From Sphingobacterium faecium (lineage in GTDB: Bacteria; Bacteroidota; Bacteroidia; Sphingobacteriales; Sphingobacteriaceae), in NCBI RefSeq assembly GCF_003054045.1, contig NZ_QBKH01000001.1:806001-870000 (forward strand): a stretch of 64,000 bases of DNA, read 5' to 3'. The notes under the pieces are model-generated. The model did no database searches and was not told the DNA's origin. It saw only the letters and a list, made by a program, of their open reading frames with translations. Made by a program: the position numbers and the translations under genes. Below are positions 1 through 64,000 of the stretch, one piece after another (within the stretch, counting starts at the first letter, position 1; the number at the start of each line of letters is the position of its first letter).

Positions 1-40
1 ATTACCACTTATTGATTAGGAGATTCCTGAAATATTAACT

Positions 41-48
41 TATTTTTG
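41..48 (+). promoter_or_regulatory. TAnnTTTG -7 box directly before the S4 gene
   Basis: The sequence TATTTTTG matches the Bacteroidota -7 consensus TAnnTTTG. Only four bases separate it from the ATG at 53, so transcription would start at or next to the start codon, giving a leaderless or nearly leaderless mRNA. A TTG at 12-14 lies 26 bases upstream, a little far for a -33 element. Confidence 0.5.
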
Positions 49-52
49 CTGT

Positions 53-259
53 ATGCAAACATTCAAAATCGAAGGAGAATATATTCCATTAATTCAGTTA
101 CTAAAAGCTTTAAACTGGGTGGAGCATGGTGCTATGGCTCAGTTAGTTGTAACTGAGGGCATGGTGACTGTTAATGGTGAGGTAGATTACCGGAAAAGAC
201 TGAAAGTTAGACCTCATGATATCGTGGAATTTGAAGGTCAACAAGTAAAATTGGTATAA
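53..259 (+). CDS. Small S4-domain RNA-binding protein (YbcJ/YaaA-like)
   Basis: A 68-residue protein that is little more than one S4 RNA-binding domain. Residues 13-30 form the helical part (QLLKALNW...GAMAQ), followed by the turn and strand GMVTVNGEV and the basic RKRLKVRPHDIVEFEG segment typical of S4 domains. Stand-alone S4 proteins of this size bind structured RNA, probably rRNA or tRNA; the exact target is unknown. It precedes aroB by 48 bases on the same strand and may be co-transcribed with it. The ATG sits four bases after a TAnnTTTG box. The family call is firm, the cellular role is not. Confidence 0.85.
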   Translation: MQTFKIEGEYIPLIQLLKALNWVEHGAMAQLVVTEGMVTVNGEVDYRKRLKVRPHDIVEFEGQQVKLV

Positions 260-307
260 TATTTAACAAAATTTGTTTATAAAAAACATTAACTGAACGC
301 AATAGAA

Positions 308-1372
308 ATGCAATTTATAGAAAGTTTAGGCTATCAAGTAGTCTTTGATGACTCCTTACAGTCTCTAAAAACCTTTATACAAGAAAGAAATTACTCCAAG
401 ATTTTGGTCTTAGTTGATCGAAACACCAGTGATCATTGTTTACCTATTTTACAACCTATTTTGGCTGATCTCGGAAATTTTGATGTGATTGAAGTCGATC
501 CTGGAGAAGAAAATAAGAACATTGATTTTTGTATCGGTGTATGGAATACCATGCTTGATTTTGGCGCTGATAGACATAGCTTATTAATTAATTTAGGTGG
601 TGGTGTTGTTACCGATATGGGCGGTTTCGCTGCCTCCACATTCAAAAGAGGAATTGATTTTATTCAAGTTCCTACGACATTATTGTCTCAAGTAGATGCA
701 TCTGTTGGAGGTAAAACGGGAATAGATTTAGATAATTATAAAAATATCATCGGGACATTTACTCAGCCCCAAGCCGTATTTATATCAAGTGTATTTTTGA
801 AAACTTTGGAAAGAAGACAGTTGATCTCGGGTTTTGCAGAAGTGATCAAACATGGATTGATTTTCGATGGTTCCTATTATAACAAGATTAAAAACCTTGA
901 TGTAAATGCCATTACTTCAGAATATGTCAGACATTCGGTAGGTATTAAAAACACGGTGATCACACAAGATCCAAAGGAAAAAGGACTTCGTAAAATATTA
1001 AATTTTGGACATACGATTGGTCATGCAATCGAAGGTTATTCATTAGTTCATGATGAGCAATCCCTACTTCACGGTGAGGCTATTGCAGTTGGTATGATCT
1101 GTGAAGGTTATTTGTCACACAAATTGAATGGTCTTCCGTTGGAAGATCTACATGATTTAATTGCCACATTTAGAAAAAACTTCAACGACTATCAATTTGA
1201 TGATTCCATTGATCATGAGCTACTCGGTTTGATGAATAACGATAAGAAAAATCATTCCAATCAGATCGGGTTTGCCTTGTTGAGTAAAATTGGATCATGT
1301 GACTATGATATTTTTGTTACGGAAGATTTAATTATGGAAAGTTTAGATTTTTATCGTAATTTAATTGCATAA
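308..1372 (+). CDS. aroB: 3-dehydroquinate synthase
   Basis: Second step of the shikimate pathway: converts DAHP to 3-dehydroquinate in the cytoplasm, using NAD+ and a divalent metal. The 354-residue length is normal for the family. The NAD-binding motif GGGVVTD is at 97-103 and the substrate-binding VPTTLLSQVDASVGGKTG at 121-138. Expected zinc ligands are visible as E178 (AEVIKHG), H235 (NFGHTIGHA) and H255 (LLHGEA). The gene is followed 14 bases later by a secreted ThuA protein, so a short operon is possible, though the functions do not obviously connect. Confidence 0.96.
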   Translation: MQFIESLGYQVVFDDSLQSLKTFIQERNYSKILVLVDRNTSDHCLPILQPILADLGNFDVIEVDPGEENKNIDFCIGVWNTMLDFGADRHSLLINLGGGVVTDMGGFAASTFKRGIDFIQVPTTLLSQVDASVGGKTGIDLDNYKNIIGTFTQPQAVFISSVFLKTLERRQLISGFAEVIKHGLIFDGSYYNKIKNLDVNAITSEYVRHSVGIKNTVITQDPKEKGLRKILNFGHTIGHAIEGYSLVHDEQSLLHGEAIAVGMICEGYLSHKLNGLPLEDLHDLIATFRKNFNDYQFDDSIDHELLGLMNNDKKNHSNQIGFALLSKIGSCDYDIFVTEDLIMESLDFYRNLIA

Positions 1373-1386
1373 ACCTCATTATAACT

Positions 1387-2106
1387 ATGTCTAATCTTTT
1401 CAGAAAAGTAGTATTCTTCTTTACAACATTTTGTGCGACTCAGGTGAGTGCCCAAGAACGAATTTTGATTTTTTCCAAGACAACGGGATTTAGACATGAA
1501 AGTATCGAACATGGTGCTGCGGTATTAAAGCAATTAGCATTGAGCAATAATATGCAGGCCGATCATTCTGAAGACAGTCGCTTATTTACAGACTCTACGC
1601 TAGCAAAATACGATGCTTTAGTTTTTTTGAGCACAACTGGAGATATTTTTAATGAAAGTGAAAAAGCGGCATTTGTTCGTTTTATACAATCTGGTAAAGG
1701 ATTTGTAGGCATACATGCTGCAAGCGATACGGAATATAATTGGCCTTGGTATGGACAACTTGTTGGCGGATATTTTGCTTCGCATCCGGCCGTTCAGAAA
1801 GCTAATATTAACATCATCGATCACCATCACGAAGCAACGAAGCATCTACCTAAAATTTGGTTTCATCGCGACGAGTGGTATGATTTTAAATCAATGAAAA
1901 AGGGACTTCATGTATTAATGGAGTTGGATGAGACCAGCTACAAAGGAGGGAAGATGGGAAAATTTCATCCCATTGCTTGGTATCAAGAGTTTGATGGCGG
2001 CCGATCATTCTATACGGGGCTTGGCCATACTTTAGATGCTTTTGACACTGAAAAATTTCAACAGCATATTATTGGTGGAATCCAATATGTTATGAAGAAG
2101 AAATAA
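1387..2106 (+). CDS. Secreted ThuA-domain protein
   Basis: A 239-residue protein with an N-terminal signal peptide (hydrophobic core about 8-18, likely cleavage after VSAQ near residue 23). The rest is a ThuA-like domain, a class I glutamine-amidotransferase-like fold found in trehalose-utilisation and sugar-oxidation proteins. Family landmarks are FSKTTGFRHESIEHG near 30-44, the GFVGIHAASDTEYNWPWYG segment in the middle and a C-terminal HPIAWYQ...GRSFYTGLGHT block. Bacteroidota carry many such periplasmic proteins, often near glycan loci; the reaction is unproven. It lies directly behind aroB and ends before a strong hairpin terminator. Confidence 0.88.
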   Translation: MSNLFRKVVFFFTTFCATQVSAQERILIFSKTTGFRHESIEHGAAVLKQLALSNNMQADHSEDSRLFTDSTLAKYDALVFLSTTGDIFNESEKAAFVRFIQSGKGFVGIHAASDTEYNWPWYGQLVGGYFASHPAVQKANINIIDHHHEATKHLPKIWFHRDEWYDFKSMKKGLHVLMELDETSYKGGKMGKFHPIAWYQEFDGGRSFYTGLGHTLDAFDTEKFQQHIIGGIQYVMKKK

Positions 2107-2126
2107 CAAAAAGATCATTCTATGAG

Positions 2127-2168
2127 TGGCCCCAAATAGTAAACAACTATTTGGGGCCATTTTATTTT
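2127..2168 (+). terminator. Hairpin terminator between convergent genes
   Basis: A perfect 13-bp stem (2127-2139 with 2147-2159, arms TGGCCCCAAATAG / CTATTTGGGGCCA) with a 7-base loop is followed by TTTTATTTT. It ends the ThuA transcript and lies just beyond the 3' end of the convergent TonB receptor gene, so it probably serves both strands. Confidence 0.9.
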
Positions 2169-2186
2169 GCCTCACCTTTTATCAGT

Positions 2187-4076
2187 TTAGTAGCTAATCG
2201 TGTATTTTGCACCCAGTGTATACCAAGTACCTGGCATGGGTACTGCACCAGCTTCAATGTATTTCACATTAAATAGATTCTGTGCATCTGCATAGAGGTT
2301 TAATTTGTTGATTTGATTGGAAACACGAACATCCGAAATATAATACGATTTATAAGAAAGTCGTTCATTGAAGCGATTGGCAGTTGTTAAACTCCAACTT
2401 TTATGACTCACTGTTAAGTTTAAGTTGACTTGGTTTCTCAAACTTTCAATCGTATATTTTGAAGCATTCGGAAGTTCATCCTCTAATTTTGGATGCAAAT
2501 AACTGTAACCAATAGTGGCGTAATATTTTGTTTGAGATTCTGGAGAATTTAGGTCTACGCGCAGATTGGCATGGAAACCATGTACTTTATTGTTATCGAT
2601 GTTTTGTGGTTGCCAAGGCTCTGTATTTACGGAACGAGTCCAGTCTATAAAATCACTAATCGTTCTGTAGAAATATCCTGCTTGTGCAATGATATGCGCA
2701 CTCGTATATTTCACAGCCCCTTCGATTTGTTTGGCTCGTTCAGCTTGCAATTGAGGGTTTCCAATGTTAGCAGGTCTTTGATTTAAATACAGATCTGTAA
2801 ACGAAGGTATCCGTTGACTCGATCCCGCATTGAAAATCAATTTCCAATTGGTATGCAGATCATATCCCAAATCTATACCTGGGAATACTTGCCAACTGTA
2901 GTCACTATTATAATTTACATAAGTACCTAAGTTGATATATAGATTTTTGATCATTTCAGTCTTGAATTCGATGTATCCACCATAATTTTCACGACTGTGC
3001 TTGCCTATATTGGAACTGGTTATATTTTCAAAACGACTTTCAACCCCTAATCCAAAAGAACCGTAATTTTGATCGTAACTAGCATTTAATTCGGCCATAA
3101 AGGCGTTATTGTAATGTTGACTTCTTGCCTTACTTAAGTCATGTCTAAAATAGCGGTAATCGTCTTCGTTGTAACGATTAGAAATCCGTGGAGATAGGGT
3201 TAATGCTTCGCTGAGTTTATGCTTCGACTGTATGGTTGCAAATGCTGTTTTAACCAATTCGTAGGATTCTTTATCTCCAGGAGAAGCATAATAACCATTT
3301 GCTCCAAACTGATTATCGATATAGCCAATAGATGTAGCAATATTATTTAGACTATCGGGAGTATAAGTTCCTTGATAATAAATTTTATTGTTTTTTGAAG
3401 CGGTGTTATAGCGCTGTCCATTTGAATCTTCATGTCCTAAATAGAGCTGATGGTCAAACTTGGATGTCTTATTCATGATGCCCAACTGAAATCCTTTACC
3501 ATAGTATTTTCCAGTTTTTGTATCCTCACTGTTTTGAAAAGAACTTCCCGTGTATACTTGAGCACTGATGAGGTTGCTTGTTGCTGATTTTGTGACAATA
3601 TTAATTGCACCAGTTAAACTATTGATGCCATAAATTCGAGATGCAGGACCTTTAATAATTTCAATGCGTTCGATAGCTTCTGTTGGAATGGGCAGGTTAA
3701 GAGAATGATGAGCCGTTTGTGGGTCTGATATTTTAGCTCCGTTTAATAATATAAGTGTTTGTTCAAAAGAACCTCCATCAATGTTGACGTCAGCCTGTGA
3801 GCCGAATGGTCCTCTTTGACGGATATCGACACCATTTATGTATGCTAATAGTTCATTGACAGATCGTGCGGGCAACCGTTTGATATCTTCCTGCGTTATA
3901 ATTTGAATATTTCTTGTTTGTTTTGTAAAAGGAATTTGCAGCCGATTTTGATTAATGATCACCTCACTTAAGTTTGTTGTATCTTTTAATCTCTCGACTT
4001 GATCACTATTTACTTGACTAAAGGCATAAGTAGATGCTACTAAAGCAAGTGCTAGTAGGGTAATTTTTTTACTCAT
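2187..4076 (-). CDS. TonB-dependent outer-membrane receptor (BtuB-like)
   Basis: A 629-residue outer-membrane receptor that imports an unknown ligand using energy from TonB. A signal peptide occupies about residues 1-20. The plug domain runs from about 45 to 165 and shows the standard landmarks: IITQEDIKRLPARSVNELLAYINGVDI, the DGGSFEQTLILLNG strand and ERIEIIKGPASRIYGINSLTGAINI. The remaining ~460 residues are alternating aromatic-rich beta strands ending in a C-terminal aromatic (Tyr). There is no carboxypeptidase-like N-terminal extension, so it is the classical BtuB/CirA type and not SusC. No cobalamin riboswitch is seen; the leader is only about 20 bases. The substrate cannot be told. 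Confidence 0.9.
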   Translation of the reverse strand: MSKKITLLALALVASTYAFSQVNSDQVERLKDTTNLSEVIINQNRLQIPFTKQTRNIQIITQEDIKRLPARSVNELLAYINGVDIRQRGPFGSQADVNIDGGSFEQTLILLNGAKISDPQTAHHSLNLPIPTEAIERIEIIKGPASRIYGINSLTGAINIVTKSATSNLISAQVYTGSSFQNSEDTKTGKYYGKGFQLGIMNKTSKFDHQLYLGHEDSNGQRYNTASKNNKIYYQGTYTPDSLNNIATSIGYIDNQFGANGYYASPGDKESYELVKTAFATIQSKHKLSEALTLSPRISNRYNEDDYRYFRHDLSKARSQHYNNAFMAELNASYDQNYGSFGLGVESRFENITSSNIGKHSRENYGGYIEFKTEMIKNLYINLGTYVNYNSDYSWQVFPGIDLGYDLHTNWKLIFNAGSSQRIPSFTDLYLNQRPANIGNPQLQAERAKQIEGAVKYTSAHIIAQAGYFYRTISDFIDWTRSVNTEPWQPQNIDNNKVHGFHANLRVDLNSPESQTKYYATIGYSYLHPKLEDELPNASKYTIESLRNQVNLNLTVSHKSWSLTTANRFNERLSYKSYYISDVRVSNQINKLNLYADAQNLFNVKYIEAGAVPMPGTWYTLGAKYTISY

Positions 4077-4101
4077 TTGGCATGTCTTAAAATTTATGTG
4101 A

Positions 4102-4109
4102 CAAAAGTA
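4102..4109 (-). promoter_or_regulatory. TAnnTTTG -7 box of the TonB receptor gene
   Basis: On the minus strand this reads TACTTTTG. It lies 25 bases upstream of the receptor ATG. No TTG at -33 spacing is visible. Confidence 0.45.
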
Positions 4110-4167
4110 ATTTCATCATGATTTATTTTAAGGTGCCGGTTTTTAAATTGTATCTAGTCCGGTTGAT

Positions 4168-5106
4168 TTAAAGTTCTTCTCTTCCCATATTTTTTTTATT
4201 TTCCGTATTTATAGGGGCTTCATCAATCGTCACTTTTCCTATATTTTTGAGATCTGGTTGACCTGCTTCCACCCACGCAGAGTACCAAAATGCACCTACT
4301 TGTTGTATAGCGCTTGTCATTCTTCTTTCAACCATGCCATTGAGTAATTGATGATAAGCATGTGCATATTCGTCCGAATACGTTCTGATTAATATATTGT
4401 TTCGTTCAATGAATGCATATTTTTTATATTTTGAGAATGAATTGTTTAATTGTTTCTCAAGCATGAGTACAGAATCTACAAGTCGATTGCTTTCTTTTAC
4501 AATATCCCAAGCAGTCGCTATTGGATCGTTAATAAAATGTGCCCGCCCTTTGATGAATGTATATTTGCTAGAAAACATTTCGGGCAAACGACTTTCCCAA
4601 AAGGCATGTATACCAATTTGGTTAGTCAATTGTCCATTGTAGTTTTTAGTGGTGTGAAGTGGGACATGGGCATCCCCAATATAATGACCCAAATCAGCTG
4701 AAAACCGGATGATCTTAGGGATATCTTTATGTTTAAATGCCAGTACCAATTTATTGTAGCTAAAGGATATTTGCCATGGAACGATTCCGGTTAACAATAA
4801 CTGCTTTTCTTGATATTTTTCTTTTGCTTTTGACCAGTGTATCGGAATAGAGTCAATAGTAAGTTCATCAAAATTATCGATGTCGATATAATGACGAGTT
4901 GGTTCGAGACTATCGATATAGCATCTTTTATCTGCATCGACTGCTTTTTCACTAATTAAGATAATATTTTTCTTATAAAAGGCTGCTAGTGTTGGCGGGA
5001 GGGTGTAAACAGCATATTCATTAATTTTTTTATGAGCAAAAAATCCCCAAGAATTACATAATAGAAAAATAATGGATAAAGAGATTATGATTGATAATCT
5101 TTTCAT
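4168..5106 (-). CDS. Secreted zinc enzyme of the P1 nuclease / phospholipase C fold
   Basis: A 312-residue exported protein. The signal peptide ends just before W20, so Trp becomes the first mature residue, as in S1/P1 nuclease and zinc phospholipase C where the N-terminal Trp is itself a zinc ligand. The other trinuclear-zinc ligands fall at the right spacing: H25, D57, H72, H141, D145, H151, H167 and E171 (LGHYIGDAHVPLH and GIHAFWES motifs). W1-H6 spacing resembles P1 nuclease; Glu as last ligand resembles phospholipase C. So the enzyme is probably a periplasmic phosphodiesterase, but nucleic acid versus lipid substrate is undecided. It lies upstream of the TonB receptor on the same strand, 91 bases away. 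Confidence 0.85.
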   Translation of the reverse strand: MKRLSIIISLSIIFLLCNSWGFFAHKKINEYAVYTLPPTLAAFYKKNIILISEKAVDADKRCYIDSLEPTRHYIDIDNFDELTIDSIPIHWSKAKEKYQEKQLLLTGIVPWQISFSYNKLVLAFKHKDIPKIIRFSADLGHYIGDAHVPLHTTKNYNGQLTNQIGIHAFWESRLPEMFSSKYTFIKGRAHFINDPIATAWDIVKESNRLVDSVLMLEKQLNNSFSKYKKYAFIERNNILIRTYSDEYAHAYHQLLNGMVERRMTSAIQQVGAFWYSAWVEAGQPDLKNIGKVTIDEAPINTENKKNMGREEL

Positions 5107-5254
5107 GTTTTAATAATTGGTTATTAGAAAGTAAGTTACGGACTATCATTTAAAATGCCAAGCATTTATTCATCATAAATGTAAAAACCTAACCTAAATT
5201 TAACTTTAATGTCATCAAAAATTTTTATTTTGGCGATAAATAATCGCGAAGTTT

Positions 5255-6241
5255 ATGAAAATACTTTATGCGGTACAGGGTACAGGAAATGGTCATCTCA
5301 GTAGAGCGATGGATATCGTACCTTGTTTACGTAATTTTGGAGAAGTGGATGTATTGGTTAGCGGGACGCAGGCTGATTTGGTTTTACCGTTTGAAGTTAA
5401 GTATCGGCTTCATGGTTTGAGCTTCATTTTTGGAAAATCGGGTGGAGTAGATCTTTGGAAAACATTTATGAGTTCTACGGTCCGTAAATTTACTCAGGAG
5501 ATTAAATCACTTCCTATTGAACAATACGATCTTGTTATCAATGATTTTGAACCCATATCTGCTTGGTCGGCTCATATGAAAGAATATCCCTGTATTGGTT
5601 TGAGCCATCAGATTGCCGCTTTAGACCCGTCCAGTCCTAAGCCCGATGATACCGATATGTTGGGGAAATTTATCATGAAAAATTATGCTCCTTCTACCTA
5701 TGCTTATGGATTTCACTTCAAAAGTTATAATAAAAACATATTTACTCCTGTTATTCGAAATTCTGTTCGTGAACTCGATGTGCAAGACAAGGGGCATTAT
5801 ACGGTATATCTACCAGCCTATGATGATGCGCATCTCTTGAAGCATCTGATGAAATTTTCCGATATCAATTGGCAGGTATTTAGTAAACATAATTCGCGCG
5901 CTTTTGACATGAAAAATGTTTCTATACGTCCTATTAATAATGATGCCTTCATCACCAGTATGGCTAGTTCTTCAGGTGTTCTTTGTGGGGCAGGATTTGA
6001 AACACCTGCAGAAGCCTTATACCTGCAAAAGAAACTATTGGTCATTCCGATGAAGAACCAATATGAACAGCATTTAAATGCTGCAGCATTGGAAGAAATG
6101 GGTGTACCTGTCATATCTAGCCTCAAACAAAAAAATATGTTATCCATAGAGGCTTGGTTAAATAGCAAATCTCGGGTAGTAGTAGATTATAAAAATAATA
6201 CTCAAGAAATTATCACTAATATTGTGACAAAACATACTTAA
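5255..6241 (+). CDS. MurG/UGT-like glycosyltransferase, unknown acceptor
   Basis: A 328-residue cytoplasmic protein with a GT-B fold. The N-terminal glycine-rich loop YAVQGTGNGHLSRA (residues 5-18) and the C-terminal donor-site segment GAGFETPAEALYLQKKLLVIP (about 248-268) are characteristic of family 28/1-like glycosyltransferases. The pair of motifs supports transfer of a nucleotide-activated sugar, but donor and acceptor are not predictable. It is the first gene of a tight plus-strand run: the FKBP gene begins 6 bases after it and the aldo/keto reductase overlaps that one. Confidence 0.8.
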   Translation: MKILYAVQGTGNGHLSRAMDIVPCLRNFGEVDVLVSGTQADLVLPFEVKYRLHGLSFIFGKSGGVDLWKTFMSSTVRKFTQEIKSLPIEQYDLVINDFEPISAWSAHMKEYPCIGLSHQIAALDPSSPKPDDTDMLGKFIMKNYAPSTYAYGFHFKSYNKNIFTPVIRNSVRELDVQDKGHYTVYLPAYDDAHLLKHLMKFSDINWQVFSKHNSRAFDMKNVSIRPINNDAFITSMASSSGVLCGAGFETPAEALYLQKKLLVIPMKNQYEQHLNAAALEEMGVPVISSLKQKNMLSIEAWLNSKSRVVVDYKNNTQEIITNIVTKHT

Positions 6242-6247
6242 AATTTT

Positions 6248-6955
6248 ATGAAATATATTGCTTTAGCATTACTGTCTTTGGCTACACTATCGGTATCGGC
6301 ACAACAAAAAAAGAAAATTGTAAAAAAAACAACAGCGGCAAAACCAATGTTATCTTCAAAAGCAGATTCTGTATCTTATGCTTTTGGGCGTGATATTGGA
6401 TCATCGCTAAAAAGTTTAGAAATTGCGGACTGGAACAAAGACCTGATCGGTAAAGCTATCATCAGTGCACTTGATGGACAAAATTCTTTAATAGCAGAAG
6501 ATGAATTACGTGTTGTGATCCAAAACGCTGTCAATGAAGCTAGAGAGTTGAAAGAAAAGGAGAATCTTGCTAAAGAGCAAGCTTTTTTTACTGAAAATGC
6601 TAAGAAAGCGACAGTGAAAAGTACGGAAGAAGGACTACAATATGAAATATTGGTGGAGGGTAATGGTGAAAAGCCTAGCCGTGAGAATGAAGTAACTGTG
6701 CATTACACCGGGACCTTATTGGATGGAAAGAAGTTTGATAGTTCTCTTGATCGTAATGAACCCTTGAAAATGAAGTTGGATCGTGTGATTGAGGGTTGGA
6801 AAATTGGAGTTCCACTGATGTCTAAGGGAGCAAAATATCGATTTTATGTTCCAAGTAAATTAGGATATGGAAGTCAAAATATGGGCGCTATTCCTCCGAA
6901 TAGTATTTTGATCTTTGATATTGAATTATTAGATTTTGTTAAAGATGAAGTATAA
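6248..6955 (+). CDS. Periplasmic FKBP-type peptidyl-prolyl isomerase (FkpA/Mip-like)
   Basis: A 235-residue exported protein-folding helper. The signal peptide is about 1-18 (ends SVSA). It is followed by a lysine-rich stretch, an alpha-helical FKBP N-terminal dimerisation region (about 40-110, with DSVSYAFGRDIG) and a full FKBP catalytic domain (about 120-230). Catalytic-domain landmarks are VHYTGTLLDGKKFDSS, VIEGWKIGVPLMSKGAKYRFYVPSKLGYG and IPPNSILIFDIELLDF. The domain layout matches FkpA/Mip. Its stop codon is overlapped by the next gene, implying translational coupling. Confidence 0.93.
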   Translation: MKYIALALLSLATLSVSAQQKKKIVKKTTAAKPMLSSKADSVSYAFGRDIGSSLKSLEIADWNKDLIGKAIISALDGQNSLIAEDELRVVIQNAVNEARELKEKENLAKEQAFFTENAKKATVKSTEEGLQYEILVEGNGEKPSRENEVTVHYTGTLLDGKKFDSSLDRNEPLKMKLDRVIEGWKIGVPLMSKGAKYRFYVPSKLGYGSQNMGAIPPNSILIFDIELLDFVKDEV

Positions 6956-7850
6956 TACAATAGGTCAATCATCTATAGCCGTATCTTCAATTGGTTTGGG
7001 CTGTATGTCTTTAAAAGGAAGCAAGCATAAGCAAGGGGTAGAGCTCATTCGTAAGGCTTTTGACAGCGGTATCAATTTTTTTGATACCGCTGATTTATAT
7101 GAAAAAGGATTTAATGAAATGCTTGTTGGTGAGGCCGTGCAAGATTTTAGAAAGGATATCGTTCTATCGACTAAAGTTGGAAACAGTTGGCGAGCTGATG
7201 GAAACGGTTGGGATTGGAAAGCATCCAAGCATTATATTGTCAAAACAGTTGAATCATCTCTGTCGCGATTAAAGACAGATTATATTGATCTTTATCAATT
7301 GCATGGAGGGACTATTGAAGATCCCATTGATGAAATTATAGAAGCTTTTGAAATACTCGTTGACGCGGGTAAAATTAGAACCTATGGTTTATCTTCGATA
7401 CGGCCCAATGTCATTCGACAGTATGTAGCAAAATCAAATATAAGTGCTGTCATGATGCAGTATAGTTTGCTTGATCGACGTCTAGAAGAAGAAATTGCCG
7501 CTTATTTATTGGAAAATCAGGTCTCCATATTGGCTAGGGGAGCAATCGCAAAAGGAATGTTAATCAATAAACCGGCTGAAAGTTTTTTACAATATAGTTC
7601 CAGTGAAGTGCAGCATATCATCCGGAATCTGAATGCCTTTGCTAAAAGACACGAAGTTAACAACCTAACCGCTGCGCTATCCTTTGTACTATCCAATGAA
7701 GCCGTGACTTCCGCGTTATTGGGCATAAATACCCCATTGCAAATGTCCGAATTTATTCAAATTAAAGAACAGATTCGTCTTTTAAGTTTAACAGAAAAAA
7801 CTGAATTATTAAGCGGTGTCCGTGCACTGTATTTTACGGAGCACCGTTAA
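6945..7850 (+). CDS. Aldo/keto reductase
   Basis: A 301-residue NADPH-dependent TIM-barrel oxidoreductase. The catalytic tetrad is intact: D47 and Y52 (FFDTADLYEKG), K77 (LSTKVG) and H120 (DLYQLHGG). An SNE-type cofactor region lies near the C terminus (LSNEAVTSALLGI). I place the start at the ATG at 6945 instead of the TTG at 6936; it overlaps the end of the FKBP gene by 11 bases and gives the usual AKR N terminus MKYNTIGQSSIAVSSIGLGC. The physiological substrate is unknown; it resembles the AKR group acting on aldehydes and methylglyoxal-like compounds. Confidence 0.9.
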   Translation: MKYNTIGQSSIAVSSIGLGCMSLKGSKHKQGVELIRKAFDSGINFFDTADLYEKGFNEMLVGEAVQDFRKDIVLSTKVGNSWRADGNGWDWKASKHYIVKTVESSLSRLKTDYIDLYQLHGGTIEDPIDEIIEAFEILVDAGKIRTYGLSSIRPNVIRQYVAKSNISAVMMQYSLLDRRLEEEIAAYLLENQVSILARGAIAKGMLINKPAESFLQYSSSEVQHIIRNLNAFAKRHEVNNLTAALSFVLSNEAVTSALLGINTPLQMSEFIQIKEQIRLLSLTEKTELLSGVRALYFTEHR

Positions 7851-7852
7851 AT

Positions 7853-8596
7853 TTAGGATGTGAAATAAGTTTGTATAATACGTTCCAGATCTTCTTTTGT
7901 ATCGACAGCAATTGTTTCATGCTCTGTTTCTGCCGTTTGGATGGTGTATCCGTGCTCGATCCAGCGCAATTGTTCTAACGCTTCAGTCTCTTCGAGAGCT
8001 CCAATAGGAAGCTGTGTAAGTTCTTTTAAAATAGCTGTTCTATAACCGTATATTCCAATATGTTTATAAAAGCTATGTTTTGAAAGCCAGTGTTCTTGTT
8101 CTAAGCCTCTAAGGTAAGGTATCGTTTGTCTCGAAAAGTAGATTGCTTGTTCATGAATATTGCGTACCACTTTTGGGATATTGACATTAAACAATTCGTC
8201 CGGTGTATGAATTTTTTTGACAAGCGTGGCTATTTGTGTTTCCTCCTTATTAAAACAAGATGTGAGTAATTCGATCTGTAGCGGATTGATGAACGGTTCA
8301 TCTCCTTGTATATTGATCGCTATATCAAATCCACTGATCTTAGATACCACTTCTGCACAACGATCTGTTCCAGATTGATGTGCAGATGATGTCATAGCGA
8401 CATTTCCAGCAAAGCTACGCACATGTTCTGCTATCCGTTCATCATCTGTTGCTACGATGACCTCATGCAGACAACTTGCATTTTTTACTTGTTCATACAC
8501 ACGTTGAATCATGGATTTACCAGCGATATCAATTAATGGTTTTCCAGGAAATCTGGAAGAAGCAAAACGTGCAGGAATAATACCGATTACTTTCAT
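7853..8596 (-). CDS. kdsB: CMP-KDO synthetase (3-deoxy-manno-octulosonate cytidylyltransferase)
   Basis: Activates KDO with CTP to form CMP-KDO for the lipopolysaccharide inner core, in the cytoplasm. At 247 residues it matches the known family length. The nucleotidyltransferase N terminus IIPARFASSRFPGKPL (residues 6-21) and the metal/substrate region INIQGDEPFI are clear. I choose the ATG at 8596; a longer in-frame start at 8629 lies inside a hairpin and adds 11 non-conserved residues. The gene is last in a minus-strand run trpS - deoxynucleoside kinase - kdsB. Confidence 0.95.
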   Translation of the reverse strand: MKVIGIIPARFASSRFPGKPLIDIAGKSMIQRVYEQVKNASCLHEVIVATDDERIAEHVRSFAGNVAMTSSAHQSGTDRCAEVVSKISGFDIAINIQGDEPFINPLQIELLTSCFNKEETQIATLVKKIHTPDELFNVNIPKVVRNIHEQAIYFSRQTIPYLRGLEQEHWLSKHSFYKHIGIYGYRTAILKELTQLPIGALEETEALEQLRWIEHGYTIQTAETEHETIAVDTKEDLERIIQTYFTS

Positions 8597-8615
8597 TTTT
8601 TTAGCTTTAAAAGTA

Positions 8616-8643
8616 AAGCCAGTTTCCATGGAAAAACTGGCTT
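8616..8643 (-). terminator. Hairpin between the kinase and kdsB
   Basis: Arms AAGCCAGTTT (8616-8625) and AAACTGGCTT (8634-8643) form a 10-bp stem around a short loop. The T tract after it on the minus strand is weak (CTTTACTTTT), so it may only partly terminate or may stabilise mRNA between the two genes. Confidence 0.5.
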
Positions 8644-8667
8644 ATGAATTATTTTATCCTATGTTGA

Positions 8668-9282
8668 TTAAAACAAACCAAATAATTGGGATTCAATTTT
8701 TTCAACGATAGTACCTAAATCTTCTGGATTCTTTGTAAAATCTAGATTATCTTTATCGAGAATCATCAACTTACCTTCTTTGTAATTGTCGATCCATTTA
8801 TCATACTTTTCATTCAATTTAGATAAATAATCTAAACGAATGCCTGATTCATAATCGCGTCCACGAACCTGTATATTATTGACTAGAGTAGGGACTGAGG
8901 CTTTTAAATATATTAATAAATCAGGAGGTTTGATATAATGTATAATACTTTGAAAAATATTACTATAATTTTCAAAATCACGTGCACTCATCAATCCCAT
9001 ATCATACAAATTCTCAGCAAAGATATAAGCATCTTCGTAAATTGTACGATCTTGGATCATATCAATATTTGTTTTTTGCAATTCGACAATTTGTCTAAAG
9101 CGACTATTCAAGAAAAAAATCTGCAAATTAAATGACCAACGCTTCATATCAGCATAAAAATCCTCTAAGTATGGATTATTGTCTACTGCTTCAAATTGAG
9201 GTTCATATTTAAAATGATCCGCTAATAATTTTGTTAGGGTTGTTTTCCCGGCACCAATATTTCCGACAATAGCAATATGCAT
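8668..9282 (-). CDS. Deoxynucleoside kinase
   Basis: A 204-residue P-loop kinase that phosphorylates deoxynucleosides for nucleotide salvage. The Walker A motif GNIGAGKTT is at 7-15 and the DRTIYEDAYIFAENLY segment, with the family's DR(S/T)xxxD signature, is central. A lid region with basic residues (RGRDYESGIRLDYL) follows. Length and motifs fit the bacterial dAK/dGK-type family; nucleoside preference cannot be assigned. It begins 18 bases after the trpS stop codon and is probably co-transcribed with trpS. Confidence 0.93.
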   Translation of the reverse strand: MHIAIVGNIGAGKTTLTKLLADHFKYEPQFEAVDNNPYLEDFYADMKRWSFNLQIFFLNSRFRQIVELQKTNIDMIQDRTIYEDAYIFAENLYDMGLMSARDFENYSNIFQSIIHYIKPPDLLIYLKASVPTLVNNIQVRGRDYESGIRLDYLSKLNEKYDKWIDNYKEGKLMILDKDNLDFTKNPEDLGTIVEKIESQLFGLF

Positions 9283-9300
9283 ATTTTTGGGTTTTAATTC

Positions 9301-10299
9301 TTAATAAAATCTTCTAATACCAATAATCTCGCGAACCTCTTTCAATGTTTTTCGAGCTGATTCTCCAGCTTTTTCGGCACCTAGCTTAGCAACTTTTGCA
9401 ATATAATCATTGTCATTTGATATATCTTCAATTCGCGAACGCACAGGTTCAGTCGTATTGACCATATCTTCTGCTAGTTGCTTTTTAAAGTCTCCATAGC
9501 GAATGGCACAATTATTATATAAATCTTCAAAATGTTGTAAGGTGTCAGCACTTGAAACCACTTTCATCAAATCAAATAAATTTTGAATAGCCTCTGGTTT
9601 AGGTTGATTCATTTCCGTAGGACCTGAATCTGACACGGCACGCATGACTTTTTTACGAATCACATCTGCACTATCTGATAGATAGATACAATCTGCTTCA
9701 CCATTAGATTTACCCATTTTACCCTGTCCTGCTAACCCGGGTATTTTAACGAGTTTATCCGAATAACTAAAAGCAAAAGCTTCTTTGAAGTATTCAACAT
9801 CGTATAAACGATTAAAACGATTGCCAAATGTTCTGGTCATTTCCAAATGTTGCTCTTGATCTTTACCAACAGGAACTTTTGTACCATGATGAAGTAAGAT
9901 GTCACAAGCCATCAAAACAGGGTAGGTAAGTAGTCCGGCATTGACATTATCGGGATTGCTACGTACTTTGTCTTTAAAAGCTGTCGCACGTTCGAGCTCA
10001 CCTAAATAAGCATTCATATTCATATATAAGTATAATTCGGAGACTTCTGGTACATCCGATTGTACATATATAGTTGATTTTTCAGGGTCTATACCAGCAG
10101 CAAGATACTCCACAATCACTTGACGAACGGTGCTTTGAAGACCGTGAGGTGTTGGGTGAGTCGTTAAAGAATGTAAATCGGCAATGAAAAAATAACAATT
10201 ATATTCATTTTGCATTTTCACAAAATTGCTTAATGCGCCGTAGTAGTTTCCTAAATGTAATTTTCCGGTACTTCTAATACCACTGACAACAGTTTCCAT
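9301..10299 (-). CDS. trpS: Tryptophanyl-tRNA synthetase
   Basis: Charges tRNA-Trp with tryptophan. This class I synthetase is 332 residues, the usual bacterial length. The HIGH-equivalent TGKLHLGNYYGAL is at 11-23 and the KMSKS-equivalent KMGKS at 194-198. The GKDQEQHLEMTR segment (145-156) is also typical. It heads a minus-strand run with the deoxynucleoside kinase and kdsB. The 256 bases upstream, between trpS and the hut operon's 3' end, are AT-rich; I see no clear TAnnTTTG box there. Confidence 0.97.
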   Translation of the reverse strand: METVVSGIRSTGKLHLGNYYGALSNFVKMQNEYNCYFFIADLHSLTTHPTPHGLQSTVRQVIVEYLAAGIDPEKSTIYVQSDVPEVSELYLYMNMNAYLGELERATAFKDKVRSNPDNVNAGLLTYPVLMACDILLHHGTKVPVGKDQEQHLEMTRTFGNRFNRLYDVEYFKEAFAFSYSDKLVKIPGLAGQGKMGKSNGEADCIYLSDSADVIRKKVMRAVSDSGPTEMNQPKPEAIQNLFDLMKVVSSADTLQHFEDLYNNCAIRYGDFKKQLAEDMVNTTEPVRSRIEDISNDNDYIAKVAKLGAEKAGESARKTLKEVREIIGIRRFY

Positions 10300-10555
10300 A
10301 TTGCTTGCGAATTTAAGTATAAATTCCTTAAATATTGTTCTGCTGACTTTTTCTTTTCCTTTTTTGTTTGACTTTAATTTATGTTAGAAAAACATGTTAA
10401 GGCCCATGTATCTGGAAGCTCTTGCTCTAAGTTAACGATAACTCGAATTAATTTAAACAAAGACTTAACATAAGGTATCTCATTATTTTTAAGCTATGCT
10501 TGGACTAAAATCGCAATATATAGTCCAGTGTCCTAATTTTTTTTATTCTTATTTT

Positions 10556-11518
10556 TTATTGGTCCATAACGACCCTAAATAATAGATCTGCCGCTAATTT
10601 AGCTGTACGATTATCATAATCATACTCTGGATTAAATTCTGCGACATCTATACTCACGAGCTTTCCAGAAGAAAGGAGATGCTCATATATGTCAAGGAAA
10701 AATGCATCGGGAACAATTCCATTAAAGGCAACTGCACTAACTCCTGGAGCATAGCTTGCCGCAAATACATCCAGATCTATCGTTAGATAAAAGTGATCGA
10801 TCCCGCTGATGAATGCATCAATCTGATCTAGGATTACTTTTCTATTGTGAGACTGAAAGTCTTGTGCCTCTATCCAACTGATTTGATATTCGCGTGCTGT
10901 ATCAAATAAAATTTGAGTGTTGCTGATCTTTTGTATCCCAATAGGTAGGTAACTCAACTGTTTTTCCAATTGTGCAATTTGATAAAAACTGGTACCTGAT
11001 GTCGCAATTTCTTGTTGCGGTTTTCTGATGTCAAAGTGAGCGTCAAAATTTATGATGCCAAGTTTACTTTTGTAATTAGCTTTGAGGCCTAAATAATGGC
11101 CAAAGGTGATTTCATGTCCACCCCCTAATACGATCGGGAATCCTCCACGCTGAAGAATAAGATGGATCACAAAACCAAGTGCTTCTTGTGCATTTTCCAG
11201 GTGCTTATCATTGCAGTGGATCGTACCAGCATCTATTAACTTGGTTTTTTTATTTCGAAATACAGGAAGGTTTGCAAGCGTTTTCTTTAAGATTTCAGGA
11301 CCCTTTGCCGCTCCAGACCTCCCCAGATTTCGCAACACACCCTCATCGCATGCAAAACCTAGTAACACATAACTGCCGCTAAGATCCAGCTCATCCCTGA
11401 GATCAATACAATGAATAATTTGATGCCATCTTAAATGGTCTTCTGTCATACCATCTATACGACCAGACCATTTTTTTAAATCTGCCCGATCATAATAGGT
11501 CCAATGCCTAGTCTCCAT
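10556..11518 (-). CDS. hutG: Formimidoylglutamase
   Basis: Last step of histidine degradation: splits N-formimino-L-glutamate into glutamate and formamide. A 320-residue ureohydrolase (arginase fold) with the manganese-binding motifs GGGHE (132-136), NFDAHFD (157-163) and TIDLDVFAASYAPGVSA near the C terminus. I use the ATG at 11518; a TTG at 11527 would add three residues. It overlaps hutU by 11 bases, which implies translational coupling. It is the distal gene of the hut operon. Confidence 0.93.
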   Translation of the reverse strand: METRHWTYYDRADLKKWSGRIDGMTEDHLRWHQIIHCIDLRDELDLSGSYVLLGFACDEGVLRNLGRSGAAKGPEILKKTLANLPVFRNKKTKLIDAGTIHCNDKHLENAQEALGFVIHLILQRGGFPIVLGGGHEITFGHYLGLKANYKSKLGIINFDAHFDIRKPQQEIATSGTSFYQIAQLEKQLSYLPIGIQKISNTQILFDTAREYQISWIEAQDFQSHNRKVILDQIDAFISGIDHFYLTIDLDVFAASYAPGVSAVAFNGIVPDAFFLDIYEHLLSSGKLVSIDVAEFNPEYDYDNRTAKLAADLLFRVVMDQ

Positions 11519-13526
11519 ATTCTTCAAAAATTTGATTTATTGCTACAGTTTCAACACGATTTGCCAACGTTACTTTTAGGGATTTAGTTCTTGCCAATTC
11601 GACTTCAATAGCCTGTCTGGCCGTATCATTTCGAGCCCATGCACGACGTGCTATACCATTGTTGACATCATAAAAAAGCATATTTTCGAGTTTTCGATCT
11701 GCATCTTCAGAACCATCCAACAACAAACCAAAACCGCCATTAATAACCTCACCCCAGCCAACACCACCACCATTGTGAATAGAGACCCAAGTCGCTCCTC
11801 TAAAGCTATCACCGATGACATTATGAATAGCCATATCTGCGGTAAATTTGCTTCCATCATAGATGTTACTAGTTTCCCTGTAAGGAGAATCTGTTCCGCT
11901 GACATCGTGATGATCTCTTCCCAGTACAATGGGAGCACTTAATTCGCCCTTTCTGATAGCCAGATTGAATGCTTTTGCTATTCGTATTCTACCGATCGCA
12001 TCAGCATACAGGATTCGAGCTTGGGAGCCGACGACGAGTTTATTTTGATCCGCTTGTTCGATCCATTTAATATTATCCCCCAATTGTTGCTGAATTTCAG
12101 GATAAGCTGTGTTTTGTAAGTCTTTTAGAACTTTTAATGCTATTTGGTCTGTGGTTTTTAAATCATCTGGGTCTGCAGAAGTACATACCCAACGGAAGGG
12201 GCCAAATCCATAATCAAAGCACATCGGTCCTAAAATATCTTGTACATAAGAAGGGTAGCGGAAATTGATATCATCCCTTGCCATTACATCTGCTCCAGCG
12301 CGGCTACTTTCTAGTAAAAAAGCATTACCGTAATCGAAGAAGTAAGTGCCTCGTGCGACATGATCGTTGATCGCCTTGACGTGACGGATTAGCGATTGTT
12401 GCACTTCTTTTTTAAATTGCTCGGGTTTTTCGGCCATCAGGACATTGGATTCTTCAAAGCTTAATCCGATAGGGTAGTAGCCACCTGCCCAAGGATTATG
12501 TAAAGAAGTTTGATCAGAACCTACCGTAATCTGAATGTCCGCGTGCAGGAAAGCTTCCCATACTTCTATGATGTTGCCCAGATAAGCGATTGCAACAATT
12601 TGTTTGTTTTGAATAGCTTGCCTAACATCAGTTATGAGTTCGTTTATATTTTCTATTAATACATCTACCCATCCTTGCTCATGTCTTTTGCGAGCAGCAT
12701 CAGGATTAACCTCTGCACAAACGGTAATACAGCCAGCTATATTGCCCGCTTTAGGTTGTGCACCACTCATGCCCCCCAATCCAGATGTTAAAAATACCTT
12801 GCCATGTATAGTATCCTCTTTTGATAATTGCTTTCGAAAAGCATTCATGACTGTTATGGTAGTACCATGGACGATTCCTTGTGGTCCGATGTACATATAC
12901 GATCCAGCTGTCATTTGACCATATTGTGTCACACCCATGGCATTATACTTCTCCCAATCATCAGGTTTAGAATAGTTTGGGATCATCATACCATTGGTGA
13001 TCACCACCCTTGGAGCATCTTTTGACGAAGGGAATAATCCCATGGGATGACCGCTATACATATGTAGCGTTTGATTATCGGTCATTTGAGCTAAGTATTG
13101 CATGGTCAATACATACTGTGCCCAATTTTGAAACACAGCACCATTTCCACCATAAGTGATAAGTTCATGAGGGTGTTGCGCAATAGCGGGATCGAGGTTG
13201 TTCTGAATCATCAGCATGATACTTCGCGCTTGCAGACTTTCGCCAGGATAATCCGCAATTGGCCTGGCATACATCGCATAGCTGGGACGAAAACGATACA
13301 TATAGATACGTCCAAATTGTAGTAACTCCTGTAAAAACTCTTTCCCCAATTCCACATGCCAATCCATAGGGAAATAACGTAGCGCATTCTTTATCGCCAA
13401 TATTTTCTCTTCTTTGGATAAGATATCTTTACGTTTAGGAGCATGACTTACACGACTATCATAAGCAATTTTGGGAGGTAAACGCTTAGGTATACCCTGT
13501 AATATTTCGTCTTTAAAACTTAACAT
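11508..13526 (-). CDS. hutU: Urocanate hydratase, long form
   Basis: Converts urocanate to 4-imidazolone-5-propionate using tightly bound NAD+. At 672 residues it is the long form, close in size to animal urocanase and over 100 residues longer than the Pseudomonas/Bacillus enzyme. Recognisable blocks include ELITYGGNGAVFQNWAQY, MYSGHPMGLFPSS, KVFLTSGLGGMSGAQPKA and the C-terminal WVSIHNGGGVGWGEVINGGFGL. It overlaps the hutI stop by 7 bases and hutG by 11, so the three genes are translated as a unit. Confidence 0.97.
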   Translation of the reverse strand: MLSFKDEILQGIPKRLPPKIAYDSRVSHAPKRKDILSKEEKILAIKNALRYFPMDWHVELGKEFLQELLQFGRIYMYRFRPSYAMYARPIADYPGESLQARSIMLMIQNNLDPAIAQHPHELITYGGNGAVFQNWAQYVLTMQYLAQMTDNQTLHMYSGHPMGLFPSSKDAPRVVITNGMMIPNYSKPDDWEKYNAMGVTQYGQMTAGSYMYIGPQGIVHGTTITVMNAFRKQLSKEDTIHGKVFLTSGLGGMSGAQPKAGNIAGCITVCAEVNPDAARKRHEQGWVDVLIENINELITDVRQAIQNKQIVAIAYLGNIIEVWEAFLHADIQITVGSDQTSLHNPWAGGYYPIGLSFEESNVLMAEKPEQFKKEVQQSLIRHVKAINDHVARGTYFFDYGNAFLLESSRAGADVMARDDINFRYPSYVQDILGPMCFDYGFGPFRWVCTSADPDDLKTTDQIALKVLKDLQNTAYPEIQQQLGDNIKWIEQADQNKLVVGSQARILYADAIGRIRIAKAFNLAIRKGELSAPIVLGRDHHDVSGTDSPYRETSNIYDGSKFTADMAIHNVIGDSFRGATWVSIHNGGGVGWGEVINGGFGLLLDGSEDADRKLENMLFYDVNNGIARRAWARNDTARQAIEVELARTKSLKVTLANRVETVAINQIFEEYGD

Positions 13527-14776
13527 ATTTCATTTCCTTTCGTATAGATCAAGGTTCCTTTCTTCCATACCTGGATAGGTTTTAAAGTACCTTGTCTGTA
13601 TGTGATATTTTGATAGTTATCGGTTTTGTAAACGGCAAAATCAGCTAATTCTCCCTTCCTCAATCTTCCTCGGTCACTCAAATTCAGGGCTTGAGCAGCT
13701 CGGTATGTAATTGCGGCAAAGAGTTCAGCATTTGACAATTTCTCCGCAGTTGCTAGAATAGTAGCTTGTGTCATGAGTTGACCCATTGGTGCAGATCCCG
13801 GATTCCAGTCAGTAGCAATAGCCAAGCATGCTCCTTGGTCCAAAAGCTTTCTAGCAGGAGTAAAAGCGCAACCGATACCAATTGATGCACCTGGCAATGC
13901 GACAGCAACAGTATGGCTATTTGCCAATAATTCAATTTCCAAATCGGTTGATGCTTCCAGATGATCTGCACTTACTGCTTCAAATCGAACTGCAACCTCA
14001 GATCCTGATGTTGAAAATTGATCCGCATGTACCGTGATGTCAAAGTCCATTTCTTTAGCTTTGCTGAAATACTGTTCAATCTGATCGGCAGTGAAAGCAC
14101 TTTTTTCAATAAAGGCATCTATTCTGTTGGTCAGCTGTTCACTTTTTAATACTGGAAAAAGTTCATGAGCGATTTCATTCAGGTAGTCTTCACTGCTACC
14201 ATTATAGTCTTTAGGCTTCATATGAGCTGCTAGACAAGTCGGAATTAAGTCAACTGAAACAGATTGTTGTGCTTTGTTGATGGCACGCAGTATTTTTAGT
14301 TCCTCTTTTATAGATAACCCATACCCACTTTTAACTTCAATAGTGGTGATTCCTTGTGCTAATAATTCTTTTGCATATTGGATGATATGTGCAGTCAAGT
14401 CCGATTCGCTTGCCGCTCGAGTATGTTGTACTGTGCTCCAGATACCTCCACCTGATTCTGCAATTTCGAGATAACTGGCTCCAGCGTTTCGTAATGCAAA
14501 GTCATTTGCTCGATTTCCAGCAAATGCAAGGTGCGTATGGCAGTCGATATAACCTGGAACACATACAGTATCATCTGCCATCAATAGCAGTTCTGCCTCA
14601 TTATGCTCACTTTTTTTTAAATCATTATAGTTGCCAATCGCGACTATTTTACCGTCTTCAACGACTATGCCTGCATATTTTGCAATTTCGATCTGATCAT
14701 CTGTTAATGCTCCTTTTAATGGCGTATGATCGAATGATAGCAATTGAGAGAAAGGGCCAATTAATATTTTATCCAT
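13520..14776 (-). CDS. hutI: Imidazolonepropionase
   Basis: Hydrolyses imidazolone-5-propionate to N-formimino-L-glutamate. A 418-residue amidohydrolase-superfamily TIM barrel. The metal-binding H-x-H is at H80/H82 in YIDCHTHLAFAGNR, the family's signature. Further metal or catalytic segments are VHADQFS and the SADHLE region, and the IATDWNPGSAP motif near residue 325 supplies the conserved Asp. It starts two bases after the hutH stop and overlaps hutU. Confidence 0.97.
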   Translation of the reverse strand: MDKILIGPFSQLLSFDHTPLKGALTDDQIEIAKYAGIVVEDGKIVAIGNYNDLKKSEHNEAELLLMADDTVCVPGYIDCHTHLAFAGNRANDFALRNAGASYLEIAESGGGIWSTVQHTRAASESDLTAHIIQYAKELLAQGITTIEVKSGYGLSIKEELKILRAINKAQQSVSVDLIPTCLAAHMKPKDYNGSSEDYLNEIAHELFPVLKSEQLTNRIDAFIEKSAFTADQIEQYFSKAKEMDFDITVHADQFSTSGSEVAVRFEAVSADHLEASTDLEIELLANSHTVAVALPGASIGIGCAFTPARKLLDQGACLAIATDWNPGSAPMGQLMTQATILATAEKLSNAELFAAITYRAAQALNLSDRGRLRKGELADFAVYKTDNYQNITYRQGTLKPIQVWKKGTLIYTKGNEIC

Positions 14777-14778
14777 TA

Positions 14779-16359
14779 TTAAAAATTATTAAAATATTCG
14801 TGATGTAATCCATGATAAGGTACACGTTGTTCTTTTGCGATTTGTTTTGCGACGTGCACCAAGGATCCTGAAGAAACGAGTTGCTGTGCAGCAGAAAGAA
14901 TATCTTCCATCATTTGATCTTCCGTTATATGAGGAATCACTTTTCTGATTTCTTGATGTACTGCTTCCATAATAGCTGTCGATTGGAGTGGTTTATGAAA
15001 ATCAAAAGCTTGAGCCGCACAGATGAGTTCGATACTCAGAATGTTGCTGACATTATTAATGACTTGTAGCAGTTTTCGGGCACCAATGGATCCCATGCTC
15101 ACATGATCCTCTTGTCCTAATGATGTTGGGATGCTATCTGCACTGGACGGAAAACATAATCCTTTATTTTCGCTTGCTAATGCTGCAGTACTATATTGTA
15201 AGATCATAAAACCAGAGTTGAGCCCTGTTTCTTTCAGTAGTAATTTGGGCACATTTGGTGTATCACCTTCTAATGAAAGATATACGCGTCTATCAGAAAC
15301 GTTTCCGATTTCTGAGATCGCCAATGTCGCATAATCAATGGGTAGAGCGATTGGTTGTCCGTGAAAGCTTCCTCCACTTATTGTCAATTCACTGTCGATA
15401 ATAATCGGATTATCTGTAACCGAATTGATTTCAATTTCAATCGTATCTTTTAAATGTAACCATGCGTTGCGTGATGCGCCATGTATTTGCGGAATACAGC
15501 GTAAAGAATAAGGATCTTGGACACGTGAGCAATTTTGATGAGAAGTAACGATTTCTGATGCCTGTAACAAGTTATAAATAGTACTTGCTACATATTGGTT
15601 CCCTTTATAAGGTCTAAGTTGATGGAGTTGTGCAAAAAAGGGTTTGATCGATCCATTTAAACCCTCTATCATTAATGTTGCAATCAGATCTGCATTTTCA
15701 AGTAAATTATGCATTTCTGAGACCGCTTTTATAGCATGTGCCGCCATAAATTGTGTTCCATTTATGAGTGCTAACCCTTCCTTTGCACCCAATGTAATAG
15801 CCTTTGTTTCCAATAATGCTAATACCTCTGAAGTTTGTCGTATCTCATTTTGATACCAAACTTTTCCTAATCCAATTAGTGGTAGAAATAAATGGGACAG
15901 CGGGGCAAGGTCTCCAGAAGCACCTACAGATCCTTGCTTGGGAACGATCGGAATGATATCATGATCAATAAACCATATCATGCGTTCCAATGTGGTCAGC
16001 TGAATCCCCGAATATCCTTTAGCAAGCGCATGTACCTTTAAGATCATCATCAATTTGGATAATTGCTTATCGATCGGTTCGCCAATACCGACGGCATGAC
16101 TTTTTAAAATATTTTCTTGTAATTTTTTAGTGTCTGCTGGATTGATTAACGTGGTACAAAGCGGTCCAAATCCAGTATTTATTCCATACACTATTTTACC
16201 AGAATCAACTATTTCTTGCACATATTGGGCACTTTGTACAACCTTTTCTATGGTTGATGCAATCAGTTCTCCTTTAATATGTCCTGTCGCAAGTTGCATC
16301 GCGATAGAACAGGTTAATTGATCATTGCCGTATTGAAATATTTTTCTTTTATTTTCCAT
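14779..16359 (-). CDS. hutH: Histidine ammonia-lyase
   Basis: First step of histidine degradation: removes ammonia from L-histidine to give trans-urocanate. The 526-residue protein carries the A147-S148-G149 tripeptide (GSVGASGDLAPLSH, 143-156) that self-cyclises into the MIO electrophile, and the active-site loop YGINTGFGPL (58-67). The length is close to the usual ~510. It is first in the operon hutH-hutI-hutU-hutG. The divergent LysR gene, 291 bases away, is the likely regulator, replacing the HutC or HutP proteins of other phyla. Confidence 0.97.
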   Translation of the reverse strand: MENKRKIFQYGNDQLTCSIAMQLATGHIKGELIASTIEKVVQSAQYVQEIVDSGKIVYGINTGFGPLCTTLINPADTKKLQENILKSHAVGIGEPIDKQLSKLMMILKVHALAKGYSGIQLTTLERMIWFIDHDIIPIVPKQGSVGASGDLAPLSHLFLPLIGLGKVWYQNEIRQTSEVLALLETKAITLGAKEGLALINGTQFMAAHAIKAVSEMHNLLENADLIATLMIEGLNGSIKPFFAQLHQLRPYKGNQYVASTIYNLLQASEIVTSHQNCSRVQDPYSLRCIPQIHGASRNAWLHLKDTIEIEINSVTDNPIIIDSELTISGGSFHGQPIALPIDYATLAISEIGNVSDRRVYLSLEGDTPNVPKLLLKETGLNSGFMILQYSTAALASENKGLCFPSSADSIPTSLGQEDHVSMGSIGARKLLQVINNVSNILSIELICAAQAFDFHKPLQSTAIMEAVHQEIRKVIPHITEDQMMEDILSAAQQLVSSGSLVHVAKQIAKEQRVPYHGLHHEYFNNF

Positions 16360-16621
16360 CGAATAAATTGTATTAAGCGTGTAGTTCCCACATTTGGATG
16401 AATTTGCTGCACGCGACTTGATTATTGATTATTTAGTTTTGAGCAGTCATATTATTTTTAAACTTTTTAAAAGCATGAAGAATCTCATTGGGAAATATAG
16501 TAGTCCTATTTTTTAGATTTCACGTATGCCGATTATACCATTGTTGCAGGATAAAAAATACTTTACCCGCTATGATTTCATTCTATTATCTCAAATTTAA
16601 CTGATATCTTTAATGATTATA

Positions 16622-16643
16622 AATACCAATATTGACAAGTATT
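16622..16643. promoter_or_regulatory. Candidate LysR operator in the hutH/lysR divergent region
   Basis: A palindrome-like site: AATAC at 16622-16626 and its complement GTATT at 16639-16643 enclose the perfect palindrome CAATATTG (16627-16634). It ends seven bases before the lysR ATG, a common place for autoregulation. The rest of the 291-base divergent region shows no clear TAnnTTTG box. Inference from symmetry only. Confidence 0.3.
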
Positions 16644-16650
16644 GATTACT

Positions 16651-17553
16651 ATGAGTTATCAAATAGAATTGAGGCATCTTTATTATTTTAAAGTTTTAGC
16701 AGAGGAATTGCATTTTAGAAAAGCAGCTGAACGACTTTATATCTCCCAACCTGGGTTATCTCGCCAGATCAAACAAATGGAAGAAATCTATCAGGCCCTT
16801 TTATTTGATAGGGGTAAGCGCTATGTCCGATTGACTGGAGCAGGAGTATATCTAAAAAAGGAAGTTGATATTTTATTCAACCAGATGGATAAGATGACAC
16901 GTGAGCTCCGTATTATGGGATCTGACGATATCACAGAACTTCGTCTTGGTTTTATTGGATCTGCTGTTCAATCTGTGCTTGCTAAAGTGTTGGTTCATCT
17001 GAGGCATGATTTCCCTTCGGTAGAAGTCGATTTGCAGGAACTATCTAACGAAATGCAGATTACTAAGGTATTGAAAGAAGAGTTGGATTTTGGATTTGTT
17101 CGATTAGATGATTTTCCAAAAGGAATTCATCATATTGCCATCGTCAAGGAGCACTTTTCTTTAGTTGTTCCAAGAGATTACCCCATTCAGCAGGCAAACT
17201 TCACCAGTGTGAGTGAATTCAAGAATGAACCCTTTATTCTTTTTTCAAAAGACTATAGTCATTCCTATTATGATTTAGTGATGAGCATTTTTAAAGATGC
17301 GACATTTGATCCGCATGTAGCTTTGCGTACAGTCAATGCCTTGACCATCTTTAACCTAGTGGAACAGGGGTTAGGAGTAGCGATTGTTCCAGCCTCATTA
17401 AAAAATGGTTATACTTCAAAAGTGAAATTTATTGATTTAATCCATATTGAACAAAGGACCACCTTATCACTGATTTATAATGCCAGTGTTAGCCATCCGG
17501 GAATTGATCTTTTTTTAAATGTGATACAAAAGGAACTGAGTCTTTCACAGTAA
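16651..17553 (+). CDS. LysR-family transcriptional regulator, probable hut regulator
   Basis: A 300-residue LysR-type regulator. The N-terminal winged helix-turn-helix covers about 1-62 (ELRHLYYFKVLAEELHFRKAAERLYISQPGLSRQIKQMEE), followed by the linker helix and a substrate-binding domain from about 90 that would bind a small coinducer. I use the ATG at 16651; the TTG at 16642 would add three residues inside a palindrome. It is divergent from hutH, the usual arrangement for LysR control of a neighbouring catabolic operon. A coinducer such as urocanate is a guess. Confidence 0.9.
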   Translation: MSYQIELRHLYYFKVLAEELHFRKAAERLYISQPGLSRQIKQMEEIYQALLFDRGKRYVRLTGAGVYLKKEVDILFNQMDKMTRELRIMGSDDITELRLGFIGSAVQSVLAKVLVHLRHDFPSVEVDLQELSNEMQITKVLKEELDFGFVRLDDFPKGIHHIAIVKEHFSLVVPRDYPIQQANFTSVSEFKNEPFILFSKDYSHSYYDLVMSIFKDATFDPHVALRTVNALTIFNLVEQGLGVAIVPASLKNGYTSKVKFIDLIHIEQRTTLSLIYNASVSHPGIDLFLNVIQKELSLSQ

Positions 17554-17755
17554 ACCGAATCTTAAAAAACTAATAATCGATATTCTTGCCACCTATTATT
17601 TCAAGATTAAAAGGTGAACTCTGTGTGCATTTTTCCCTGAGTCAAATCCCTGTTAAACAATATTTAATTGTTGTTATTATCAGTATTTGGAGGATTAGTA
17701 ATTTAATTTTTTTTATATTTATACCCAAACTAAACCAAGGTGAGGGAGAAAGCAT

Positions 17756-18700
17756 ATGCCAGTCAAAATACCAGATAATTTGCCAGCTATTGAGCTATTA
17801 AAAAAGGAAAATATTTTTGTAATGAGCGATCTGAGAGCCAATGAACAGGACATTCGTCCCATGAAGGTGCTCATTCTAAATTTAATGCCATTAAAAATTA
17901 CCACAGAAACCGATTTTATTCGACTATTATCAAACAATCCTTTACAGGTTGAAGTAGAATTTTTAAGGTTGGATACCCATATGTCTAAAAATACTCCACA
18001 GGAGCATTTGGAACTGTTTTATAAGTCTTTTTCAGCAATTGAAGATCAGTATTACGACGGTATGATCATCACAGGCGCGCCTGTTGAGATGATGCCCTTT
18101 GAAGAGGTGAACTATTGGGATGAAGTAACCCGTATTTTTGATTGGGCAAAAAGACACGTTACTTCTACATTGTATATCTGTTGGGCATCTCAAGCAGCAC
18201 TCTATCACTTTTATGGGGTTGAAAAAAGCCCATTGGCTGAAAAGCTATTCGGCGTGTTTAAACATACCACTTTAGATAAAACGAACCCGTTATTTAGGGG
18301 TTTTGACGATGAATTTTTTATCCCACACAGTAGACATACCACGATTTTAAAATCTGAAATTGAAGGTAAACCAGAAATTGAACTGTTGTCCGAATCGCCA
18401 GAAGCAGGCTTAGCTATTTTATCATCACGCGGTGGAAGGGAATTTTATTTGACCGGACATTCCGAATATGCTCCCTTGACTTTACATACCGAATATATGC
18501 GTGACGTAGAGAAAGGACTTGAGATCGAGGTTCCAGATAATTACTACTTAAACAATGACCCAGCTCAGGGACCTTTGGTCAGATGGTCAGGACATGCTAA
18601 TTTATTGTTTAATAATTGGTTGAATTATTATGTTTATCAAGAGACTCCATTCGATCTCAACGAACTGGAAACATTAGAAGATATTAAAAGACAAAACTAG
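17756..18700 (+). CDS. metA: Homoserine O-acyltransferase (MetA; probably acetyl-CoA type)
   Basis: Acylates homoserine in methionine biosynthesis. The 314-residue class I glutamine-amidotransferase-like enzyme has its acyl-carrying C142 (YICWASQAAL) and the catalytic H235 and E237 (TGHSEYAP), numbered exactly as in E. coli MetA. Residue 111 is Glu (GAPVEMMPFEEVNYW). In characterised MetA proteins Gly111 goes with succinyl-CoA and Glu111 with acetyl-CoA, so the usual name homoserine O-succinyltransferase is probably wrong here. The start is preceded by a purine-rich GGTGAGGGAG. A strong terminator follows. Confidence 0.94.
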   Translation: MPVKIPDNLPAIELLKKENIFVMSDLRANEQDIRPMKVLILNLMPLKITTETDFIRLLSNNPLQVEVEFLRLDTHMSKNTPQEHLELFYKSFSAIEDQYYDGMIITGAPVEMMPFEEVNYWDEVTRIFDWAKRHVTSTLYICWASQAALYHFYGVEKSPLAEKLFGVFKHTTLDKTNPLFRGFDDEFFIPHSRHTTILKSEIEGKPEIELLSESPEAGLAILSSRGGREFYLTGHSEYAPLTLHTEYMRDVEKGLEIEVPDNYYLNNDPAQGPLVRWSGHANLLFNNWLNYYVYQETPFDLNELETLEDIKRQN

Positions 18701-18721
18701 TTTCAAGATTAATCATAAAGT

Positions 18722-18777
18722 AAAATAGCTTTAAGATATAGCAGATCATACGAGCCATATCTTAAAGCTATTTTTTT
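18722..18777 (+). terminator. Bidirectional hairpin terminator after metA
   Basis: An 18-bp stem (18722-18739 with 18757-18774, core AGCTTTAAGATAT / ATATCTTAAAGCT) is followed by a T run on the plus strand. Because the arms begin with an A run, the hairpin can also terminate the convergent mazG transcript. Confidence 0.88.
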
Positions 18778-18818
18778 ATCTTTAGTGCTTTTCAAAAACT
18801 TCCGAAAGTTGAGGTTTA

Positions 18819-19631
18819 TTACGATTTTGACAATTTTTTCGCCTCATTCCAGTAGACATCCATTTCCTCCAGTGTCATATCCTGTAGTTTCTGTCCATTT
18901 TCACCTGCTCTTTGTTCGAGATAAGTAAAGCGGCTGATAAATTTTTTATTTGTACGCTCCAATGCATTTTCAGGATTAATACCAATATGCCTTGCATAAT
19001 TTATTAATGAAAATAGCAAATCTCCAAATTCACCTTCTGCTTTATCGAGATCTGATTCTTCTGGTTTGTCAATATCGTACTCGGCCTTAAATTCAGCTAA
19101 TTCTTCTTCCACTTTAGCCCAGACTTCTTTCTTATCTTCCCAGTCAAATCCTACTCCACGAACTTTATCTTGGATCCGATAGGCTTTGACCAATGCAGGC
19201 AGACCATGAGGTACTCCAGATAATACTGATTTGTTTCCTTCTTTTAGCTTAAGGGTTTCCCAATTTTGTTTTACTTGGTCTTCATTCTCCACTTCGATAT
19301 CGCCATATACATGCGGATGACGGCTGATCAGTTTGTCACAGATGCCATTTAATACGTCCACAATCGTAAAGCGATTTTCTTCTTCTGCAATACGTGCATA
19401 AAAAACCAGATGCATCATGACATCACCCAGTTCCTTTTTGATCTCTGGATAATCTTCATCCAAAATAGCATCTGTAAGTTCATATAATTCTTCGATCGTC
19501 AGGTGACGTAATGATTCCATCGTTTGTTTTTTGTCCCAAGGACAGGCCACACGAAGGGTATATAAAACATCTAATAATCGTTGAAAAGCAGTTGCTGGAG
19601 TCGATTCGCTGGCAGGTATGGGATAACTCAT
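18819..19631 (-). CDS. mazG: Nucleoside triphosphate pyrophosphohydrolase
   Basis: Hydrolyses (d)NTPs to the monophosphate and pyrophosphate, with a housecleaning role. At 270 residues it has the two tandem MazG domains of the E. coli-type protein. The metal-binding EExxE...ExxD pattern is clear in the first domain (IEELYELTDAILDEDYPEIKKELGDVMMHLVF, about 46-77) and again in the second (KVEEELAEFK...EGEFGDLLFSLINYARH). A complete -33/-7 promoter lies just upstream. Its 3' end faces the metA terminator. Confidence 0.95.
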   Translation of the reverse strand: MSYPIPASESTPATAFQRLLDVLYTLRVACPWDKKQTMESLRHLTIEELYELTDAILDEDYPEIKKELGDVMMHLVFYARIAEEENRFTIVDVLNGICDKLISRHPHVYGDIEVENEDQVKQNWETLKLKEGNKSVLSGVPHGLPALVKAYRIQDKVRGVGFDWEDKKEVWAKVEEELAEFKAEYDIDKPEESDLDKAEGEFGDLLFSLINYARHIGINPENALERTNKKFISRFTYLEQRAGENGQKLQDMTLEEMDVYWNEAKKLSKS

Positions 19632-19647
19632 ATTGAAAAATTTAATA

Positions 19648-19678
19648 CAAAATTAGGGATTTAATAGTGAAAAATACA
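19648..19678 (-). promoter_or_regulatory. Complete bacteroidetal promoter of mazG
   Basis: On the minus strand a TTG (19676-19678) lies 20 bases upstream of TAATTTTG (19648-19655), matching the -33 TTG / -7 TAnnTTTG arrangement. The -7 box ends 16 bases before the mazG ATG. Confidence 0.6.
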
Positions 19679-19683
19679 AACTT

Positions 19684-21171
19684 CTATTGTATTCTGGCTA
19701 TTGACTCAGCAAGAATGGTGACACTTTTTTCCATTTCTTCTTGATTCAAATTGCCAAATCCAACTCGTATTGCTGTCATATCCTTCGCTTGGTACAAGAT
19801 TGTTTTAGGTAGAAATAGATTTGCTTTTGCACATTGCTTTCTCAACTGGATTAAATTTATATCTTTTGTCCAATTGGTCCAAAGTGCGAGCCCGCCTGTA
19901 GGGATATCAAAATCAACATATTCATGTAAGTCACGAGCAAGTAAGTAGCTCATATAATTGCGTCTCTCTTTATAAAGTTTTACCGATTTTTTTAACGATC
20001 GATGTATTTCACCTTCTTCTATTAGATCACTTAGTACTTGTTCCATCACAAAATCACCTTGATGGTCCATCATGTTTAACAGCTTTTGTAATTCTATAAT
20101 CAAATTTTCGGGAGCAACGATAAAACCAGTTCTAAAACCGGGAGCTAAAGATTTACCAAAGCTACCTGTGTAAATGACCATACCATCATAATCTGCGGCA
20201 GCCATGGGCATTAGTGGAGCCTCATTATAATGAAACTCATAATCATAATCATCTTCAATGACCGCAAAACCATATTGGGAAGACAGATGTAGCACCGCCG
20301 TTCTTCTCTGCGGGCTCAGCGTTACTGTAGTCGGATAATGATGATGCGGAGTAAGATAGAGAAGTCTTATTTTGTGTGTTTGACAGATGTGCTCAAGAGC
20401 TTCGATCACAATACCATCATGATCTACAGGTATAGATTTAATTCTTGCACCAGCTTGCTGAAAAATCATATTCGCTGCAAAATAACTGGGCTGACCGACA
20501 ATGACCAGATCATGCGCTTGCAAGAGAGTTTGAGCAATGATATAAGTACTCATTTCGACAGAGCGCGTTATTAAAAGATTTTTAGGTTGGATGTGTAACC
20601 CTCTGCTTTGGTTTAAAAAGTTGCACAATTGTTCTCTAAAAGATGCCGGTCTGTTTTGATCGCTAGAACCAAGATATTTTAAATTCTTTTTTCGTTTTAA
20701 GTTTGCCGTATAAAATTTGGAAAGCTGATGTATGGGAGAAAGTCTACTGTCAGGGATACCGTCATCAAATTTTAATACACACATGCTTGATTCGAAAGGG
20801 TTTTCTAAAATATTACTCTTCTCAAAATCATAACCTGTCTGCCCAGCATACTGTTTCTGTACTACTGTACCAGAATGATCGATGTTTTTTTTTGCTTTAC
20901 TGGTGTTTTTAAGTACATATGACCCAATATTTGCTTTAATATCAATCCATCCTTGTGCCTCAAGTTCCTGCAAAGCTGCTACGACGGTGTTACGATGGAT
21001 GGCTAAAGTCTGAGCCAATTGGCGACTTCCAGGCAGTTTCGTTCCCATAGGTATGAAACCTCGTTGAATAGCCTGAATAATTTGTTGTGCTAATTGTACG
21101 TAAATAGCAGTATCCTCGTGTCTATTAAGATGGATAAAGCTATTAAAAGGAATTTGCCCCGGACTATTCAT
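19684..21171 (-). CDS. MocR-type regulator (GntR HTH fused to aminotransferase)
   Basis: A 495-residue fusion of a GntR winged helix (about 20-88, with LPGSRQLAQTLAIHRNTVVAALQELEAQGWI) and a fold-type I aminotransferase domain. The PLP-binding lysine is K340 in GSFGKSLAPGFRTGF, and the PLP-ring Asp lies in VIEDDYDYEF (305-312). MocR proteins use PLP or an amino acid adduct as effector and usually control a neighbouring vitamin B6, GABA or amino-acid gene. No such obvious target sits beside it: upstream is an antiporter and downstream mazG. The target is therefore unknown. Confidence 0.92.
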   Translation of the reverse strand: MNSPGQIPFNSFIHLNRHEDTAIYVQLAQQIIQAIQRGFIPMGTKLPGSRQLAQTLAIHRNTVVAALQELEAQGWIDIKANIGSYVLKNTSKAKKNIDHSGTVVQKQYAGQTGYDFEKSNILENPFESSMCVLKFDDGIPDSRLSPIHQLSKFYTANLKRKKNLKYLGSSDQNRPASFREQLCNFLNQSRGLHIQPKNLLITRSVEMSTYIIAQTLLQAHDLVIVGQPSYFAANMIFQQAGARIKSIPVDHDGIVIEALEHICQTHKIRLLYLTPHHHYPTTVTLSPQRRTAVLHLSSQYGFAVIEDDYDYEFHYNEAPLMPMAAADYDGMVIYTGSFGKSLAPGFRTGFIVAPENLIIELQKLLNMMDHQGDFVMEQVLSDLIEEGEIHRSLKKSVKLYKERRNYMSYLLARDLHEYVDFDIPTGGLALWTNWTKDINLIQLRKQCAKANLFLPKTILYQAKDMTAIRVGFGNLNQEEMEKSVTILAESIARIQ

Positions 21172-21254
21172 TTACCATATAAATTGAATTTATCAAATAG
21201 TCCGGAAAGTTAAGGATTATTACTTTATTGTAGGCACCTGAGTTTAGGTTTCTA

Positions 21255-22856
21255 CTATTTACGTTTTAATCTGGATTCCTCCAGGTCAAGCGTATATTCT
21301 AAGTCCTTGATAATACTACTATCATAATGCTTTTCTTCACGTATTTTATAAAGTCCATTTCTTCTAATGGCAACAATTTCTAACATGATTTTATTATAAA
21401 GACTTCTTACAGCAGTCAATTGAGCACAGCTATCTTCCTGTTTTGCACTTTCAGAAACCGAGATACTTCTTTGTAATTGCTCTTTTATTCTTGCAATTGT
21501 TTCATATTCTTCCATTTCTTTGCTATAATTCTGATCTAAATATGCGATAGATTCTTTTGCTAACAATACACGAATTTCGTCGATCTGATTTTCGACAGGT
21601 TCCTCAATATCAATTTCATCTATCTTGATAAGTTTTATTAAAATAGGAAGCGTCAATCCCTGAAAAACTAATGTAATCAAAATAACAACGAAGGTGATAA
21701 AGAGAATTAAATTGCGATGCGGAAAAGGGTCTCCATTATTTAATGTTAATGGTATTGCCAATGCAGATGCAAGTGAAACGACACCACGCATGCCCGCCCA
21801 GCCTACGATCAAAGGTAATTTCCAACCTGGACTCTTTTCTCTAACCCTTATTTTTTTGGATAACATACGAGGAAGAAATTCTGATAAATATACTAATACA
21901 ATTCGCAAGACGATAACGATAGCACTAATGATTAAAGCATAGTTAATCGCCTCTCCTTGAGAATATGCTCCTAATCCGGCCACAATGACCGGTAATTCCA
22001 GTCCGATCAAAATAAATACAAATCCATTCAATAAAAAACCTAAAGTAGCCCAAACTTCTTTTGTTTGGATACGGGTATGATAGTTCAGATAGTCACCAGA
22101 ACGAAAGGATAAAAACAATCCGCCGCTCACGACTGCTAATACACCAGACCAGTGGAAATGCTCTGCCACAATATACATGATATAGGGAGCTATCAGTGTG
22201 ATAGGAGTGGATATGCTGGATGATTTGGCGACATAACGTAGAAATAAATATAAGATATGTGCGATGGCCAAACCTACAACAACGCCCATGATGGATAATA
22301 CCACAAACTCAGTTGCTGCTTTCTGAAATACAAATTGACCAGTCAGGATAACGGCAACAGCAAATCTAAATACGGTCAAGGAAGCGGCGTCGTTGACCAG
22401 ACTTTCTCCTTCTAATAACGTGATACCTCGTTTAGGAATTTTAACACCCTTCAATACCGATGTTGCTGCCACAGCATCTGGTGGAGAAATAATGCCACCT
22501 AATAAAAATCCCAGGGCTAGTGTAAATCCTGGAATAATATTCACAGAGAAATATGCGATCGCAATCGAGGTGAAGAATACTAACCCAAAACCTAAACTTA
22601 TTATTGATCTGCGCCACTTTTTTAAACTATCCCAATTGGTATACCATGCCGCTTCAAATAGTAGTGGTGGTAAAAAAACTAGAAATACTAAGTCAGGATG
22701 GATGCTAATTACAGGCATTCCCGGAACAAGTGAAATCGCTAACCCTCCAATAACCAATAAAATGGGGTAAGAGATGTTTATTCTTTGGCTGATCACAAAT
22801 AACATCGCCATCACAAAAAATAATGACAACACTAATAAGACATTTTCTTCTATCAT
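21255..22856 (-). CDS. Na+/H+ antiporter (CPA1 family)
   Basis: A 533-residue inner-membrane cation/proton antiporter for pH and sodium homeostasis. About 12 hydrophobic segments occupy residues 5-410. The transport-site residues of the CPA1 family are visible: PPDAVAA with D127, and ESLVNDA with N155-D156. A hydrophilic, charged C-terminal tail of about 120 residues is cytoplasmic. Substrate (Na+ versus K+) is not determinable. It is a single gene with its own -7 box. Confidence 0.92.
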   Translation of the reverse strand: MIEENVLLVLSLFFVMAMLFVISQRINISYPILLVIGGLAISLVPGMPVISIHPDLVFLVFLPPLLFEAAWYTNWDSLKKWRRSIISLGFGLVFFTSIAIAYFSVNIIPGFTLALGFLLGGIISPPDAVAATSVLKGVKIPKRGITLLEGESLVNDAASLTVFRFAVAVILTGQFVFQKAATEFVVLSIMGVVVGLAIAHILYLFLRYVAKSSSISTPITLIAPYIMYIVAEHFHWSGVLAVVSGGLFLSFRSGDYLNYHTRIQTKEVWATLGFLLNGFVFILIGLELPVIVAGLGAYSQGEAINYALIISAIVIVLRIVLVYLSEFLPRMLSKKIRVREKSPGWKLPLIVGWAGMRGVVSLASALAIPLTLNNGDPFPHRNLILFITFVVILITLVFQGLTLPILIKLIKIDEIDIEEPVENQIDEIRVLLAKESIAYLDQNYSKEMEEYETIARIKEQLQRSISVSESAKQEDSCAQLTAVRSLYNKIMLEIVAIRRNGLYKIREEKHYDSSIIKDLEYTLDLEESRLKRK

Positions 22857-22897
22857 AAGTTTTTACTGAGTATTGATTTGGTATAAAATTTAAGATA

Positions 22898-22905
22898 CAA
22901 AGTTA
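22898..22905 (-). promoter_or_regulatory. TAnnTTTG -7 box of the antiporter gene
   Basis: Minus strand TAACTTTG, 41 bases upstream of the antiporter ATG. No TTG at the -33 spacing. Confidence 0.4.
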
Positions 22906-23117
22906 AAAACATTCATTTTATTGTACTCCATAAGTCAGTAGAAAAATATTTCGTTTGGTTATTTTAATTTTATCATCCATCATGAACAAGATTATTTTAT
23001 CATAGTTAATAGCAAGATGAGGTCAAGCGATAAGTTTTTTTAAGCTGTATTTTTGTCGTAGGAAGCGTAACCGATCAAAAAGAACATAAATTCCATAAGT
23101 ATCTGCGAATGCTTATG

Positions 23118-23125
23118 TATTTTTG
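23118..23125 (+). promoter_or_regulatory. TAnnTTTG -7 box of the SulP gene
   Basis: TATTTTTG, 13 bases before the ATG at 23139. A longer in-frame start at 23109 would lie upstream of this box, so the box helps decide the start. Confidence 0.5.
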
Positions 23126-23138
23126 CAGAAAAAAATCA

Positions 23139-24677
23139 ATGAGTGCACTACTTCGATATTTAAATCCACATGGGAAAATCAATTACAGGGTAGAGATTTT
23201 GGCTGGGTTAACTGTTGCGATGACAATGATTCCCGAATCGTTGTCTTTTGCCATACTAGCAGGACTATCGCCTTTGACGGGTTTGTATGCTGCTTTTATA
23301 ATGGGTTTAGTGACCGCTATTTTAGGAGGTAGACCAGGTATGATATCGGGAGGAGCAGGGGCTACAGTTGTCACCCTGATCGCCTTGATCAGTATGCATG
23401 GTGTAGAATATTTATTTGCAACAGTTGTATTGGCGGGTATTATTCAGTTTCTTGTTGGCGCTTTTAAATTTGGGAAGTTTGTTAGATTAATACCACAACC
23501 CGTGATGTATGGTTTTCTGAATGGTTTAGCGGTTATTATTTTTATGTCGCAGGTGGAGCAGTTTAAGATAGTCGATGCCTCGGGAGCCACGCATTGGTTG
23601 TCTGGACCATCTGCCTATGTGATGCTCGGTTTGACGCTATTTGCAGCATTTGTCGTATATGTATTTCCTAAAATTTCGAAAGCAATTCCTGCATCTTTGA
23701 TTGCCATAGTAGCGACGTTTCTTGTGGTATATATATTCCGCATCGATACCAAGACGGTTGGTGATATCGCATCAGTAAAAGGCAATTTACCTGCATTTCA
23801 TATTCCCCAAATACCCTTTAATTGGGAAACTTTGACGATTATCTTTCCATTTGCACTGGTCATGGCTTCAGTAGGGATGATTGAGTCCCTGCTTACCTTA
23901 TCGATGGTGGATGAGTTGAGCAATACAAAAGGTAATGCCAATAGAGAAGCAATGGCACAAGGGACAGCTAATCTTGTCAATGGTTTTTTTGGTGGTATGG
24001 GAGGCTGTGCCATGGTCGCACAGACCTTGGTTAATATCAATGCAGGTTCTCGGTCGCGTTTGTCTGGAATTATTGGTGCGCTGACTATTTTAACCATTAT
24101 TTTAGTCGCATCCCCATTTATAGAGCAAATACCCATGGCGGCATTGGTAGGCGTGATGATGGTCGTGGCTATTGGTACTTTTCAATGGGTTTCTTTCCGT
24201 ATTATCACAAAGATGCCAAAGTCTGATATTTTTGTGGGTATGCTGGTTGCTTTGATTACGATTGTACTGCACAACTTAGCGTTAGCTGTTCTCGTTGGGG
24301 TTGTTATTTCCGCTTTGGTATTTGCCTGGGATAATGCGAAGCGCATTCGTGCCCGCAAAACAATTGATGCAGCAGGAAATAAGGTGTATGAAATATATGG
24401 TCCTTTATTTTTTGGATCGGTAACAGGATTTTTAGAAAAGTTTGATATAAATGAAGATCCGCAGTATGTTATTGTTGATTTTAAAGAAAGTAAGATCACC
24501 GATATGAGTGCTATTGATGCGGTCAATAAGTTAGCCGAGAAATATCAGAGTCAATCCAAAATACTCCGATTGCGACATTTGAGTGAAGACTGTAAAGCGA
24601 TATTGAAAAAAGCAGACAGCCCTGTACAAATTGAGACTTCTGAAAATGATCCTACTTATAAAGTCATGCCTAAATAA
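23139..24677 (+). CDS. SulP-family anion transporter with STAS domain
   Basis: A 512-residue inner-membrane transporter of the SLC26/SulP family. The N-terminal signature (GLTVAMTMIPESLSFAILAGLSPLTGLYAAF) lies at about 20-50, followed by GGRPGMISGGAGATVV and some 12-14 membrane segments up to about residue 400. A cytoplasmic STAS domain ends the protein, with the regulatory DMSAIDAVNKLAEKY segment near 456-470. The anion could be sulfate, bicarbonate or another; no sulfate-assimilation genes or carbonic anhydrase are nearby. I reject the longer ATG at 23109 because it precedes the -7 box. Confidence 0.92.
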   Translation: MSALLRYLNPHGKINYRVEILAGLTVAMTMIPESLSFAILAGLSPLTGLYAAFIMGLVTAILGGRPGMISGGAGATVVTLIALISMHGVEYLFATVVLAGIIQFLVGAFKFGKFVRLIPQPVMYGFLNGLAVIIFMSQVEQFKIVDASGATHWLSGPSAYVMLGLTLFAAFVVYVFPKISKAIPASLIAIVATFLVVYIFRIDTKTVGDIASVKGNLPAFHIPQIPFNWETLTIIFPFALVMASVGMIESLLTLSMVDELSNTKGNANREAMAQGTANLVNGFFGGMGGCAMVAQTLVNINAGSRSRLSGIIGALTILTIILVASPFIEQIPMAALVGVMMVVAIGTFQWVSFRIITKMPKSDIFVGMLVALITIVLHNLALAVLVGVVISALVFAWDNAKRIRARKTIDAAGNKVYEIYGPLFFGSVTGFLEKFDINEDPQYVIVDFKESKITDMSAIDAVNKLAEKYQSQSKILRLRHLSEDCKAILKKADSPVQIETSENDPTYKVMPK

Positions 24678-24714
24678 TTTTTCGCTACTGACAATAGGTT
24701 GTCAATATCCCTGC

Positions 24715-24722
24715 TATTTTTG
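24715..24722 (+). promoter_or_regulatory. TAnnTTTG -7 box of the DinB-family gene
   Basis: TATTTTTG, 25 bases before the ATG at 24748. No TTG is seen at the optimal -33 distance. Confidence 0.4.
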
Positions 24723-24747
24723 AAGTATCAATTTAAAATAAAGCGAT

Positions 24748-25227
24748 ATGAATACAGTAGCAATTATTTCGAAAGAAGAATTATTGAAGCATTGGTTGGG
24801 GCATAGAAACCTGACAAAAAGAACCATTGAGAAATTTCCTGAAGCAGAACTTTTCAATTATGCCGTACCAGGTATGCGTACATTTGGTGAAATGCTCAAT
24901 GAGCTCATCTCAATTGCAGTTCCAGGTTTAAAGGGGATTGTCCATAAACAGATAGAAGGATATACAGAAGGGATGCCATACACGACCAAAGCAGAAATAT
25001 TAGCTGTATGGGATCAGCATACGGAAGAACTTAAAGGATTATGGGCTCAATTGAAAGAGGATGAATTCCATCAGACATTTAATTTATTTGGTCAATATGA
25101 ATTTCCAATTATTGATAATATCTTATATTTTATCGATAACGAAGTGCACCATCGCGGGCAGGGTTTTGTATATCTACGAGCATTAGGCATTGAGCCTCCA
25201 TTTTTTTGGGACCGTTATACCAAATAG
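24748..25227 (+). CDS. DinB-family four-helix protein
   Basis: A 159-residue protein of the DinB/YfiT-like four-helix bundle family, often metal-binding and linked to thiol-dependent transferase chemistry (bacillithiol- or mycothiol-like) or stress. Candidate metal-ligand histidines are in the N-terminal helix (LLKHWLGHRNLTKR), and the C-terminal family signature is FIDNEVHHRGQGFVYLRALGIEPPFFW. The biochemical activity is unknown. It is a single gene with a terminator behind it. Confidence 0.85.
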   Translation: MNTVAIISKEELLKHWLGHRNLTKRTIEKFPEAELFNYAVPGMRTFGEMLNELISIAVPGLKGIVHKQIEGYTEGMPYTTKAEILAVWDQHTEELKGLWAQLKEDEFHQTFNLFGQYEFPIIDNILYFIDNEVHHRGQGFVYLRALGIEPPFFWDRYTK

Positions 25228-25243
25228 AAAACTTTTAATGATC

Positions 25244-25290
25244 AATACCTCCGAGAAAGTGCTATGCTTTTCCGGAGGTATTTTATTATA
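25244..25290 (+). terminator. Bidirectional terminator between dinB-like and WYL genes
   Basis: Stem AATACCTCCG (25244-25253) with CGGAGGTATT (25273-25282), followed by TTTTATTATA on the plus strand. It lies between convergent genes. Confidence 0.82.
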
Positions 25291-26245
25291 TTAAACGTTT
25301 GATTTGTACTTGTAGCAGTGACTTGACCGTATCCTTTAGCGATTGTGGACTGATGATATCAGCACGGTCTCCAAACATAAGAAACCATCTTGCAAAACCC
25401 ATATCCGGATTTTTTACATCAAAAATCATCTCAATACGATCATCTTTAATGCTTTCTTCCTTAAAACCAAAATATTTGCGTTCCCAATGTAGATAATGGG
25501 CAAATGGTTGATCAACATGAATCACCACCCTTGTCATTATGGCATCTAATTCGCGTTCAGCCAAATATTCTTCTAATTGGGGGTGCTGTTTAAATTGCAC
25601 CTGATCCAATATTTTGATATCACAAATGCGATCTGTTCTAAATTGTCGGTAATCATTTCTAACTAAACAAAAAGCATAGATGTACCAATGATTACTTTCA
25701 TGGAATACCCCGATAGGTTCGATTTCCCGAACGGTAGTTTCAGACTGATAAGCAGCTTGATAGCTGATTTGCAGTACATTTCTCTGGGCGATACACTGAA
25801 AAAGTAAGGTCAGTGTATTGGGCAATGCTTTATTTTGTTGATTGTGCCCAATCGATTTCATGACGACATGTTTGTCGATAGTCTCCATCCAATCTTTATC
25901 CGAACTTCGAATAATTGCCTTGAGTTTATACAAAGCCGAAGAAAAATGATTCTTCATTTCCTGATCAATAAATTTGAAGACCAGTTTTTCAGCAGCAACA
26001 AAACTCGTAATCTCAGCCTTTGAAAACATCATAGGCGGTATTTTATAACCATCTACCAATTCATAACCTAATCCAGCCTCACCGATAATCGGGATTCCAG
26101 CAGCAGTGAGACTTTTTATATCTCGGTAGATGGTGCGTAAACTGACCTCAAAGCGGTTTGCTAATTCTTGAGCCTTGACCGTTTTTTTTGATTGGAGTTG
26201 AATTAAAATTGCAAGAATGCGATCAAATCTATTGAGTTGTTCCAC
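25286..26245 (-). CDS. WYL-domain transcriptional regulator (YafY type)
   Basis: A 319-residue regulator with an N-terminal winged helix-turn-helix (about 6-60: RILAILIQLQSKKTVKAQELANRFEVSLRTIYRDIKSL) and a WYL domain (about 140-225, with the HWYIYAFCLVRNDYRQFRTDRI segment that gives the family its basic ligand-binding patch). A WCX-like C-terminal region follows. Such proteins respond to nucleotides or single-stranded nucleic acid and often control DNA-damage or defence genes. It faces a DinB-family gene, a pairing seen with these regulators, but no direct evidence of control is visible. Confidence 0.88.
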   Translation of the reverse strand: MEQLNRFDRILAILIQLQSKKTVKAQELANRFEVSLRTIYRDIKSLTAAGIPIIGEAGLGYELVDGYKIPPMMFSKAEITSFVAAEKLVFKFIDQEMKNHFSSALYKLKAIIRSSDKDWMETIDKHVVMKSIGHNQQNKALPNTLTLLFQCIAQRNVLQISYQAAYQSETTVREIEPIGVFHESNHWYIYAFCLVRNDYRQFRTDRICDIKILDQVQFKQHPQLEEYLAERELDAIMTRVVIHVDQPFAHYLHWERKYFGFKEESIKDDRIEMIFDVKNPDMGFARWFLMFGDRADIISPQSLKDTVKSLLQVQIKRLI

Positions 26246-26400
26246 TTTAAAATCTTCTTCTGAATACTATAAAATATAGGTTCAAGATATCGATTAATTT
26301 TTAAAGACAACAATTGAAATGCATATTTCTCCCAAACACTTTACTACTCATTACATTAAAAAAACAACAGATTTATTGATCTGATGCAAACCAATTCATA

Positions 26401-27408
26401 TCAATTGATTTCTTTTTTTACTGTTGATTTTTCCAGATCTTCAATAATTGCCGTCGTGTAATCTTCTCCATTCAGTTCACAGGCTTGCGGTAATGCTCCA
26501 GGGCTAAAAACATTGATCTCCATGATTTTATCCGCAATAATGTCTAGACCAACGAAATACATACCATCTTCTATCAATTTTCCGGAAACTTTTTCGACCA
26601 TTTCCAATATCTCAGGAGTGATAACTGCTTGCTGCGCTGTCGCCCCCTGATGGATATTACTTCTTAATTCACCCTCTGGTTGTACTCGATGGACGCTTGC
26701 ATATTTTCCATTGATAACCAACGGCTTTCCATTCAGTAGAAAAAAACGGATATCGCCATACTGAGCATTTGGTAAATATTCTTGTGCAATTAAATAACCA
26801 TCTCGACAGATGACTTCTACAATCTGTTTTAGATTTTTACTTTCTTGTTCATTGACCAGAAATACATTCTTTCCTCCAGATCCTTTTAATGGTTTTAAGA
26901 TGATTTTATGGTTCTCTTCATCAAAGAATTGTTTTACGTCGTCGTAACTGCGAGTCACGATTGTTTTGGGACGAATTTCTTCTGGAAATTTTTCAAGATA
27001 AAGTTTATTTTCAGCATCAACTAAGGCTTTCGGATTATTAAGAACCCGGACACCACTATGTTGTGCCAGCTGAGCAAACTGTAATCCCATAGATGCTGCC
27101 CATGGACGATTTATCATATCAAGGACGGGATCAAATCGAAGCCATAAGATATCTAAATCTTGGACTAGAACACGTTCTTTTTTTGTAGATCGAAGTTTAT
27201 CCATCAGCTCTTCGCAATCCGTGATATCTTCAATCTGATGTACTGCTCGGGCATGTGCCGCAATCTGATCTTGACCTAGATATACAAAATCTGCCAAACC
27301 GATGTAATAGATTGAATGACCACGTTGTAGGGCTTTTAGTGCTAATAATGTCGTTGTAAAACTAGCTTTTTCTTTATGTGTTTGATTGATGACAAATGCA
27401 ATGTTCAT
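26401..27408 (-). CDS. Glutathione-synthetase-like ATP-grasp ligase
   Basis: A 335-residue ATP-grasp enzyme similar to prokaryotic glutathione synthetase. The N-terminal domain (1-120) resembles the GSH-synthetase substrate domain. ATP-binding landmarks are KIILKPLKGSGGKNVFLV (about 168-185), the YLIAQEYLP strand, DIRFFLLNGKP and the metal-binding LDIIADKIMEINVFSPGA. No gamma-glutamylcysteine ligase is nearby, and its partners are a DUF1704 metallopeptidase and an N-formylglutamate-amidohydrolase-like protein. It may therefore ligate an amino acid to a peptide or protein and not make glutathione; that is inference. It follows the DUF1704 gene by 13 bases. Confidence 0.85.
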   Translation of the reverse strand: MNIAFVINQTHKEKASFTTTLLALKALQRGHSIYYIGLADFVYLGQDQIAAHARAVHQIEDITDCEELMDKLRSTKKERVLVQDLDILWLRFDPVLDMINRPWAASMGLQFAQLAQHSGVRVLNNPKALVDAENKLYLEKFPEEIRPKTIVTRSYDDVKQFFDEENHKIILKPLKGSGGKNVFLVNEQESKNLKQIVEVICRDGYLIAQEYLPNAQYGDIRFFLLNGKPLVINGKYASVHRVQPEGELRSNIHQGATAQQAVITPEILEMVEKVSGKLIEDGMYFVGLDIIADKIMEINVFSPGALPQACELNGEDYTTAIIEDLEKSTVKKEIN

Positions 27409-27421
27409 AGGTGATATGATA

Positions 27422-29260
27422 TTAATGGTTTGAAAGGTTGAAAATATTGTCTCCTGATTTAATTCTATCTAAATTGTGTAAATAAGGTTCGTCTAGATAG
27501 CGCGGTTTCAAGATGGGATTATTTAATAATCCCCGTTGTGTTAATTCTTCTACGATTGGAATATAATCTTCTCGTATTTTTCCAATAAGGAGAGGGGATA
27601 AATCTCTTCCTTCTCGGATGTAGGTAATGATGCTCATCAGACCTTTGAGGTAAAGAGCATCTTTTGTAAATCCCCCACCGCGATATACGCGCGTACAGAT
27701 ATGAAAGGATATTTCTTCTGTGAAATGATAACGATCGACCAATAGGAAGAATGTATCGCTAAAATTATGACCTGCTAACATATGATGAACGGCAACAACA
27801 CGAGCAGCAATAATACGGAGACGGTCACCACTAAGTTCATTGACCATATATTCCGAAAATACAGCAAGCCCTTCTTGCAATTGCTCATAGCCCGGTACAC
27901 CTAGACTGAATAATTTGAAAGGCTGCGCTTTACCATTGAAATAGGTGACGATGTGTGTTCCGACTTCGTGCTGAATTAATGCGATAGCTCTTGAAGCTTC
28001 GATTTCATAATCTTTACTGATATTGAGTACACCACGGTTGACCATAATACCCGTAATATCATCTCGAATCCGTACACCTGTTTCTAAAGAAGGCATCTGT
28101 TGTCTCAAGTAATGGAGTTCCTCTTTCGCTAATTTAGCGAATTCGGTAGCATTGATCATTTTCTTAGGAGCAACGGGCTTATTTTCGTTGTGCTCATAGA
28201 CCATTAAAATGGCGCGCGCTGTTTCTAGCAAATGGTCATTTACATTGCCAAAGACTTGTAAACTACCATGCAAAAAACCTTCATTTCCGCGATCAATGAG
28301 CATCGTCATCATCGCATCCAACTCTTTTCTTTTATCTCTAAAAAGGTAAGCGATTGTTGGATCATCAATATCCTCGATCCGAAGATTGTATAAATTTCGT
28401 TTCACCAATTCTGGATCTACAGGCATGGGTCTGTACCTAAATTTAGGTGTTTTTAAAAATTTATCTTTTTTAAATTGAATCCAAGCTTCACGCGCATTTA
28501 ATGGACTCACTAATAATAAAAAATCAAATTTTTGACTTTCTACAGCTAATTCTTGATCAATTTCTAATACGAGCGGCTGAAGTTCCGTTGTGCTTAACAT
28601 ACGGAACTGGGAAACTTTCAGAGAAGTATAAAGACGAACAAATTCTAAAAAGCTCTTGCGTAGACTTTTCGTTAAAACATCTCTGTAATTTCGCAAAATA
28701 AGCGGATAGGCTTTTCCAGAATTTTCATCGAGATAATGCGGTTTTATAGCTATTCCAGCATAGAGCAATTGTTTAAATTCTTCCGCCAAAGGATTGATAA
28801 CCGGTACTGTTCCAGGGGGACTTGGTGACTTCGTATCCTTTTTAATATCAATGGACAAAGCCATATTCTGCTCATTAGTTTTAAAATCTTTAATAAACTT
28901 TTGAGCAATAGTCAAAGCAGATTTTTGCGAAATATAAATAGATACATCGCTTTCCATTTGCTTATCTTGCCAGATTTCAATGAGTTGACAAGCCCCAAAT
29001 TCATCTATCATTTGTCTGATGATAGGGGTTACGACCGCAGTAAAATCCAAATCAGACTCTTTGCCGACTAAAGAGCATGTTTCTGATTTTGCCAAATTGG
29101 ATATCATCTGATCTTTCCCTTCAATAGGAATACGATAAATTAATAATAACGGGCTGATGCGTTTAAGAACGAGTTTACTGTCTTTTGAAAACTGGATGTG
29201 AACGGGTTCTTTTTGTATGATGGATGTAACTGCTTTTGCGATTGCTTTACTTTGATCCAT
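27422..29260 (-). CDS. DUF1704 'QEGLA' metallopeptidase (MATCAP-like)
   Basis: A 612-residue protein of the DUF1704 family, often named flavohemoglobin-expression-modulating QEGLA-motif protein. The zinc-peptidase motif HEVGTH is at 431-436 and the third-ligand region QEGLAVFSEY at 462-471. Eukaryotic relatives (KIAA0895L/MATCAP) are tubulin carboxypeptidases with the same HExxxH...EEGLA arrangement. The N-terminal ~280 residues have no recognised domain. The first bases overlap the upstream amidohydrolase gene by 14, and the ATP-grasp gene follows by 13, so the three form one operon. A carboxypeptidase acting on a bacterial peptide or protein tail is the best inference; the substrate is unknown. 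Confidence 0.88.
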   Translation of the reverse strand: MDQSKAIAKAVTSIIQKEPVHIQFSKDSKLVLKRISPLLLIYRIPIEGKDQMISNLAKSETCSLVGKESDLDFTAVVTPIIRQMIDEFGACQLIEIWQDKQMESDVSIYISQKSALTIAQKFIKDFKTNEQNMALSIDIKKDTKSPSPPGTVPVINPLAEEFKQLLYAGIAIKPHYLDENSGKAYPLILRNYRDVLTKSLRKSFLEFVRLYTSLKVSQFRMLSTTELQPLVLEIDQELAVESQKFDFLLLVSPLNAREAWIQFKKDKFLKTPKFRYRPMPVDPELVKRNLYNLRIEDIDDPTIAYLFRDKRKELDAMMTMLIDRGNEGFLHGSLQVFGNVNDHLLETARAILMVYEHNENKPVAPKKMINATEFAKLAKEELHYLRQQMPSLETGVRIRDDITGIMVNRGVLNISKDYEIEASRAIALIQHEVGTHIVTYFNGKAQPFKLFSLGVPGYEQLQEGLAVFSEYMVNELSGDRLRIIAARVVAVHHMLAGHNFSDTFFLLVDRYHFTEEISFHICTRVYRGGGFTKDALYLKGLMSIITYIREGRDLSPLLIGKIREDYIPIVEELTQRGLLNNPILKPRYLDEPYLHNLDRIKSGDNIFNLSNH

Positions 29261-30032
29261 AGTGATTTTGATAGCTTTTTTTAATAAAGGATACAGAAGA
29301 ATGTAAGATTTTTCTCAACGATTCGATGTGGTCAAGGTGAGGTATACCATTCCATTCATTCATAAAATCTTTACGAAACTCAATCGATAAAACACAACCT
29401 TTTTGACCATATTTACTTGTAATCCATTTGGATAGGTAACCTCCCGAAAACTTCACATTTTCGCGAGCATCAATAGGTTGATCTTGAATACGGTGATCCT
29501 TCAGATATTTTATAAAGGAGTCGATTAATGGTCTCCAAATTCCCTTGTTATTAAGTGTTCCAATATTTATTTGGGGATTAGCCTCGGTATCCACTATTTC
29601 ATCAGGTCCTAGACGTTTTGCATTATAACTATGGATATCGTAAATAATAAAATACCCATATTTTTGAATACTATTTTCGATAACCAATGATAATATTTTT
29701 TGAATATAATGATAAGAACGTTGTAGTTCTGCTAGCATCATTTTAGTGGGTTCCTCTTTCCATACTTGGAGTCCCCAAGCCTGATCAGGATGTAAATAAA
29801 CGGCATCCTGTATGGATCGATTTAGATCCACTTGAAATCTGGAGGTGTTAACGATCAGCCGGTTGGTGTCTATATCCGTTAACATCCCTGTGAAGGGGTC
29901 TTCCTCCCTCAATCTTTCAGATTCGGAGAGATTCATGATAGGCGTAAGTTGATCTGCAAGTTGGTGTCCGTCGTGAATGGCCAACGCAAAGATTGGTCCA
30001 CCTTTTTCTTCTAATACATATTGTATGTCCAT
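29247..30032 (-). CDS. N-formylglutamate amidohydrolase-like protein
   Basis: A 261-residue member of the N-formylglutamate amidohydrolase family, a zinc hydrolase fold. Family marks are an N-terminal AIHDGHQL (18-25), the DTNRLIVNTSRFQVDLNR segment (55-72) and FIIYDIHSYNAKR in the middle. The window already has a formimidoylglutamase (hutG) for histidine degradation, so this protein is probably not needed in that pathway. It is first in the operon with the DUF1704 peptidase and the ATP-grasp ligase, and more likely acts on an N- or C-terminal glutamyl-type group. Divergent from the repair cassette. Confidence 0.85.
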   Translation of the reverse strand: MDIQYVLEEKGGPIFALAIHDGHQLADQLTPIMNLSESERLREEDPFTGMLTDIDTNRLIVNTSRFQVDLNRSIQDAVYLHPDQAWGLQVWKEEPTKMMLAELQRSYHYIQKILSLVIENSIQKYGYFIIYDIHSYNAKRLGPDEIVDTEANPQINIGTLNNKGIWRPLIDSFIKYLKDHRIQDQPIDARENVKFSGGYLSKWITSKYGQKGCVLSIEFRKDFMNEWNGIPHLDHIESLRKILHSSVSFIKKSYQNHYGSK

Positions 30033-30157
30033 ATTGTTTTTCGCTTAAAAATAAGTAGATCGTACATAGATTAAACAATTTGGAAGGCAAATAGTTTGAT
30101 TAACATGCAATCGTGATGCGGTGTAAACTAATTACTGGCATCCTTGTTATTAAGAAT

Positions 30158-31174
30158 ATGGCGTTAATAAGTTTTACTAATCGAGGTATTTATTGCAAAC
30201 AGGGAGATTTTTATATCGACCCTTGGTTGCCAGTAGACTATGCTGTCACTACACATGGTCATGCCGATCACGTGCGTTGGGGTAATAAATATTACCTATG
30301 CCACCATTTTACAAAAGCGATTATCAAGTGCCGCATAAGTGCCGATCTGATTGTCGAATCATTAGAATATGGAGAGACTGTCGTGCGAAATGGAGTGGAA
30401 ATATCCTTTCACCCAGCAGGTCACGTGATTGGATCCGCACAAGTTCGATTGGCCTACAAAGGGGAGATTTGTGTTATTTCGGGAGATTATAAGGTTGAAT
30501 ATGATGGAGTCAGCACAGCTTTTGAACCGATCAAATGCCATACATTTGTTTCAGAAAGCACTTTTGGGCTGCCTACATACAACTGGTTGGCACAGAATAT
30601 CATCTTTGACGATATTAAAAAATGGGCTATTCAAAATAAAGAAAACCATAAAACAACCGTGCTCATTGCTTATAGTTTAGGCAAAGCACAACGCTTATTA
30701 CAAAATTTAGCAGGCGATCTTCCCATCTATGTGCACAACAGTATTGGTCGATTAAATGAAGCTATTGAACATGCAGGAGTGCCATTAGCCGCATATCAAA
30801 CCATAACTCCAGAATTGAGTAAGGACGAGTTACAGGGAGGTATTTTGATCGTGCCCCCAGTCATGCGCGATAGCAAGTGGATCAAGAGTTTACAGTCAGC
30901 AGCTGTTGGTGTCTGTTCAGGATGGATGCAGGTGCGTAGTCACAGAAGGTGGCAGAGTGCTGATGCTGGATTTGCATTAAGTGATCATGCAGACTGGCGT
31001 GGTCTGATTACAGCAATCAAAGCTACTGAAGCCGAACAAATATATGTGACGCATGGATTTACATCGGTGTTTGCTCGATATTTATCCGAACAAGGCATAG
31101 CTGCCCAAGCCGTAGCTACGCAGTTTGGTCAAGAAGATGACGATGTTGCAGCAGAAAAGGAGGTCATAATTTGA
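30158..31174 (+). CDS. Ligase-associated DNA exonuclease (metallo-beta-lactamase fold)
   Basis: A 338-residue nuclease of the metallo-beta-lactamase/beta-CASP superfamily, the exonuclease member of the bacterial Lhr-ligase repair cassette. The metal motif THGHADH is at 32-38, FHPAGHVIGSAQV follows, then SGDYKVEYDG and a C-terminal SDHADW and YVTHG. I choose the ATG at 30158 because family members begin just before the ISFTNRGIYCKQGDFYIDPW segment; upstream in-frame codons look non-conserved. The stop overlaps the ligase start by four bases. Confidence 0.92.
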   Translation: MALISFTNRGIYCKQGDFYIDPWLPVDYAVTTHGHADHVRWGNKYYLCHHFTKAIIKCRISADLIVESLEYGETVVRNGVEISFHPAGHVIGSAQVRLAYKGEICVISGDYKVEYDGVSTAFEPIKCHTFVSESTFGLPTYNWLAQNIIFDDIKKWAIQNKENHKTTVLIAYSLGKAQRLLQNLAGDLPIYVHNSIGRLNEAIEHAGVPLAAYQTITPELSKDELQGGILIVPPVMRDSKWIKSLQSAAVGVCSGWMQVRSHRRWQSADAGFALSDHADWRGLITAIKATEAEQIYVTHGFTSVFARYLSEQGIAAQAVATQFGQEDDDVAAEKEVII

Positions 31175-32769
31175 AAAAATTCAGCAGGTTAATTTCCAAG
31201 CTTGAACAAAGCAACAAAACCAATGATAAACTATCTGCATTGGTAGATTATTTTTCAGAAGCAGATGATGCTGATAAAATTTGGGTGATTGCCTTATTTA
31301 CGGGTAAAAAGCCTAAAAGAACCATCAATACCAAGTTATTGAAAGAGTGGATTATCAAAATCACGGGTTTACCTACTTGGCTTTTTGTGGAAAGTTATCA
31401 TAATGTGGGGGATCTAAGCGAAACCATTGCACTGCTTTTACCACCCTCTACATCCGAATCTGATATTCCTTTACATCAATGGATCTTGGAGCTGAAGGGA
31501 CTGGTTCGTAGTAGTGACCAAGAAAAAAAAGAATTTGTATTAAATGCCTGGCAAAAATTGAATACTCAAGAACGGTTTGTATTTAATAAATTGATTTCAG
31601 GGAATTTTAGAATAGGAATATCGACCAAAAATTTAATTCATGCTTTGGCAAAATTAACTGGTTTAGATATCAACCATATTACGCACAGTATCATGGGGAA
31701 GTGGGATCCTGAACAGATTACCTTTACCGATTTAATAAACGGTTCACATGTTAATACAGATAGTTCTTGGCCCTATCCTTTTTGTCTAGCACATCCAATT
31801 GATGTGCCTGTGCATGAGCTTGGACCTCCATTGGATTGGCAGGCGGAGTGGAAATGGGATGGTATCAGAGGACAAATTATTAAACGAAATGACGAATTGT
31901 TTATCTGGTCCCGAGGCGAAGAATTGGTTACCGATCAATTTCCTGAATTGCATATTGCCTTATTGGGTCTTCCCAATGGTACGGTTATCGATGGAGAAAT
32001 ATTAGCTGTTCGCGATGGTGAAGTATTATCATTTAGTACCTTGCAACAGCGTCTGAATAGAAAGATAATTTATAAAAAACAATTGGAAGAAGCGCCTATT
32101 GCTTTTTACGCATATGATGTACTCGAATTTGGTGGAATAGATTATAGAAATGAGCCTCTTCATACAAGAAGAGCTATATTGGAACAATTATTACCTATAG
32201 AAAATATCATACTCACTGCACCAATTGTGTTATTTGATTCGTGGGAAGAATTAGTGGAAGAAAGAAAGCAATCTCGTGAATTGAATAGTGAAGGGATTAT
32301 GTTAAAACATAAAGATTCTCTTTACCATAATGGTCGAAAACGGGGGGATTGGTGGAAATGGAAAATAGAACCTTTTACGATCGATGTCGTCATGATTTAT
32401 GCTCAAAAAGGGAGTGGAAGAAGAGCTAATTTTTTCACAGATTATACTTTTGCTGTGCGTGACGGAGATCAATTTATCACAATTGCCAAAGCGTACTCTG
32501 GTCTTACTGATAAAGAAATCAAAGAGGTAAATAGTTTTGTTGTGAAAAATGCGATTGAAAAATTTGGACCAGTACGTACGGTTAAACCAGAATTGGTATT
32601 TGAAATTGCATTTGAAGGTATAGCAGTCAGTAAACGTCATAAAGCCGGACTTGCGTTAAGATTTCCCCGTATTGTTCGTTGGAGAAGGGATAAAAAAGTC
32701 GCTGATATCAACACACTAGAAGATTTGCAAATGCTATTACAATCCACTTTGAGAGCTAGTGAAAGATGA
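31171..32769 (+). CDS. ATP-dependent DNA ligase of the Lhr cassette
   Basis: A 532-residue ATP-dependent DNA ligase for repair, separate from the NAD-dependent replicative enzyme. The adenylated lysine is K228 in EWKWDGIRGQ. Other nucleotidyltransferase motifs follow: VIDGEILAVRDGEV (III), NSEGIMLKHKDS (IV) and GDWWKWKIEPF (V). An N-terminal alpha-helical DNA-binding domain spans about 1-200 and an OB domain lies at the C terminus. The start is TTG, overlapping the previous stop (TTGA) and preceded by a strong AAAAGGAGG, rare in this genome. The stop overlaps the helicase ATG. Confidence 0.95.
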   Translation: MKKFSRLISKLEQSNKTNDKLSALVDYFSEADDADKIWVIALFTGKKPKRTINTKLLKEWIIKITGLPTWLFVESYHNVGDLSETIALLLPPSTSESDIPLHQWILELKGLVRSSDQEKKEFVLNAWQKLNTQERFVFNKLISGNFRIGISTKNLIHALAKLTGLDINHITHSIMGKWDPEQITFTDLINGSHVNTDSSWPYPFCLAHPIDVPVHELGPPLDWQAEWKWDGIRGQIIKRNDELFIWSRGEELVTDQFPELHIALLGLPNGTVIDGEILAVRDGEVLSFSTLQQRLNRKIIYKKQLEEAPIAFYAYDVLEFGGIDYRNEPLHTRRAILEQLLPIENIILTAPIVLFDSWEELVEERKQSRELNSEGIMLKHKDSLYHNGRKRGDWWKWKIEPFTIDVVMIYAQKGSGRRANFFTDYTFAVRDGDQFITIAKAYSGLTDKEIKEVNSFVVKNAIEKFGPVRTVKPELVFEIAFEGIAVSKRHKAGLALRFPRIVRWRRDKKVADINTLEDLQMLLQSTLRASER

Positions 32770-35246
32770 AAAAAACAATGGGTTATCAACACGTTTTAAA
32801 GTGGCTTAAAACAAGTAAAAGAAAGCCATTTCCATTTCAAGAAAAAACATGGGAATCCTATTTGCAAGGTTATAGTGGTGTGGTCAATGCCCCCACAGGC
32901 TTTGGAAAAACGTATTCTGTATTTTTAGCTCCTATTATTGCCTATCTCAATGAAGAACATGGTCAATCCAAGAAAAAGAAAAAACTTGGACTCCGCATGA
33001 TCTGGATAACACCCTTACGTTCCTTAGCAAAAGATTTGGCGCGCGCAATGGAAGAAACCTTGTTAGAGCTTAATATCGACTGGACAGTGGGTGTACGTAA
33101 CGGCGATACATCCGTATCAGATCGACAAAAACAAAAACGTGCTATGCCGCAGGTATTACTGATTACACCAGAGAGCCTACATTTGCTCTTAGCACAAAAA
33201 AATACAGACCATCTATTTGATGACCTCACTTGTATAGTCGCAGATGAGTGGCATGAGTTATTGGGTACAAAGCGTGGTGTATTGGTCGAATTGGCTTTGT
33301 CCAGAATTAAAGGAATAATTCGATCGAGAACGGATAGAACACTTCGTATTTGGGGTATTTCTGCAACAATCGGTAATTTAGAAGAGGCTTTGGAAGTGTT
33401 GCAGCCCGACCATATGGTTCCAAAAATAATTGTCAAAGCAGATGCCGAAAAGAAAATCCGGATACAATCCATTATTCCAGATACCATCGAAATGCTTCCC
33501 TGGGCAGGGCATTTGGGCATAAAATTGGCAGATAAATTAATTCCAATCATCAAAAAAAGTAAAACCACGTTAGTCTTTACCAACACGCGAAGTCAGGCGG
33601 AAATCTGGTTTCAACATTTATTGAAGATTCATCCAGACTTTGCTGGTCAGATGGCTATACACCATGGATCCATTGATTTTGAGTTGCGCAATTGGATTGA
33701 GGATGCGCTGCATACCGGTATTTTAAAAGTCGTGATCTGCACCTCTTCTCTCGATTTGGGCGTCGATTTTAAACCTGTAGATACCGTAGTCCAAGTGGGA
33801 TCTCCAAAAGGGGTGGCGCGTTTTTTACAGCGTGCCGGACGTAGTGGGCATTCACCCTTTGAAACGTCAAAAATTTATTTTATGCCCACGCACGCTCTTG
33901 AATTGCTTGAAGTTGCTGCAATAAAAACGGCAGCTAAGACACAACAGATTGAAAGACGTGAACCCTTTATTTTACCTTTTGATGTCCTGATTCAATACTT
34001 GGTCACCTTAGCCGTCGGAGATGGGTTTGACGATAAAATAGTTTTTGATGAGGTAAAAAATACTTTTGCATTTTCAGAATTATTGGCAGAAGAATTTGCT
34101 TGGTGTATGCAGTTTATTACCCAAGGAGGCAATAGTTTACAGGCTTATCCCGAATTTCATAAAGTAGTTTTAGATGAAGAGGACGGCCTCTGGAAAGTAA
34201 CGAGTAGACAGATTGCCATGCGCCATCGTTTACATATTGGTACCATCGTGAGCGATGCGATGCTAAAAGTAAAGTTTTTGACAGGCGGATATATTGGGAT
34301 GATTGAAGAATATTTTGTTTCCAAGCTAAAACCCGGGGACCGTTTTAATTTAGCAGGACGAAGTTTAGAATTTGTCATGGTCCGAGATATGCTGGTTCTT
34401 GTGAGAAGGAGTAATCATAAAAAAACGATAACGCCAAGTTGGATGGGGGGGCGGCTGCCATTAAGCTCTAATTTGGGAGCGATACTACGTAAAAAATATA
34501 GCCAAGTACTGACTGAAAATCATGAAGAAGAAGAGTTGACCGTAATAAAACCATTGTTTGAATTGCAAGAATCGATTACGCATGTACCATTGGAGCATGA
34601 GTTTTTGGTAGAATTGATCAAAACCAAAGAAGGGTACCATCTTTTTGCATACCCCTTTGAAGGAAGATTGGTCCATGAAGTCATGGCCGCATTGGTAGCT
34701 TATCGGATTTCAAAATTAATGCCCATTACATTTTCGATTGCGATGAATGACTATGGTTTTGAATTGTTGAGTGATCAAGAAATCCCAATGGATGATGCGA
34801 TTGTCTATGAAGTTTTTTCACCTGATAATTTGAGTGAAGATATCAATGCCAGTATCAATGGGACAGAAATGGCCAAAAGAAAGTTTAGAGATATTGCCTG
34901 TATTTCAGGGCTGGTATTTCAAGGTTATCCAGGTAAATATTTAAAAAATAAACAGATTCAATCTTCTTCTTCTTTATTTTTTGATGTATTTGAGTCTTAT
35001 GATTCAAAAAATCTATTACTTAGACAAGCTTATGATGAAAATTTTCATTATCAGCTTGAAGAACCGAGATTATTGCGAGCTTTACAGAGAATTCAGCAGA
35101 GTACTATTGTACTAAAGTCGGCAGAGCGTTTCACCCCTTTTTCTTTTCCAATTAAAGTTGATAGTATGCGTGAGAGTATGAGTTCTGAAGAATTAGAGGC
35201 ACGAATAGAAAGAATGAAGGCAGAGGTATTTAAAAATTTAGATTGA
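32766..35246 (+). CDS. Ligase-associated Lhr-type DEXH helicase
   Basis: An 826-residue superfamily 2 helicase that unwinds DNA or RNA:DNA with 3'-5' polarity in this family. The Q/Walker A region is at 40-50 (NAPTGFGKTYS), DEWHELLGTKRG is the DExH motif, VLITPESLHLLL and GISATIGN are motifs Ib/III, and FLQRAGRSGH is motif VI. The length fits the Lhr-core form (about 800-900) and not the 1,500-residue full Lhr. ATGA overlap with the ligase and one-base spacing to the next gene show tight coupling. Confidence 0.94.
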   Translation: MKKTMGYQHVLKWLKTSKRKPFPFQEKTWESYLQGYSGVVNAPTGFGKTYSVFLAPIIAYLNEEHGQSKKKKKLGLRMIWITPLRSLAKDLARAMEETLLELNIDWTVGVRNGDTSVSDRQKQKRAMPQVLLITPESLHLLLAQKNTDHLFDDLTCIVADEWHELLGTKRGVLVELALSRIKGIIRSRTDRTLRIWGISATIGNLEEALEVLQPDHMVPKIIVKADAEKKIRIQSIIPDTIEMLPWAGHLGIKLADKLIPIIKKSKTTLVFTNTRSQAEIWFQHLLKIHPDFAGQMAIHHGSIDFELRNWIEDALHTGILKVVICTSSLDLGVDFKPVDTVVQVGSPKGVARFLQRAGRSGHSPFETSKIYFMPTHALELLEVAAIKTAAKTQQIERREPFILPFDVLIQYLVTLAVGDGFDDKIVFDEVKNTFAFSELLAEEFAWCMQFITQGGNSLQAYPEFHKVVLDEEDGLWKVTSRQIAMRHRLHIGTIVSDAMLKVKFLTGGYIGMIEEYFVSKLKPGDRFNLAGRSLEFVMVRDMLVLVRRSNHKKTITPSWMGGRLPLSSNLGAILRKKYSQVLTENHEEEELTVIKPLFELQESITHVPLEHEFLVELIKTKEGYHLFAYPFEGRLVHEVMAALVAYRISKLMPITFSIAMNDYGFELLSDQEIPMDDAIVYEVFSPDNLSEDINASINGTEMAKRKFRDIACISGLVFQGYPGKYLKNKQIQSSSSLFFDVFESYDSKNLLLRQAYDENFHYQLEEPRLLRALQRIQQSTIVLKSAERFTPFSFPIKVDSMRESMSSEELEARIERMKAEVFKNLD

Positions 35247-35247
35247 G

Positions 35248-35898
35248 ATGATTCGCATTATAAAAAGAGGAATTGAGCTCATTCTTGATCAGGAGCGAGC
35301 GTTGTATATTCCTTATTATCAATTGCTTGTTATTAGTGATTTTCATTTGGGTAAGTCGGGACATTTTAGGAAAGAGGGCCTACAAATTCCTAGGCAAGTA
35401 TCCGAAACCGATATTACGCGTCTTGATCATCTCGTAGCGATGTACAATCCAAAAACGTTATTGGTAACGGGTGATATGTTTCATCATCATCATAATATGG
35501 ATTTAGAGGAATTTCGGATATGGAGGATAGAAAATAAAACATTGGAAATTATTTTGGTGAAAGGCAATCATGATAAGCTGGCCAGTATTTTTTATGAACA
35601 ATTAGCGATTAAACTTTTTTCAATCTACTATGAAATAGGTGATTTTTGCTTTGTTCATGAGCAAAAAGATGCCCCTGATCACGGTAAATATATTTTTTCG
35701 GGACATATTCACCCAGGCATATTATTGAAGGGGCCAGCAAGACAACGGTTAAAATTGCCTTGTTTTGTTTTTGATGATAACACCGCTTTATTACCCGCAT
35801 TTAGTTTGTTTACCGGTTTGTATTTAATTCAAGCTAAAACAGGTCAGGAGGTATTTGCCATAACAGCAAATCGAGTTACAGCTGTTGCAACATTTTAA
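35248..35898 (+). CDS. pdeM: Ligase-associated metallophosphoesterase
   Basis: A 216-residue binuclear metallophosphoesterase, fourth member of the repair cassette. The calcineurin-type motifs are in order: DFHLG (30-34), VTGDMFHHHH (71-80), KGNHD (about 106-110), VHEQ and SGHIHPG (about 150-156). Family members are phosphodiesterases with unclear physiological substrate, possibly DNA ends. It starts one base after the helicase stop and is the operon's last gene. Confidence 0.92.
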   Translation: MIRIIKRGIELILDQERALYIPYYQLLVISDFHLGKSGHFRKEGLQIPRQVSETDITRLDHLVAMYNPKTLLVTGDMFHHHHNMDLEEFRIWRIENKTLEIILVKGNHDKLASIFYEQLAIKLFSIYYEIGDFCFVHEQKDAPDHGKYIFSGHIHPGILLKGPARQRLKLPCFVFDDNTALLPAFSLFTGLYLIQAKTGQEVFAITANRVTAVATF

Positions 35899-36194
35899 TA
35901 TTTATGTTTATGAAAACATTTTTCGTTCTTGCATTTATTTGTATTTCAAACAGGCTGAATAGTTTGTTACAGAGTAGGGATGAGGTGAGTAGGGGATAAC
36001 AATCGAAATTCATTTTGTCTTTTATCAATTGAATAGGCTGTTCATGGAAAGTTTCATTCATTTTTAAAAGATTCTCCAGATCAACTTTGGAAAAAAAAAG
36101 GTTAGTAATTTTTGAAAAAAAACACTTAACATCTGAGTTATCAGAAATTAAAATTAAATTTAGGTAAAGCAATAAAAATTAGAAATAGAAAAAT

Positions 36195-36965
36195 ATGAAA
36201 AAGCTGATTATATTATCCTGTGTCGTATTCACCATGCTAAGCTGTAGAAACAAAGATGCGAAAAAAGCTGATGCTCACGAGGTTAAATCTGAGATGCCTC
36301 AGCAAACCAGTACGGCACTTGATTTAGGGTGCTATGTCTTTAATGATGGCAAAAATAAAGTTTCCTTAGAAATTACTGAAAGTGGAGCAGAAGTGAAAGG
36401 AAATTTAAGCTATGCTTTTGCTGAAAAGGACAAGAATACAGGAACTTTTATTGGTCAATTGAAAGACGGGGTGTTAGTCGCAAATTATACCTTTCAATCC
36501 GAAGGATTAGAGTCGGTTAGACAAGTAGCATTTCAAGTCCAAAAAGATACGCTTATGGAAGGTTACGGTGATATGAATGCTGATGGTACGACCTTTAAGG
36601 ATGTCAACAGGTTAACATTTTCTTCTGATATGCCATTAGTTAAAACAGATTGCGATGAGCAGAAAAATGCATGTTTATATCAAGATGGAAAAGTATATTC
36701 TGTACTAGAGCAAAACTGTTTAACCTTGGCATCCTTTAAAACTAAATTAAATCCTTTAAAAGATGGCGCTCGAGTGGAAGGAAATCCTACCTATCTCATT
36801 TTTAATGCGGACAATTCGAAAGCCGAAATTTTTTTACCAAATTCCGATAAAGGAATTGTGTTAGAAAAATCAAGTGAAGGCAATTGGGATTCAAAACAAT
36901 ATAAATTATTTGCCTGGAAAGGATTTGTCTTACAAGAAAAGGGCGTAGCCATATATGGTGGATAG
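36195..36965 (+). CDS. Lipoprotein of unknown function
   Basis: A 256-residue exported lipoprotein. The lipobox VVFTMLSC puts the lipidated cysteine at C17, followed by a charged linker with several lysines. The body is mostly predicted beta, with GCYVFNDGKNKVSLEITESGAEVKGNLSYAF and a second module in which six-residue strands alternate. I do not recognise a family beyond generic Bacteroidota lipoproteins. It has a 296-base AT-rich upstream region with no gene. A bulged hairpin (36958-36984) spans its stop codon. Confidence 0.75.
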   Translation: MKKLIILSCVVFTMLSCRNKDAKKADAHEVKSEMPQQTSTALDLGCYVFNDGKNKVSLEITESGAEVKGNLSYAFAEKDKNTGTFIGQLKDGVLVANYTFQSEGLESVRQVAFQVQKDTLMEGYGDMNADGTTFKDVNRLTFSSDMPLVKTDCDEQKNACLYQDGKVYSVLEQNCLTLASFKTKLNPLKDGARVEGNPTYLIFNADNSKAEIFLPNSDKGIVLEKSSEGNWDSKQYKLFAWKGFVLQEKGVAIYGG

Positions 36966-37013
36966 GAGTGTCAACTCCTTCCACTTAACTATAATAAAGG
37001 TCTTTCAAGTGCC

Positions 37014-37598
37014 TTATTTTTCAGCATCGATCATCGCCAAATTTGCGATCTTGATGAGCCAATTGATGCGATCATTTTCATCCAACTCATACAGAGGTCC
37101 AATAAAATTATTTTCTATAGCAGATACTCCACAGTATTCTAAAATTCCTGTTTTCAACTGAATAAGTCCACTTGAACCATATTCTTTTTCATAACTATCC
37201 AGAGATACGTCACCCGCTGTGGTGATGACTCGTCCTGTCTTGTTCTGTAATAATCCTTCACTGATTCCATTTTTATTGCTTTTAAAAGTAAGGCCAGGAA
37301 GAAATGCTCTGTCAAAGAAGCCCTTCATAATAGCCGGCATCCCCAGCCACCACATGGGATGTATCCATACTTGATGATTACTCCAGTGGATATCTTCAAG
37401 AGCTTTTACCAAATCAGGTTCCAAATCCATCCTTTTCCGATAACCAAATTGCAAGTTTGGATTGAAATCCAATTCCCCTATGGCGAGGTATCGAACTTCA
37501 GCGCCAGCTTCTTGTGCCGATTGGATATAGGTTTGAGCAATAGCACTGTTAAAACTTTCTCTGTCCGGATGTCCATTGACTACTATTATTTTTTTCAT
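37014..37598 (-). CDS. NAD(P)H:quinone oxidoreductase, flavodoxin-like fold
   Basis: A 194-residue FMN/FAD oxidoreductase of the KefF/MdaB/NQO1-like family that reduces quinones or other electrophiles by two electrons. The flavin-binding N terminus is IIVVNGHPDRESFNSAIA (4-21), the central HPMWWLGMPAIMKGFFDRAFLPG motif (about 92-114) is diagnostic. It is third in a minus-strand operon after an MDR dehydrogenase and an alpha/beta hydrolase (overlap of 4 bases with the latter). Confidence 0.9.
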   Translation of the reverse strand: MKKIIVVNGHPDRESFNSAIAQTYIQSAQEAGAEVRYLAIGELDFNPNLQFGYRKRMDLEPDLVKALEDIHWSNHQVWIHPMWWLGMPAIMKGFFDRAFLPGLTFKSNKNGISEGLLQNKTGRVITTAGDVSLDSYEKEYGSSGLIQLKTGILEYCGVSAIENNFIGPLYELDENDRINWLIKIANLAMIDAEK

Positions 37599-38545
37599 TT
37601 ATCTTGATTTACTGTTTTTGTTAATACATTCAATAATCGGTCATAAAATGCATCTGATAGCGAACTCTCGAAAAAATCAAACGCATGCACCGCTCCTTGT
37701 ATTTCGATAAGCTCCGTCGATACAGCTGCTTGTCGTAATTTCTCGGCATACATTTTCCCCTCATCTTTAAGCGGATCAAATTCGCAGACCACTACCGTAG
37801 CATCGGGAAGTTGATTGAAATTTTCTTCAAGTAGCGGCACCGCATAGGCAGGCCGTTGATCCATATGGGGTAGATAATGTTTCCACATCCATTTCGCGGC
37901 ATTTTTGGTTTGCATAGGTGCATCCGCCAATGATTCCATTGAAGCTGTGTTGAGCAAATGACTCATCGCAGGATAAAGTAAAAGCTGATGTCTGATTTTT
38001 ATTTCTTGTTTATCCCGTGCCAAATGGGTGATGGAGGCCGCAATTGTGGCTCCAGCACTGCTGCCTCCAATGAGGACACGATTCGGATCTCCACCAAGGT
38101 TAGAAGAGTACTGAGCGAGCCATTTTAAACTATCATATCCATCTTCCATAGCTGCAGGAAATGGGTGTTCGGGAGCTAATCGATAATCGACAGAAACAAT
38201 CATTAAGTCCACATCCGAAGCCAATCGAAAGAATATAAAATCATACTGTTCGGGAGTTCCATAGATAAAAGCACCACCATGAAAATATACTAAGACGGGC
38301 AAATTGCTTTTATCCTTTGATCTGTAAATTCTTAAACGGATATTTCTCCCTTTGTCAGAAGATGGTATATACCTATTTCGAACGTCGAGGTCGTGTGGTA
38401 TAATGGCATCTGGTTCCAATAGGGACACCTGCATTTCTTGATCTCTAATTTTTTGGGGATTATGCTGCAGTAAATTTTCATAATCGATCTCTCCATAAGC
38501 ACTATGCGAAATTGCGGCTAAAAGCTCCTGATCTATTGTGTTCAT
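37595..38545 (-). CDS. Alpha/beta hydrolase (hormone-sensitive-lipase-like esterase)
   Basis: A 316-residue cytoplasmic esterase of the HSL family. The oxyanion-hole motif HGGA is at 89-92 (VYFHGGAFIYG) and the nucleophile is S163 in GGSSAGATIAA. The acid lies in CEFDPLKDEG and the His in GAVHAFDFF near the C terminus. No signal peptide. It overlaps the quinone reductase by 4 bases and follows the MDR dehydrogenase by 12, so all three are one operon. Confidence 0.92.
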   Translation of the reverse strand: MNTIDQELLAAISHSAYGEIDYENLLQHNPQKIRDQEMQVSLLEPDAIIPHDLDVRNRYIPSSDKGRNIRLRIYRSKDKSNLPVLVYFHGGAFIYGTPEQYDFIFFRLASDVDLMIVSVDYRLAPEHPFPAAMEDGYDSLKWLAQYSSNLGGDPNRVLIGGSSAGATIAASITHLARDKQEIKIRHQLLLYPAMSHLLNTASMESLADAPMQTKNAAKWMWKHYLPHMDQRPAYAVPLLEENFNQLPDATVVVCEFDPLKDEGKMYAEKLRQAAVSTELIEIQGAVHAFDFFESSLSDAFYDRLLNVLTKTVNQDK

Positions 38546-38557
38546 TTCTCTTGCTTT

Positions 38558-39505
38558 TTATAATTTAACAACGACTTTTCCTACGGTTCTTCCAGTTTCA
38601 ATTTGTACATGTGCTTTTGCCATTTCATCAAAATTGAACACGTGAGCAATATGAGGTTTTAGTATTCCCGATTCCAACAAGCCAGCGATACGCTGCATAT
38701 CTCTACTGCTACTGTAGACGGACATAAAATAACAAGCATGAAGCTGTTTTTCCTGCGCCTTTAATTCATCATCTTTACTATGGCCAGAGGGCAGGGTGAC
38801 AATTGAACCAAATGGTTTCAATACTTGTACTGATTTTTGAAAATTTGCGCCACCGACCGATTCGAGGACAAAATCTATATCCGAAAGAACTTCTTCAAAA
38901 GCCGTTTTTTGGTAATCAATATGTTCATCTGCTCCCAATTGGATGATAAAATCTCGGTTAGATGCCGAAGAAGTTGTGATGACGTAAGCTTGGAGATACT
39001 TCGCGATCTGTACAGCAAAATGACCTACACCACCTGATGCGGCATGGATAAGAACCCGATCATGGGGTCTTAGTTTTCCGTAGGAATGAAATGCTTGCCA
39101 AGCTGTCAATGCAGCTAAAGGGCTTGCCGCAGCTTCAATATGACTAATTTTTTGCGGTTTTCGTGCAAGATGCCCTTCAGGAGCCGCTACATATTCCGCA
39201 TACGCTCTGCCATGACCGACAAAGTTGATCAGACCAAAAACTTCATCTCCAATTTGAAAATTGGTAACCGCATCTCCAATTTCAACAATGACTCCCGAAA
39301 TATCCCAACCTAAAATTAGAGGATCATATTTTGATAACATGTCAGCAAGTGGAGCATCACAACTTCTAACTTTGACATCGACAGGATTGATACCGATCGC
39401 CTTCACCTGGATCAGCACCTCATCAGGTTTGATGTTGGGTTTTTCAATATTCTTTTCAATAAGATGTTCAACACCGCCAAATTTTTCCAATACAATTGCT
39501 TTCAT
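38558..39505 (-). CDS. NADP-dependent medium-chain dehydrogenase (quinone-oxidoreductase type)
   Basis: A 315-residue medium-chain dehydrogenase/reductase without the catalytic and structural zinc cysteines, as in quinone oxidoreductases. The nucleotide-binding loop AASGGVG is at 155-161, and the N-terminal GroES-like domain holds ILGWDISGVIVEIGDAV (64-80). It likely reduces quinones or enones with NADPH. First gene of the operon, divergent from an AraC regulator 83 bases away. Confidence 0.92.
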   Translation of the reverse strand: MKAIVLEKFGGVEHLIEKNIEKPNIKPDEVLIQVKAIGINPVDVKVRSCDAPLADMLSKYDPLILGWDISGVIVEIGDAVTNFQIGDEVFGLINFVGHGRAYAEYVAAPEGHLARKPQKISHIEAAASPLAALTAWQAFHSYGKLRPHDRVLIHAASGGVGHFAVQIAKYLQAYVITTSSASNRDFIIQLGADEHIDYQKTAFEEVLSDIDFVLESVGGANFQKSVQVLKPFGSIVTLPSGHSKDDELKAQEKQLHACYFMSVYSSSRDMQRIAGLLESGILKPHIAHVFNFDEMAKAHVQIETGRTVGKVVVKL

Positions 39506-39522
39506 ATATTATTCTTGAACAA

Positions 39523-39530
39523 CAAAAATA
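39523..39530 (-). promoter_or_regulatory. TAnnTTTG -7 box of the dehydrogenase operon
   Basis: Minus strand TATTTTTG, 17 bases before the dehydrogenase ATG. It sits back to back with the AraC box at 39577, so a regulator bound between could control both. Confidence 0.45.
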
Positions 39531-39576
39531 GACTGAAAAAAGCATTGAATACAGGTACATATAAGTGTTATTTGGG

Positions 39577-39584
39577 TATCTTTG
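39577..39584 (+). promoter_or_regulatory. TAnnTTTG -7 box directly before the AraC gene
   Basis: TATCTTTG with only four bases before the ATG at 39589. As at 41-53, this predicts a leaderless or nearly leaderless transcript. Confidence 0.5.
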
Positions 39585-39588
39585 CATC

Positions 39589-40422
39589 ATGGCAAAAGAA
39601 AATATCTATCAATCCCTTGAAGTTTTTTATGAAAACGTAACCGTATGTCCGCTGCGTGACAGACAATTTAATTTCTTTGAGCTGGTGTATGTTATTTCTG
39701 GCAAAGGAAAACACAGTGTCAATGGAAATAAATTTGACTATTTCCCAGGAGACTTATTTCTTATTACACCAAATGATTGCCATGGGTTTGATTTGGAGGG
39801 AAATAATGAGTTTATGGTCGTACGTTTCGGAGAAAGTTATATAAAAGAATATCAATGGAAAAGCATCGATCACATCGAATGTCTTTTATATTATGCTTCT
39901 CATTTATCAGGTTCTATTTTAGTCAATAATGATGATAAACATATGGTCAATTCGTTGATTCAGAGTTTGCAACAGGCATGCAGTCACCAATCCCTTTACA
40001 ATGAAGATTTGACCAGACATCTGGTCAATGCTATTATCGTTATCGCAGCGCGAAATATAGCCATCAATAAACCTCAGGAACTTACTCCTAATGCGGATAG
40101 GCGTACACTACAGATATTAGATTATATCCAAGCATACATACGACAACCCGAGCTCCTTACCATCGCTGTAATTGCTGCGAAATTTGGATTTTCGCCAACC
40201 TATCTAAGCAGCTATTTCCGCAAAGAATGCAACGAGTCTCTACAGCAGTATATCTCTTCCTATCGGATTCGCTTGATCGAACATCGATTGCGGTTTAGTG
40301 ATAAAAGAGTGCATGAAATCGCAGATGAATTTGGATTTGCTGATGAAAGTCATATCAATAAGTTCTTTAAGCGTCATCATGGTATCAGTCTAAAAAAATA
40401 TCGGGAAGCATCCCTTTCCTAA
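39589..40422 (+). CDS. AraC-family transcriptional regulator
   Basis: A 277-residue regulator with an N-terminal cupin-like sensing domain (about 1-130, with FELVYVISGKGKHSVNG and FPGDLFLITPNDCHGF) and a C-terminal double helix-turn-helix (about 178-275, with IAVIAAKFGFSPTYLSSYFRKECNESLQQYI and EIADEFGFADESHINKFFKRHHGISLKKYR). I use the ATG at 39589; the TTG at 39565 lies upstream of the -7 box. It is divergent from the dehydrogenase-esterase-quinone reductase operon and probably regulates it. The ligand is unknown; a reactive electrophile would fit. Confidence 0.9.
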   Translation: MAKENIYQSLEVFYENVTVCPLRDRQFNFFELVYVISGKGKHSVNGNKFDYFPGDLFLITPNDCHGFDLEGNNEFMVVRFGESYIKEYQWKSIDHIECLLYYASHLSGSILVNNDDKHMVNSLIQSLQQACSHQSLYNEDLTRHLVNAIIVIAARNIAINKPQELTPNADRRTLQILDYIQAYIRQPELLTIAVIAAKFGFSPTYLSSYFRKECNESLQQYISSYRIRLIEHRLRFSDKRVHEIADEFGFADESHINKFFKRHHGISLKKYREASLS

Positions 40423-40589
40423 AAGCAATTGGACGCAGCTTCATTTTGATTAAGCTTCATGAGCTGATGATCTGTATACGAATGGATGGGTTCGAACACC
40501 TGGAGCGTGAATTTCAAAATAGAGCACATCCCGCTAATACTTTGGTTTTACGATCCAGTTACCTCTTTTATCATTATCTTTTACGTTAA

Positions 40590-40621
40590 TTGTCTAAATT
40601 GTTTTAGTCTTTGTATCTTTG
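40590..40621 (+). promoter_or_regulatory. Complete bacteroidetal promoter of the small gene
   Basis: TTG (40590-40592), 21 bases, then TATCTTTG (40614-40621). Spacing and both boxes match the consensus. It ends 18 bases before the ATG at 40640. Confidence 0.6.
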
Positions 40622-40639
40622 TCCCATAAATATAATAAC

Positions 40640-40873
40640 ATGCCAAGAGAAACAAAAAAAGGGCTATATCAAGGAATAATCGAGCAAGACGAAAAAGGTA
40701 ATTACTATTGTGGACCATATTTATTGGACTATCAATTGGTAGAAGATCAGTTTAGATTAGGAGATAAAGTTAGTCTAAAAAAAATAATTGGTAATTCCAG
40801 TAGAAAAAGTTTTGATGATTATCCTCAAAAATCAATCAAGTTTTCACTAGTGGGAGAAGACCACGAAGGTTAA
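40640..40873 (+). CDS. Small conserved-looking protein of unknown function
   Basis: A 77-residue protein, rich in lysine and acidic residues, without signal peptide or membrane segment. Its sequence (KKGLYQGIIEQDEKGNYYCGPYLLDYQLVED... GDKVSLKKII) suggests a small beta-barrel. I do not recognise the family. I choose ATG 40640 because a full promoter lies just upstream and the alternative TTG at 40619 overlaps the -7 box. A strong hairpin follows. The promoter, start and terminator make a real gene likely. Confidence 0.7.
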   Translation: MPRETKKGLYQGIIEQDEKGNYYCGPYLLDYQLVEDQFRLGDKVSLKKIIGNSSRKSFDDYPQKSIKFSLVGEDHEG

Positions 40874-40883
40874 TCACAAACTT

Positions 40884-40923
40884 ATACCAGTCAGTATTTA
40901 ATTTTATACATGCTGACTGGTAT
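40884..40923 (+). terminator. Hairpin after the small gene
   Basis: An 11-bp perfect stem (ATACCAGTCAG 40884-40894 with CTGACTGGTAT 40913-40923). The T tract after it is poor, so it may be a processing or bidirectional element for the convergent VOC gene. Confidence 0.6.
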
Positions 40924-40971
40924 ATTAGCTTTTGAAGAATAATAGATCTGATTGACTTGATGTGGATTAAG

Positions 40972-41325
40972 TTAAATCTGCTGTCCAAAAGTAAGTAAAT
41001 TGTTATCGGGATCGAGCAAAGAAAATTCTTTTTGTCCCCAAGGCTTTACCGCTAAATGACCATTTGGATGTATCGGAATGTGGTTATCCAATAAGGTCTG
41101 GTAAACAGCATCTATATCATCCGTCCTAATATATACCTGACCATAGTTTTCTTTAGGATCAAGATCTGTAAACTTAAAAAAATGAATCTGGATCTGATCC
41201 TTATAGACCATTAAATAATCCTCAAATTCATTTCCGAAAGTTTGAAAACCGAGTTTGTTGATGTAATAGTCAGCTGTTATCTGCCTATCTCTCATGGGTA
41301 ACTTTGGGTTTATTTCTAGTAGCAT
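40972..41325 (-). CDS. VOC-family protein (glyoxalase/bleomycin-resistance fold)
   Basis: A 117-residue vicinal-oxygen-chelate fold protein. The betaalphabetabetabeta modules are seen as AD YYINKLGFQTFGNEFEDYLMVYKD QIQIHFF and GQVYIRTDDIDAVYQTLLDNHIPIHPNG...GQKEFSLLDPDNNLLTFGQ. The end DPDNNLLTFGQ is typical of bleomycin-binding-like members. Substrate unknown. A single gene, with a long gap upstream. Confidence 0.88.
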   Translation of the reverse strand: MLLEINPKLPMRDRQITADYYINKLGFQTFGNEFEDYLMVYKDQIQIHFFKFTDLDPKENYGQVYIRTDDIDAVYQTLLDNHIPIHPNGHLAVKPWGQKEFSLLDPDNNLLTFGQQI

Positions 41326-41835
41326 ATTAAAATTCAGTTTAAGTTTTTCAAGAATTCTAAATTTTTTAGAATAGGTTGTTCATGATTGAATGGCGAAAGC
41401 ATTTTATGCTGCTTTGTACTAAAATGTAAATTCAAGATTTAAAAAGGCTTTCTAATCGTACAAATAGTATCTGAAAATTTCTTGCGATGCCCTTATTGAT
41501 GTTCAGTACCTTATACGTAAAAATAACAATTTATTTTCAATCAACGAGGGAGTACCTATTTTTATTATTTTAACATGGATTTCATTTCTTAAACCTAATT
41601 TTTATTTCCATTGAGGATTATGACCAATAAATGTTCTATTTTTTAGCTCATAATAGGAGTCCAAGCATAATGATAGGGTTGATTATAGGAACATGTTGCT
41701 GAAAACATGAGCGCTTTGAGACATGAAGTAACGGATGGACATTCAATTGGATCAAATATTTAGCCTAAAACTAGCGGTATTCAGGGAGATATTCACAACA
41801 TTATAATTAAGATATTTGAGAAAATCTTGAGGTTC
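41326..41835. other. 510-bp gap without recognisable content
   Basis: AT-rich stretch between the VOC gene (minus) and the first WG-repeat gene (plus). I see no plausible coding frame, tRNA, promoter box or repeat. It may hold a decayed gene, since it is long for this gene-dense chromosome. Confidence 0.5.
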
Positions 41836-44142
41836 ATGAAACATCTTCTTCCTATCTTCTTTCTGCTATTACCTTTTTTTGGATATTCACAAACTGTTCA
41901 GATCGTAGAATCAATGGGCTTTGAGCGGTCCATTTCACCACTAATCAAAGTTAAAAAAGAAAAGAAGGATTTTTTTTATCATTTAGCAGGCAATCATTGG
42001 ATAGATGATGTAGAAGAGCACGCGGCAGATTTATTTGTTGTGATTAAGGATGGTTATTATGGAGTGCTACACGAAGATGGAGATCTGATTGTTCCTATAG
42101 CGTATGATGAGATCGAACTTGCTACATCTTATGATGGACAGTGGCATAAGGGAAAGCAATACGATTATAAATACCTTGTGCTAAAAAAGAATGGAAAGAC
42201 TGGAGTTGCTGATGAAAAGGGCAAAATTATTGTTCCGGTCCAATTTCAGAAAGCTGAAGTAATTAATAAAAATATTATTGGTGTTGCTGATGATCATCTG
42301 TGGGGATGGGTTTCCGCTCTTAATGGTCAAATTTTGCAAAGACCTCAATATGAGTATATAACAAGTTTCTTGTCTGATGAGTTTGTGGAGATACGCACAC
42401 ACGATAAAAGTGGGTTGGCCAAGATAAATGGTGAGCTCATCGTACCTGTCGAGTATGATAGTCATCTTCAGTACATCAAAGGGGATGGACAGACCTATAT
42501 TAAGGGGAAAAAAGGTACACAACTTGATCTCATGGATACCAATGGCAACGTATTGCTTTCTGGATATACGGATTATAAAATCATTGATGGTTCTAAATGG
42601 TTGATTTTTAAACAGGGAAATCATTATGGTGTTGTTGATCCAATTTCCAAAAAAGTAATCATAAAAAATGAATTTGAACAGCTGGATTCATTTATTAGAA
42701 ACCTTGGAATAGCAAAAAAAGCAAGTGGTTATGGCGTTATTGATATCAACGGTAAGACAATTTTGCCTTTTGAGTATGAGGAGATCCGCGTATTAGCTGC
42801 CAATGGGAATCATAAATACAGTTCCAGTCCAGTGATCGGGATGTCTGATCTTATTTTTGACGCAAATATAACGGAACAAGTCAGGCAAAGATTAGCTTAT
42901 GAAGTCCAGATTGAGCAAGCTCCATATTTTTTTGAAGTGACTAAAAATGGAAAAACAGGTATCTGTAACTGGGATGGAAAAACCATTATTCCATTGGGGA
43001 AATATCAGAACATCAAGTTGCACTATTATAACGGGAAGACTTTTTTCTTAGTCGGATCTAATCAAAACTCAGGAATCGTATATGAAAATGGAATGGAAAT
43101 CTTACCGGTGCACTATAGTTTCGATGATGGTTACCAATATTCAGCATCGGGAATAGAAGATCAATTTGATATATCGCAACGTTTTATCACATTTTCAGAT
43201 GGAAAAGCGGGCGAACATCATGCTTTAAAAATAGGTTTGTTTGATTTGGAGACTAAGAAAGTATTGATCTCTCCGCATGAACAACAAATCACGATCTTTA
43301 ATAAGGATCTTATTCTTGTCCGCAAATTAGTTTCTAATTATCAGTACCAGTTTTGGATCTATCATATTGGACAGGATAAGATCCGTACATTCGACAATAC
43401 GGTCACAGATATACGTTTAGTAAACGACCATTTCTTATTGGTTGAACATCACGATAAATCTTTGCAATTAACCGACACGGATGGAAAATTGGTGTATTCG
43501 AATACCAATTGGACATCCGATGGTAGTTACGATTTGATCCGCTTTCCCAATTATAAAAAATATCCGAATGGTAGATTTTATCATGGCTTAAAAAAGATAT
43601 ATGCCAAAGAAGGAAATCTTTTTATCGATACCGTGGGAAATGAAAAACGCTTTGAAGAGTACGATCAAGTCGATGATTTTTATGAAGGTTATGCCATAGC
43701 AGCTAAAAAAATCATCGATAAAGAAAATTACTCAGGCTTTAAATATCAGCGCGGAATGATTGACTTAAAAGGCAACATCGTAGTTCCTTTTGAATATGAA
43801 CAGGTATTGACCACTGGTAAAGAATCTGACATATTGATCTTCAGTAAACTGAATCAGCAGATCATGGTCAGACGTGATGGGCAGATTATACTCGGTCCTG
43901 GATATCAGGATCTCGAAGTTGGTGGTGCATATCTGAATTTTACTTTTGCAAAAGGCGATAAGTATGGACTGGCTGATTGGTCAGGTAAAATTTTGGTAGA
44001 ACCATTGTATGATGAGATCCGTCGAAATTATGAAGGTGAAGATAAAACATGGCCGCTGTTGGTAAAGGAAGGAGAATGGTATTATTTTGTTGGTAAAGAC
44101 GGACAGAAATATGCTATAAAATCAAAAGAGAAACGGTACTAA
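41836..44142 (+). CDS. Secreted WG-repeat protein 1
   Basis: A 768-residue exported protein. The signal peptide ends about residue 19 (FFGYSQT). It has at least nine WG-type beta-repeats of the pattern GxxGvxdxxGkiivPxxYdei, for example GYYGVLHEDGDLIVPIAYDEI, GYGVIDINGKTILPFEYEEI and YGLADWSGKILVEPLYDEI. I start at ATG 41836; the TTG at 41827 adds three residues. The repeat is usually extracellular or periplasmic and of unknown function, possibly a binding scaffold. The next gene is another WG protein 18 bases on. Confidence 0.88.
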   Translation: MKHLLPIFFLLLPFFGYSQTVQIVESMGFERSISPLIKVKKEKKDFFYHLAGNHWIDDVEEHAADLFVVIKDGYYGVLHEDGDLIVPIAYDEIELATSYDGQWHKGKQYDYKYLVLKKNGKTGVADEKGKIIVPVQFQKAEVINKNIIGVADDHLWGWVSALNGQILQRPQYEYITSFLSDEFVEIRTHDKSGLAKINGELIVPVEYDSHLQYIKGDGQTYIKGKKGTQLDLMDTNGNVLLSGYTDYKIIDGSKWLIFKQGNHYGVVDPISKKVIIKNEFEQLDSFIRNLGIAKKASGYGVIDINGKTILPFEYEEIRVLAANGNHKYSSSPVIGMSDLIFDANITEQVRQRLAYEVQIEQAPYFFEVTKNGKTGICNWDGKTIIPLGKYQNIKLHYYNGKTFFLVGSNQNSGIVYENGMEILPVHYSFDDGYQYSASGIEDQFDISQRFITFSDGKAGEHHALKIGLFDLETKKVLISPHEQQITIFNKDLILVRKLVSNYQYQFWIYHIGQDKIRTFDNTVTDIRLVNDHFLLVEHHDKSLQLTDTDGKLVYSNTNWTSDGSYDLIRFPNYKKYPNGRFYHGLKKIYAKEGNLFIDTVGNEKRFEEYDQVDDFYEGYAIAAKKIIDKENYSGFKYQRGMIDLKGNIVVPFEYEQVLTTGKESDILIFSKLNQQIMVRRDGQIILGPGYQDLEVGGAYLNFTFAKGDKYGLADWSGKILVEPLYDEIRRNYEGEDKTWPLLVKEGEWYYFVGKDGQKYAIKSKEKRY

Positions 44143-44160
44143 TCTCTAAAAATAATTTTT

Positions 44161-46710
44161 ATGATATTATTCTTAATTAATAGCGCACAGAGTACCTGGA
44201 ATTTGAAGCTTTTTTTATTCCATTTTGCTTTATTCTTTGGCTTAGTATTTTCAGCCCAAGCACAGACCGAGTTATATCAGTTTGGACAGGAGGGGAGGCG
44301 TATGGCACCTTTTAGAAATGGATTTGCAAAAATAATAGATAAGGATAATACGTACTATATAGATACCCTTGGAAATAGCCTTATACTGGCAGAAGAAACC
44401 TCCATTGAGTTTAACGATACCTATGCAATAGAAGATTATAAACGGGAGTTGGCAGCCCATCCACAGCTATTTCCCAAAACTGTACTAAAATATTTAAAAG
44501 ACAAAAAAATGGGTATCATATCTCCCAAAGGTGATGTTTTGCTTGAAGCAGAGTATGATGATATAGATATTCAATTTCGTGATTTTTGGAAAATAAAACG
44601 TGATGGTAAAGTAAGTTTATTATTTGTTGATAAAACGCAATTGCCTTTTTTTGATGAAATTGGTTACTTGGATGGTGATTATTTTGACGTCAAACAACAT
44701 GGGAAATGGTACTTATTTAGTCGGTCGCACAATAAAATAATGACTAAAAATGGTTACGATGGCTTTGATTATTGTGGAGGTTGTGGTCATCGTCAGTCTT
44801 ATCTTTATGCACAAAAAAATGGAAAATGGGGTGTTATAGATTGGAATGAGCATATCTTGGTTCCGTTTGAGTATGAGCATCATCACCTGGGTATGCGCAG
44901 TGATAACTGGATTTCTTCCTTTTCAAAAGGAGGTAAGTCGCTTGTTATACATATTCCTACGAAAAAGGAATTTGTCGATACTGAACTCTTAATGGGATTA
45001 CTGATTGCCAAAAAAAACAATCTTTACGGCGCATATGGTCAAGATGGTGAGTTGAAAATTCCGTTTGAATTTGAACGTATTGAACTTCCTAATGATAATT
45101 CTTTTAACGGTTACTACGGAGAATATCTCATTACGACAAAACAACATAAAAAAGGAGTGGTAGACTTGAAGGGAACCGTAATATTACCTAACATATACGA
45201 TGAGGTCAAAGTATACGATGATTATTTAGTTACTAAGAAGCAACAGATCACCTCCCTTTTAAACCCGAATCGACAGGTCGTTTTTAAAATAGAACATGGT
45301 GATATAACACATGTCAATGACTATTTTTACTCATCGGGGAGCCATGGATTAGCTATTTTTAAAATCAAGAAAAGAGCTTTTTATGGATTGTACATTCCAC
45401 AAACAAATACTTTTATAGATCCTCAATATTACCATATCCAATTTTTTGATTTTAAAAATCCAGACCGTCAAAAAAAATACCTGATTGCCGAGAAAAATAA
45501 ATTGTTCAGTTTTTTTGATACAAACGGTCAATTGTTATTAAGTGATGTAGAAGGAATTTCTGAGTTATACCATGGACCTGAACATATAATCGCCTTTATA
45601 AAGAATGGGAAAACTGGCCTATATGATCTGGATTTGAACAAGGAGATGATTCCGGCTATTTACGAAAGTATCGATATCTTAAATTTAGGAAAACAAGATT
45701 ATATTAAAGCGAATATGCATATTCCTGAAAATGAAAGAATTGATGAGTTTGATACTCAAATCAGTCATTTATTTGACCTAAAAGGTACAAAAGTAGTAGG
45801 AGCGGATATCAAGCAGATCGATACCATCGATAGCAAAAGATCTCTGGTAAAGATTAGAAACGGTAATAAAATGAGCTATCTTTTAATGAATCTGGAAAAT
45901 TTAAAAGGTGAAGAACTAAATTATCATGCTGTGTATCGCATGAATTCAGCTCAGGTTTTACTGGTGTCCGAAGATGATAAAATAGGAAAGCTCTATGATA
46001 TGACGTCTCATCAGGAGCTGAAAGGATCATATAGCCTAACATTTGTAAAACAAGGGTACTTACCTCAGAATTCAGGTAAGGAGACCGTCATTATGCCATA
46101 TAAAAATGGTATGGCTTTGATACATAATGAAAACGGCTATGGATATATCAATGAAGAAGGTCGAATCGTTGTCGCTCCGCAATATGTATGGGCTTTTGAT
46201 TTTGTAGGAAATGCTGCTCTAGTATGCCAATCCGAAAATTCGGATCCGAGAGCATTAATGTTTAAAATGGGGCTTATCAATAAAAAGGGAACCATCATAT
46301 TCCCTTTGGAATATGATCTGACCAATTCGAGATTAAACCATCAAGAATCTTTCTTCCTTGATCATGCTGTCATATTACCAAAAGTAAATGGCTATGATCA
46401 ATATTATGGTCTTGGGGATTTGCATAGCGGTAAGCTACTGCTTCCCGTTGAATATACCCAAATCCGATCTATTCAGAATGGACAATATCTCCTTCTTCAA
46501 AAAAATAATAAATTTGGGATATCAGATGTTCAAGGTAAGATTATTATCCCAGTGGAGTTGGAAGAAATTCTATTTGATGCACCATCATATTTTAATACTC
46601 ATACAGATACTTCCCCAGATATTTTTCCTCTACTCGTTTATCGAAATAATACCTGGAGATATATATTAAAAAATGGAGATTTGCTCCCTTTTCATTTAGG
46701 AGCAAAGTAG
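44161..46710 (+). CDS. Secreted WG-repeat protein 2
   Basis: An 849-residue exported WG-repeat protein with a hydrophobic N terminus (about 16-35, cleavage near SAQAQ). Repeats include KMGIISPKGDVLLEAEYDDI, KWGVIDWNEHILVPFEYEH, LYGAYGQDGELKIPFEFERI, KKGVVDLKGTVILPNIYDEV and GYGYINEEGRIVVAPQYVW. A non-typical cysteine/histidine cluster (YCGGCGHRQS) near residue 205 interrupts the series. It starts 18 bases after WG protein 1 and likely shares its operon. The two are homologous but clearly diverged, so the duplication is old. Confidence 0.88.
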   Translation: MILFLINSAQSTWNLKLFLFHFALFFGLVFSAQAQTELYQFGQEGRRMAPFRNGFAKIIDKDNTYYIDTLGNSLILAEETSIEFNDTYAIEDYKRELAAHPQLFPKTVLKYLKDKKMGIISPKGDVLLEAEYDDIDIQFRDFWKIKRDGKVSLLFVDKTQLPFFDEIGYLDGDYFDVKQHGKWYLFSRSHNKIMTKNGYDGFDYCGGCGHRQSYLYAQKNGKWGVIDWNEHILVPFEYEHHHLGMRSDNWISSFSKGGKSLVIHIPTKKEFVDTELLMGLLIAKKNNLYGAYGQDGELKIPFEFERIELPNDNSFNGYYGEYLITTKQHKKGVVDLKGTVILPNIYDEVKVYDDYLVTKKQQITSLLNPNRQVVFKIEHGDITHVNDYFYSSGSHGLAIFKIKKRAFYGLYIPQTNTFIDPQYYHIQFFDFKNPDRQKKYLIAEKNKLFSFFDTNGQLLLSDVEGISELYHGPEHIIAFIKNGKTGLYDLDLNKEMIPAIYESIDILNLGKQDYIKANMHIPENERIDEFDTQISHLFDLKGTKVVGADIKQIDTIDSKRSLVKIRNGNKMSYLLMNLENLKGEELNYHAVYRMNSAQVLLVSEDDKIGKLYDMTSHQELKGSYSLTFVKQGYLPQNSGKETVIMPYKNGMALIHNENGYGYINEEGRIVVAPQYVWAFDFVGNAALVCQSENSDPRALMFKMGLINKKGTIIFPLEYDLTNSRLNHQESFFLDHAVILPKVNGYDQYYGLGDLHSGKLLLPVEYTQIRSIQNGQYLLLQKNNKFGISDVQGKIIIPVELEEILFDAPSYFNTHTDTSPDIFPLLVYRNNTWRYILKNGDLLPFHLGAK

Positions 46711-46782
46711 GTTCAACCCCAACACCCTATTTATTTTATAAAGTTTTGGATCTCTTTGTCGTTTTCTATTTAATTTACTGAT

Positions 46783-47850
46783 CTAGCTTTGATATTGCCT
46801 GGCAATTTTTTCTTCAGGTTTTTCACTATACAAGTACAGACATAAGAGGAAAAAATATTCTAAGGGTTTCATTAATCTATATACCAAGTTTGATCTTTGC
46901 ACGGTTGTGACCTTTTTAGACAAAGGGTAACCGTATTTATCGTACAACCCTCTTATGATTTTATGTGCCGCAGGCCAACTTTCCCAGATTAATTCTTCAA
47001 AAGCATTTGCAATGAGCAACTGTCTGTTTACAACGATTTCAAGCCCATGTCTTTTTCCTAAACGCAGTGGTTTTACGACTTTGGGATCACCACATATGGC
47101 AACAGTACATAAATAATGCCCTCGATGATCTAAAAATGGAGGATGAGTTTTTGTTGAAAAATTCCAGGTTGTAGTTTCCGTAAATACTTTTGATATCGAA
47201 TCAGCTTCCTGTCCAAATAACATCAGGATAGCCACTATCATTATACATATAGGTAACAGCAAAATAATAACATACAAGGGTTGATGAGCTGTATGAGCCA
47301 TCTTTTGATTCAGGTAATTGAGAAACTTATTACGATAAGTTTTATTCGAAGCTTCCGTTGCCTCTTCAGCAATGACTTTGTAAATTAAAGTTATAGCCGT
47401 TATGATGTTGGTGACAGGTAAAAAGCCAAACAACCAAGCATCGTAAAATTGCGTGTTAGAGGAAATCTGTAATAATACAAAAAAACTAATTATGATGCCA
47501 AGGACGACAAAAATCAATGTTAGTACAAATAACAAAGGGGGTAGTGATCTCCCTTTTAACCAGAGTTTTATCGATCCAAAAAGAGCTGTTCCAAATAAGA
47601 AAATGAGGGTTAAACTATGTTCCGAAGCAAATGGAGAATAACCATTGTCAACGATATCTATCGCTTCTGTGTGATGTGATCCGTACATCATCAACCCAAA
47701 ACAGAATAAAAGGGATGATAAGCATAAAGCAACAATAAATATATACTCCACAATTTTTGTAGGAGTACTAACCTGTTGTCGAATTTGCCTATAAATCAAA
47801 TAGCCGATTACTGGAACTGATAGTATAGATAGTATAATAAGGATTTCCAT
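46783..47850 (-). CDS. Polytopic membrane protein (possibly DUF6688)
   Basis: A 355-residue inner-membrane protein with about six transmembrane segments in the first 230 residues and a soluble domain after them. The soluble part has a distinctive stretch: HRGHYLCTVAICGDPKV...RLGKRHGLEIVVNRQLLIANAFEELIWESWPAAHKIIRGLYDKYG. I think it belongs to a DUF6688-type family, from memory of that Cys/Asn-containing motif; this is tentative. Function unknown. It is convergent with the WG-repeat operon. Confidence 0.75.
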   Translation of the reverse strand: MEILIILSILSVPVIGYLIYRQIRQQVSTPTKIVEYIFIVALCLSSLLFCFGLMMYGSHHTEAIDIVDNGYSPFASEHSLTLIFLFGTALFGSIKLWLKGRSLPPLLFVLTLIFVVLGIIISFFVLLQISSNTQFYDAWLFGFLPVTNIITAITLIYKVIAEEATEASNKTYRNKFLNYLNQKMAHTAHQPLYVIILLLPICIMIVAILMLFGQEADSISKVFTETTTWNFSTKTHPPFLDHRGHYLCTVAICGDPKVVKPLRLGKRHGLEIVVNRQLLIANAFEELIWESWPAAHKIIRGLYDKYGYPLSKKVTTVQRSNLVYRLMKPLEYFFLLCLYLYSEKPEEKIARQYQS

Positions 47851-48095
47851 TAGTTTTGCAGTAAATTATTTTTAAATTTAGTTTGTACAATGAATTTATG
47901 GTGTAAATTTCCGTTTATATCTTAATGTTAAATGTCCTATTTTATGATAAAGACCTCCTATTTATACCTTAAAAATACAGTTTTTCGAATCAAGAATTAA
48001 AAGAGATTAGCATTCGTATTAAAATTGGCAATATATATTTATTGTACCCCTAAAAAATTGTGTTTCTGTATCTGTATCCCATACATATCGTTCTT

Positions 48096-48103
48096 TAAAT
48101 TTG
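48096..48103 (+). promoter_or_regulatory. TAnnTTTG -7 box before a small gene
   Basis: TAAATTTG, 17 bases before the ATG at 48121. No -33 TTG at optimal spacing. It argues against the long reading frame beginning at 48025. Confidence 0.4.
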
Positions 48104-48120
48104 CCGTTCACGAATATGAT

Positions 48121-48519
48121 ATGAGCATGAAAGTCAACAATTTTGAAGATTTTAAATTAGAAAATTTATATCTATCTGAACTCCGTTCTGTTGTTTCTTT
48201 ATATAAGCAACTTGTTAATCAAAATTCATCTAGCGAGCATGTAAATTCGGTAGAAGAGTTAACCATAGACTTTGGGTTACCGTTAGCTGTTTTACTAGAA
48301 GCTAAACAGGTTGTTGGTTATGCAGCAGCAATTGTCAATCCCTATCATCAAGTGGAAATAAATTGTATTTTCTTCGATGAGATCCATCGACATGAATTTC
48401 AAGACGCATTAATTGCAAAAGCAAAAAATAATTTTAATCAGGCATTTGAGGATGGCGAACAGCAACTTCTTAGATTGACATCAGCTATTGAGCGGCTTAT
48501 TTACTGGTTGAATCTTTAA
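48121..48519 (+). CDS. Hypothetical protein, GNAT-like fragment
   Basis: A 132-residue protein. The segment AVLLEAKQVVGYAAAIVNPYHQVEINCIFF (about 56-85) resembles the beta2-beta4 core of a GNAT acetyltransferase, but no acetyl-CoA Q/RxxGxG/A loop follows, so activity is doubtful. The C-terminal half is helical. I choose ATG 48121 because a -7 box lies just upstream; M at 48127 is an alternative. A MocR regulator begins 191 bases downstream on the same strand. Moderate confidence that this is a real gene. Confidence 0.6.
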   Translation: MSMKVNNFEDFKLENLYLSELRSVVSLYKQLVNQNSSSEHVNSVEELTIDFGLPLAVLLEAKQVVGYAAAIVNPYHQVEINCIFFDEIHRHEFQDALIAKAKNNFNQAFEDGEQQLLRLTSAIERLIYWLNL

Positions 48520-48710
48520 ATGTTGTTTGTAACTTTAAAAAGCAGTTCTAATTGCGCATTCATGGATGGATTGGATTTTTTAAAATTGATCATTGGAGCT
48601 CTAAAAATGATTACATTGGAGGTTTGGTATCCCATGTTAACGTATAATCAAATCGATCTTGAAGAACATAGCATCACTAAAGAATATATTGTTATCATAT
48701 AGTTAAAGCC

Positions 48711-50126
48711 ATGAAGAAGGAAGTCTTATATGTAAAGATTGCAAGCATTATTGAAGAACAGATCGTCAATGGTACGTTAAAACTGGGAGAAAAACTTCCT
48801 TCTATACGTACCGTACAGAAGATGTATCATGTGAGTATCAATACCGTTAAACAAGCTTTTCTCGAATTGGAGAGCAAATCGCTGATCAACTCTAGACCAC
48901 GCCTTGGTTATTATGTCAGTAAAACTTCACAACGAAGATTTTCTCTTCCATCTGTGGGCATGTTGTCGTCATCAGATGGCGAAAAGCAGCCTGAAGATCT
49001 TATCGATAAAGTTTATAATTCCTTAAAAAATAAAGAGGTCACTCAATTTTCCCTTGGTGTTCCGGCGCAAAGTATGCTTCCTATTGCCAAGCTTAATAAA
49101 GGAGTGATCCATATGATTCGGAAACTTGATGATGGAGGGACAAGTTATGAACCTGCTCAAGGAAGTGTCAATCTGAGGAGAAGTGTTGCCAAATGGAGTA
49201 TGGAATTTGAAGGGCAGCTTACGGAAGATGACTTAGTAACGACATCTGGTGCTATGAATGCCATTTTTAACTGTTTGCTTGCTGTCACAAAACCAGGCGA
49301 TACCATAGCGATTGAAACTCCGGTGTATTTTGGAACGATACAGGTTGCTAAATCTTTGGGTTTACAGGTCATTGAGATACCTGCACATCCGCTTACTGGC
49401 ATTGATATGGATGCATTAAGAAAGTATCTGCCACGTATAAATGTGTGTTGTTTTACAGCAAATTTTAGCAACCCATTAGGAAGCTTGATGCCAGAAGATC
49501 ATAAAATACAATTGGTTAAATTACTCACCGAGCATAATATTCCATTAATTGAAGATGATCTTTATGGCAATCTATACTTTGGAGCCACTAGACCAAAGCC
49601 TTGTAAAGCGTATGATGAAGAGGGAATAGTCATGTGGTGTGGCTCTTTTTCCAAAACATTAGCACCAGGTTATCGAGTAGGCTGGGTTGCTCCCGGAAAG
49701 TTTAAGAGTAAGATCATTCGTCAGAAACTTCTACAGACGATTTCTACCCCTATACTCTATCAAGAAGTGATAGCCGATTTTATGGAGCACGGCAGGTATG
49801 ACCATCACCTGCATCAGTTTAGAAACAAACTCTACGCAAATTGCCTCCAATATCAACAGGCTATCGAGGAATATTTTCCTGACAATACTAAAATAGGTCA
49901 GCCACAAGGAGGCTTTGTGCTTTGGCTTGAGTTAGATAAAAGAGTTGATACCGCAGCATTATATGATACCGCTATGCGTCATCAAATTAGCTTTGCTCCC
50001 GGTAGAATGTTTACCCTCCAAGATCGTTATCACAACTGTATGCGACTCAACTTTGCTTTAGGTTGGAACGAAAGGATTTATGCTGATTTGAAATGTTTAG
50101 GCAAAATTGTCAAAAATGCCTTTTGA
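48711..50126 (+). CDS. MocR-type regulator, short form
   Basis: A 471-residue GntR/aminotransferase fusion. The winged helix is about 5-70 (LGEKLPSIRTVQKMYHVSINTVKQAFLELESKSLI), PLP lysine K315 (GSFSKTLAPGYRVGW) and the aspartate region LIEDDLYGNLYF (279-290). Unlike the 495-residue MocR at 19684-21171, it lacks a long linker and its HTH begins at the extreme N terminus. The two regulators are different subfamilies. A class IV aminotransferase lies convergent behind it, but control of that gene is only inferred. Confidence 0.92.
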   Translation: MKKEVLYVKIASIIEEQIVNGTLKLGEKLPSIRTVQKMYHVSINTVKQAFLELESKSLINSRPRLGYYVSKTSQRRFSLPSVGMLSSSDGEKQPEDLIDKVYNSLKNKEVTQFSLGVPAQSMLPIAKLNKGVIHMIRKLDDGGTSYEPAQGSVNLRRSVAKWSMEFEGQLTEDDLVTTSGAMNAIFNCLLAVTKPGDTIAIETPVYFGTIQVAKSLGLQVIEIPAHPLTGIDMDALRKYLPRINVCCFTANFSNPLGSLMPEDHKIQLVKLLTEHNIPLIEDDLYGNLYFGATRPKPCKAYDEEGIVMWCGSFSKTLAPGYRVGWVAPGKFKSKIIRQKLLQTISTPILYQEVIADFMEHGRYDHHLHQFRNKLYANCLQYQQAIEEYFPDNTKIGQPQGGFVLWLELDKRVDTAALYDTAMRHQISFAPGRMFTLQDRYHNCMRLNFALGWNERIYADLKCLGKIVKNAF

Positions 50127-50160
50127 TTGATCAGTAATCAATTACGTTGCTGTAAACTTG

Positions 50161-50988
50161 TTATTGTTTATAAATCAAATCTTGTAAAAGCTCTTGCAAC
50201 TGTTTGGTGATAGGGCCAGCTTGTGGAGCAAAATCTTGATAACCCAGCAGCGATGTGACGGGAGTAATATTTTTAGTGGTCGAACTTATAAAAGCTTCCG
50301 CGGCATTTTCCATATCGGAGATGCTAATATCTCGTACTTCTACTTCCATGATATTTTTTGCTAAATCAATGATTTTCTTGCGCGTAATACCTTGAAGGAC
50401 ATCTTCCGCTGCGGTCAATAACTTTCCCTCATGACTGATCAAAAAGAAATTGGCACGAGGACATTCTGATATAAAGCCATTTTGCATATAGACCACATCG
50501 TCAGCACCTTTTGATTTTGCTACTTTTAAAGCTTGTATCCCCATGACATAGTCGATGGATTTGACCTGACTAAAGGGACGATGATAGGTAAAAGGAAGTA
50601 GCTTTAATCCTTTCTCTTCCAAAATGACATTTCTTTTTAATGGTTGTTGGCTGATAATGAAGTTGGGTTCTGCTATGCTATAGCCATCGGGACTATAGCC
50701 ACCAGTCAATAGCAGCTTAATCCCAGAGTCCGGCATATTGTTGGCTTGTATCAACGTATCTATGCATGTTTTGATTGCCTCCCGAGCATAATTAACAGGA
50801 AGATCCATGAGATATGCAGATTGATAAAAACGATCCAGATTATCTTCCAAAAATATAGGGAGTCCATTTACCGTTTTGAAAAAATCAAAGATACCGTATC
50901 CGCGAACGATAGCTAGATCACTGATGGCGAGTTGAGCTTCATTTTCCGAAATGAGTTTTCCGTTAAAAATAACATAGGGAGTTTGCAT
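50161..50988 (-). CDS. Class IV aminotransferase (D-amino-acid / branched-chain type)
   Basis: A 275-residue PLP enzyme of fold type IV. The PLP lysine is K143 in QVKSIDYVMGIQALK, which matches the SLN-type K145 context of D-amino-acid aminotransferase. Other family marks are EAQLAISDLAIVRGYGIFDFFKT, and SECPRANFFLI...LLTAAEDVLQGITRKKI, close to the conserved EG(S/T)xSN(I/V)F...GxTR segment. It could be a D-alanine, branched-chain or aminodeoxychorismate-lyase-like enzyme. A complete promoter lies upstream. Confidence 0.9.
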   Translation of the reverse strand: MQTPYVIFNGKLISENEAQLAISDLAIVRGYGIFDFFKTVNGLPIFLEDNLDRFYQSAYLMDLPVNYAREAIKTCIDTLIQANNMPDSGIKLLLTGGYSPDGYSIAEPNFIISQQPLKRNVILEEKGLKLLPFTYHRPFSQVKSIDYVMGIQALKVAKSKGADDVVYMQNGFISECPRANFFLISHEGKLLTAAEDVLQGITRKKIIDLAKNIMEVEVRDISISDMENAAEAFISSTTKNITPVTSLLGYQDFAPQAGPITKQLQELLQDLIYKQ

Positions 50989-51018
50989 ATCCTTTTTGTA
51001 TTAAATGTTTTGCGGAAA

Positions 51019-51049
51019 CAAACCTAGGCAATCCACTATGGAAAAGCAA
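51019..51049 (-). promoter_or_regulatory. Complete bacteroidetal promoter of the class IV aminotransferase
   Basis: Minus strand: TTG (51047-51049), 20 bases, then TAGGTTTG (51019-51026). The -7 box ends 30 bases before the ATG at 50988. Confidence 0.6.
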
Positions 51050-51170
51050 GTTTGAAAAGTTTACTTACCACTAATCTTTTCTATTAAGGCTATTGTTGAG
51101 CATGCAGCCAATCATGCCTTTGTTAATCATTTCATAAGCTTGGGGTAATCCTCACTTAACAATCAACTTA

Positions 51171-51178
51171 TAGCTTTG
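51171..51178 (+). promoter_or_regulatory. TAnnTTTG -7 box of the susC operon
   Basis: TAGCTTTG, 34 bases before the susC ATG. No TTG at optimal spacing, which could mean that an activator is needed. Confidence 0.45.
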
Positions 51179-51212
51179 CCGCTAATCAATCTTATTTGTA
51201 AAGGCAAAACTC

Positions 51213-54200
51213 ATGTACTTTAAATCATCTAGACTATTGTGGCTGTTATTACCACTTACATGCCACTCTCTACCTACAGAAGCAAGCAATTTAAGAATAG
51301 CCTTGTTGAAAAGCGAACTGAATATTCAACAGCAGCTATCCGGAACTGTGCTCGATGCAGATGGTCAGCCCATTAGCGGAGCTACCGTCCGTAATCTACG
51401 CACCCAACAAGATTATCAGACCGACCAGAACGGTAAATTTGTGCTGGAAGGAAAAGTAGGAGACACCATTTCTATACGGTTTATTGGCTACGCCACAGCG
51501 CAGCATACCGTTACTACTTTAAGTGGATTTCAGATCAAATTGGTTTCAGAAGGCCAGCAGCTCGAGGAGGTGATGGTATCCATTGGTTACCAAAAAATCC
51601 GTAAATCTGATGTAACAGGAGCGATTGCAAGTGTAAAAGCTGAAGAGCTCAACCTGACATCGCCTAAACTTTCACAAGCCTTAGTGGGCAAAGTAGCCGG
51701 TGTACAAATCATGCAAACAAGCGGAGCACCGTATGAGGGAACTAAAATTAAGGTGCGCGGTATGGGTTCTATCAATGCAGGTTCAGATCCGCTATATGTT
51801 ATTGATGGCTATCCGTCGGGCAATAACTTGAATATCAATCCTAATGATATCGAGACCATCGATATCCTCAAAGATGCTGCTTCTGCCGCGATCTATGGTT
51901 CCAGAGCGGCAGGTGGTGTGGTCCTCATTACCACCAAACGCGGTAAAGAGGGGCGTAGTCAAGTAGATTACGAAGTATTAGGTGGTTTTGGGCAGCTATC
52001 AAAAAAGATAGATCTATTAAATGCTGCCGAATTTATCGACTTGTTGATCGATGGTCGTAATAATGCTTACAAAGATCTGGTCATCGGTAAAGGATTGACT
52101 TGGAATGATAATATGCGCTTAGACAGCAATGCCGATCGTGTCGCGCGTGTCAGTAACGCCGGTTCGGTGTCGATTCCAGAAGAATATTATGATTTTTCCA
52201 CTGGCTTGGCCAAGAAAGCAAAATATGATACCGATTGGCAGGATGCTTTATATCGAAATGCGCCTTTTCAAAGACACAATGTATCGGCATATGGTGGAAA
52301 TGATAAAAATAGATATTTTTTGAGTACTTCATATCAAGATCAAGAAGGTATTATGTTGGGTACAGGGCAAGAGGTTTTTAACTTCAGAGCCAATGTCGAT
52401 GCCAAAGTGAGCAAGCGCCTTACTGTAGGTGCCAACGTATCTTTCACCTATAACGATAACAATGAAGTGACTACAGGTCGCTATGACAGCAGCCCTTCTA
52501 TGGCTGCATTGATTTATTTACCTACGTTGCCCGTTTATAATGAGGATGGGAGCTATGCCAAATTTTTGATGGCAGATCTATCGGGCAATAACTATGGCGT
52601 ACAAAATCCGGAAAATCCATTAGCCTATGTCACTGAGATCAAGAATAATAGACGTGGAAAGCGCGGACTATATAATGCTTTTGCTGATTTCTCTATCTTA
52701 GAAGGTTTGAACCTTAAGGTAAATGGTGGTTTGTCAACTTACGACGAGAAGCACGATTATTATCGACCTACCAGTATTTCAAATGGCAATAATGCACCCT
52801 ATTCAAATTCTGCAAAAGCCGCCGCTTATGCCGATGCTACTACCCGTGGCGAAATCGACAAGCTAGTCGAAACCACGTTAAATTATAACAAGACATTTGC
52901 AGATAAGCATCAAGTAACTGCCCTGCTAGGCTATTCGGCACAAAGGACAGATATCGACTATATGTCTGTTCGTGCCAATGGATTTCAGAATGATGCGATC
53001 GATGAGATCACTAACAAAGGAGCAGATCCGTCAAATTTCCAATTGCGGGGCGCATACAAAAGAGTTACCACACTACAGTCTTATTTCAGTCGGGTGAATT
53101 ATAGCTTTGATGCCAAATATTTTCTATCCGCGTCATTTCGTACAGACGGATCATCTCGGTTTGGACCGAATACCAAATGGGGAACATTTCCTTCTGTTTC
53201 TGCCGGTTGGACGATCTCCAAAGAAGATTTTTATGACGATTGGTTAGGTGCTGGGTCGATGGTAAAATTGAGAGCGAGCTGGGGTAAAAGTGGTAACAAC
53301 AATATTGGAGATTATAATGCCATCACCACCTACAATTCACCCACAGGTGTGATCATTGGCAATAAAGTGGAAACCTCCCTTGCGCCAGGAGATTTACGTG
53401 ATCCAAAATTAGGTTGGGAAACCACCTCACAGTACAATACCGGATTGGATTTTGGGCTTCTCCGAGGTCGATTGAATATCATGACCAACTTCTATTTGAG
53501 CCGTTCGTCCAATATGTTGTTCAACCAGCCGATCACGGCAGTATCTGGAGCGACTACGATCTTGACCAATCTGCCTAATAGTAAAGTTGAAAATAAAGGG
53601 TTTGACCTTCAGATCGACGCAAACTTAATTCGTAAAACGGACTTTGATTTAGGGATCAGTGGCAATATCAATGTCAACCGCAATAAAGTACTTGATCTTG
53701 GTGGAAGCTCTACTATTATGACCAATGGGGCAGAGCGTTCATACATCACGCATATTACACAAGAGGGCAGCCCAATCGGTACGTTCTACGGATTTAAAGT
53801 GTTGGGAGTAGCAACTGAAGAGAATTATAAAAATGTCGCACCATCTGCAGGTTCGACCAATCCATTGCAACCAGGCGATCTTTATTTTGAAGATGTGGAC
53901 GGTAACGGAATCGTGAATGATGAAGACAAACGTATTATCGGTAGTCCGCATCCTGATTTTACCTATGGTTTTGCGATCAATACACGATATAAAAACTTTG
54001 ACTTGAGAGCGTCTTTTAATGGATCTCAAGGAAATAAAGTATTGGATGGTTATGATTACTACCTGTATAATATGGAAGGCTCGGGCAATCAATATGCAGA
54101 TGTGGCGCAACGCTATAGATCGGCCTCAAATCCGGGCAACGGCGAAGTGTACCGTGCCTCACGAGGCGGAACCCAGAGCAACAGCACACGTTTGTCTACT

Positions 54201-54461
54201 TTTTACCTACAAGATGGTTCCTTCCTTAGGATGACCAATATCATCTTGGGTTACAGCTTACCAACTGCAACTGCCAATAAGTTATCTCTTTCAGGAATAA
54301 GGATATCCGCAAGTGTAGACAATCCATTTACCATTAGCAAATACAAAGGTTACAATCCAGAGCCCGACTACAACCAGCGCGGTAATCTGACTCCTGGGGT
54401 AGATTACGGTTTATATCCTTTGGTGCGTTCATTCAATCTTGGATTAAAAGTTACATTCTAA
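51213..54461 (+). CDS. SusC/RagA-type TonB-linked outer-membrane transporter
   Basis: A 1,082-residue transporter that imports oligosaccharides or glycopeptides with its SusD partner. N-terminal signal region (1-25), a carboxypeptidase-D-like regulatory domain (about 41-110: LSGTVLDADGQPISGATVRNL) and a plug with the SusC marks MVSIGYQKIRKSDVTGAI and GSDPLYVIDGYPSG (about 190-203). The beta-barrel follows, ending KVTF. First gene of a locus with susD, a YdcF-type protein and a GH92 enzyme, so the cargo is probably a mannose-containing glycan. No ECF sigma/anti-sigma or hybrid two-component regulator is seen in the window. Confidence 0.95.
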   Translation: MYFKSSRLLWLLLPLTCHSLPTEASNLRIALLKSELNIQQQLSGTVLDADGQPISGATVRNLRTQQDYQTDQNGKFVLEGKVGDTISIRFIGYATAQHTVTTLSGFQIKLVSEGQQLEEVMVSIGYQKIRKSDVTGAIASVKAEELNLTSPKLSQALVGKVAGVQIMQTSGAPYEGTKIKVRGMGSINAGSDPLYVIDGYPSGNNLNINPNDIETIDILKDAASAAIYGSRAAGGVVLITTKRGKEGRSQVDYEVLGGFGQLSKKIDLLNAAEFIDLLIDGRNNAYKDLVIGKGLTWNDNMRLDSNADRVARVSNAGSVSIPEEYYDFSTGLAKKAKYDTDWQDALYRNAPFQRHNVSAYGGNDKNRYFLSTSYQDQEGIMLGTGQEVFNFRANVDAKVSKRLTVGANVSFTYNDNNEVTTGRYDSSPSMAALIYLPTLPVYNEDGSYAKFLMADLSGNNYGVQNPENPLAYVTEIKNNRRGKRGLYNAFADFSILEGLNLKVNGGLSTYDEKHDYYRPTSISNGNNAPYSNSAKAAAYADATTRGEIDKLVETTLNYNKTFADKHQVTALLGYSAQRTDIDYMSVRANGFQNDAIDEITNKGADPSNFQLRGAYKRVTTLQSYFSRVNYSFDAKYFLSASFRTDGSSRFGPNTKWGTFPSVSAGWTISKEDFYDDWLGAGSMVKLRASWGKSGNNNIGDYNAITTYNSPTGVIIGNKVETSLAPGDLRDPKLGWETTSQYNTGLDFGLLRGRLNIMTNFYLSRSSNMLFNQPITAVSGATTILTNLPNSKVENKGFDLQIDANLIRKTDFDLGISGNINVNRNKVLDLGGSSTIMTNGAERSYITHITQEGSPIGTFYGFKVLGVATEENYKNVAPSAGSTNPLQPGDLYFEDVDGNGIVNDEDKRIIGSPHPDFTYGFAINTRYKNFDLRASFNGSQGNKVLDGYDYYLYNMEGSGNQYADVAQRYRSASNPGNGEVYRASRGGTQSNSTRLSTFYLQDGSFLRMTNIILGYSLPTATANKLSLSGIRISASVDNPFTISKYKGYNPEPDYNQRGNLTPGVDYGLYPLVRSFNLGLKVTF

Positions 54462-54475
54462 AAAAATCGACTATC

Positions 54476-55996
54476 ATGAAAAAAAGATATTTATTACCCT
54501 TCGTTCTTTTAGCACTATCCTCTTGTGATAAAGGATTTTTGAATCAGGAAAATCCTAATGAGGTATCAGTCGGCGCATATTTCAAGTCAGAAAACGACGT
54601 TTTATTAGCTGTGAATGGTTTATACCAAGCATTGCGCTCAGGAAGCACTATCGGCGAGTCTAGTGCACTTTACAGTGAAGAGCGTTCGGACAATACCGGC
54701 CGCGATGATAACCAGTCCAATGCAGGTGAACCCTTCCAGTTTAATGATTTTTCGATATTACCGAGTAATTCCTATATCAAGACACACTGGTCAGCGATGT
54801 ACGATGGAATTGCACGCTGCAATACGCTATTGTCCAATATCGACCGCGTAACATTTACCGACAATGCAGTCAAAGAACGATACATTGCCGAGACGAAGTT
54901 TGTGAGAGGACTCTTATATTTCCATATGGTACGCAAGTTTGGTGATATTCCGTTGTCAACAGTCGAGATCACGACCAAAGAGCAAGCTGCCGAAATTGCC
55001 TATAGACAGAAAGAGTCTACTGTTTACCAGCAGATCGTAACTGATCTGACTGATGCCCTGAACAGCAACCTGCCCAATGTGCAGTGGCAGTATGCTGTGG
55101 GTCGCACCTCCAAAGCAGCCATCAATGCTATTTTAGGACAAGTCTACCTGACAATGGGAGCCACTTTAGCCGGCGATAAACAAGTTAATTTTCAAAAAGC
55201 AGAGCAATATTTAGCAGCATCATACGGAATGCGTACGTTCGGAAAGCTTACCGAGATCCCTTATTCAGAAGTTTTTGATGTGAGCAAAAAAAGTACCTGT
55301 AAAGAATTAGTGCTGCAAGTTCAGTATCTGCAAGGTGATCAAAACTACAGTTCAAGTATTGCGCGTAATAATCAGGCAAGAGGAGAAAATATCAATTCAA
55401 AATTTGTATCAACAGGTATTGGAGGCAATGTGAAGCATGATCTGGTAAAAGATTATGAAGAACAAGATCTGCGCAAAAGCTTTTCGATCAAGTTTGCCGA
55501 ACATGCACAAGTTAAAGACTGGTTTATCACCAAATTCAGAGACAACAGTGAAGCCGCAGGAACCGAGGGAAGAGGAGGAAATGACTGGATACTGATCCGT
55601 TATGCCGATGTAATGTTGCTCTTGGCAGAAACGAAGATGCATTTAGGTAAAGATGCCGAAGCCATTGCTTTGCTCGATGAAGTTAGGCTTCGAGCAGGCT
55701 TACCATCATATGCAGTTTCAAGGACTAGTGCCAGCTACGCAGCCAAATACCCGACATTGAAAGATGCTATTTTGCATGAGCGCCGTGTAGAACTAGCCTT
55801 TGAAAACCACAGATGGTTTGACCTCATCCGCAATTATGATGCAAATGGACTGGTCGATTATTTTAAAAAGAAGAGTCAGGCCGACTATGGCAATGCCAAA
55901 TTATCCAATATTACGATTAAGGATCGCTATTATCCGATACCATTTGACGAGTATAAGTTAAATCCTGAAAAGATGTATCAAAATACAGGATATTAA
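54476..55996 (+). CDS. SusD/RagB-type glycan-binding lipoprotein
   Basis: A 506-residue surface lipoprotein that lids the SusC transporter and binds the glycan. Lipid-anchor cysteine C17 (LALSSCDKG). Family signatures are ENDVLLAVNGLYQALR, the helical TPR-like RFVRGLLYFHMVRKFGDIPLS and the C-terminal ERRVELAFENHRWFDLIRNYDA and RYYPIPFDEYKLNP. It begins 14 bases after susC, and the YdcF gene follows about 12 bases later. Confidence 0.95.
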   Translation: MKKRYLLPFVLLALSSCDKGFLNQENPNEVSVGAYFKSENDVLLAVNGLYQALRSGSTIGESSALYSEERSDNTGRDDNQSNAGEPFQFNDFSILPSNSYIKTHWSAMYDGIARCNTLLSNIDRVTFTDNAVKERYIAETKFVRGLLYFHMVRKFGDIPLSTVEITTKEQAAEIAYRQKESTVYQQIVTDLTDALNSNLPNVQWQYAVGRTSKAAINAILGQVYLTMGATLAGDKQVNFQKAEQYLAASYGMRTFGKLTEIPYSEVFDVSKKSTCKELVLQVQYLQGDQNYSSSIARNNQARGENINSKFVSTGIGGNVKHDLVKDYEEQDLRKSFSIKFAEHAQVKDWFITKFRDNSEAAGTEGRGGNDWILIRYADVMLLLAETKMHLGKDAEAIALLDEVRLRAGLPSYAVSRTSASYAAKYPTLKDAILHERRVELAFENHRWFDLIRNYDANGLVDYFKKKSQADYGNAKLSNITIKDRYYPIPFDEYKLNPEKMYQNTGY

Positions 55997-56008
55997 CTAT
56001 TGAAATCT

Positions 56009-57250
56009 ATGTTTATGATCAATACCATGACCATATGGCTTCTGGCCCTTCGGACATTCTTTTCGAATGTATCCTGGGGACAGGAGTTTCATAGCGATAG
56101 AAACCCGCAAGATTGGGTGATCGCCAAAAACTATTATGCCACCTTTATCCTAGGCCAAGATACGGCACTGACGAAAGAATTATTGACCCTTCCAGAAGTT
56201 CAACATCTGCTGAAACAAAGACATAGCCGCTACCTCAATAATACTAAATGTGCAGACGTAGCCTGTTTTCTCGATGCTTTCAAATGGAAGCATCAGGAGA
56301 TTGATCTCTTGGTGAATATCTTTGTTGCTAAATCCAAAGGCCAAGTAGGGCAATCATTCCGTAAACGACTGATGGATTCTCAGACCTATGGGCTGTCACA
56401 AGGAAAGAAAGCAGATGAATATCTTGCTCGCGCGTTGCGACAAGATCTAGAAGCGATGAACTACGTGATCGATGTCTATGCCGGAGCTAACAAACCCAAT
56501 TACCCGCGCATCGATTCGATTTCTTTTAATATTGCCAGCAAATCTTATCTGTACCTGCTCAAAGACGTGGCACAAGACGTTCTCAAAGACGTGCGGCAAC
56601 CTAATCTGGCTTTCTACGAGTCTCTTTGGACAGCTGTAAGGTTGTTGGAGGTCAACGAAAGGTGGGATGCGGCACAGCTGGAACCTCTCATGGAGCAGGA
56701 AAATAAGAAAGCATACGAAGCGATCCGTACAACAGATTTTAAGCGATATCCTTACAGTCTTCTCCTAACTTTGGGAGCAGGTCCAGATCAATACGATCAG
56801 CCTATCAGCCCAGGAGGGATGTTACGTTCCAGAATGGCGGCACGGAGTTACTTTGACGGGCTGGCACCCTTTATTGTGGTTTCAGGAGGCCGTGTGCATC
56901 CCTATAAGACACCCTATATCGAAGCGCTGGAGATGAAAAGATACCTGATGCAGGTACTTCAGGTGCCTGAAGAAGCCATCTTGATTGATCCACATGCCCG
57001 ACATACCACCACTAATCTCCGTAACACCGCTCGTATCTTGTTGACTTACGGATTTCCTCCAGATAAATTTGCAATCGTCAACAGCAGTGTGCCGCATATC
57101 GATGCCGTTCAAAATATGGCCGATCGTTGTATACGAGAATTAGGTTATGTGCCTTATGAATTGGGAAAACGTATCAGTGAAGTCATTGTGGAATTTAAAC
57201 CTCGGGTAGAATCACTAACCATTGATCCAGATGAACCGTTAGATCCGTAG
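56009..57250 (+). CDS. Exported YdcF/ElyC-like protein in the glycan locus
   Basis: A 413-residue protein whose C-terminal half (about 250-390) is a DUF218 (YdcF/SanA/ElyC) domain. Marks are LTLGAGPDQYDQPISPGGMLR, the IVVSGGRVHPYKTPYIEALEMKRYL segment and IDPHARHTTTNLRNTARILL. The N terminus is hydrophobic (MTIWLLALRTFF), likely a signal or anchor. The first 230 residues are a helical region without a named domain. I use ATG 56009; TTG 56000 adds three residues. Its place between susD and GH92 suggests a role in handling the imported glycan; DUF218 chemistry is unknown. Confidence 0.85.
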   Translation: MFMINTMTIWLLALRTFFSNVSWGQEFHSDRNPQDWVIAKNYYATFILGQDTALTKELLTLPEVQHLLKQRHSRYLNNTKCADVACFLDAFKWKHQEIDLLVNIFVAKSKGQVGQSFRKRLMDSQTYGLSQGKKADEYLARALRQDLEAMNYVIDVYAGANKPNYPRIDSISFNIASKSYLYLLKDVAQDVLKDVRQPNLAFYESLWTAVRLLEVNERWDAAQLEPLMEQENKKAYEAIRTTDFKRYPYSLLLTLGAGPDQYDQPISPGGMLRSRMAARSYFDGLAPFIVVSGGRVHPYKTPYIEALEMKRYLMQVLQVPEEAILIDPHARHTTTNLRNTARILLTYGFPPDKFAIVNSSVPHIDAVQNMADRCIRELGYVPYELGKRISEVIVEFKPRVESLTIDPDEPLDP

Positions 57251-57351
57251 CATTTTTTGATAGCTGTATTAACAATTTTCAAATTCATCCATAATTCACA
57301 CCAAAATTAAAGTAATTTACAGGTCTATTTTTAGGACCTTTAAATAGCGTT

Positions 57352-59412
57352 ATGAAAAAATACTTGAGACAATTATCGACCAGCTTTCTAATCACCTTAA
57401 GTCCTGTGTTAGTACTTTATGCCCAGTCAAAGACCGAACTCACAAATGTATTTTTAGGATCTTCCGGCGATCACGGACAACTGTCACCGGCAGCATCTTC
57501 GCCATTCCATCAGATGAGTATCGCACCCCAAACCTATCCGACGTTGCATATGGGCTATGAACATCTAGCCAAGGAAGTATTGGGATTTACGCACAATAGA
57601 TTTGAAGGAGTAGGTTGTAAGGGTAGTGGTGGCCTGATTTTGGTAAAGCCATTTTTGGGACTTCAGGATGATGGCAAACCTCTGATTAAAGAGCAGGAAA
57701 AGGCCGGGCCAGGATATTATGATATTGCCTTAAAGAGTCGTATAAAAGCACAATTTTCGGTACATGAAAACTTTGGAATCCATGAATACACGTTTCCCGT
57801 AGGAGATAAAGGGTTATCGTTAAATCTCGCTCATGCTTTCAATGGTGCATTTGTCTCCAATACGTACACGCTTACAAAGGACGCTGTGCTCAAAGGAACT
57901 ATTCGATCAAGAACAACTTGTGGGGTGGGCATATACAGCGTCCATTATGCCATCGCTGTAGCAAACAATAGCCAGTGGAAAGGAGCAGACAATCTCTTGA
58001 CACTTCACCTCGACAATCAAACACAAAAGGTTACATTGCGTATTGCTTTTTCTGCCGTGAGTACCGATTATGCCGAGGCGACTTTAAAAGCCAATAGCAC
58101 TAAAACCTATGCTCAGGTAAAGGCTGCCTCAGATCATCGTTGGGAAACTTACCTGTCAGGTATCACGGTCAAAGGAGATCCTAATCGCGAGAAACTCTTT
58201 TACTCCTTGCTTTATCGCACCCTGCAGTCTCCTTATCAGATCAATGAATCAGATGGTCATTATAGGGGTACAGATGGCCAGATTCACCAGTCCAAAGGCA
58301 ATCGCTACCATGGATGGGCCATATGGGATAATTACAAAACACAGCTTACCTTGTTAGAACTGCTATATCCAGAGCAGTATCAAAATATCGTTTCTTCGGT
58401 TTCAGATCTTTATCGTTATGGCAAGTTTGATTTCGCAGGACCAAACGAGCCTGCAAACTCCGTTAGGACAGAACATGCAGCTGTTGTGCTTTTAGATGCG
58501 AGTAAGAAGGGATATGATATTCATTTATCCGCTATCCGTGATTCCTTAGTGCGGGATACCATGCGTTTCGATTTTTCAAAACCCGATAAAAATTTAGAAG
58601 CCGCTTATGACATGTGGGCTATGGCAGGTTTGTTACCAGCAGATCGCAAGCACTACCTCGATCGAGCCAGCAGCTATGCCGGTGTTTGGTTAAAGGAATT
58701 TAAAGATCTCGCCCGTCCGGATGTAGATCGTATGTCGGCAAGAAATATGTATCAAGGTACAGTTAGGCAATATCGCTGGAATGTACCATTTGATATGCAG
58801 GGACTGGTCAATCTGGCTGGAGGCAAAGAAGCATTTACAGCGCAATTGGATGATTTTTTTGATCATCATTATTTTAATCGCGCCAACGAACCCGATATAC
58901 AGTCACCCACATCCTATTATGCCAGCAGTAAGCCATCACGCTATCAATCATTGGTACGGGAGCTGGCTCTGGATACGGTCATACAATATTACTTTAATGA
59001 CAATAGCCGTGGTATCGATCCCTTCATAGACCAGGTATACAAGAACCAACCTAAAGCATTTGTACGGACCATGGATGACGATGCCGGCGCCATGTCAGGC
59101 TGGTTTGTATTGACGGCATTGGGCCTACATCAGCCTTTGATCGGACAGCCTATCTATTATGTCAGCGTCCCCTTATTTCCAGAGATCGTTGTACAGCGGG
59201 GAGAGCAGAAACTTAAAATCAAAGTGATCAACTATAACGATAAAAACAAGTATGTCAAACGGATTTTGCTCAATGGTAAAGATATCGACAGACTTTGGTT
59301 GCATCATGACGAACTCCGTAAAGGTGGATTACTGGAGATAGAAGCCAGTCCGGAGCTCTCCACTTATGGTGCGGAAAATATCTGGGTTTCAAGTTTGAAA
59401 GATCTAGATTAA
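57352..59412 (+). CDS. Glycoside hydrolase family 92, atypical active site
   Basis: A 686-residue exported GH92 enzyme (signal about 1-24), somewhat shorter than the usual ~740-780. Family marks: GYEHLAKEVLGFTHNRFEGVGCKGSGG (69-94), WAIWDNYKT (322-330), NEPD (512-515) and MDDDAGAMSGWFV (574-586). GH92 enzymes are Ca2+-dependent exo-alpha-mannosidases. The catalytic-acid motif normally YEGNxWQY reads YQGTVRQYRW here (467-476), so the general-acid Glu is Gln468. As I recall, this Gln is known from GH92 enzymes that cleave mannose-1-phosphate diesters, where no acid is needed. A mannose-phosphate substrate is therefore possible. Confidence 0.88.
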   Translation: MKKYLRQLSTSFLITLSPVLVLYAQSKTELTNVFLGSSGDHGQLSPAASSPFHQMSIAPQTYPTLHMGYEHLAKEVLGFTHNRFEGVGCKGSGGLILVKPFLGLQDDGKPLIKEQEKAGPGYYDIALKSRIKAQFSVHENFGIHEYTFPVGDKGLSLNLAHAFNGAFVSNTYTLTKDAVLKGTIRSRTTCGVGIYSVHYAIAVANNSQWKGADNLLTLHLDNQTQKVTLRIAFSAVSTDYAEATLKANSTKTYAQVKAASDHRWETYLSGITVKGDPNREKLFYSLLYRTLQSPYQINESDGHYRGTDGQIHQSKGNRYHGWAIWDNYKTQLTLLELLYPEQYQNIVSSVSDLYRYGKFDFAGPNEPANSVRTEHAAVVLLDASKKGYDIHLSAIRDSLVRDTMRFDFSKPDKNLEAAYDMWAMAGLLPADRKHYLDRASSYAGVWLKEFKDLARPDVDRMSARNMYQGTVRQYRWNVPFDMQGLVNLAGGKEAFTAQLDDFFDHHYFNRANEPDIQSPTSYYASSKPSRYQSLVRELALDTVIQYYFNDNSRGIDPFIDQVYKNQPKAFVRTMDDDAGAMSGWFVLTALGLHQPLIGQPIYYVSVPLFPEIVVQRGEQKLKIKVINYNDKNKYVKRILLNGKDIDRLWLHHDELRKGGLLEIEASPELSTYGAENIWVSSLKDLD

Positions 59413-59781
59413 CAGCGAATCCAACCGATCTATACACAACCGTTTGGGATAAACAAACGGCTGTGTATAGCATAAAATAATGATCGTATCTATATATTAA
59501 AAGAGCTTATCAATTACTGGTTTAAAGGGAGTGATTGGATAAAGAGTTTGAGTCTTTATTTCCTCCAGAGCCCAACGGTAAGGGAGTGCGTTTTGTAGAT
59601 AAGTTTATCACCCTTCGGTTTACTTGTCTATTTCCTGTTCTATCTGACAGAATTGCTCAATTTGCAGTAGCCGACAGCAAACGACTACTGTCGACTACAA
59701 ACGATTAATAAACGGCTAATATTTTTAGTTTTTATCATATTTGGTTTATCTAATTAATGACTTAAGCAAACCACAAAAATT
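59413..59781. other. 369-bp gap between GH92 and the rpn pseudogene
   Basis: Contains the terminator at 59431-59469, then AT-rich DNA with no gene. Short inverted repeats (CGACAG 59672-59677 with CTGTCG 59688-59693; CAGTAG 59665-59670 with CTACTG 59685-59690) lie near 59665-59693, with no known function. Confidence 0.5.
59431..59469 (+). terminator. Hairpin after GH92
   Basis: A 15-bp stem with one mismatch (TATACACAACCGTTT 59431-59445, AAACGGCTGTGTATA 59455-59469). The T tract is weak. It ends the susC-susD-ydcF-GH92 transcript. Confidence 0.7.
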
Positions 59782-60394
59782 ATGTTAGCCCATTCAAAAC
59801 CCGTATTTATTGATCCGACCACCGATGAGGGATTCAAACGTTTATTTGGAGACAAGATCAACCTGATCAATTTTCTTAACATCATCTTTCGCGGTCGCAA
59901 GAGGAGATCGGTAAGGTTATCTTTGATCTGGTTGTCCAACTCAGTACAGGGGAGGAAATTATTATCGAGATGCAGACCAGTACACAGACCAATCTTAACA
60001 GCGCATGCTATACTATGCCAGCAAGGTTATTTCAGATACAGCTCCCAAAGGCAATCGAAAGTCCTGGGGTTATGCCATTCCCCAAGTTTACACCATTGTC
60101 CTGATGGACGGTTTTCATATGCCGGGAGGTGATCATAAAACCTATTTTCATGATACCTGCCTGTGCAATAGAGATTCAGGACAAATTTTTTATGAAGGCT
60201 TGGGGTTTATTTATATGGAATTGATTAACTTTGTTAAAAGCGAAGCAGAGGTTGAAGACGAACTGGACAAAGTATTCTTTATGCTCAAGAATATGTCTAC
60301 CTTAAAGACCTTGCCACGAATTATGAATTCGGCCGTATTTCAACGGTTCTTTCAGTTTGCCAGCTACGCAAAATTGACAAAGGAGGAACGAACT

Positions 60395-60697
60395 ATGTAT
60401 GATATTAGTTTAAAACGTAAATGGGATGCCGAAGCAGTGCGGATGTATCAACAGGAACAAGTTGAAGGATTAGAAAAACAATTGGAAGGACTAGAAAAAC
60501 AATTGGAAGAGGCTAAAAAAGCATCAGTAGTAGCCAAAGCAGAAGGTGTTGCCCAAGGCGAGCACAAAAAAGCTATTGAGACAGCTTTTAATCTTACAAA
60601 TATGGGTTTACCAGTAGAACAAATTGTTGAAGCTACAGGACTTTCCATCGAAGAATTCCAGAGGATTCTGCGCAGTAAAATCGAAAAACTCAAATAG
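60395..60697 (+). CDS. RpnS-like C-terminal protein with internal start
   Basis: ATG 60395 is preceded by AAAGGAGG (60379-60386) at 8-base spacing, among the best Shine-Dalgarno sites in the window. The frame gives a 100-residue protein: helical, with a 21-bp tandem duplication (60464-60484, 60485-60505, one mismatch) encoding the heptads EGLEKQL, then EAKKASVVAKAEGVAQGEHKKAIETAF and a helix-turn-helix-like EQIVEATGLSIEEFQRILRSK. Published Rpn systems make such a C-terminal RpnS from inside rpnL as an antitoxin. That this one is expressed is inference; the SD could be a codon coincidence (AAG GAG). Confidence 0.55.
   Translation: MYDISLKRKWDAEAVRMYQQEQVEGLEKQLEGLEKQLEEAKKASVVAKAEGVAQGEHKKAIETAFNLTNMGLPVEQIVEATGLSIEEFQRILRSKIEKLK
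60464..60505 (+). repeat. 21-bp tandem repeat in the rpnS-like coding region
   Basis: Two adjacent 21-bp units (60464-60484 and 60485-60505) differ at one base and encode EGLEKQL twice, a coiled-coil heptad. In published RpnS proteins, helix repeat number varies between strains. Confidence 0.85.
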
Positions 60698-60719
60698 ATC
60701 ATCTTTTTAAAATATACAG

Positions 60720-60750
60720 AACCGCTTGAGATGACCATGCGGTTTTTTTT
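60720..60750 (+). terminator. Rho-independent terminator after rpn
   Basis: AACCGC (60720-60725) with GCGGTT (60739-60744), followed by eight T from 60743 to 60750. A canonical terminator, 23 bases after the rpn stop. Confidence 0.85.
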
Positions 60751-60850
60751 GTGGGTTTGTTATGGATTAAGGGTGACACGCGAGCAATCCTAGTAACTAC
60801 CTCAATATGCTAACTAAAAATTCGTTAAAAAACATTATTGTACAAACAAC

Positions 60851-60858
60851 TATTTTTG
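60851..60858 (+). promoter_or_regulatory. TAnnTTTG box upstream of the 11-bp-periodic field
   Basis: TATTTTTG, 30 bases before the first unit of the periodic field at 60889. No TTG at optimal spacing. If functional, the field would be transcribed on the plus strand from about 60863. Confidence 0.35.
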
Positions 60859-61239
60859 TTTTTTTTAATCTTTTCATCTGCTTATATCAAGTTTCGACTG
60901 CTCGTCTGGGCATCCTTGTACTTGAGTCGGGATTGGTTCGAGATTTGTTTGGCAGTTCTTTGACTGCTATTCGGCAAGTTGCCAAAGAAAAACCAAAGAA
61001 TAAGCATAGAATAACCAAACGAAGTACAAGGCAATGTGCACCAAAGGGGTTGGGAATACCACAGAATAAGCCTTAAAACGGTAAAGAATCGGCAATGAAA
61101 TACCAAACAAACGGTAAAGAACAAGCAAGGAAATAGTAAAGGTGATGCGAAACGGCAGTTTCTGGCAGCAACCAGATCCATACCAGTTCCTAAGCAGATT
61201 CGCACCCTGTTTTACCGAAAGTCGTCTATATACCGCTTC

Positions 61240-61284
61240 TGCACCGTCTATTTACCGTCCCTGAACCGGGAAATGGACGGTGCA
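61240..61284. repeat. Inverted repeat inside the periodic field
   Basis: TGCACCGTCTATTT (61240-61253) faces AAATGGACGGTGCA (61271-61284), 13 of 14 bases complementary with a 17-base loop. It could fold as RNA or act as a protein site. Confidence 0.6.
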
Positions 61285-61633
61285 TGGACTTTGCAACTGC
61301 GGTGCAGGGACGGGGAAGTTTAAAACAAGGTACGAACAAGGTTAAAACAAGGTACGACTCAGATCCAAATAGCCTTGACATCTTTGCTGTTAAATTTGAG
61401 GGAAAATAGGGCTTTCAAATTGGCCAAAAGTGTACCGTTAGTGTACGGGTTATTCACGGGGAGTGTACCCATGCGGTACCTAAAGTGTACGGAGAAGCTA
61501 CTGCGAAGGTGCCAAAGAGCTACTAAAGCCAGTAGCTTGGCTAATGATCTACAGGCGGAGCCTAGACCAACACGGGAACACCGTTGTTCATGTATCTCCC
61601 AAGCATGCGTAGTGCATATCCTAAGCAATGGCT

Positions 61634-61705
61634 AAGCATAGATAGTGTGTAAAAGGGTACCTGTCGATACACTATCCATGCACTATCAACGCATTATCTA
61701 TGCTT
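61634..61705. repeat. Nested inverted repeats near the end of the field
   Basis: AAGCATAGATAGTG (61634-61647) faces CATTATCTATGCTT (61692-61705), 13 of 14 paired. Inside it GATAGTGT (61641-61648) also faces ACACTATC (61669-61676). The two foldings compete. Confidence 0.6.
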
Positions 61706-61724
61706 CATCTATACTTTATCGATG

Positions 61725-62187
61725 CCCGAAAATTGCTTTATTTCAAATAAGCGCTTTTAAACGATCTAATTTATTTTGTCAGGTATTATGAGTGTTTTGA
61801 GATTAACAATCTCTCTGATCGCTTAAAATGATTCTTAAATAAGAAGGTTGAGACTATTCAGGATGTTGTGAAGGCTTGCCTCAAAGATTTTTTGCTAAAA
61901 TTTAAATTTTCAGTGTCGATGATCGCAGTGTTGATGTTTGAATGAAGGGGTCGTGGTAAGATATCCATTTTAAAAATCTGTTTGTGGCTTATGTGCAGCG
62001 GTGAAATTGACCGATTGGATTAAAAAAGCAGGAGCTTTCATGTCCGTTTGTTTTATTGTTGTGTATACAACTATATTGAATTTAAAAACAATTTTATGGC
62101 GCTGATGCGGTATGTTTAAATCAGAAAAAAGGAGGTGGCATCTCCATGCTAGAAAATTGAATACAAGAGAACCAAAGTGCATGCTAT
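61725..62187. other. 463-bp non-coding stretch after the periodic field
   Basis: Begins with a bulged hairpin (61735-61752) and GCTTTTA, a weak terminator for anything transcribed through the field. The rest is AT-rich with no recognised gene, RNA or repeat. Confidence 0.5.
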
Positions 62188-62227
62188 AAAAAAATCTTTC
62201 CAGCTCCATACTGGAAAGATTTTTTTG
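62188..62227 (-). terminator. Strong bidirectional terminator behind the GH16 gene
   Basis: A 16-bp stem of A-run plus ATCTTTCCAG (62188-62203) with CTGGAAAGAT and T run (62211-62226), loop CTCCATA. T runs exist on both strands. It lies 52 bases beyond the stop of the minus-strand glucanase gene. Confidence 0.9.
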
Positions 62228-62278
62228 TTAAAATTAGATGTTTTACTTCTTCAATTCCAGATGGATAATGGGAATGAT

Positions 62279-64000
62279 TTAAGGTAGCAATTCATATACC
62301 CGGACATAGTCAATTTCAAAAACTGAGGGAAATGATTTTTCATCGATCCCGTTTTTACCACCCCAGTTTCCGCCGATGGCTAAATTGAGCAACCAGTGGA
62401 ATTTTTGATCAAAAGGCCATTCCGCAAAGGATTTATGTTCGTTTTCAATAGAAAAAATTTCTTGATCATCGATAAATCCTTTGATGTATTCTGGGGTCCA
62501 ATCTACGCGGTATAAATGGAACACATCGGAAACACCAGCTACCTTTTTTGTGGCCGTTTTTTGAGTATTGATATTGTGGTTATACGCTTGGGTATGTGTC
62601 GATATATGCAATACATCTTGATCATAACCCACGTGTTCGAGTATGTCTATTTCACCTGAATTGGGCCAATTGCCATACGTTGATTCTGTAGGCAACATCC
62701 AGATCGCTGGCCAAGTACCGCGTCCTTTGGGCAATTTTGCTCGGGCTTCAAATCGGCCATATAAGAAATCACCCTTACCTTTACTGACCAAACGGGCAGA
62801 AGTGTAGGGTTTTCCACCTTTACTTTCTTTTAAAGCTTTGATTTTTAAAACTCCTTTGCCTACAATCGAGTTTTTGGAAGAAGACGCGACATAATACTGA
62901 TCCTCATTATTGCCCCAGCCGTTATATTTTGAACCTACATCGTACGACCATTTTGTCGTGTCTGGTAAGCCTTCGTAATTAAATTCATCTGCCCAAATGG
63001 GATCACTTGAAAAACGGTAGGTGTTTTTTGTGCCTGCGGCGCTGATGTTTGACTTATTAGCCGTTACGTAAAAAGGGATGTTGGCTGTAGCCACGTTGTT
63101 GTGACCATCGGAAACATAGACAAATAATCGGTATGCGCCTTCTTCTGTGGGAGCTGTAAGCTGTGTGTGCTGTTCACCTTCAGCTGCAATACGTCCTGGA
63201 ATAGCCTTTGGTCTTTCTTCACGATCACCTCCTTCTTTCAAGTCGGTACTTTCGTGCAGAAGCTCCCAACGTGTGGTGAGTTTGTCTCCATCTGGATCTT
63301 GTACAGACACCTGAATAGGATAACTTTTTCCGGGTTTGACATAAACAAAGTCAGCTGCCTTTTTTCCATCCAACAGCAAGGACGATACCTGTGGGGATCG
63401 GTTTGCAGGCCATTTTTTTGACCAGAGATATTCCATGACATCTACGACTGCATTTTCTTCACCTGCTTCTGTGAACAAGCCATACCAGGTAGGGGTACGC
63501 TCTTGTTTCTGTCCCCACAAAAATACATAAGAACCCAAGCAATGATTGTCTTTTCCGATCGAGGCCTCATAGCGACTTTTGTATACAGCAGCTTTTTCAC
63601 TACTATTTTCTTCAATAGAAGCAGACCAAGGAGTCTGGGTGACTTCCCAGTGTCCTGTAGGTCCCCATTCGGTGACGATGTACGGTTTTTTCCAACCGAC
63701 ACGTTTTATCTGCTCAGGCACAGAGGCTAGACCGCCATATACTTGAACAGCAATGAGATCGATAGCCGGACATTTTTCTTGGATATAGTCAAACTCCTTT
63801 TGGTTGATACCTGCCAGCATAGTGGTCACCAAATGATTGGGATCCAGCTCATGGATCATGGCCGCAATATCATTAACAGCGTCCCAAACTTTGGGATTGC
63901 TATAATGCAGGTTGAGCTCATTGCCGATTCCCCAGGCTAAAAGTGCTGGATGGTTTCGGTATTGAAGTACGGTTTTTCGTATTCCTTCCAATTGCTGAGC
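62279..64000 (-). CDS. GH2-like barrel fused to GH16 beta-glucanase (N terminus beyond the window)
   Basis: Open to the right edge (at least 573 residues visible; no stop or start before 64000), so the gene starts outside. The visible N-terminal part is a GH2-like TIM barrel with the acid/base WGIGNELNL and the nucleophile region YIVTEWGPTGHWE. A PKD/Ig-like beta domain follows (about 200-310: RSPQVSSLLLDGKK...YRLFVYVSDGHNN). The C-terminal GH16 domain has the catalytic GEIDILEH motif (ExDxxE type, as in laminarinases) and ends YVRVYELLP. Likely an exported beta-1,3-glucan enzyme; the GH2 half may trim side chains. The fusion of two catalytic modules is notable. Confidence 0.9.
   Translation of the reverse strand, partial: AQQLEGIRKTVLQYRNHPALLAWGIGNELNLHYSNPKVWDAVNDIAAMIHELDPNHLVTTMLAGINQKEFDYIQEKCPAIDLIAVQVYGGLASVPEQIKRVGWKKPYIVTEWGPTGHWEVTQTPWSASIEENSSEKAAVYKSRYEASIGKDNHCLGSYVFLWGQKQERTPTWYGLFTEAGEENAVVDVMEYLWSKKWPANRSPQVSSLLLDGKKAADFVYVKPGKSYPIQVSVQDPDGDKLTTRWELLHESTDLKEGGDREERPKAIPGRIAAEGEQHTQLTAPTEEGAYRLFVYVSDGHNNVATANIPFYVTANKSNISAAGTKNTYRFSSDPIWADEFNYEGLPDTTKWSYDVGSKYNGWGNNEDQYYVASSSKNSIVGKGVLKIKALKESKGGKPYTSARLVSKGKGDFLYGRFEARAKLPKGRGTWPAIWMLPTESTYGNWPNSGEIDILEHVGYDQDVLHISTHTQAYNHNINTQKTATKKVAGVSDVFHLYRVDWTPEYIKGFIDDQEIFSIENEHKSFAEWPFDQKFHWLLNLAIGGNWGGKNGIDEKSFPSVFEIDYVRVYELLP

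Follow-up and report, generated by a model that had tools for sequence, protein, structure and literature searches.

An 11-bp periodic field of Sphingobacterium faecium as a probable relic of the in-frame leaders of TonB-receptor operons

Haemophilus and Neisseria have contingency loci in TonB receptor genes, with nearly identical non-triplet repeats in the 5' parts and frequent switching. The units of the Sphingobacterium leaders described here, in contrast, are only about half alike. In the pil1 leader of Streptococcus gallolyticus, phase variation is combined with attenuation (PMC3894217). The pil1 and Sphingobacterium leaders have in common a translated leader, a non-triplet repeat unit, a hairpin at the end and genes for surface proteins behind it (PMC3894217). 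However, pil1 has GCAGA repeats and a transcription terminator, whereas the Sphingobacterium leaders have diverged 11-bp units and no clear terminator tail, and the leader peptide of pil1 is separate, whereas the leader here is in frame with an exported protein (PMC3894217). The CarH operator consists of three to five tandem 11-bp direct repeats at promoters, which have a TnnACA core and are bound on one face of the DNA (PMC9304148). The Sphingobacterium arrays resemble this operator in that 11-bp direct repeats have a short core and free positions, but their cores are TTCG, CGAA, CAAAG and GTAC by inspection instead of TnnACA, and dozens of units are located inside an open frame instead of three to five at promoters (PMC9304148). 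The ParR/parC centromere contains 10-, 11- or 20-bp direct repeats, along which a protein assembles on the DNA (PMC9426499). ParR/parC are plasmid partition sites, whereas none of the ORFs neighbouring the leaders was recognised as a partition gene (PMC9426499). CarH and ParR provide a precedent for 11-bp direct repeats that are bound head to tail (PMC9304148, PMC9426499). The leaders are not assignable to any of these kinds; one tested defining feature of the pil1 kind and one of the CarH kind are absent from them. A search of mainly open-access literature gave nothing on such a Sphingobacterium leader or on 11-bp arrays before SusC genes. Translated leaders that contain non-triplet repeats and precede genes for surface receptors are a known kind, while the array and its evolutionary signature are without precedent in the literature searched.

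The window analysed here is a stretch of 64,000 nucleotides of the S. faecium genome. The initial annotation had described a strict 11-bp register at 60889-61724, in which adjacent units are alike and the motif drifts along the field. The field and its most widespread segment are as follows.

60889-61724, plus strand: field in 11-bp register, probable fragment of a former leader (autocorrelation)
61428-61493, plus strand: GTAC segment, the part of the field most common to other Sphingobacterium genomes (unit print and DNA search)

The register was borne out by autocorrelation, which gives peaks at lag 11 and its multiples relative to Markov sequences. The identity within 60889-61724 is 0.444 at lag 11 (z 12.1 against 300 first-order Markov sequences), 0.412 at lag 22 (z 9.6 against the same control), 0.342 at lag 33 (z 5.6) and 0.326 at lag 44 (z 4.1), and 0.269 and 0.291 at the off-register lags 10 and 12. 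The drop in similarity from lag 11 to lag 44 agrees with the drift of the motif, and the motif positions named at multiples of 11 match the field printed in 11-base units. When the entire 64 kb were scanned at lags 5-40, the top two lag-11 places (0.472 and 0.422) were both inside the field, and any other lag gave at most the lag-22 value of the field itself (0.413). TRF reports 11- and 22-bp arrays in the field. In segments of 200 bp, the lag-11 signal extends over 60793-61805, and therefore field edges near 60889 and 61724 are plausible. When 14 stretches of 20 kb were sampled from this genome, lag 11 gave three regions of weak signal (827 bp), which is the chance level; other lags gave one to five regions each, indicating that lag 11 is not commoner there. 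One of the three weak regions (L055 13631-14019) reaches 0.42, and the GTAC pattern is present at a further place (G000:C3:211750-211786).

The region 60700-61900 was used as the query of a DNA search against 59 genomes, including that of S. faecium itself. Matches were obtained in 14 of these genomes (its own and 13 others), all from one genus. The S. faecium genome has seven separate places, the window included (73-100% identity; 73-86% for the other copies). A search of named genomes gave 25 loci, all 25 from Sphingobacterium. The loci fetched from the search with 60700-61900 all have an 11-bp field at or beside the match at the first threshold; with longer contexts and a stricter threshold, the field is present in 19 of 20 loci and absent from L080. 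GTAC at four 11-bp steps is present in 33 of 93 Sphingobacterium genomes, and the reversed control pattern in 0. G061, a genome of this genus, has 51 forward matches to the GTAC pattern, far above the other genomes of that search. When the pattern was searched throughout the order, 27 of 300 genomes matched, of which 21 belong to the same genus and six (G229, G268, G280, G281, G287 and G295) lie beyond it and have different units. The GTAC pattern alone is no proof outside the genus, because the reversed control also matched a few genomes there (e.g. G146, G242, G263, G285, G297 and G324). The two loci read outside Sphingobacterium (L093 and L096) are short GTAC arrays at 11-bp spacing in another genus, dispersed in those genomes, and the array of L096 is located inside an inverted repeat. 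At 28 receptor loci of a neighbouring genus (g25), no field was found in the DNA reaching 1.5 kb upstream of the match. Fields in 11-bp register are also located upstream of DUF6266-like genes (L047 6023-6338, L064, L074, L084, L088, L089 and L090), where the leader-like strand points away from the gene; this assignment has a Pfam match for L047 only, and none for L064 and L088.

The intact leaders consist of about 140-490 codons and mostly have an MNNFYKGG- or MQQFYANG-like start. They contain an array of short cores at 11-bp spacing, accompanied in some by a 21-bp array, and at their 3' ends continue in frame into a signal peptide, which belongs to a TlpA-like or another exported protein or else to a SusC-like receptor. 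In the S. faecium genome, the fields of L042, L043 and L046 are located within a long frame that continues into a signal peptide; the leader is followed by a SusC-like receptor in L042, and in L043 and L046 by a TlpA-like protein with a receptor behind it. The same layout is found in other Sphingobacterium species. The cargo contains Plug and CarboxypepD_reg domains and a thioredoxin-like protein (L079, L043, L042, L143 and L145). The exported protein to which the leader is fused in L066 and L076 has a small TlpA-like ORF behind it, and the leader-fused product of L066 has no Pfam match. At several loci, the divergent upstream gene has an HTH match (15 tested: five pass E 1e-3, seven are weak and three have none). 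The cores differ between array segments, and their order, TTCG/CGAA, CAAAG and GTAC, is repeated in several leaders. The 21-bp array precedes the 11-bp field in some leaders (L066, L076, L128, L130, L133 and L070) and has a constant GTG.TC.C-like core; it is codon-neutral, and its similarity does not fall with lag. The leaders of L068 and L081 are 91% identical over 1184 bp and precede clearly different TlpA-like genes, as if the cargo had been exchanged behind a common leader.

The window copy was compared with the intact leader of L042 from the same genome, which gave the following features.

61155-61930, plus strand: stretch aligned to positions 609-1383 of the intact leader L042 (DNA alignment)
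61321-61323, plus strand: stop codon in the former leader frame (alignment with L042)
61633-61635, plus strand: stop codon in the former leader frame (alignment with L042)
61639-61641, plus strand: stop codon in the former leader frame (alignment with L042)
61829-61831, plus strand: stop codon in the former leader frame, 3' of the 1-bp indel (alignment with L042)
60807-61076, plus strand: ORF with a weak resemblance, seen by eye, to the leader of L042 in its 5' part (SFGSSSTAVRQV region), located outside the DNA alignment

The aligned stretch is 86.3% identical to L042 over 775 positions, with a lone indel of 1 bp at 61786. The homology stops at 61930, and no receptor gene is located behind the window copy, the downstream ORFs being those of a minus-strand gene from 62279. 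Both the conserved leader start and the receptor gene are missing. Judged from sequence, the window copy is an ordinary relic, a decayed fragment of the in-frame leader of receptor operons. The field had initially been called non-coding. This holds for the window copy, which contains stops in all six frames (10/21/14 and 15/22/15 in 60793-61805), but not for its intact homologues; coding sequence at homologous loci, which had been set beforehand as evidence against the initial claim, was found in the intact leaders. On the window branch alone (47 changes), the match to the 11-bp neighbour is 0.304 (SE 0.055) versus 0.422. The suggested tie of the field to the rpn gene was not upheld, as no rpn gene is present among the neighbour ORFs of L042, L043 and L046 (intact) or L044 and L045 (orphan) in the same genome; the broken rpn gene beside the field is no part of the relic. 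This gene (PDDEXK_2; 59782-60697 of the window) is broken by a frameshift and contains a 21-bp coding repeat in its 3' part. A PDDEXK_2 gene is located near one foreign leader, L132, and an ORF of L065 is rpn-like by eye, yet without a Pfam match.

DNA similarity yielded 26 fields. Those that are immediately followed by cargo, 11 in number, are all open in one frame, L065 being counted as open over 95% of the field since the field call starts before the ORF. The other 15 are orphan fields without cargo, and 13 of them are not open, the exceptions being L069 and L077. Eighteen of 20 further loci, which were picked from protein matches and are therefore biased to open frames, are open; those not open are L135 and L145. 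The leader of L145 is shifted out of frame by a 1-bp insertion, with ORFs for a TlpA-like protein and a receptor still present. The openness of the 30 leaders alone proves nothing, because these leaders were taken as ORFs.

The substitutions in the leaders are distributed almost equally over the three codon positions, 285:285:299 in eight pairs without a common leader and 465:472:492 in all 14 pairs. Of the corresponding controls, the receptor part of L142/L144 gives 110:86:311, and the sequence behind L128/L130 gives 10:9:25. The control downstream of L129/L134 (6:5:4; 13 gaps in 154 positions) was dropped, because the genes behind these leaders do not align. When codons with a single change were analysed in six pairs with transitions weighted, 98 of 361 (0.271) were synonymous, as compared with a neutral expectation of 0.281 (p 0.73); in the receptor control of L142/L144, 210 of 261 were synonymous. 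With equal base-change rates, two of five gap-free pairs are above the synonymous expectation (0.375 versus 0.248 and 0.389 versus 0.255). A protein-level explanation of the leader was rejected in view of the equal codon positions and the neutral synonymous share.

The positions of the 11-bp unit are not equally free to change. The changes per site are 0.061 at the four best-kept unit phases and 0.133 at the four least kept, as determined for 14 segments with ancestors inferred from three leaders (Spearman -0.34, p 2e-5). An earlier ranking of the phases used one compared sequence, so that part of the correlation was built in; with the inferred ancestors, the contrast decreases from about threefold to about twofold. 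The ancestral match to the 11-bp neighbour is 0.355 at changed sites and 0.503 at all sites, and no similar deficit is detected at lags 9, 10, 12 and 13, the trio L128/L130/L076 being left out of these figures as poorly aligned (75.5% identity). An excess of derived bases matching the 11-bp neighbour was dropped as a signal, because lag 12 has a similar excess for transversions and the excess is therefore not specific. Differences in mutation rate between sites could mimic core constraint. Because the frame is open where cargo is present, the amino acids are neutral and the cores are kept, the leader appears to be kept for translation and for a nucleic-acid motif, not for the encoded protein.

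Indels of several kinds are found among the leaders. The leaders of L130 and L133 differ by a 33-bp indel, those of L066 and L076 by indels of 42, 42, 21 and 21 bp, and those of L129 and L131 by a -1/+1 pair 111 bp apart, with which the frame stays open. No indel is present in L128/L130 over 1491 bp or in L142/L144 over 1473 bp. In the less similar pairs L042/L043 and L068/L147, the alignment is uncertain in places and has gaps of various sizes there. The orphan fields L062, L063 and L078 show three exact 11-bp indels. The field of L135 has lost 22, 11 and 11 bp relative to L079, a comparison between different loci with one genome per species, and its leader is out of frame; because the TlpA-like gene of L135 contains a stop, the locus may be dead rather than switched OFF. 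In the stretches and leaders analysed, the lag-11 identity is about 0.4-0.6, and adjacent units are thus not near-identical as in a classical contingency minisatellite. Slippage switching would therefore be rare, since adjacent units are only about half alike and long leaders are free of indels.

A hairpin is located at the signal-peptide codons, with 22 hairpins in 17 of 30 leaders and 11 arm pairs that differ in sequence; the same search found none in the other 13. The arms are 10 or 11 bp long, and the hairpins, which are closed by AAC or AGC and GTT, share a single codon phase. When ten of the 14 hairpins with 11-bp arms were compared, both members had changed in seven of 14 pairs, and pairing was seen in 139 of 140 cells (99.3%), a value that no shuffle reached. 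The paired percentage is inflated, because the hairpins were selected by pairing; the changes on both sides are less built in by this selection. Two tandem hairpin modules 72 bp apart, which are perfect or near-perfect copies, are present in L067, L136, L138, L139 and L140. No clear terminator tail was found at the leader hairpin, and a terminator scan of L128 did not report the hairpin.

Several explanations of the array can be weighed against these results. It is highly improbable that a folded RNA, such as a riboswitch or a structured non-coding RNA, spans the whole field. The window contains several inverted repeats, and the folding z of some windows is -3 to -5 when alignments are used, with values as low as -7.4 for single sequences. 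However, the structured RNA proposed initially has no clean covariation outside the signal-peptide hairpin, windows with compensatory pairs also hold many broken pairs, the group A arrays are weakly folded, and the Rfam covariance models gave no match in 59400-62300 up to E 1. The open frame, and an 11-residue pattern seen by eye in the GTAC part of, for example, L070, would fit a protein-coding reading, in which 33-bp units encode the 11-residue repeats of a domain such as an amphipathic helix. This explanation is very hard to maintain, as the codon positions are equal, the synonymous share is neutral, lag 33 is below lag 11 and L129/L131 contain a compensated frameshift.

It is also unlikely that the array is a neutral minisatellite without function, in which an 11-bp tandem repeat grew once 5' of the signal peptide in an ancestral receptor gene, the extension being tolerated because it is removed together with the signal peptide. 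Unconstrained amino acids, the greater likeness of neighbour units than of distant ones, the exact 11-bp indels in L062/L063/L078 and the unit losses in L135 are all consistent with such growth, but core positions change less than the rest, long leaders lack any indel, the order TTCG/CGAA, CAAAG and GTAC recurs in several leaders, and a second, 21-bp array has a constant motif. A purely DNA-level array of the operator or nucleoid type, in which the open frame is needed just because the sole start of the exported gene is the leader start, would account for spacings of about one and two helical turns, for short and partly palindromic cores (TTCGAA and GTAC) and for orphan fields that lie beside other genes out of frame. 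The CarH and ParR precedents (PMC9304148, PMC9426499) and the upstream divergent genes with HTH matches at several loci agree with it. It is nevertheless improbable as the whole explanation, because the upstream regulators differ among loci with the same cores, a drift of 0.5 bp per unit would carry long arrays off one face of B-DNA, and the covarying hairpin is left unexplained.

The most likely explanation, at about even odds, is that the field has decayed from a leader that controlled the expression of a TonB-receptor operon and contained a protein-docking array, the function being inferred from sequence. According to this proposal, the exported proteins would be made only if ribosomes run from the leader start through the array and the hairpin, and a protein would dock head to tail on the DNA of the array, with about one contact per helical turn. 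Regularly spaced protein contacts, which were among the initial suggestions, remain the best reading of the array. The docking would be in DNA rather than RNA, because frameless orphan fields retain the register, a conserved fold is absent from the array, and the spacings of 11 and 21 bp correspond to about one and two helical turns. The differing cores would not be accounted for by a single binding protein. The gain or loss of a unit would break the frame, because 11 is not a multiple of three, and would thereby silence the operon. The window copy has lost the leader start and the exported gene, and its frame has decayed. More doubtful is the full combination, which we hold only tentatively: a kilobase leader that must be translated while its protein can vary freely, the same bases of which form the 11-bp (and 21-bp) array for a head-to-tail protein, so that the receptor genes would be read only when ribosomes pass the loaded array, and the loss or gain of one unit would switch them off by shifting the frame.

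Under the proposed reading, orphan fields with this periodicity, of which the window copy is one, would be explained as leader remains. The leaders also serve as a warning that long ORFs before receptor genes can be mistaken for proteins, and they would provide a clean test case for sequence that is translated yet unconstrained. If the proposed reading is right, the control of surface receptors in this Bacteroidota genus would uncouple an open reading frame from its amino-acid sequence, and selection would appear to act on translation and on a periodic motif in the nucleic acid rather than on the peptide.
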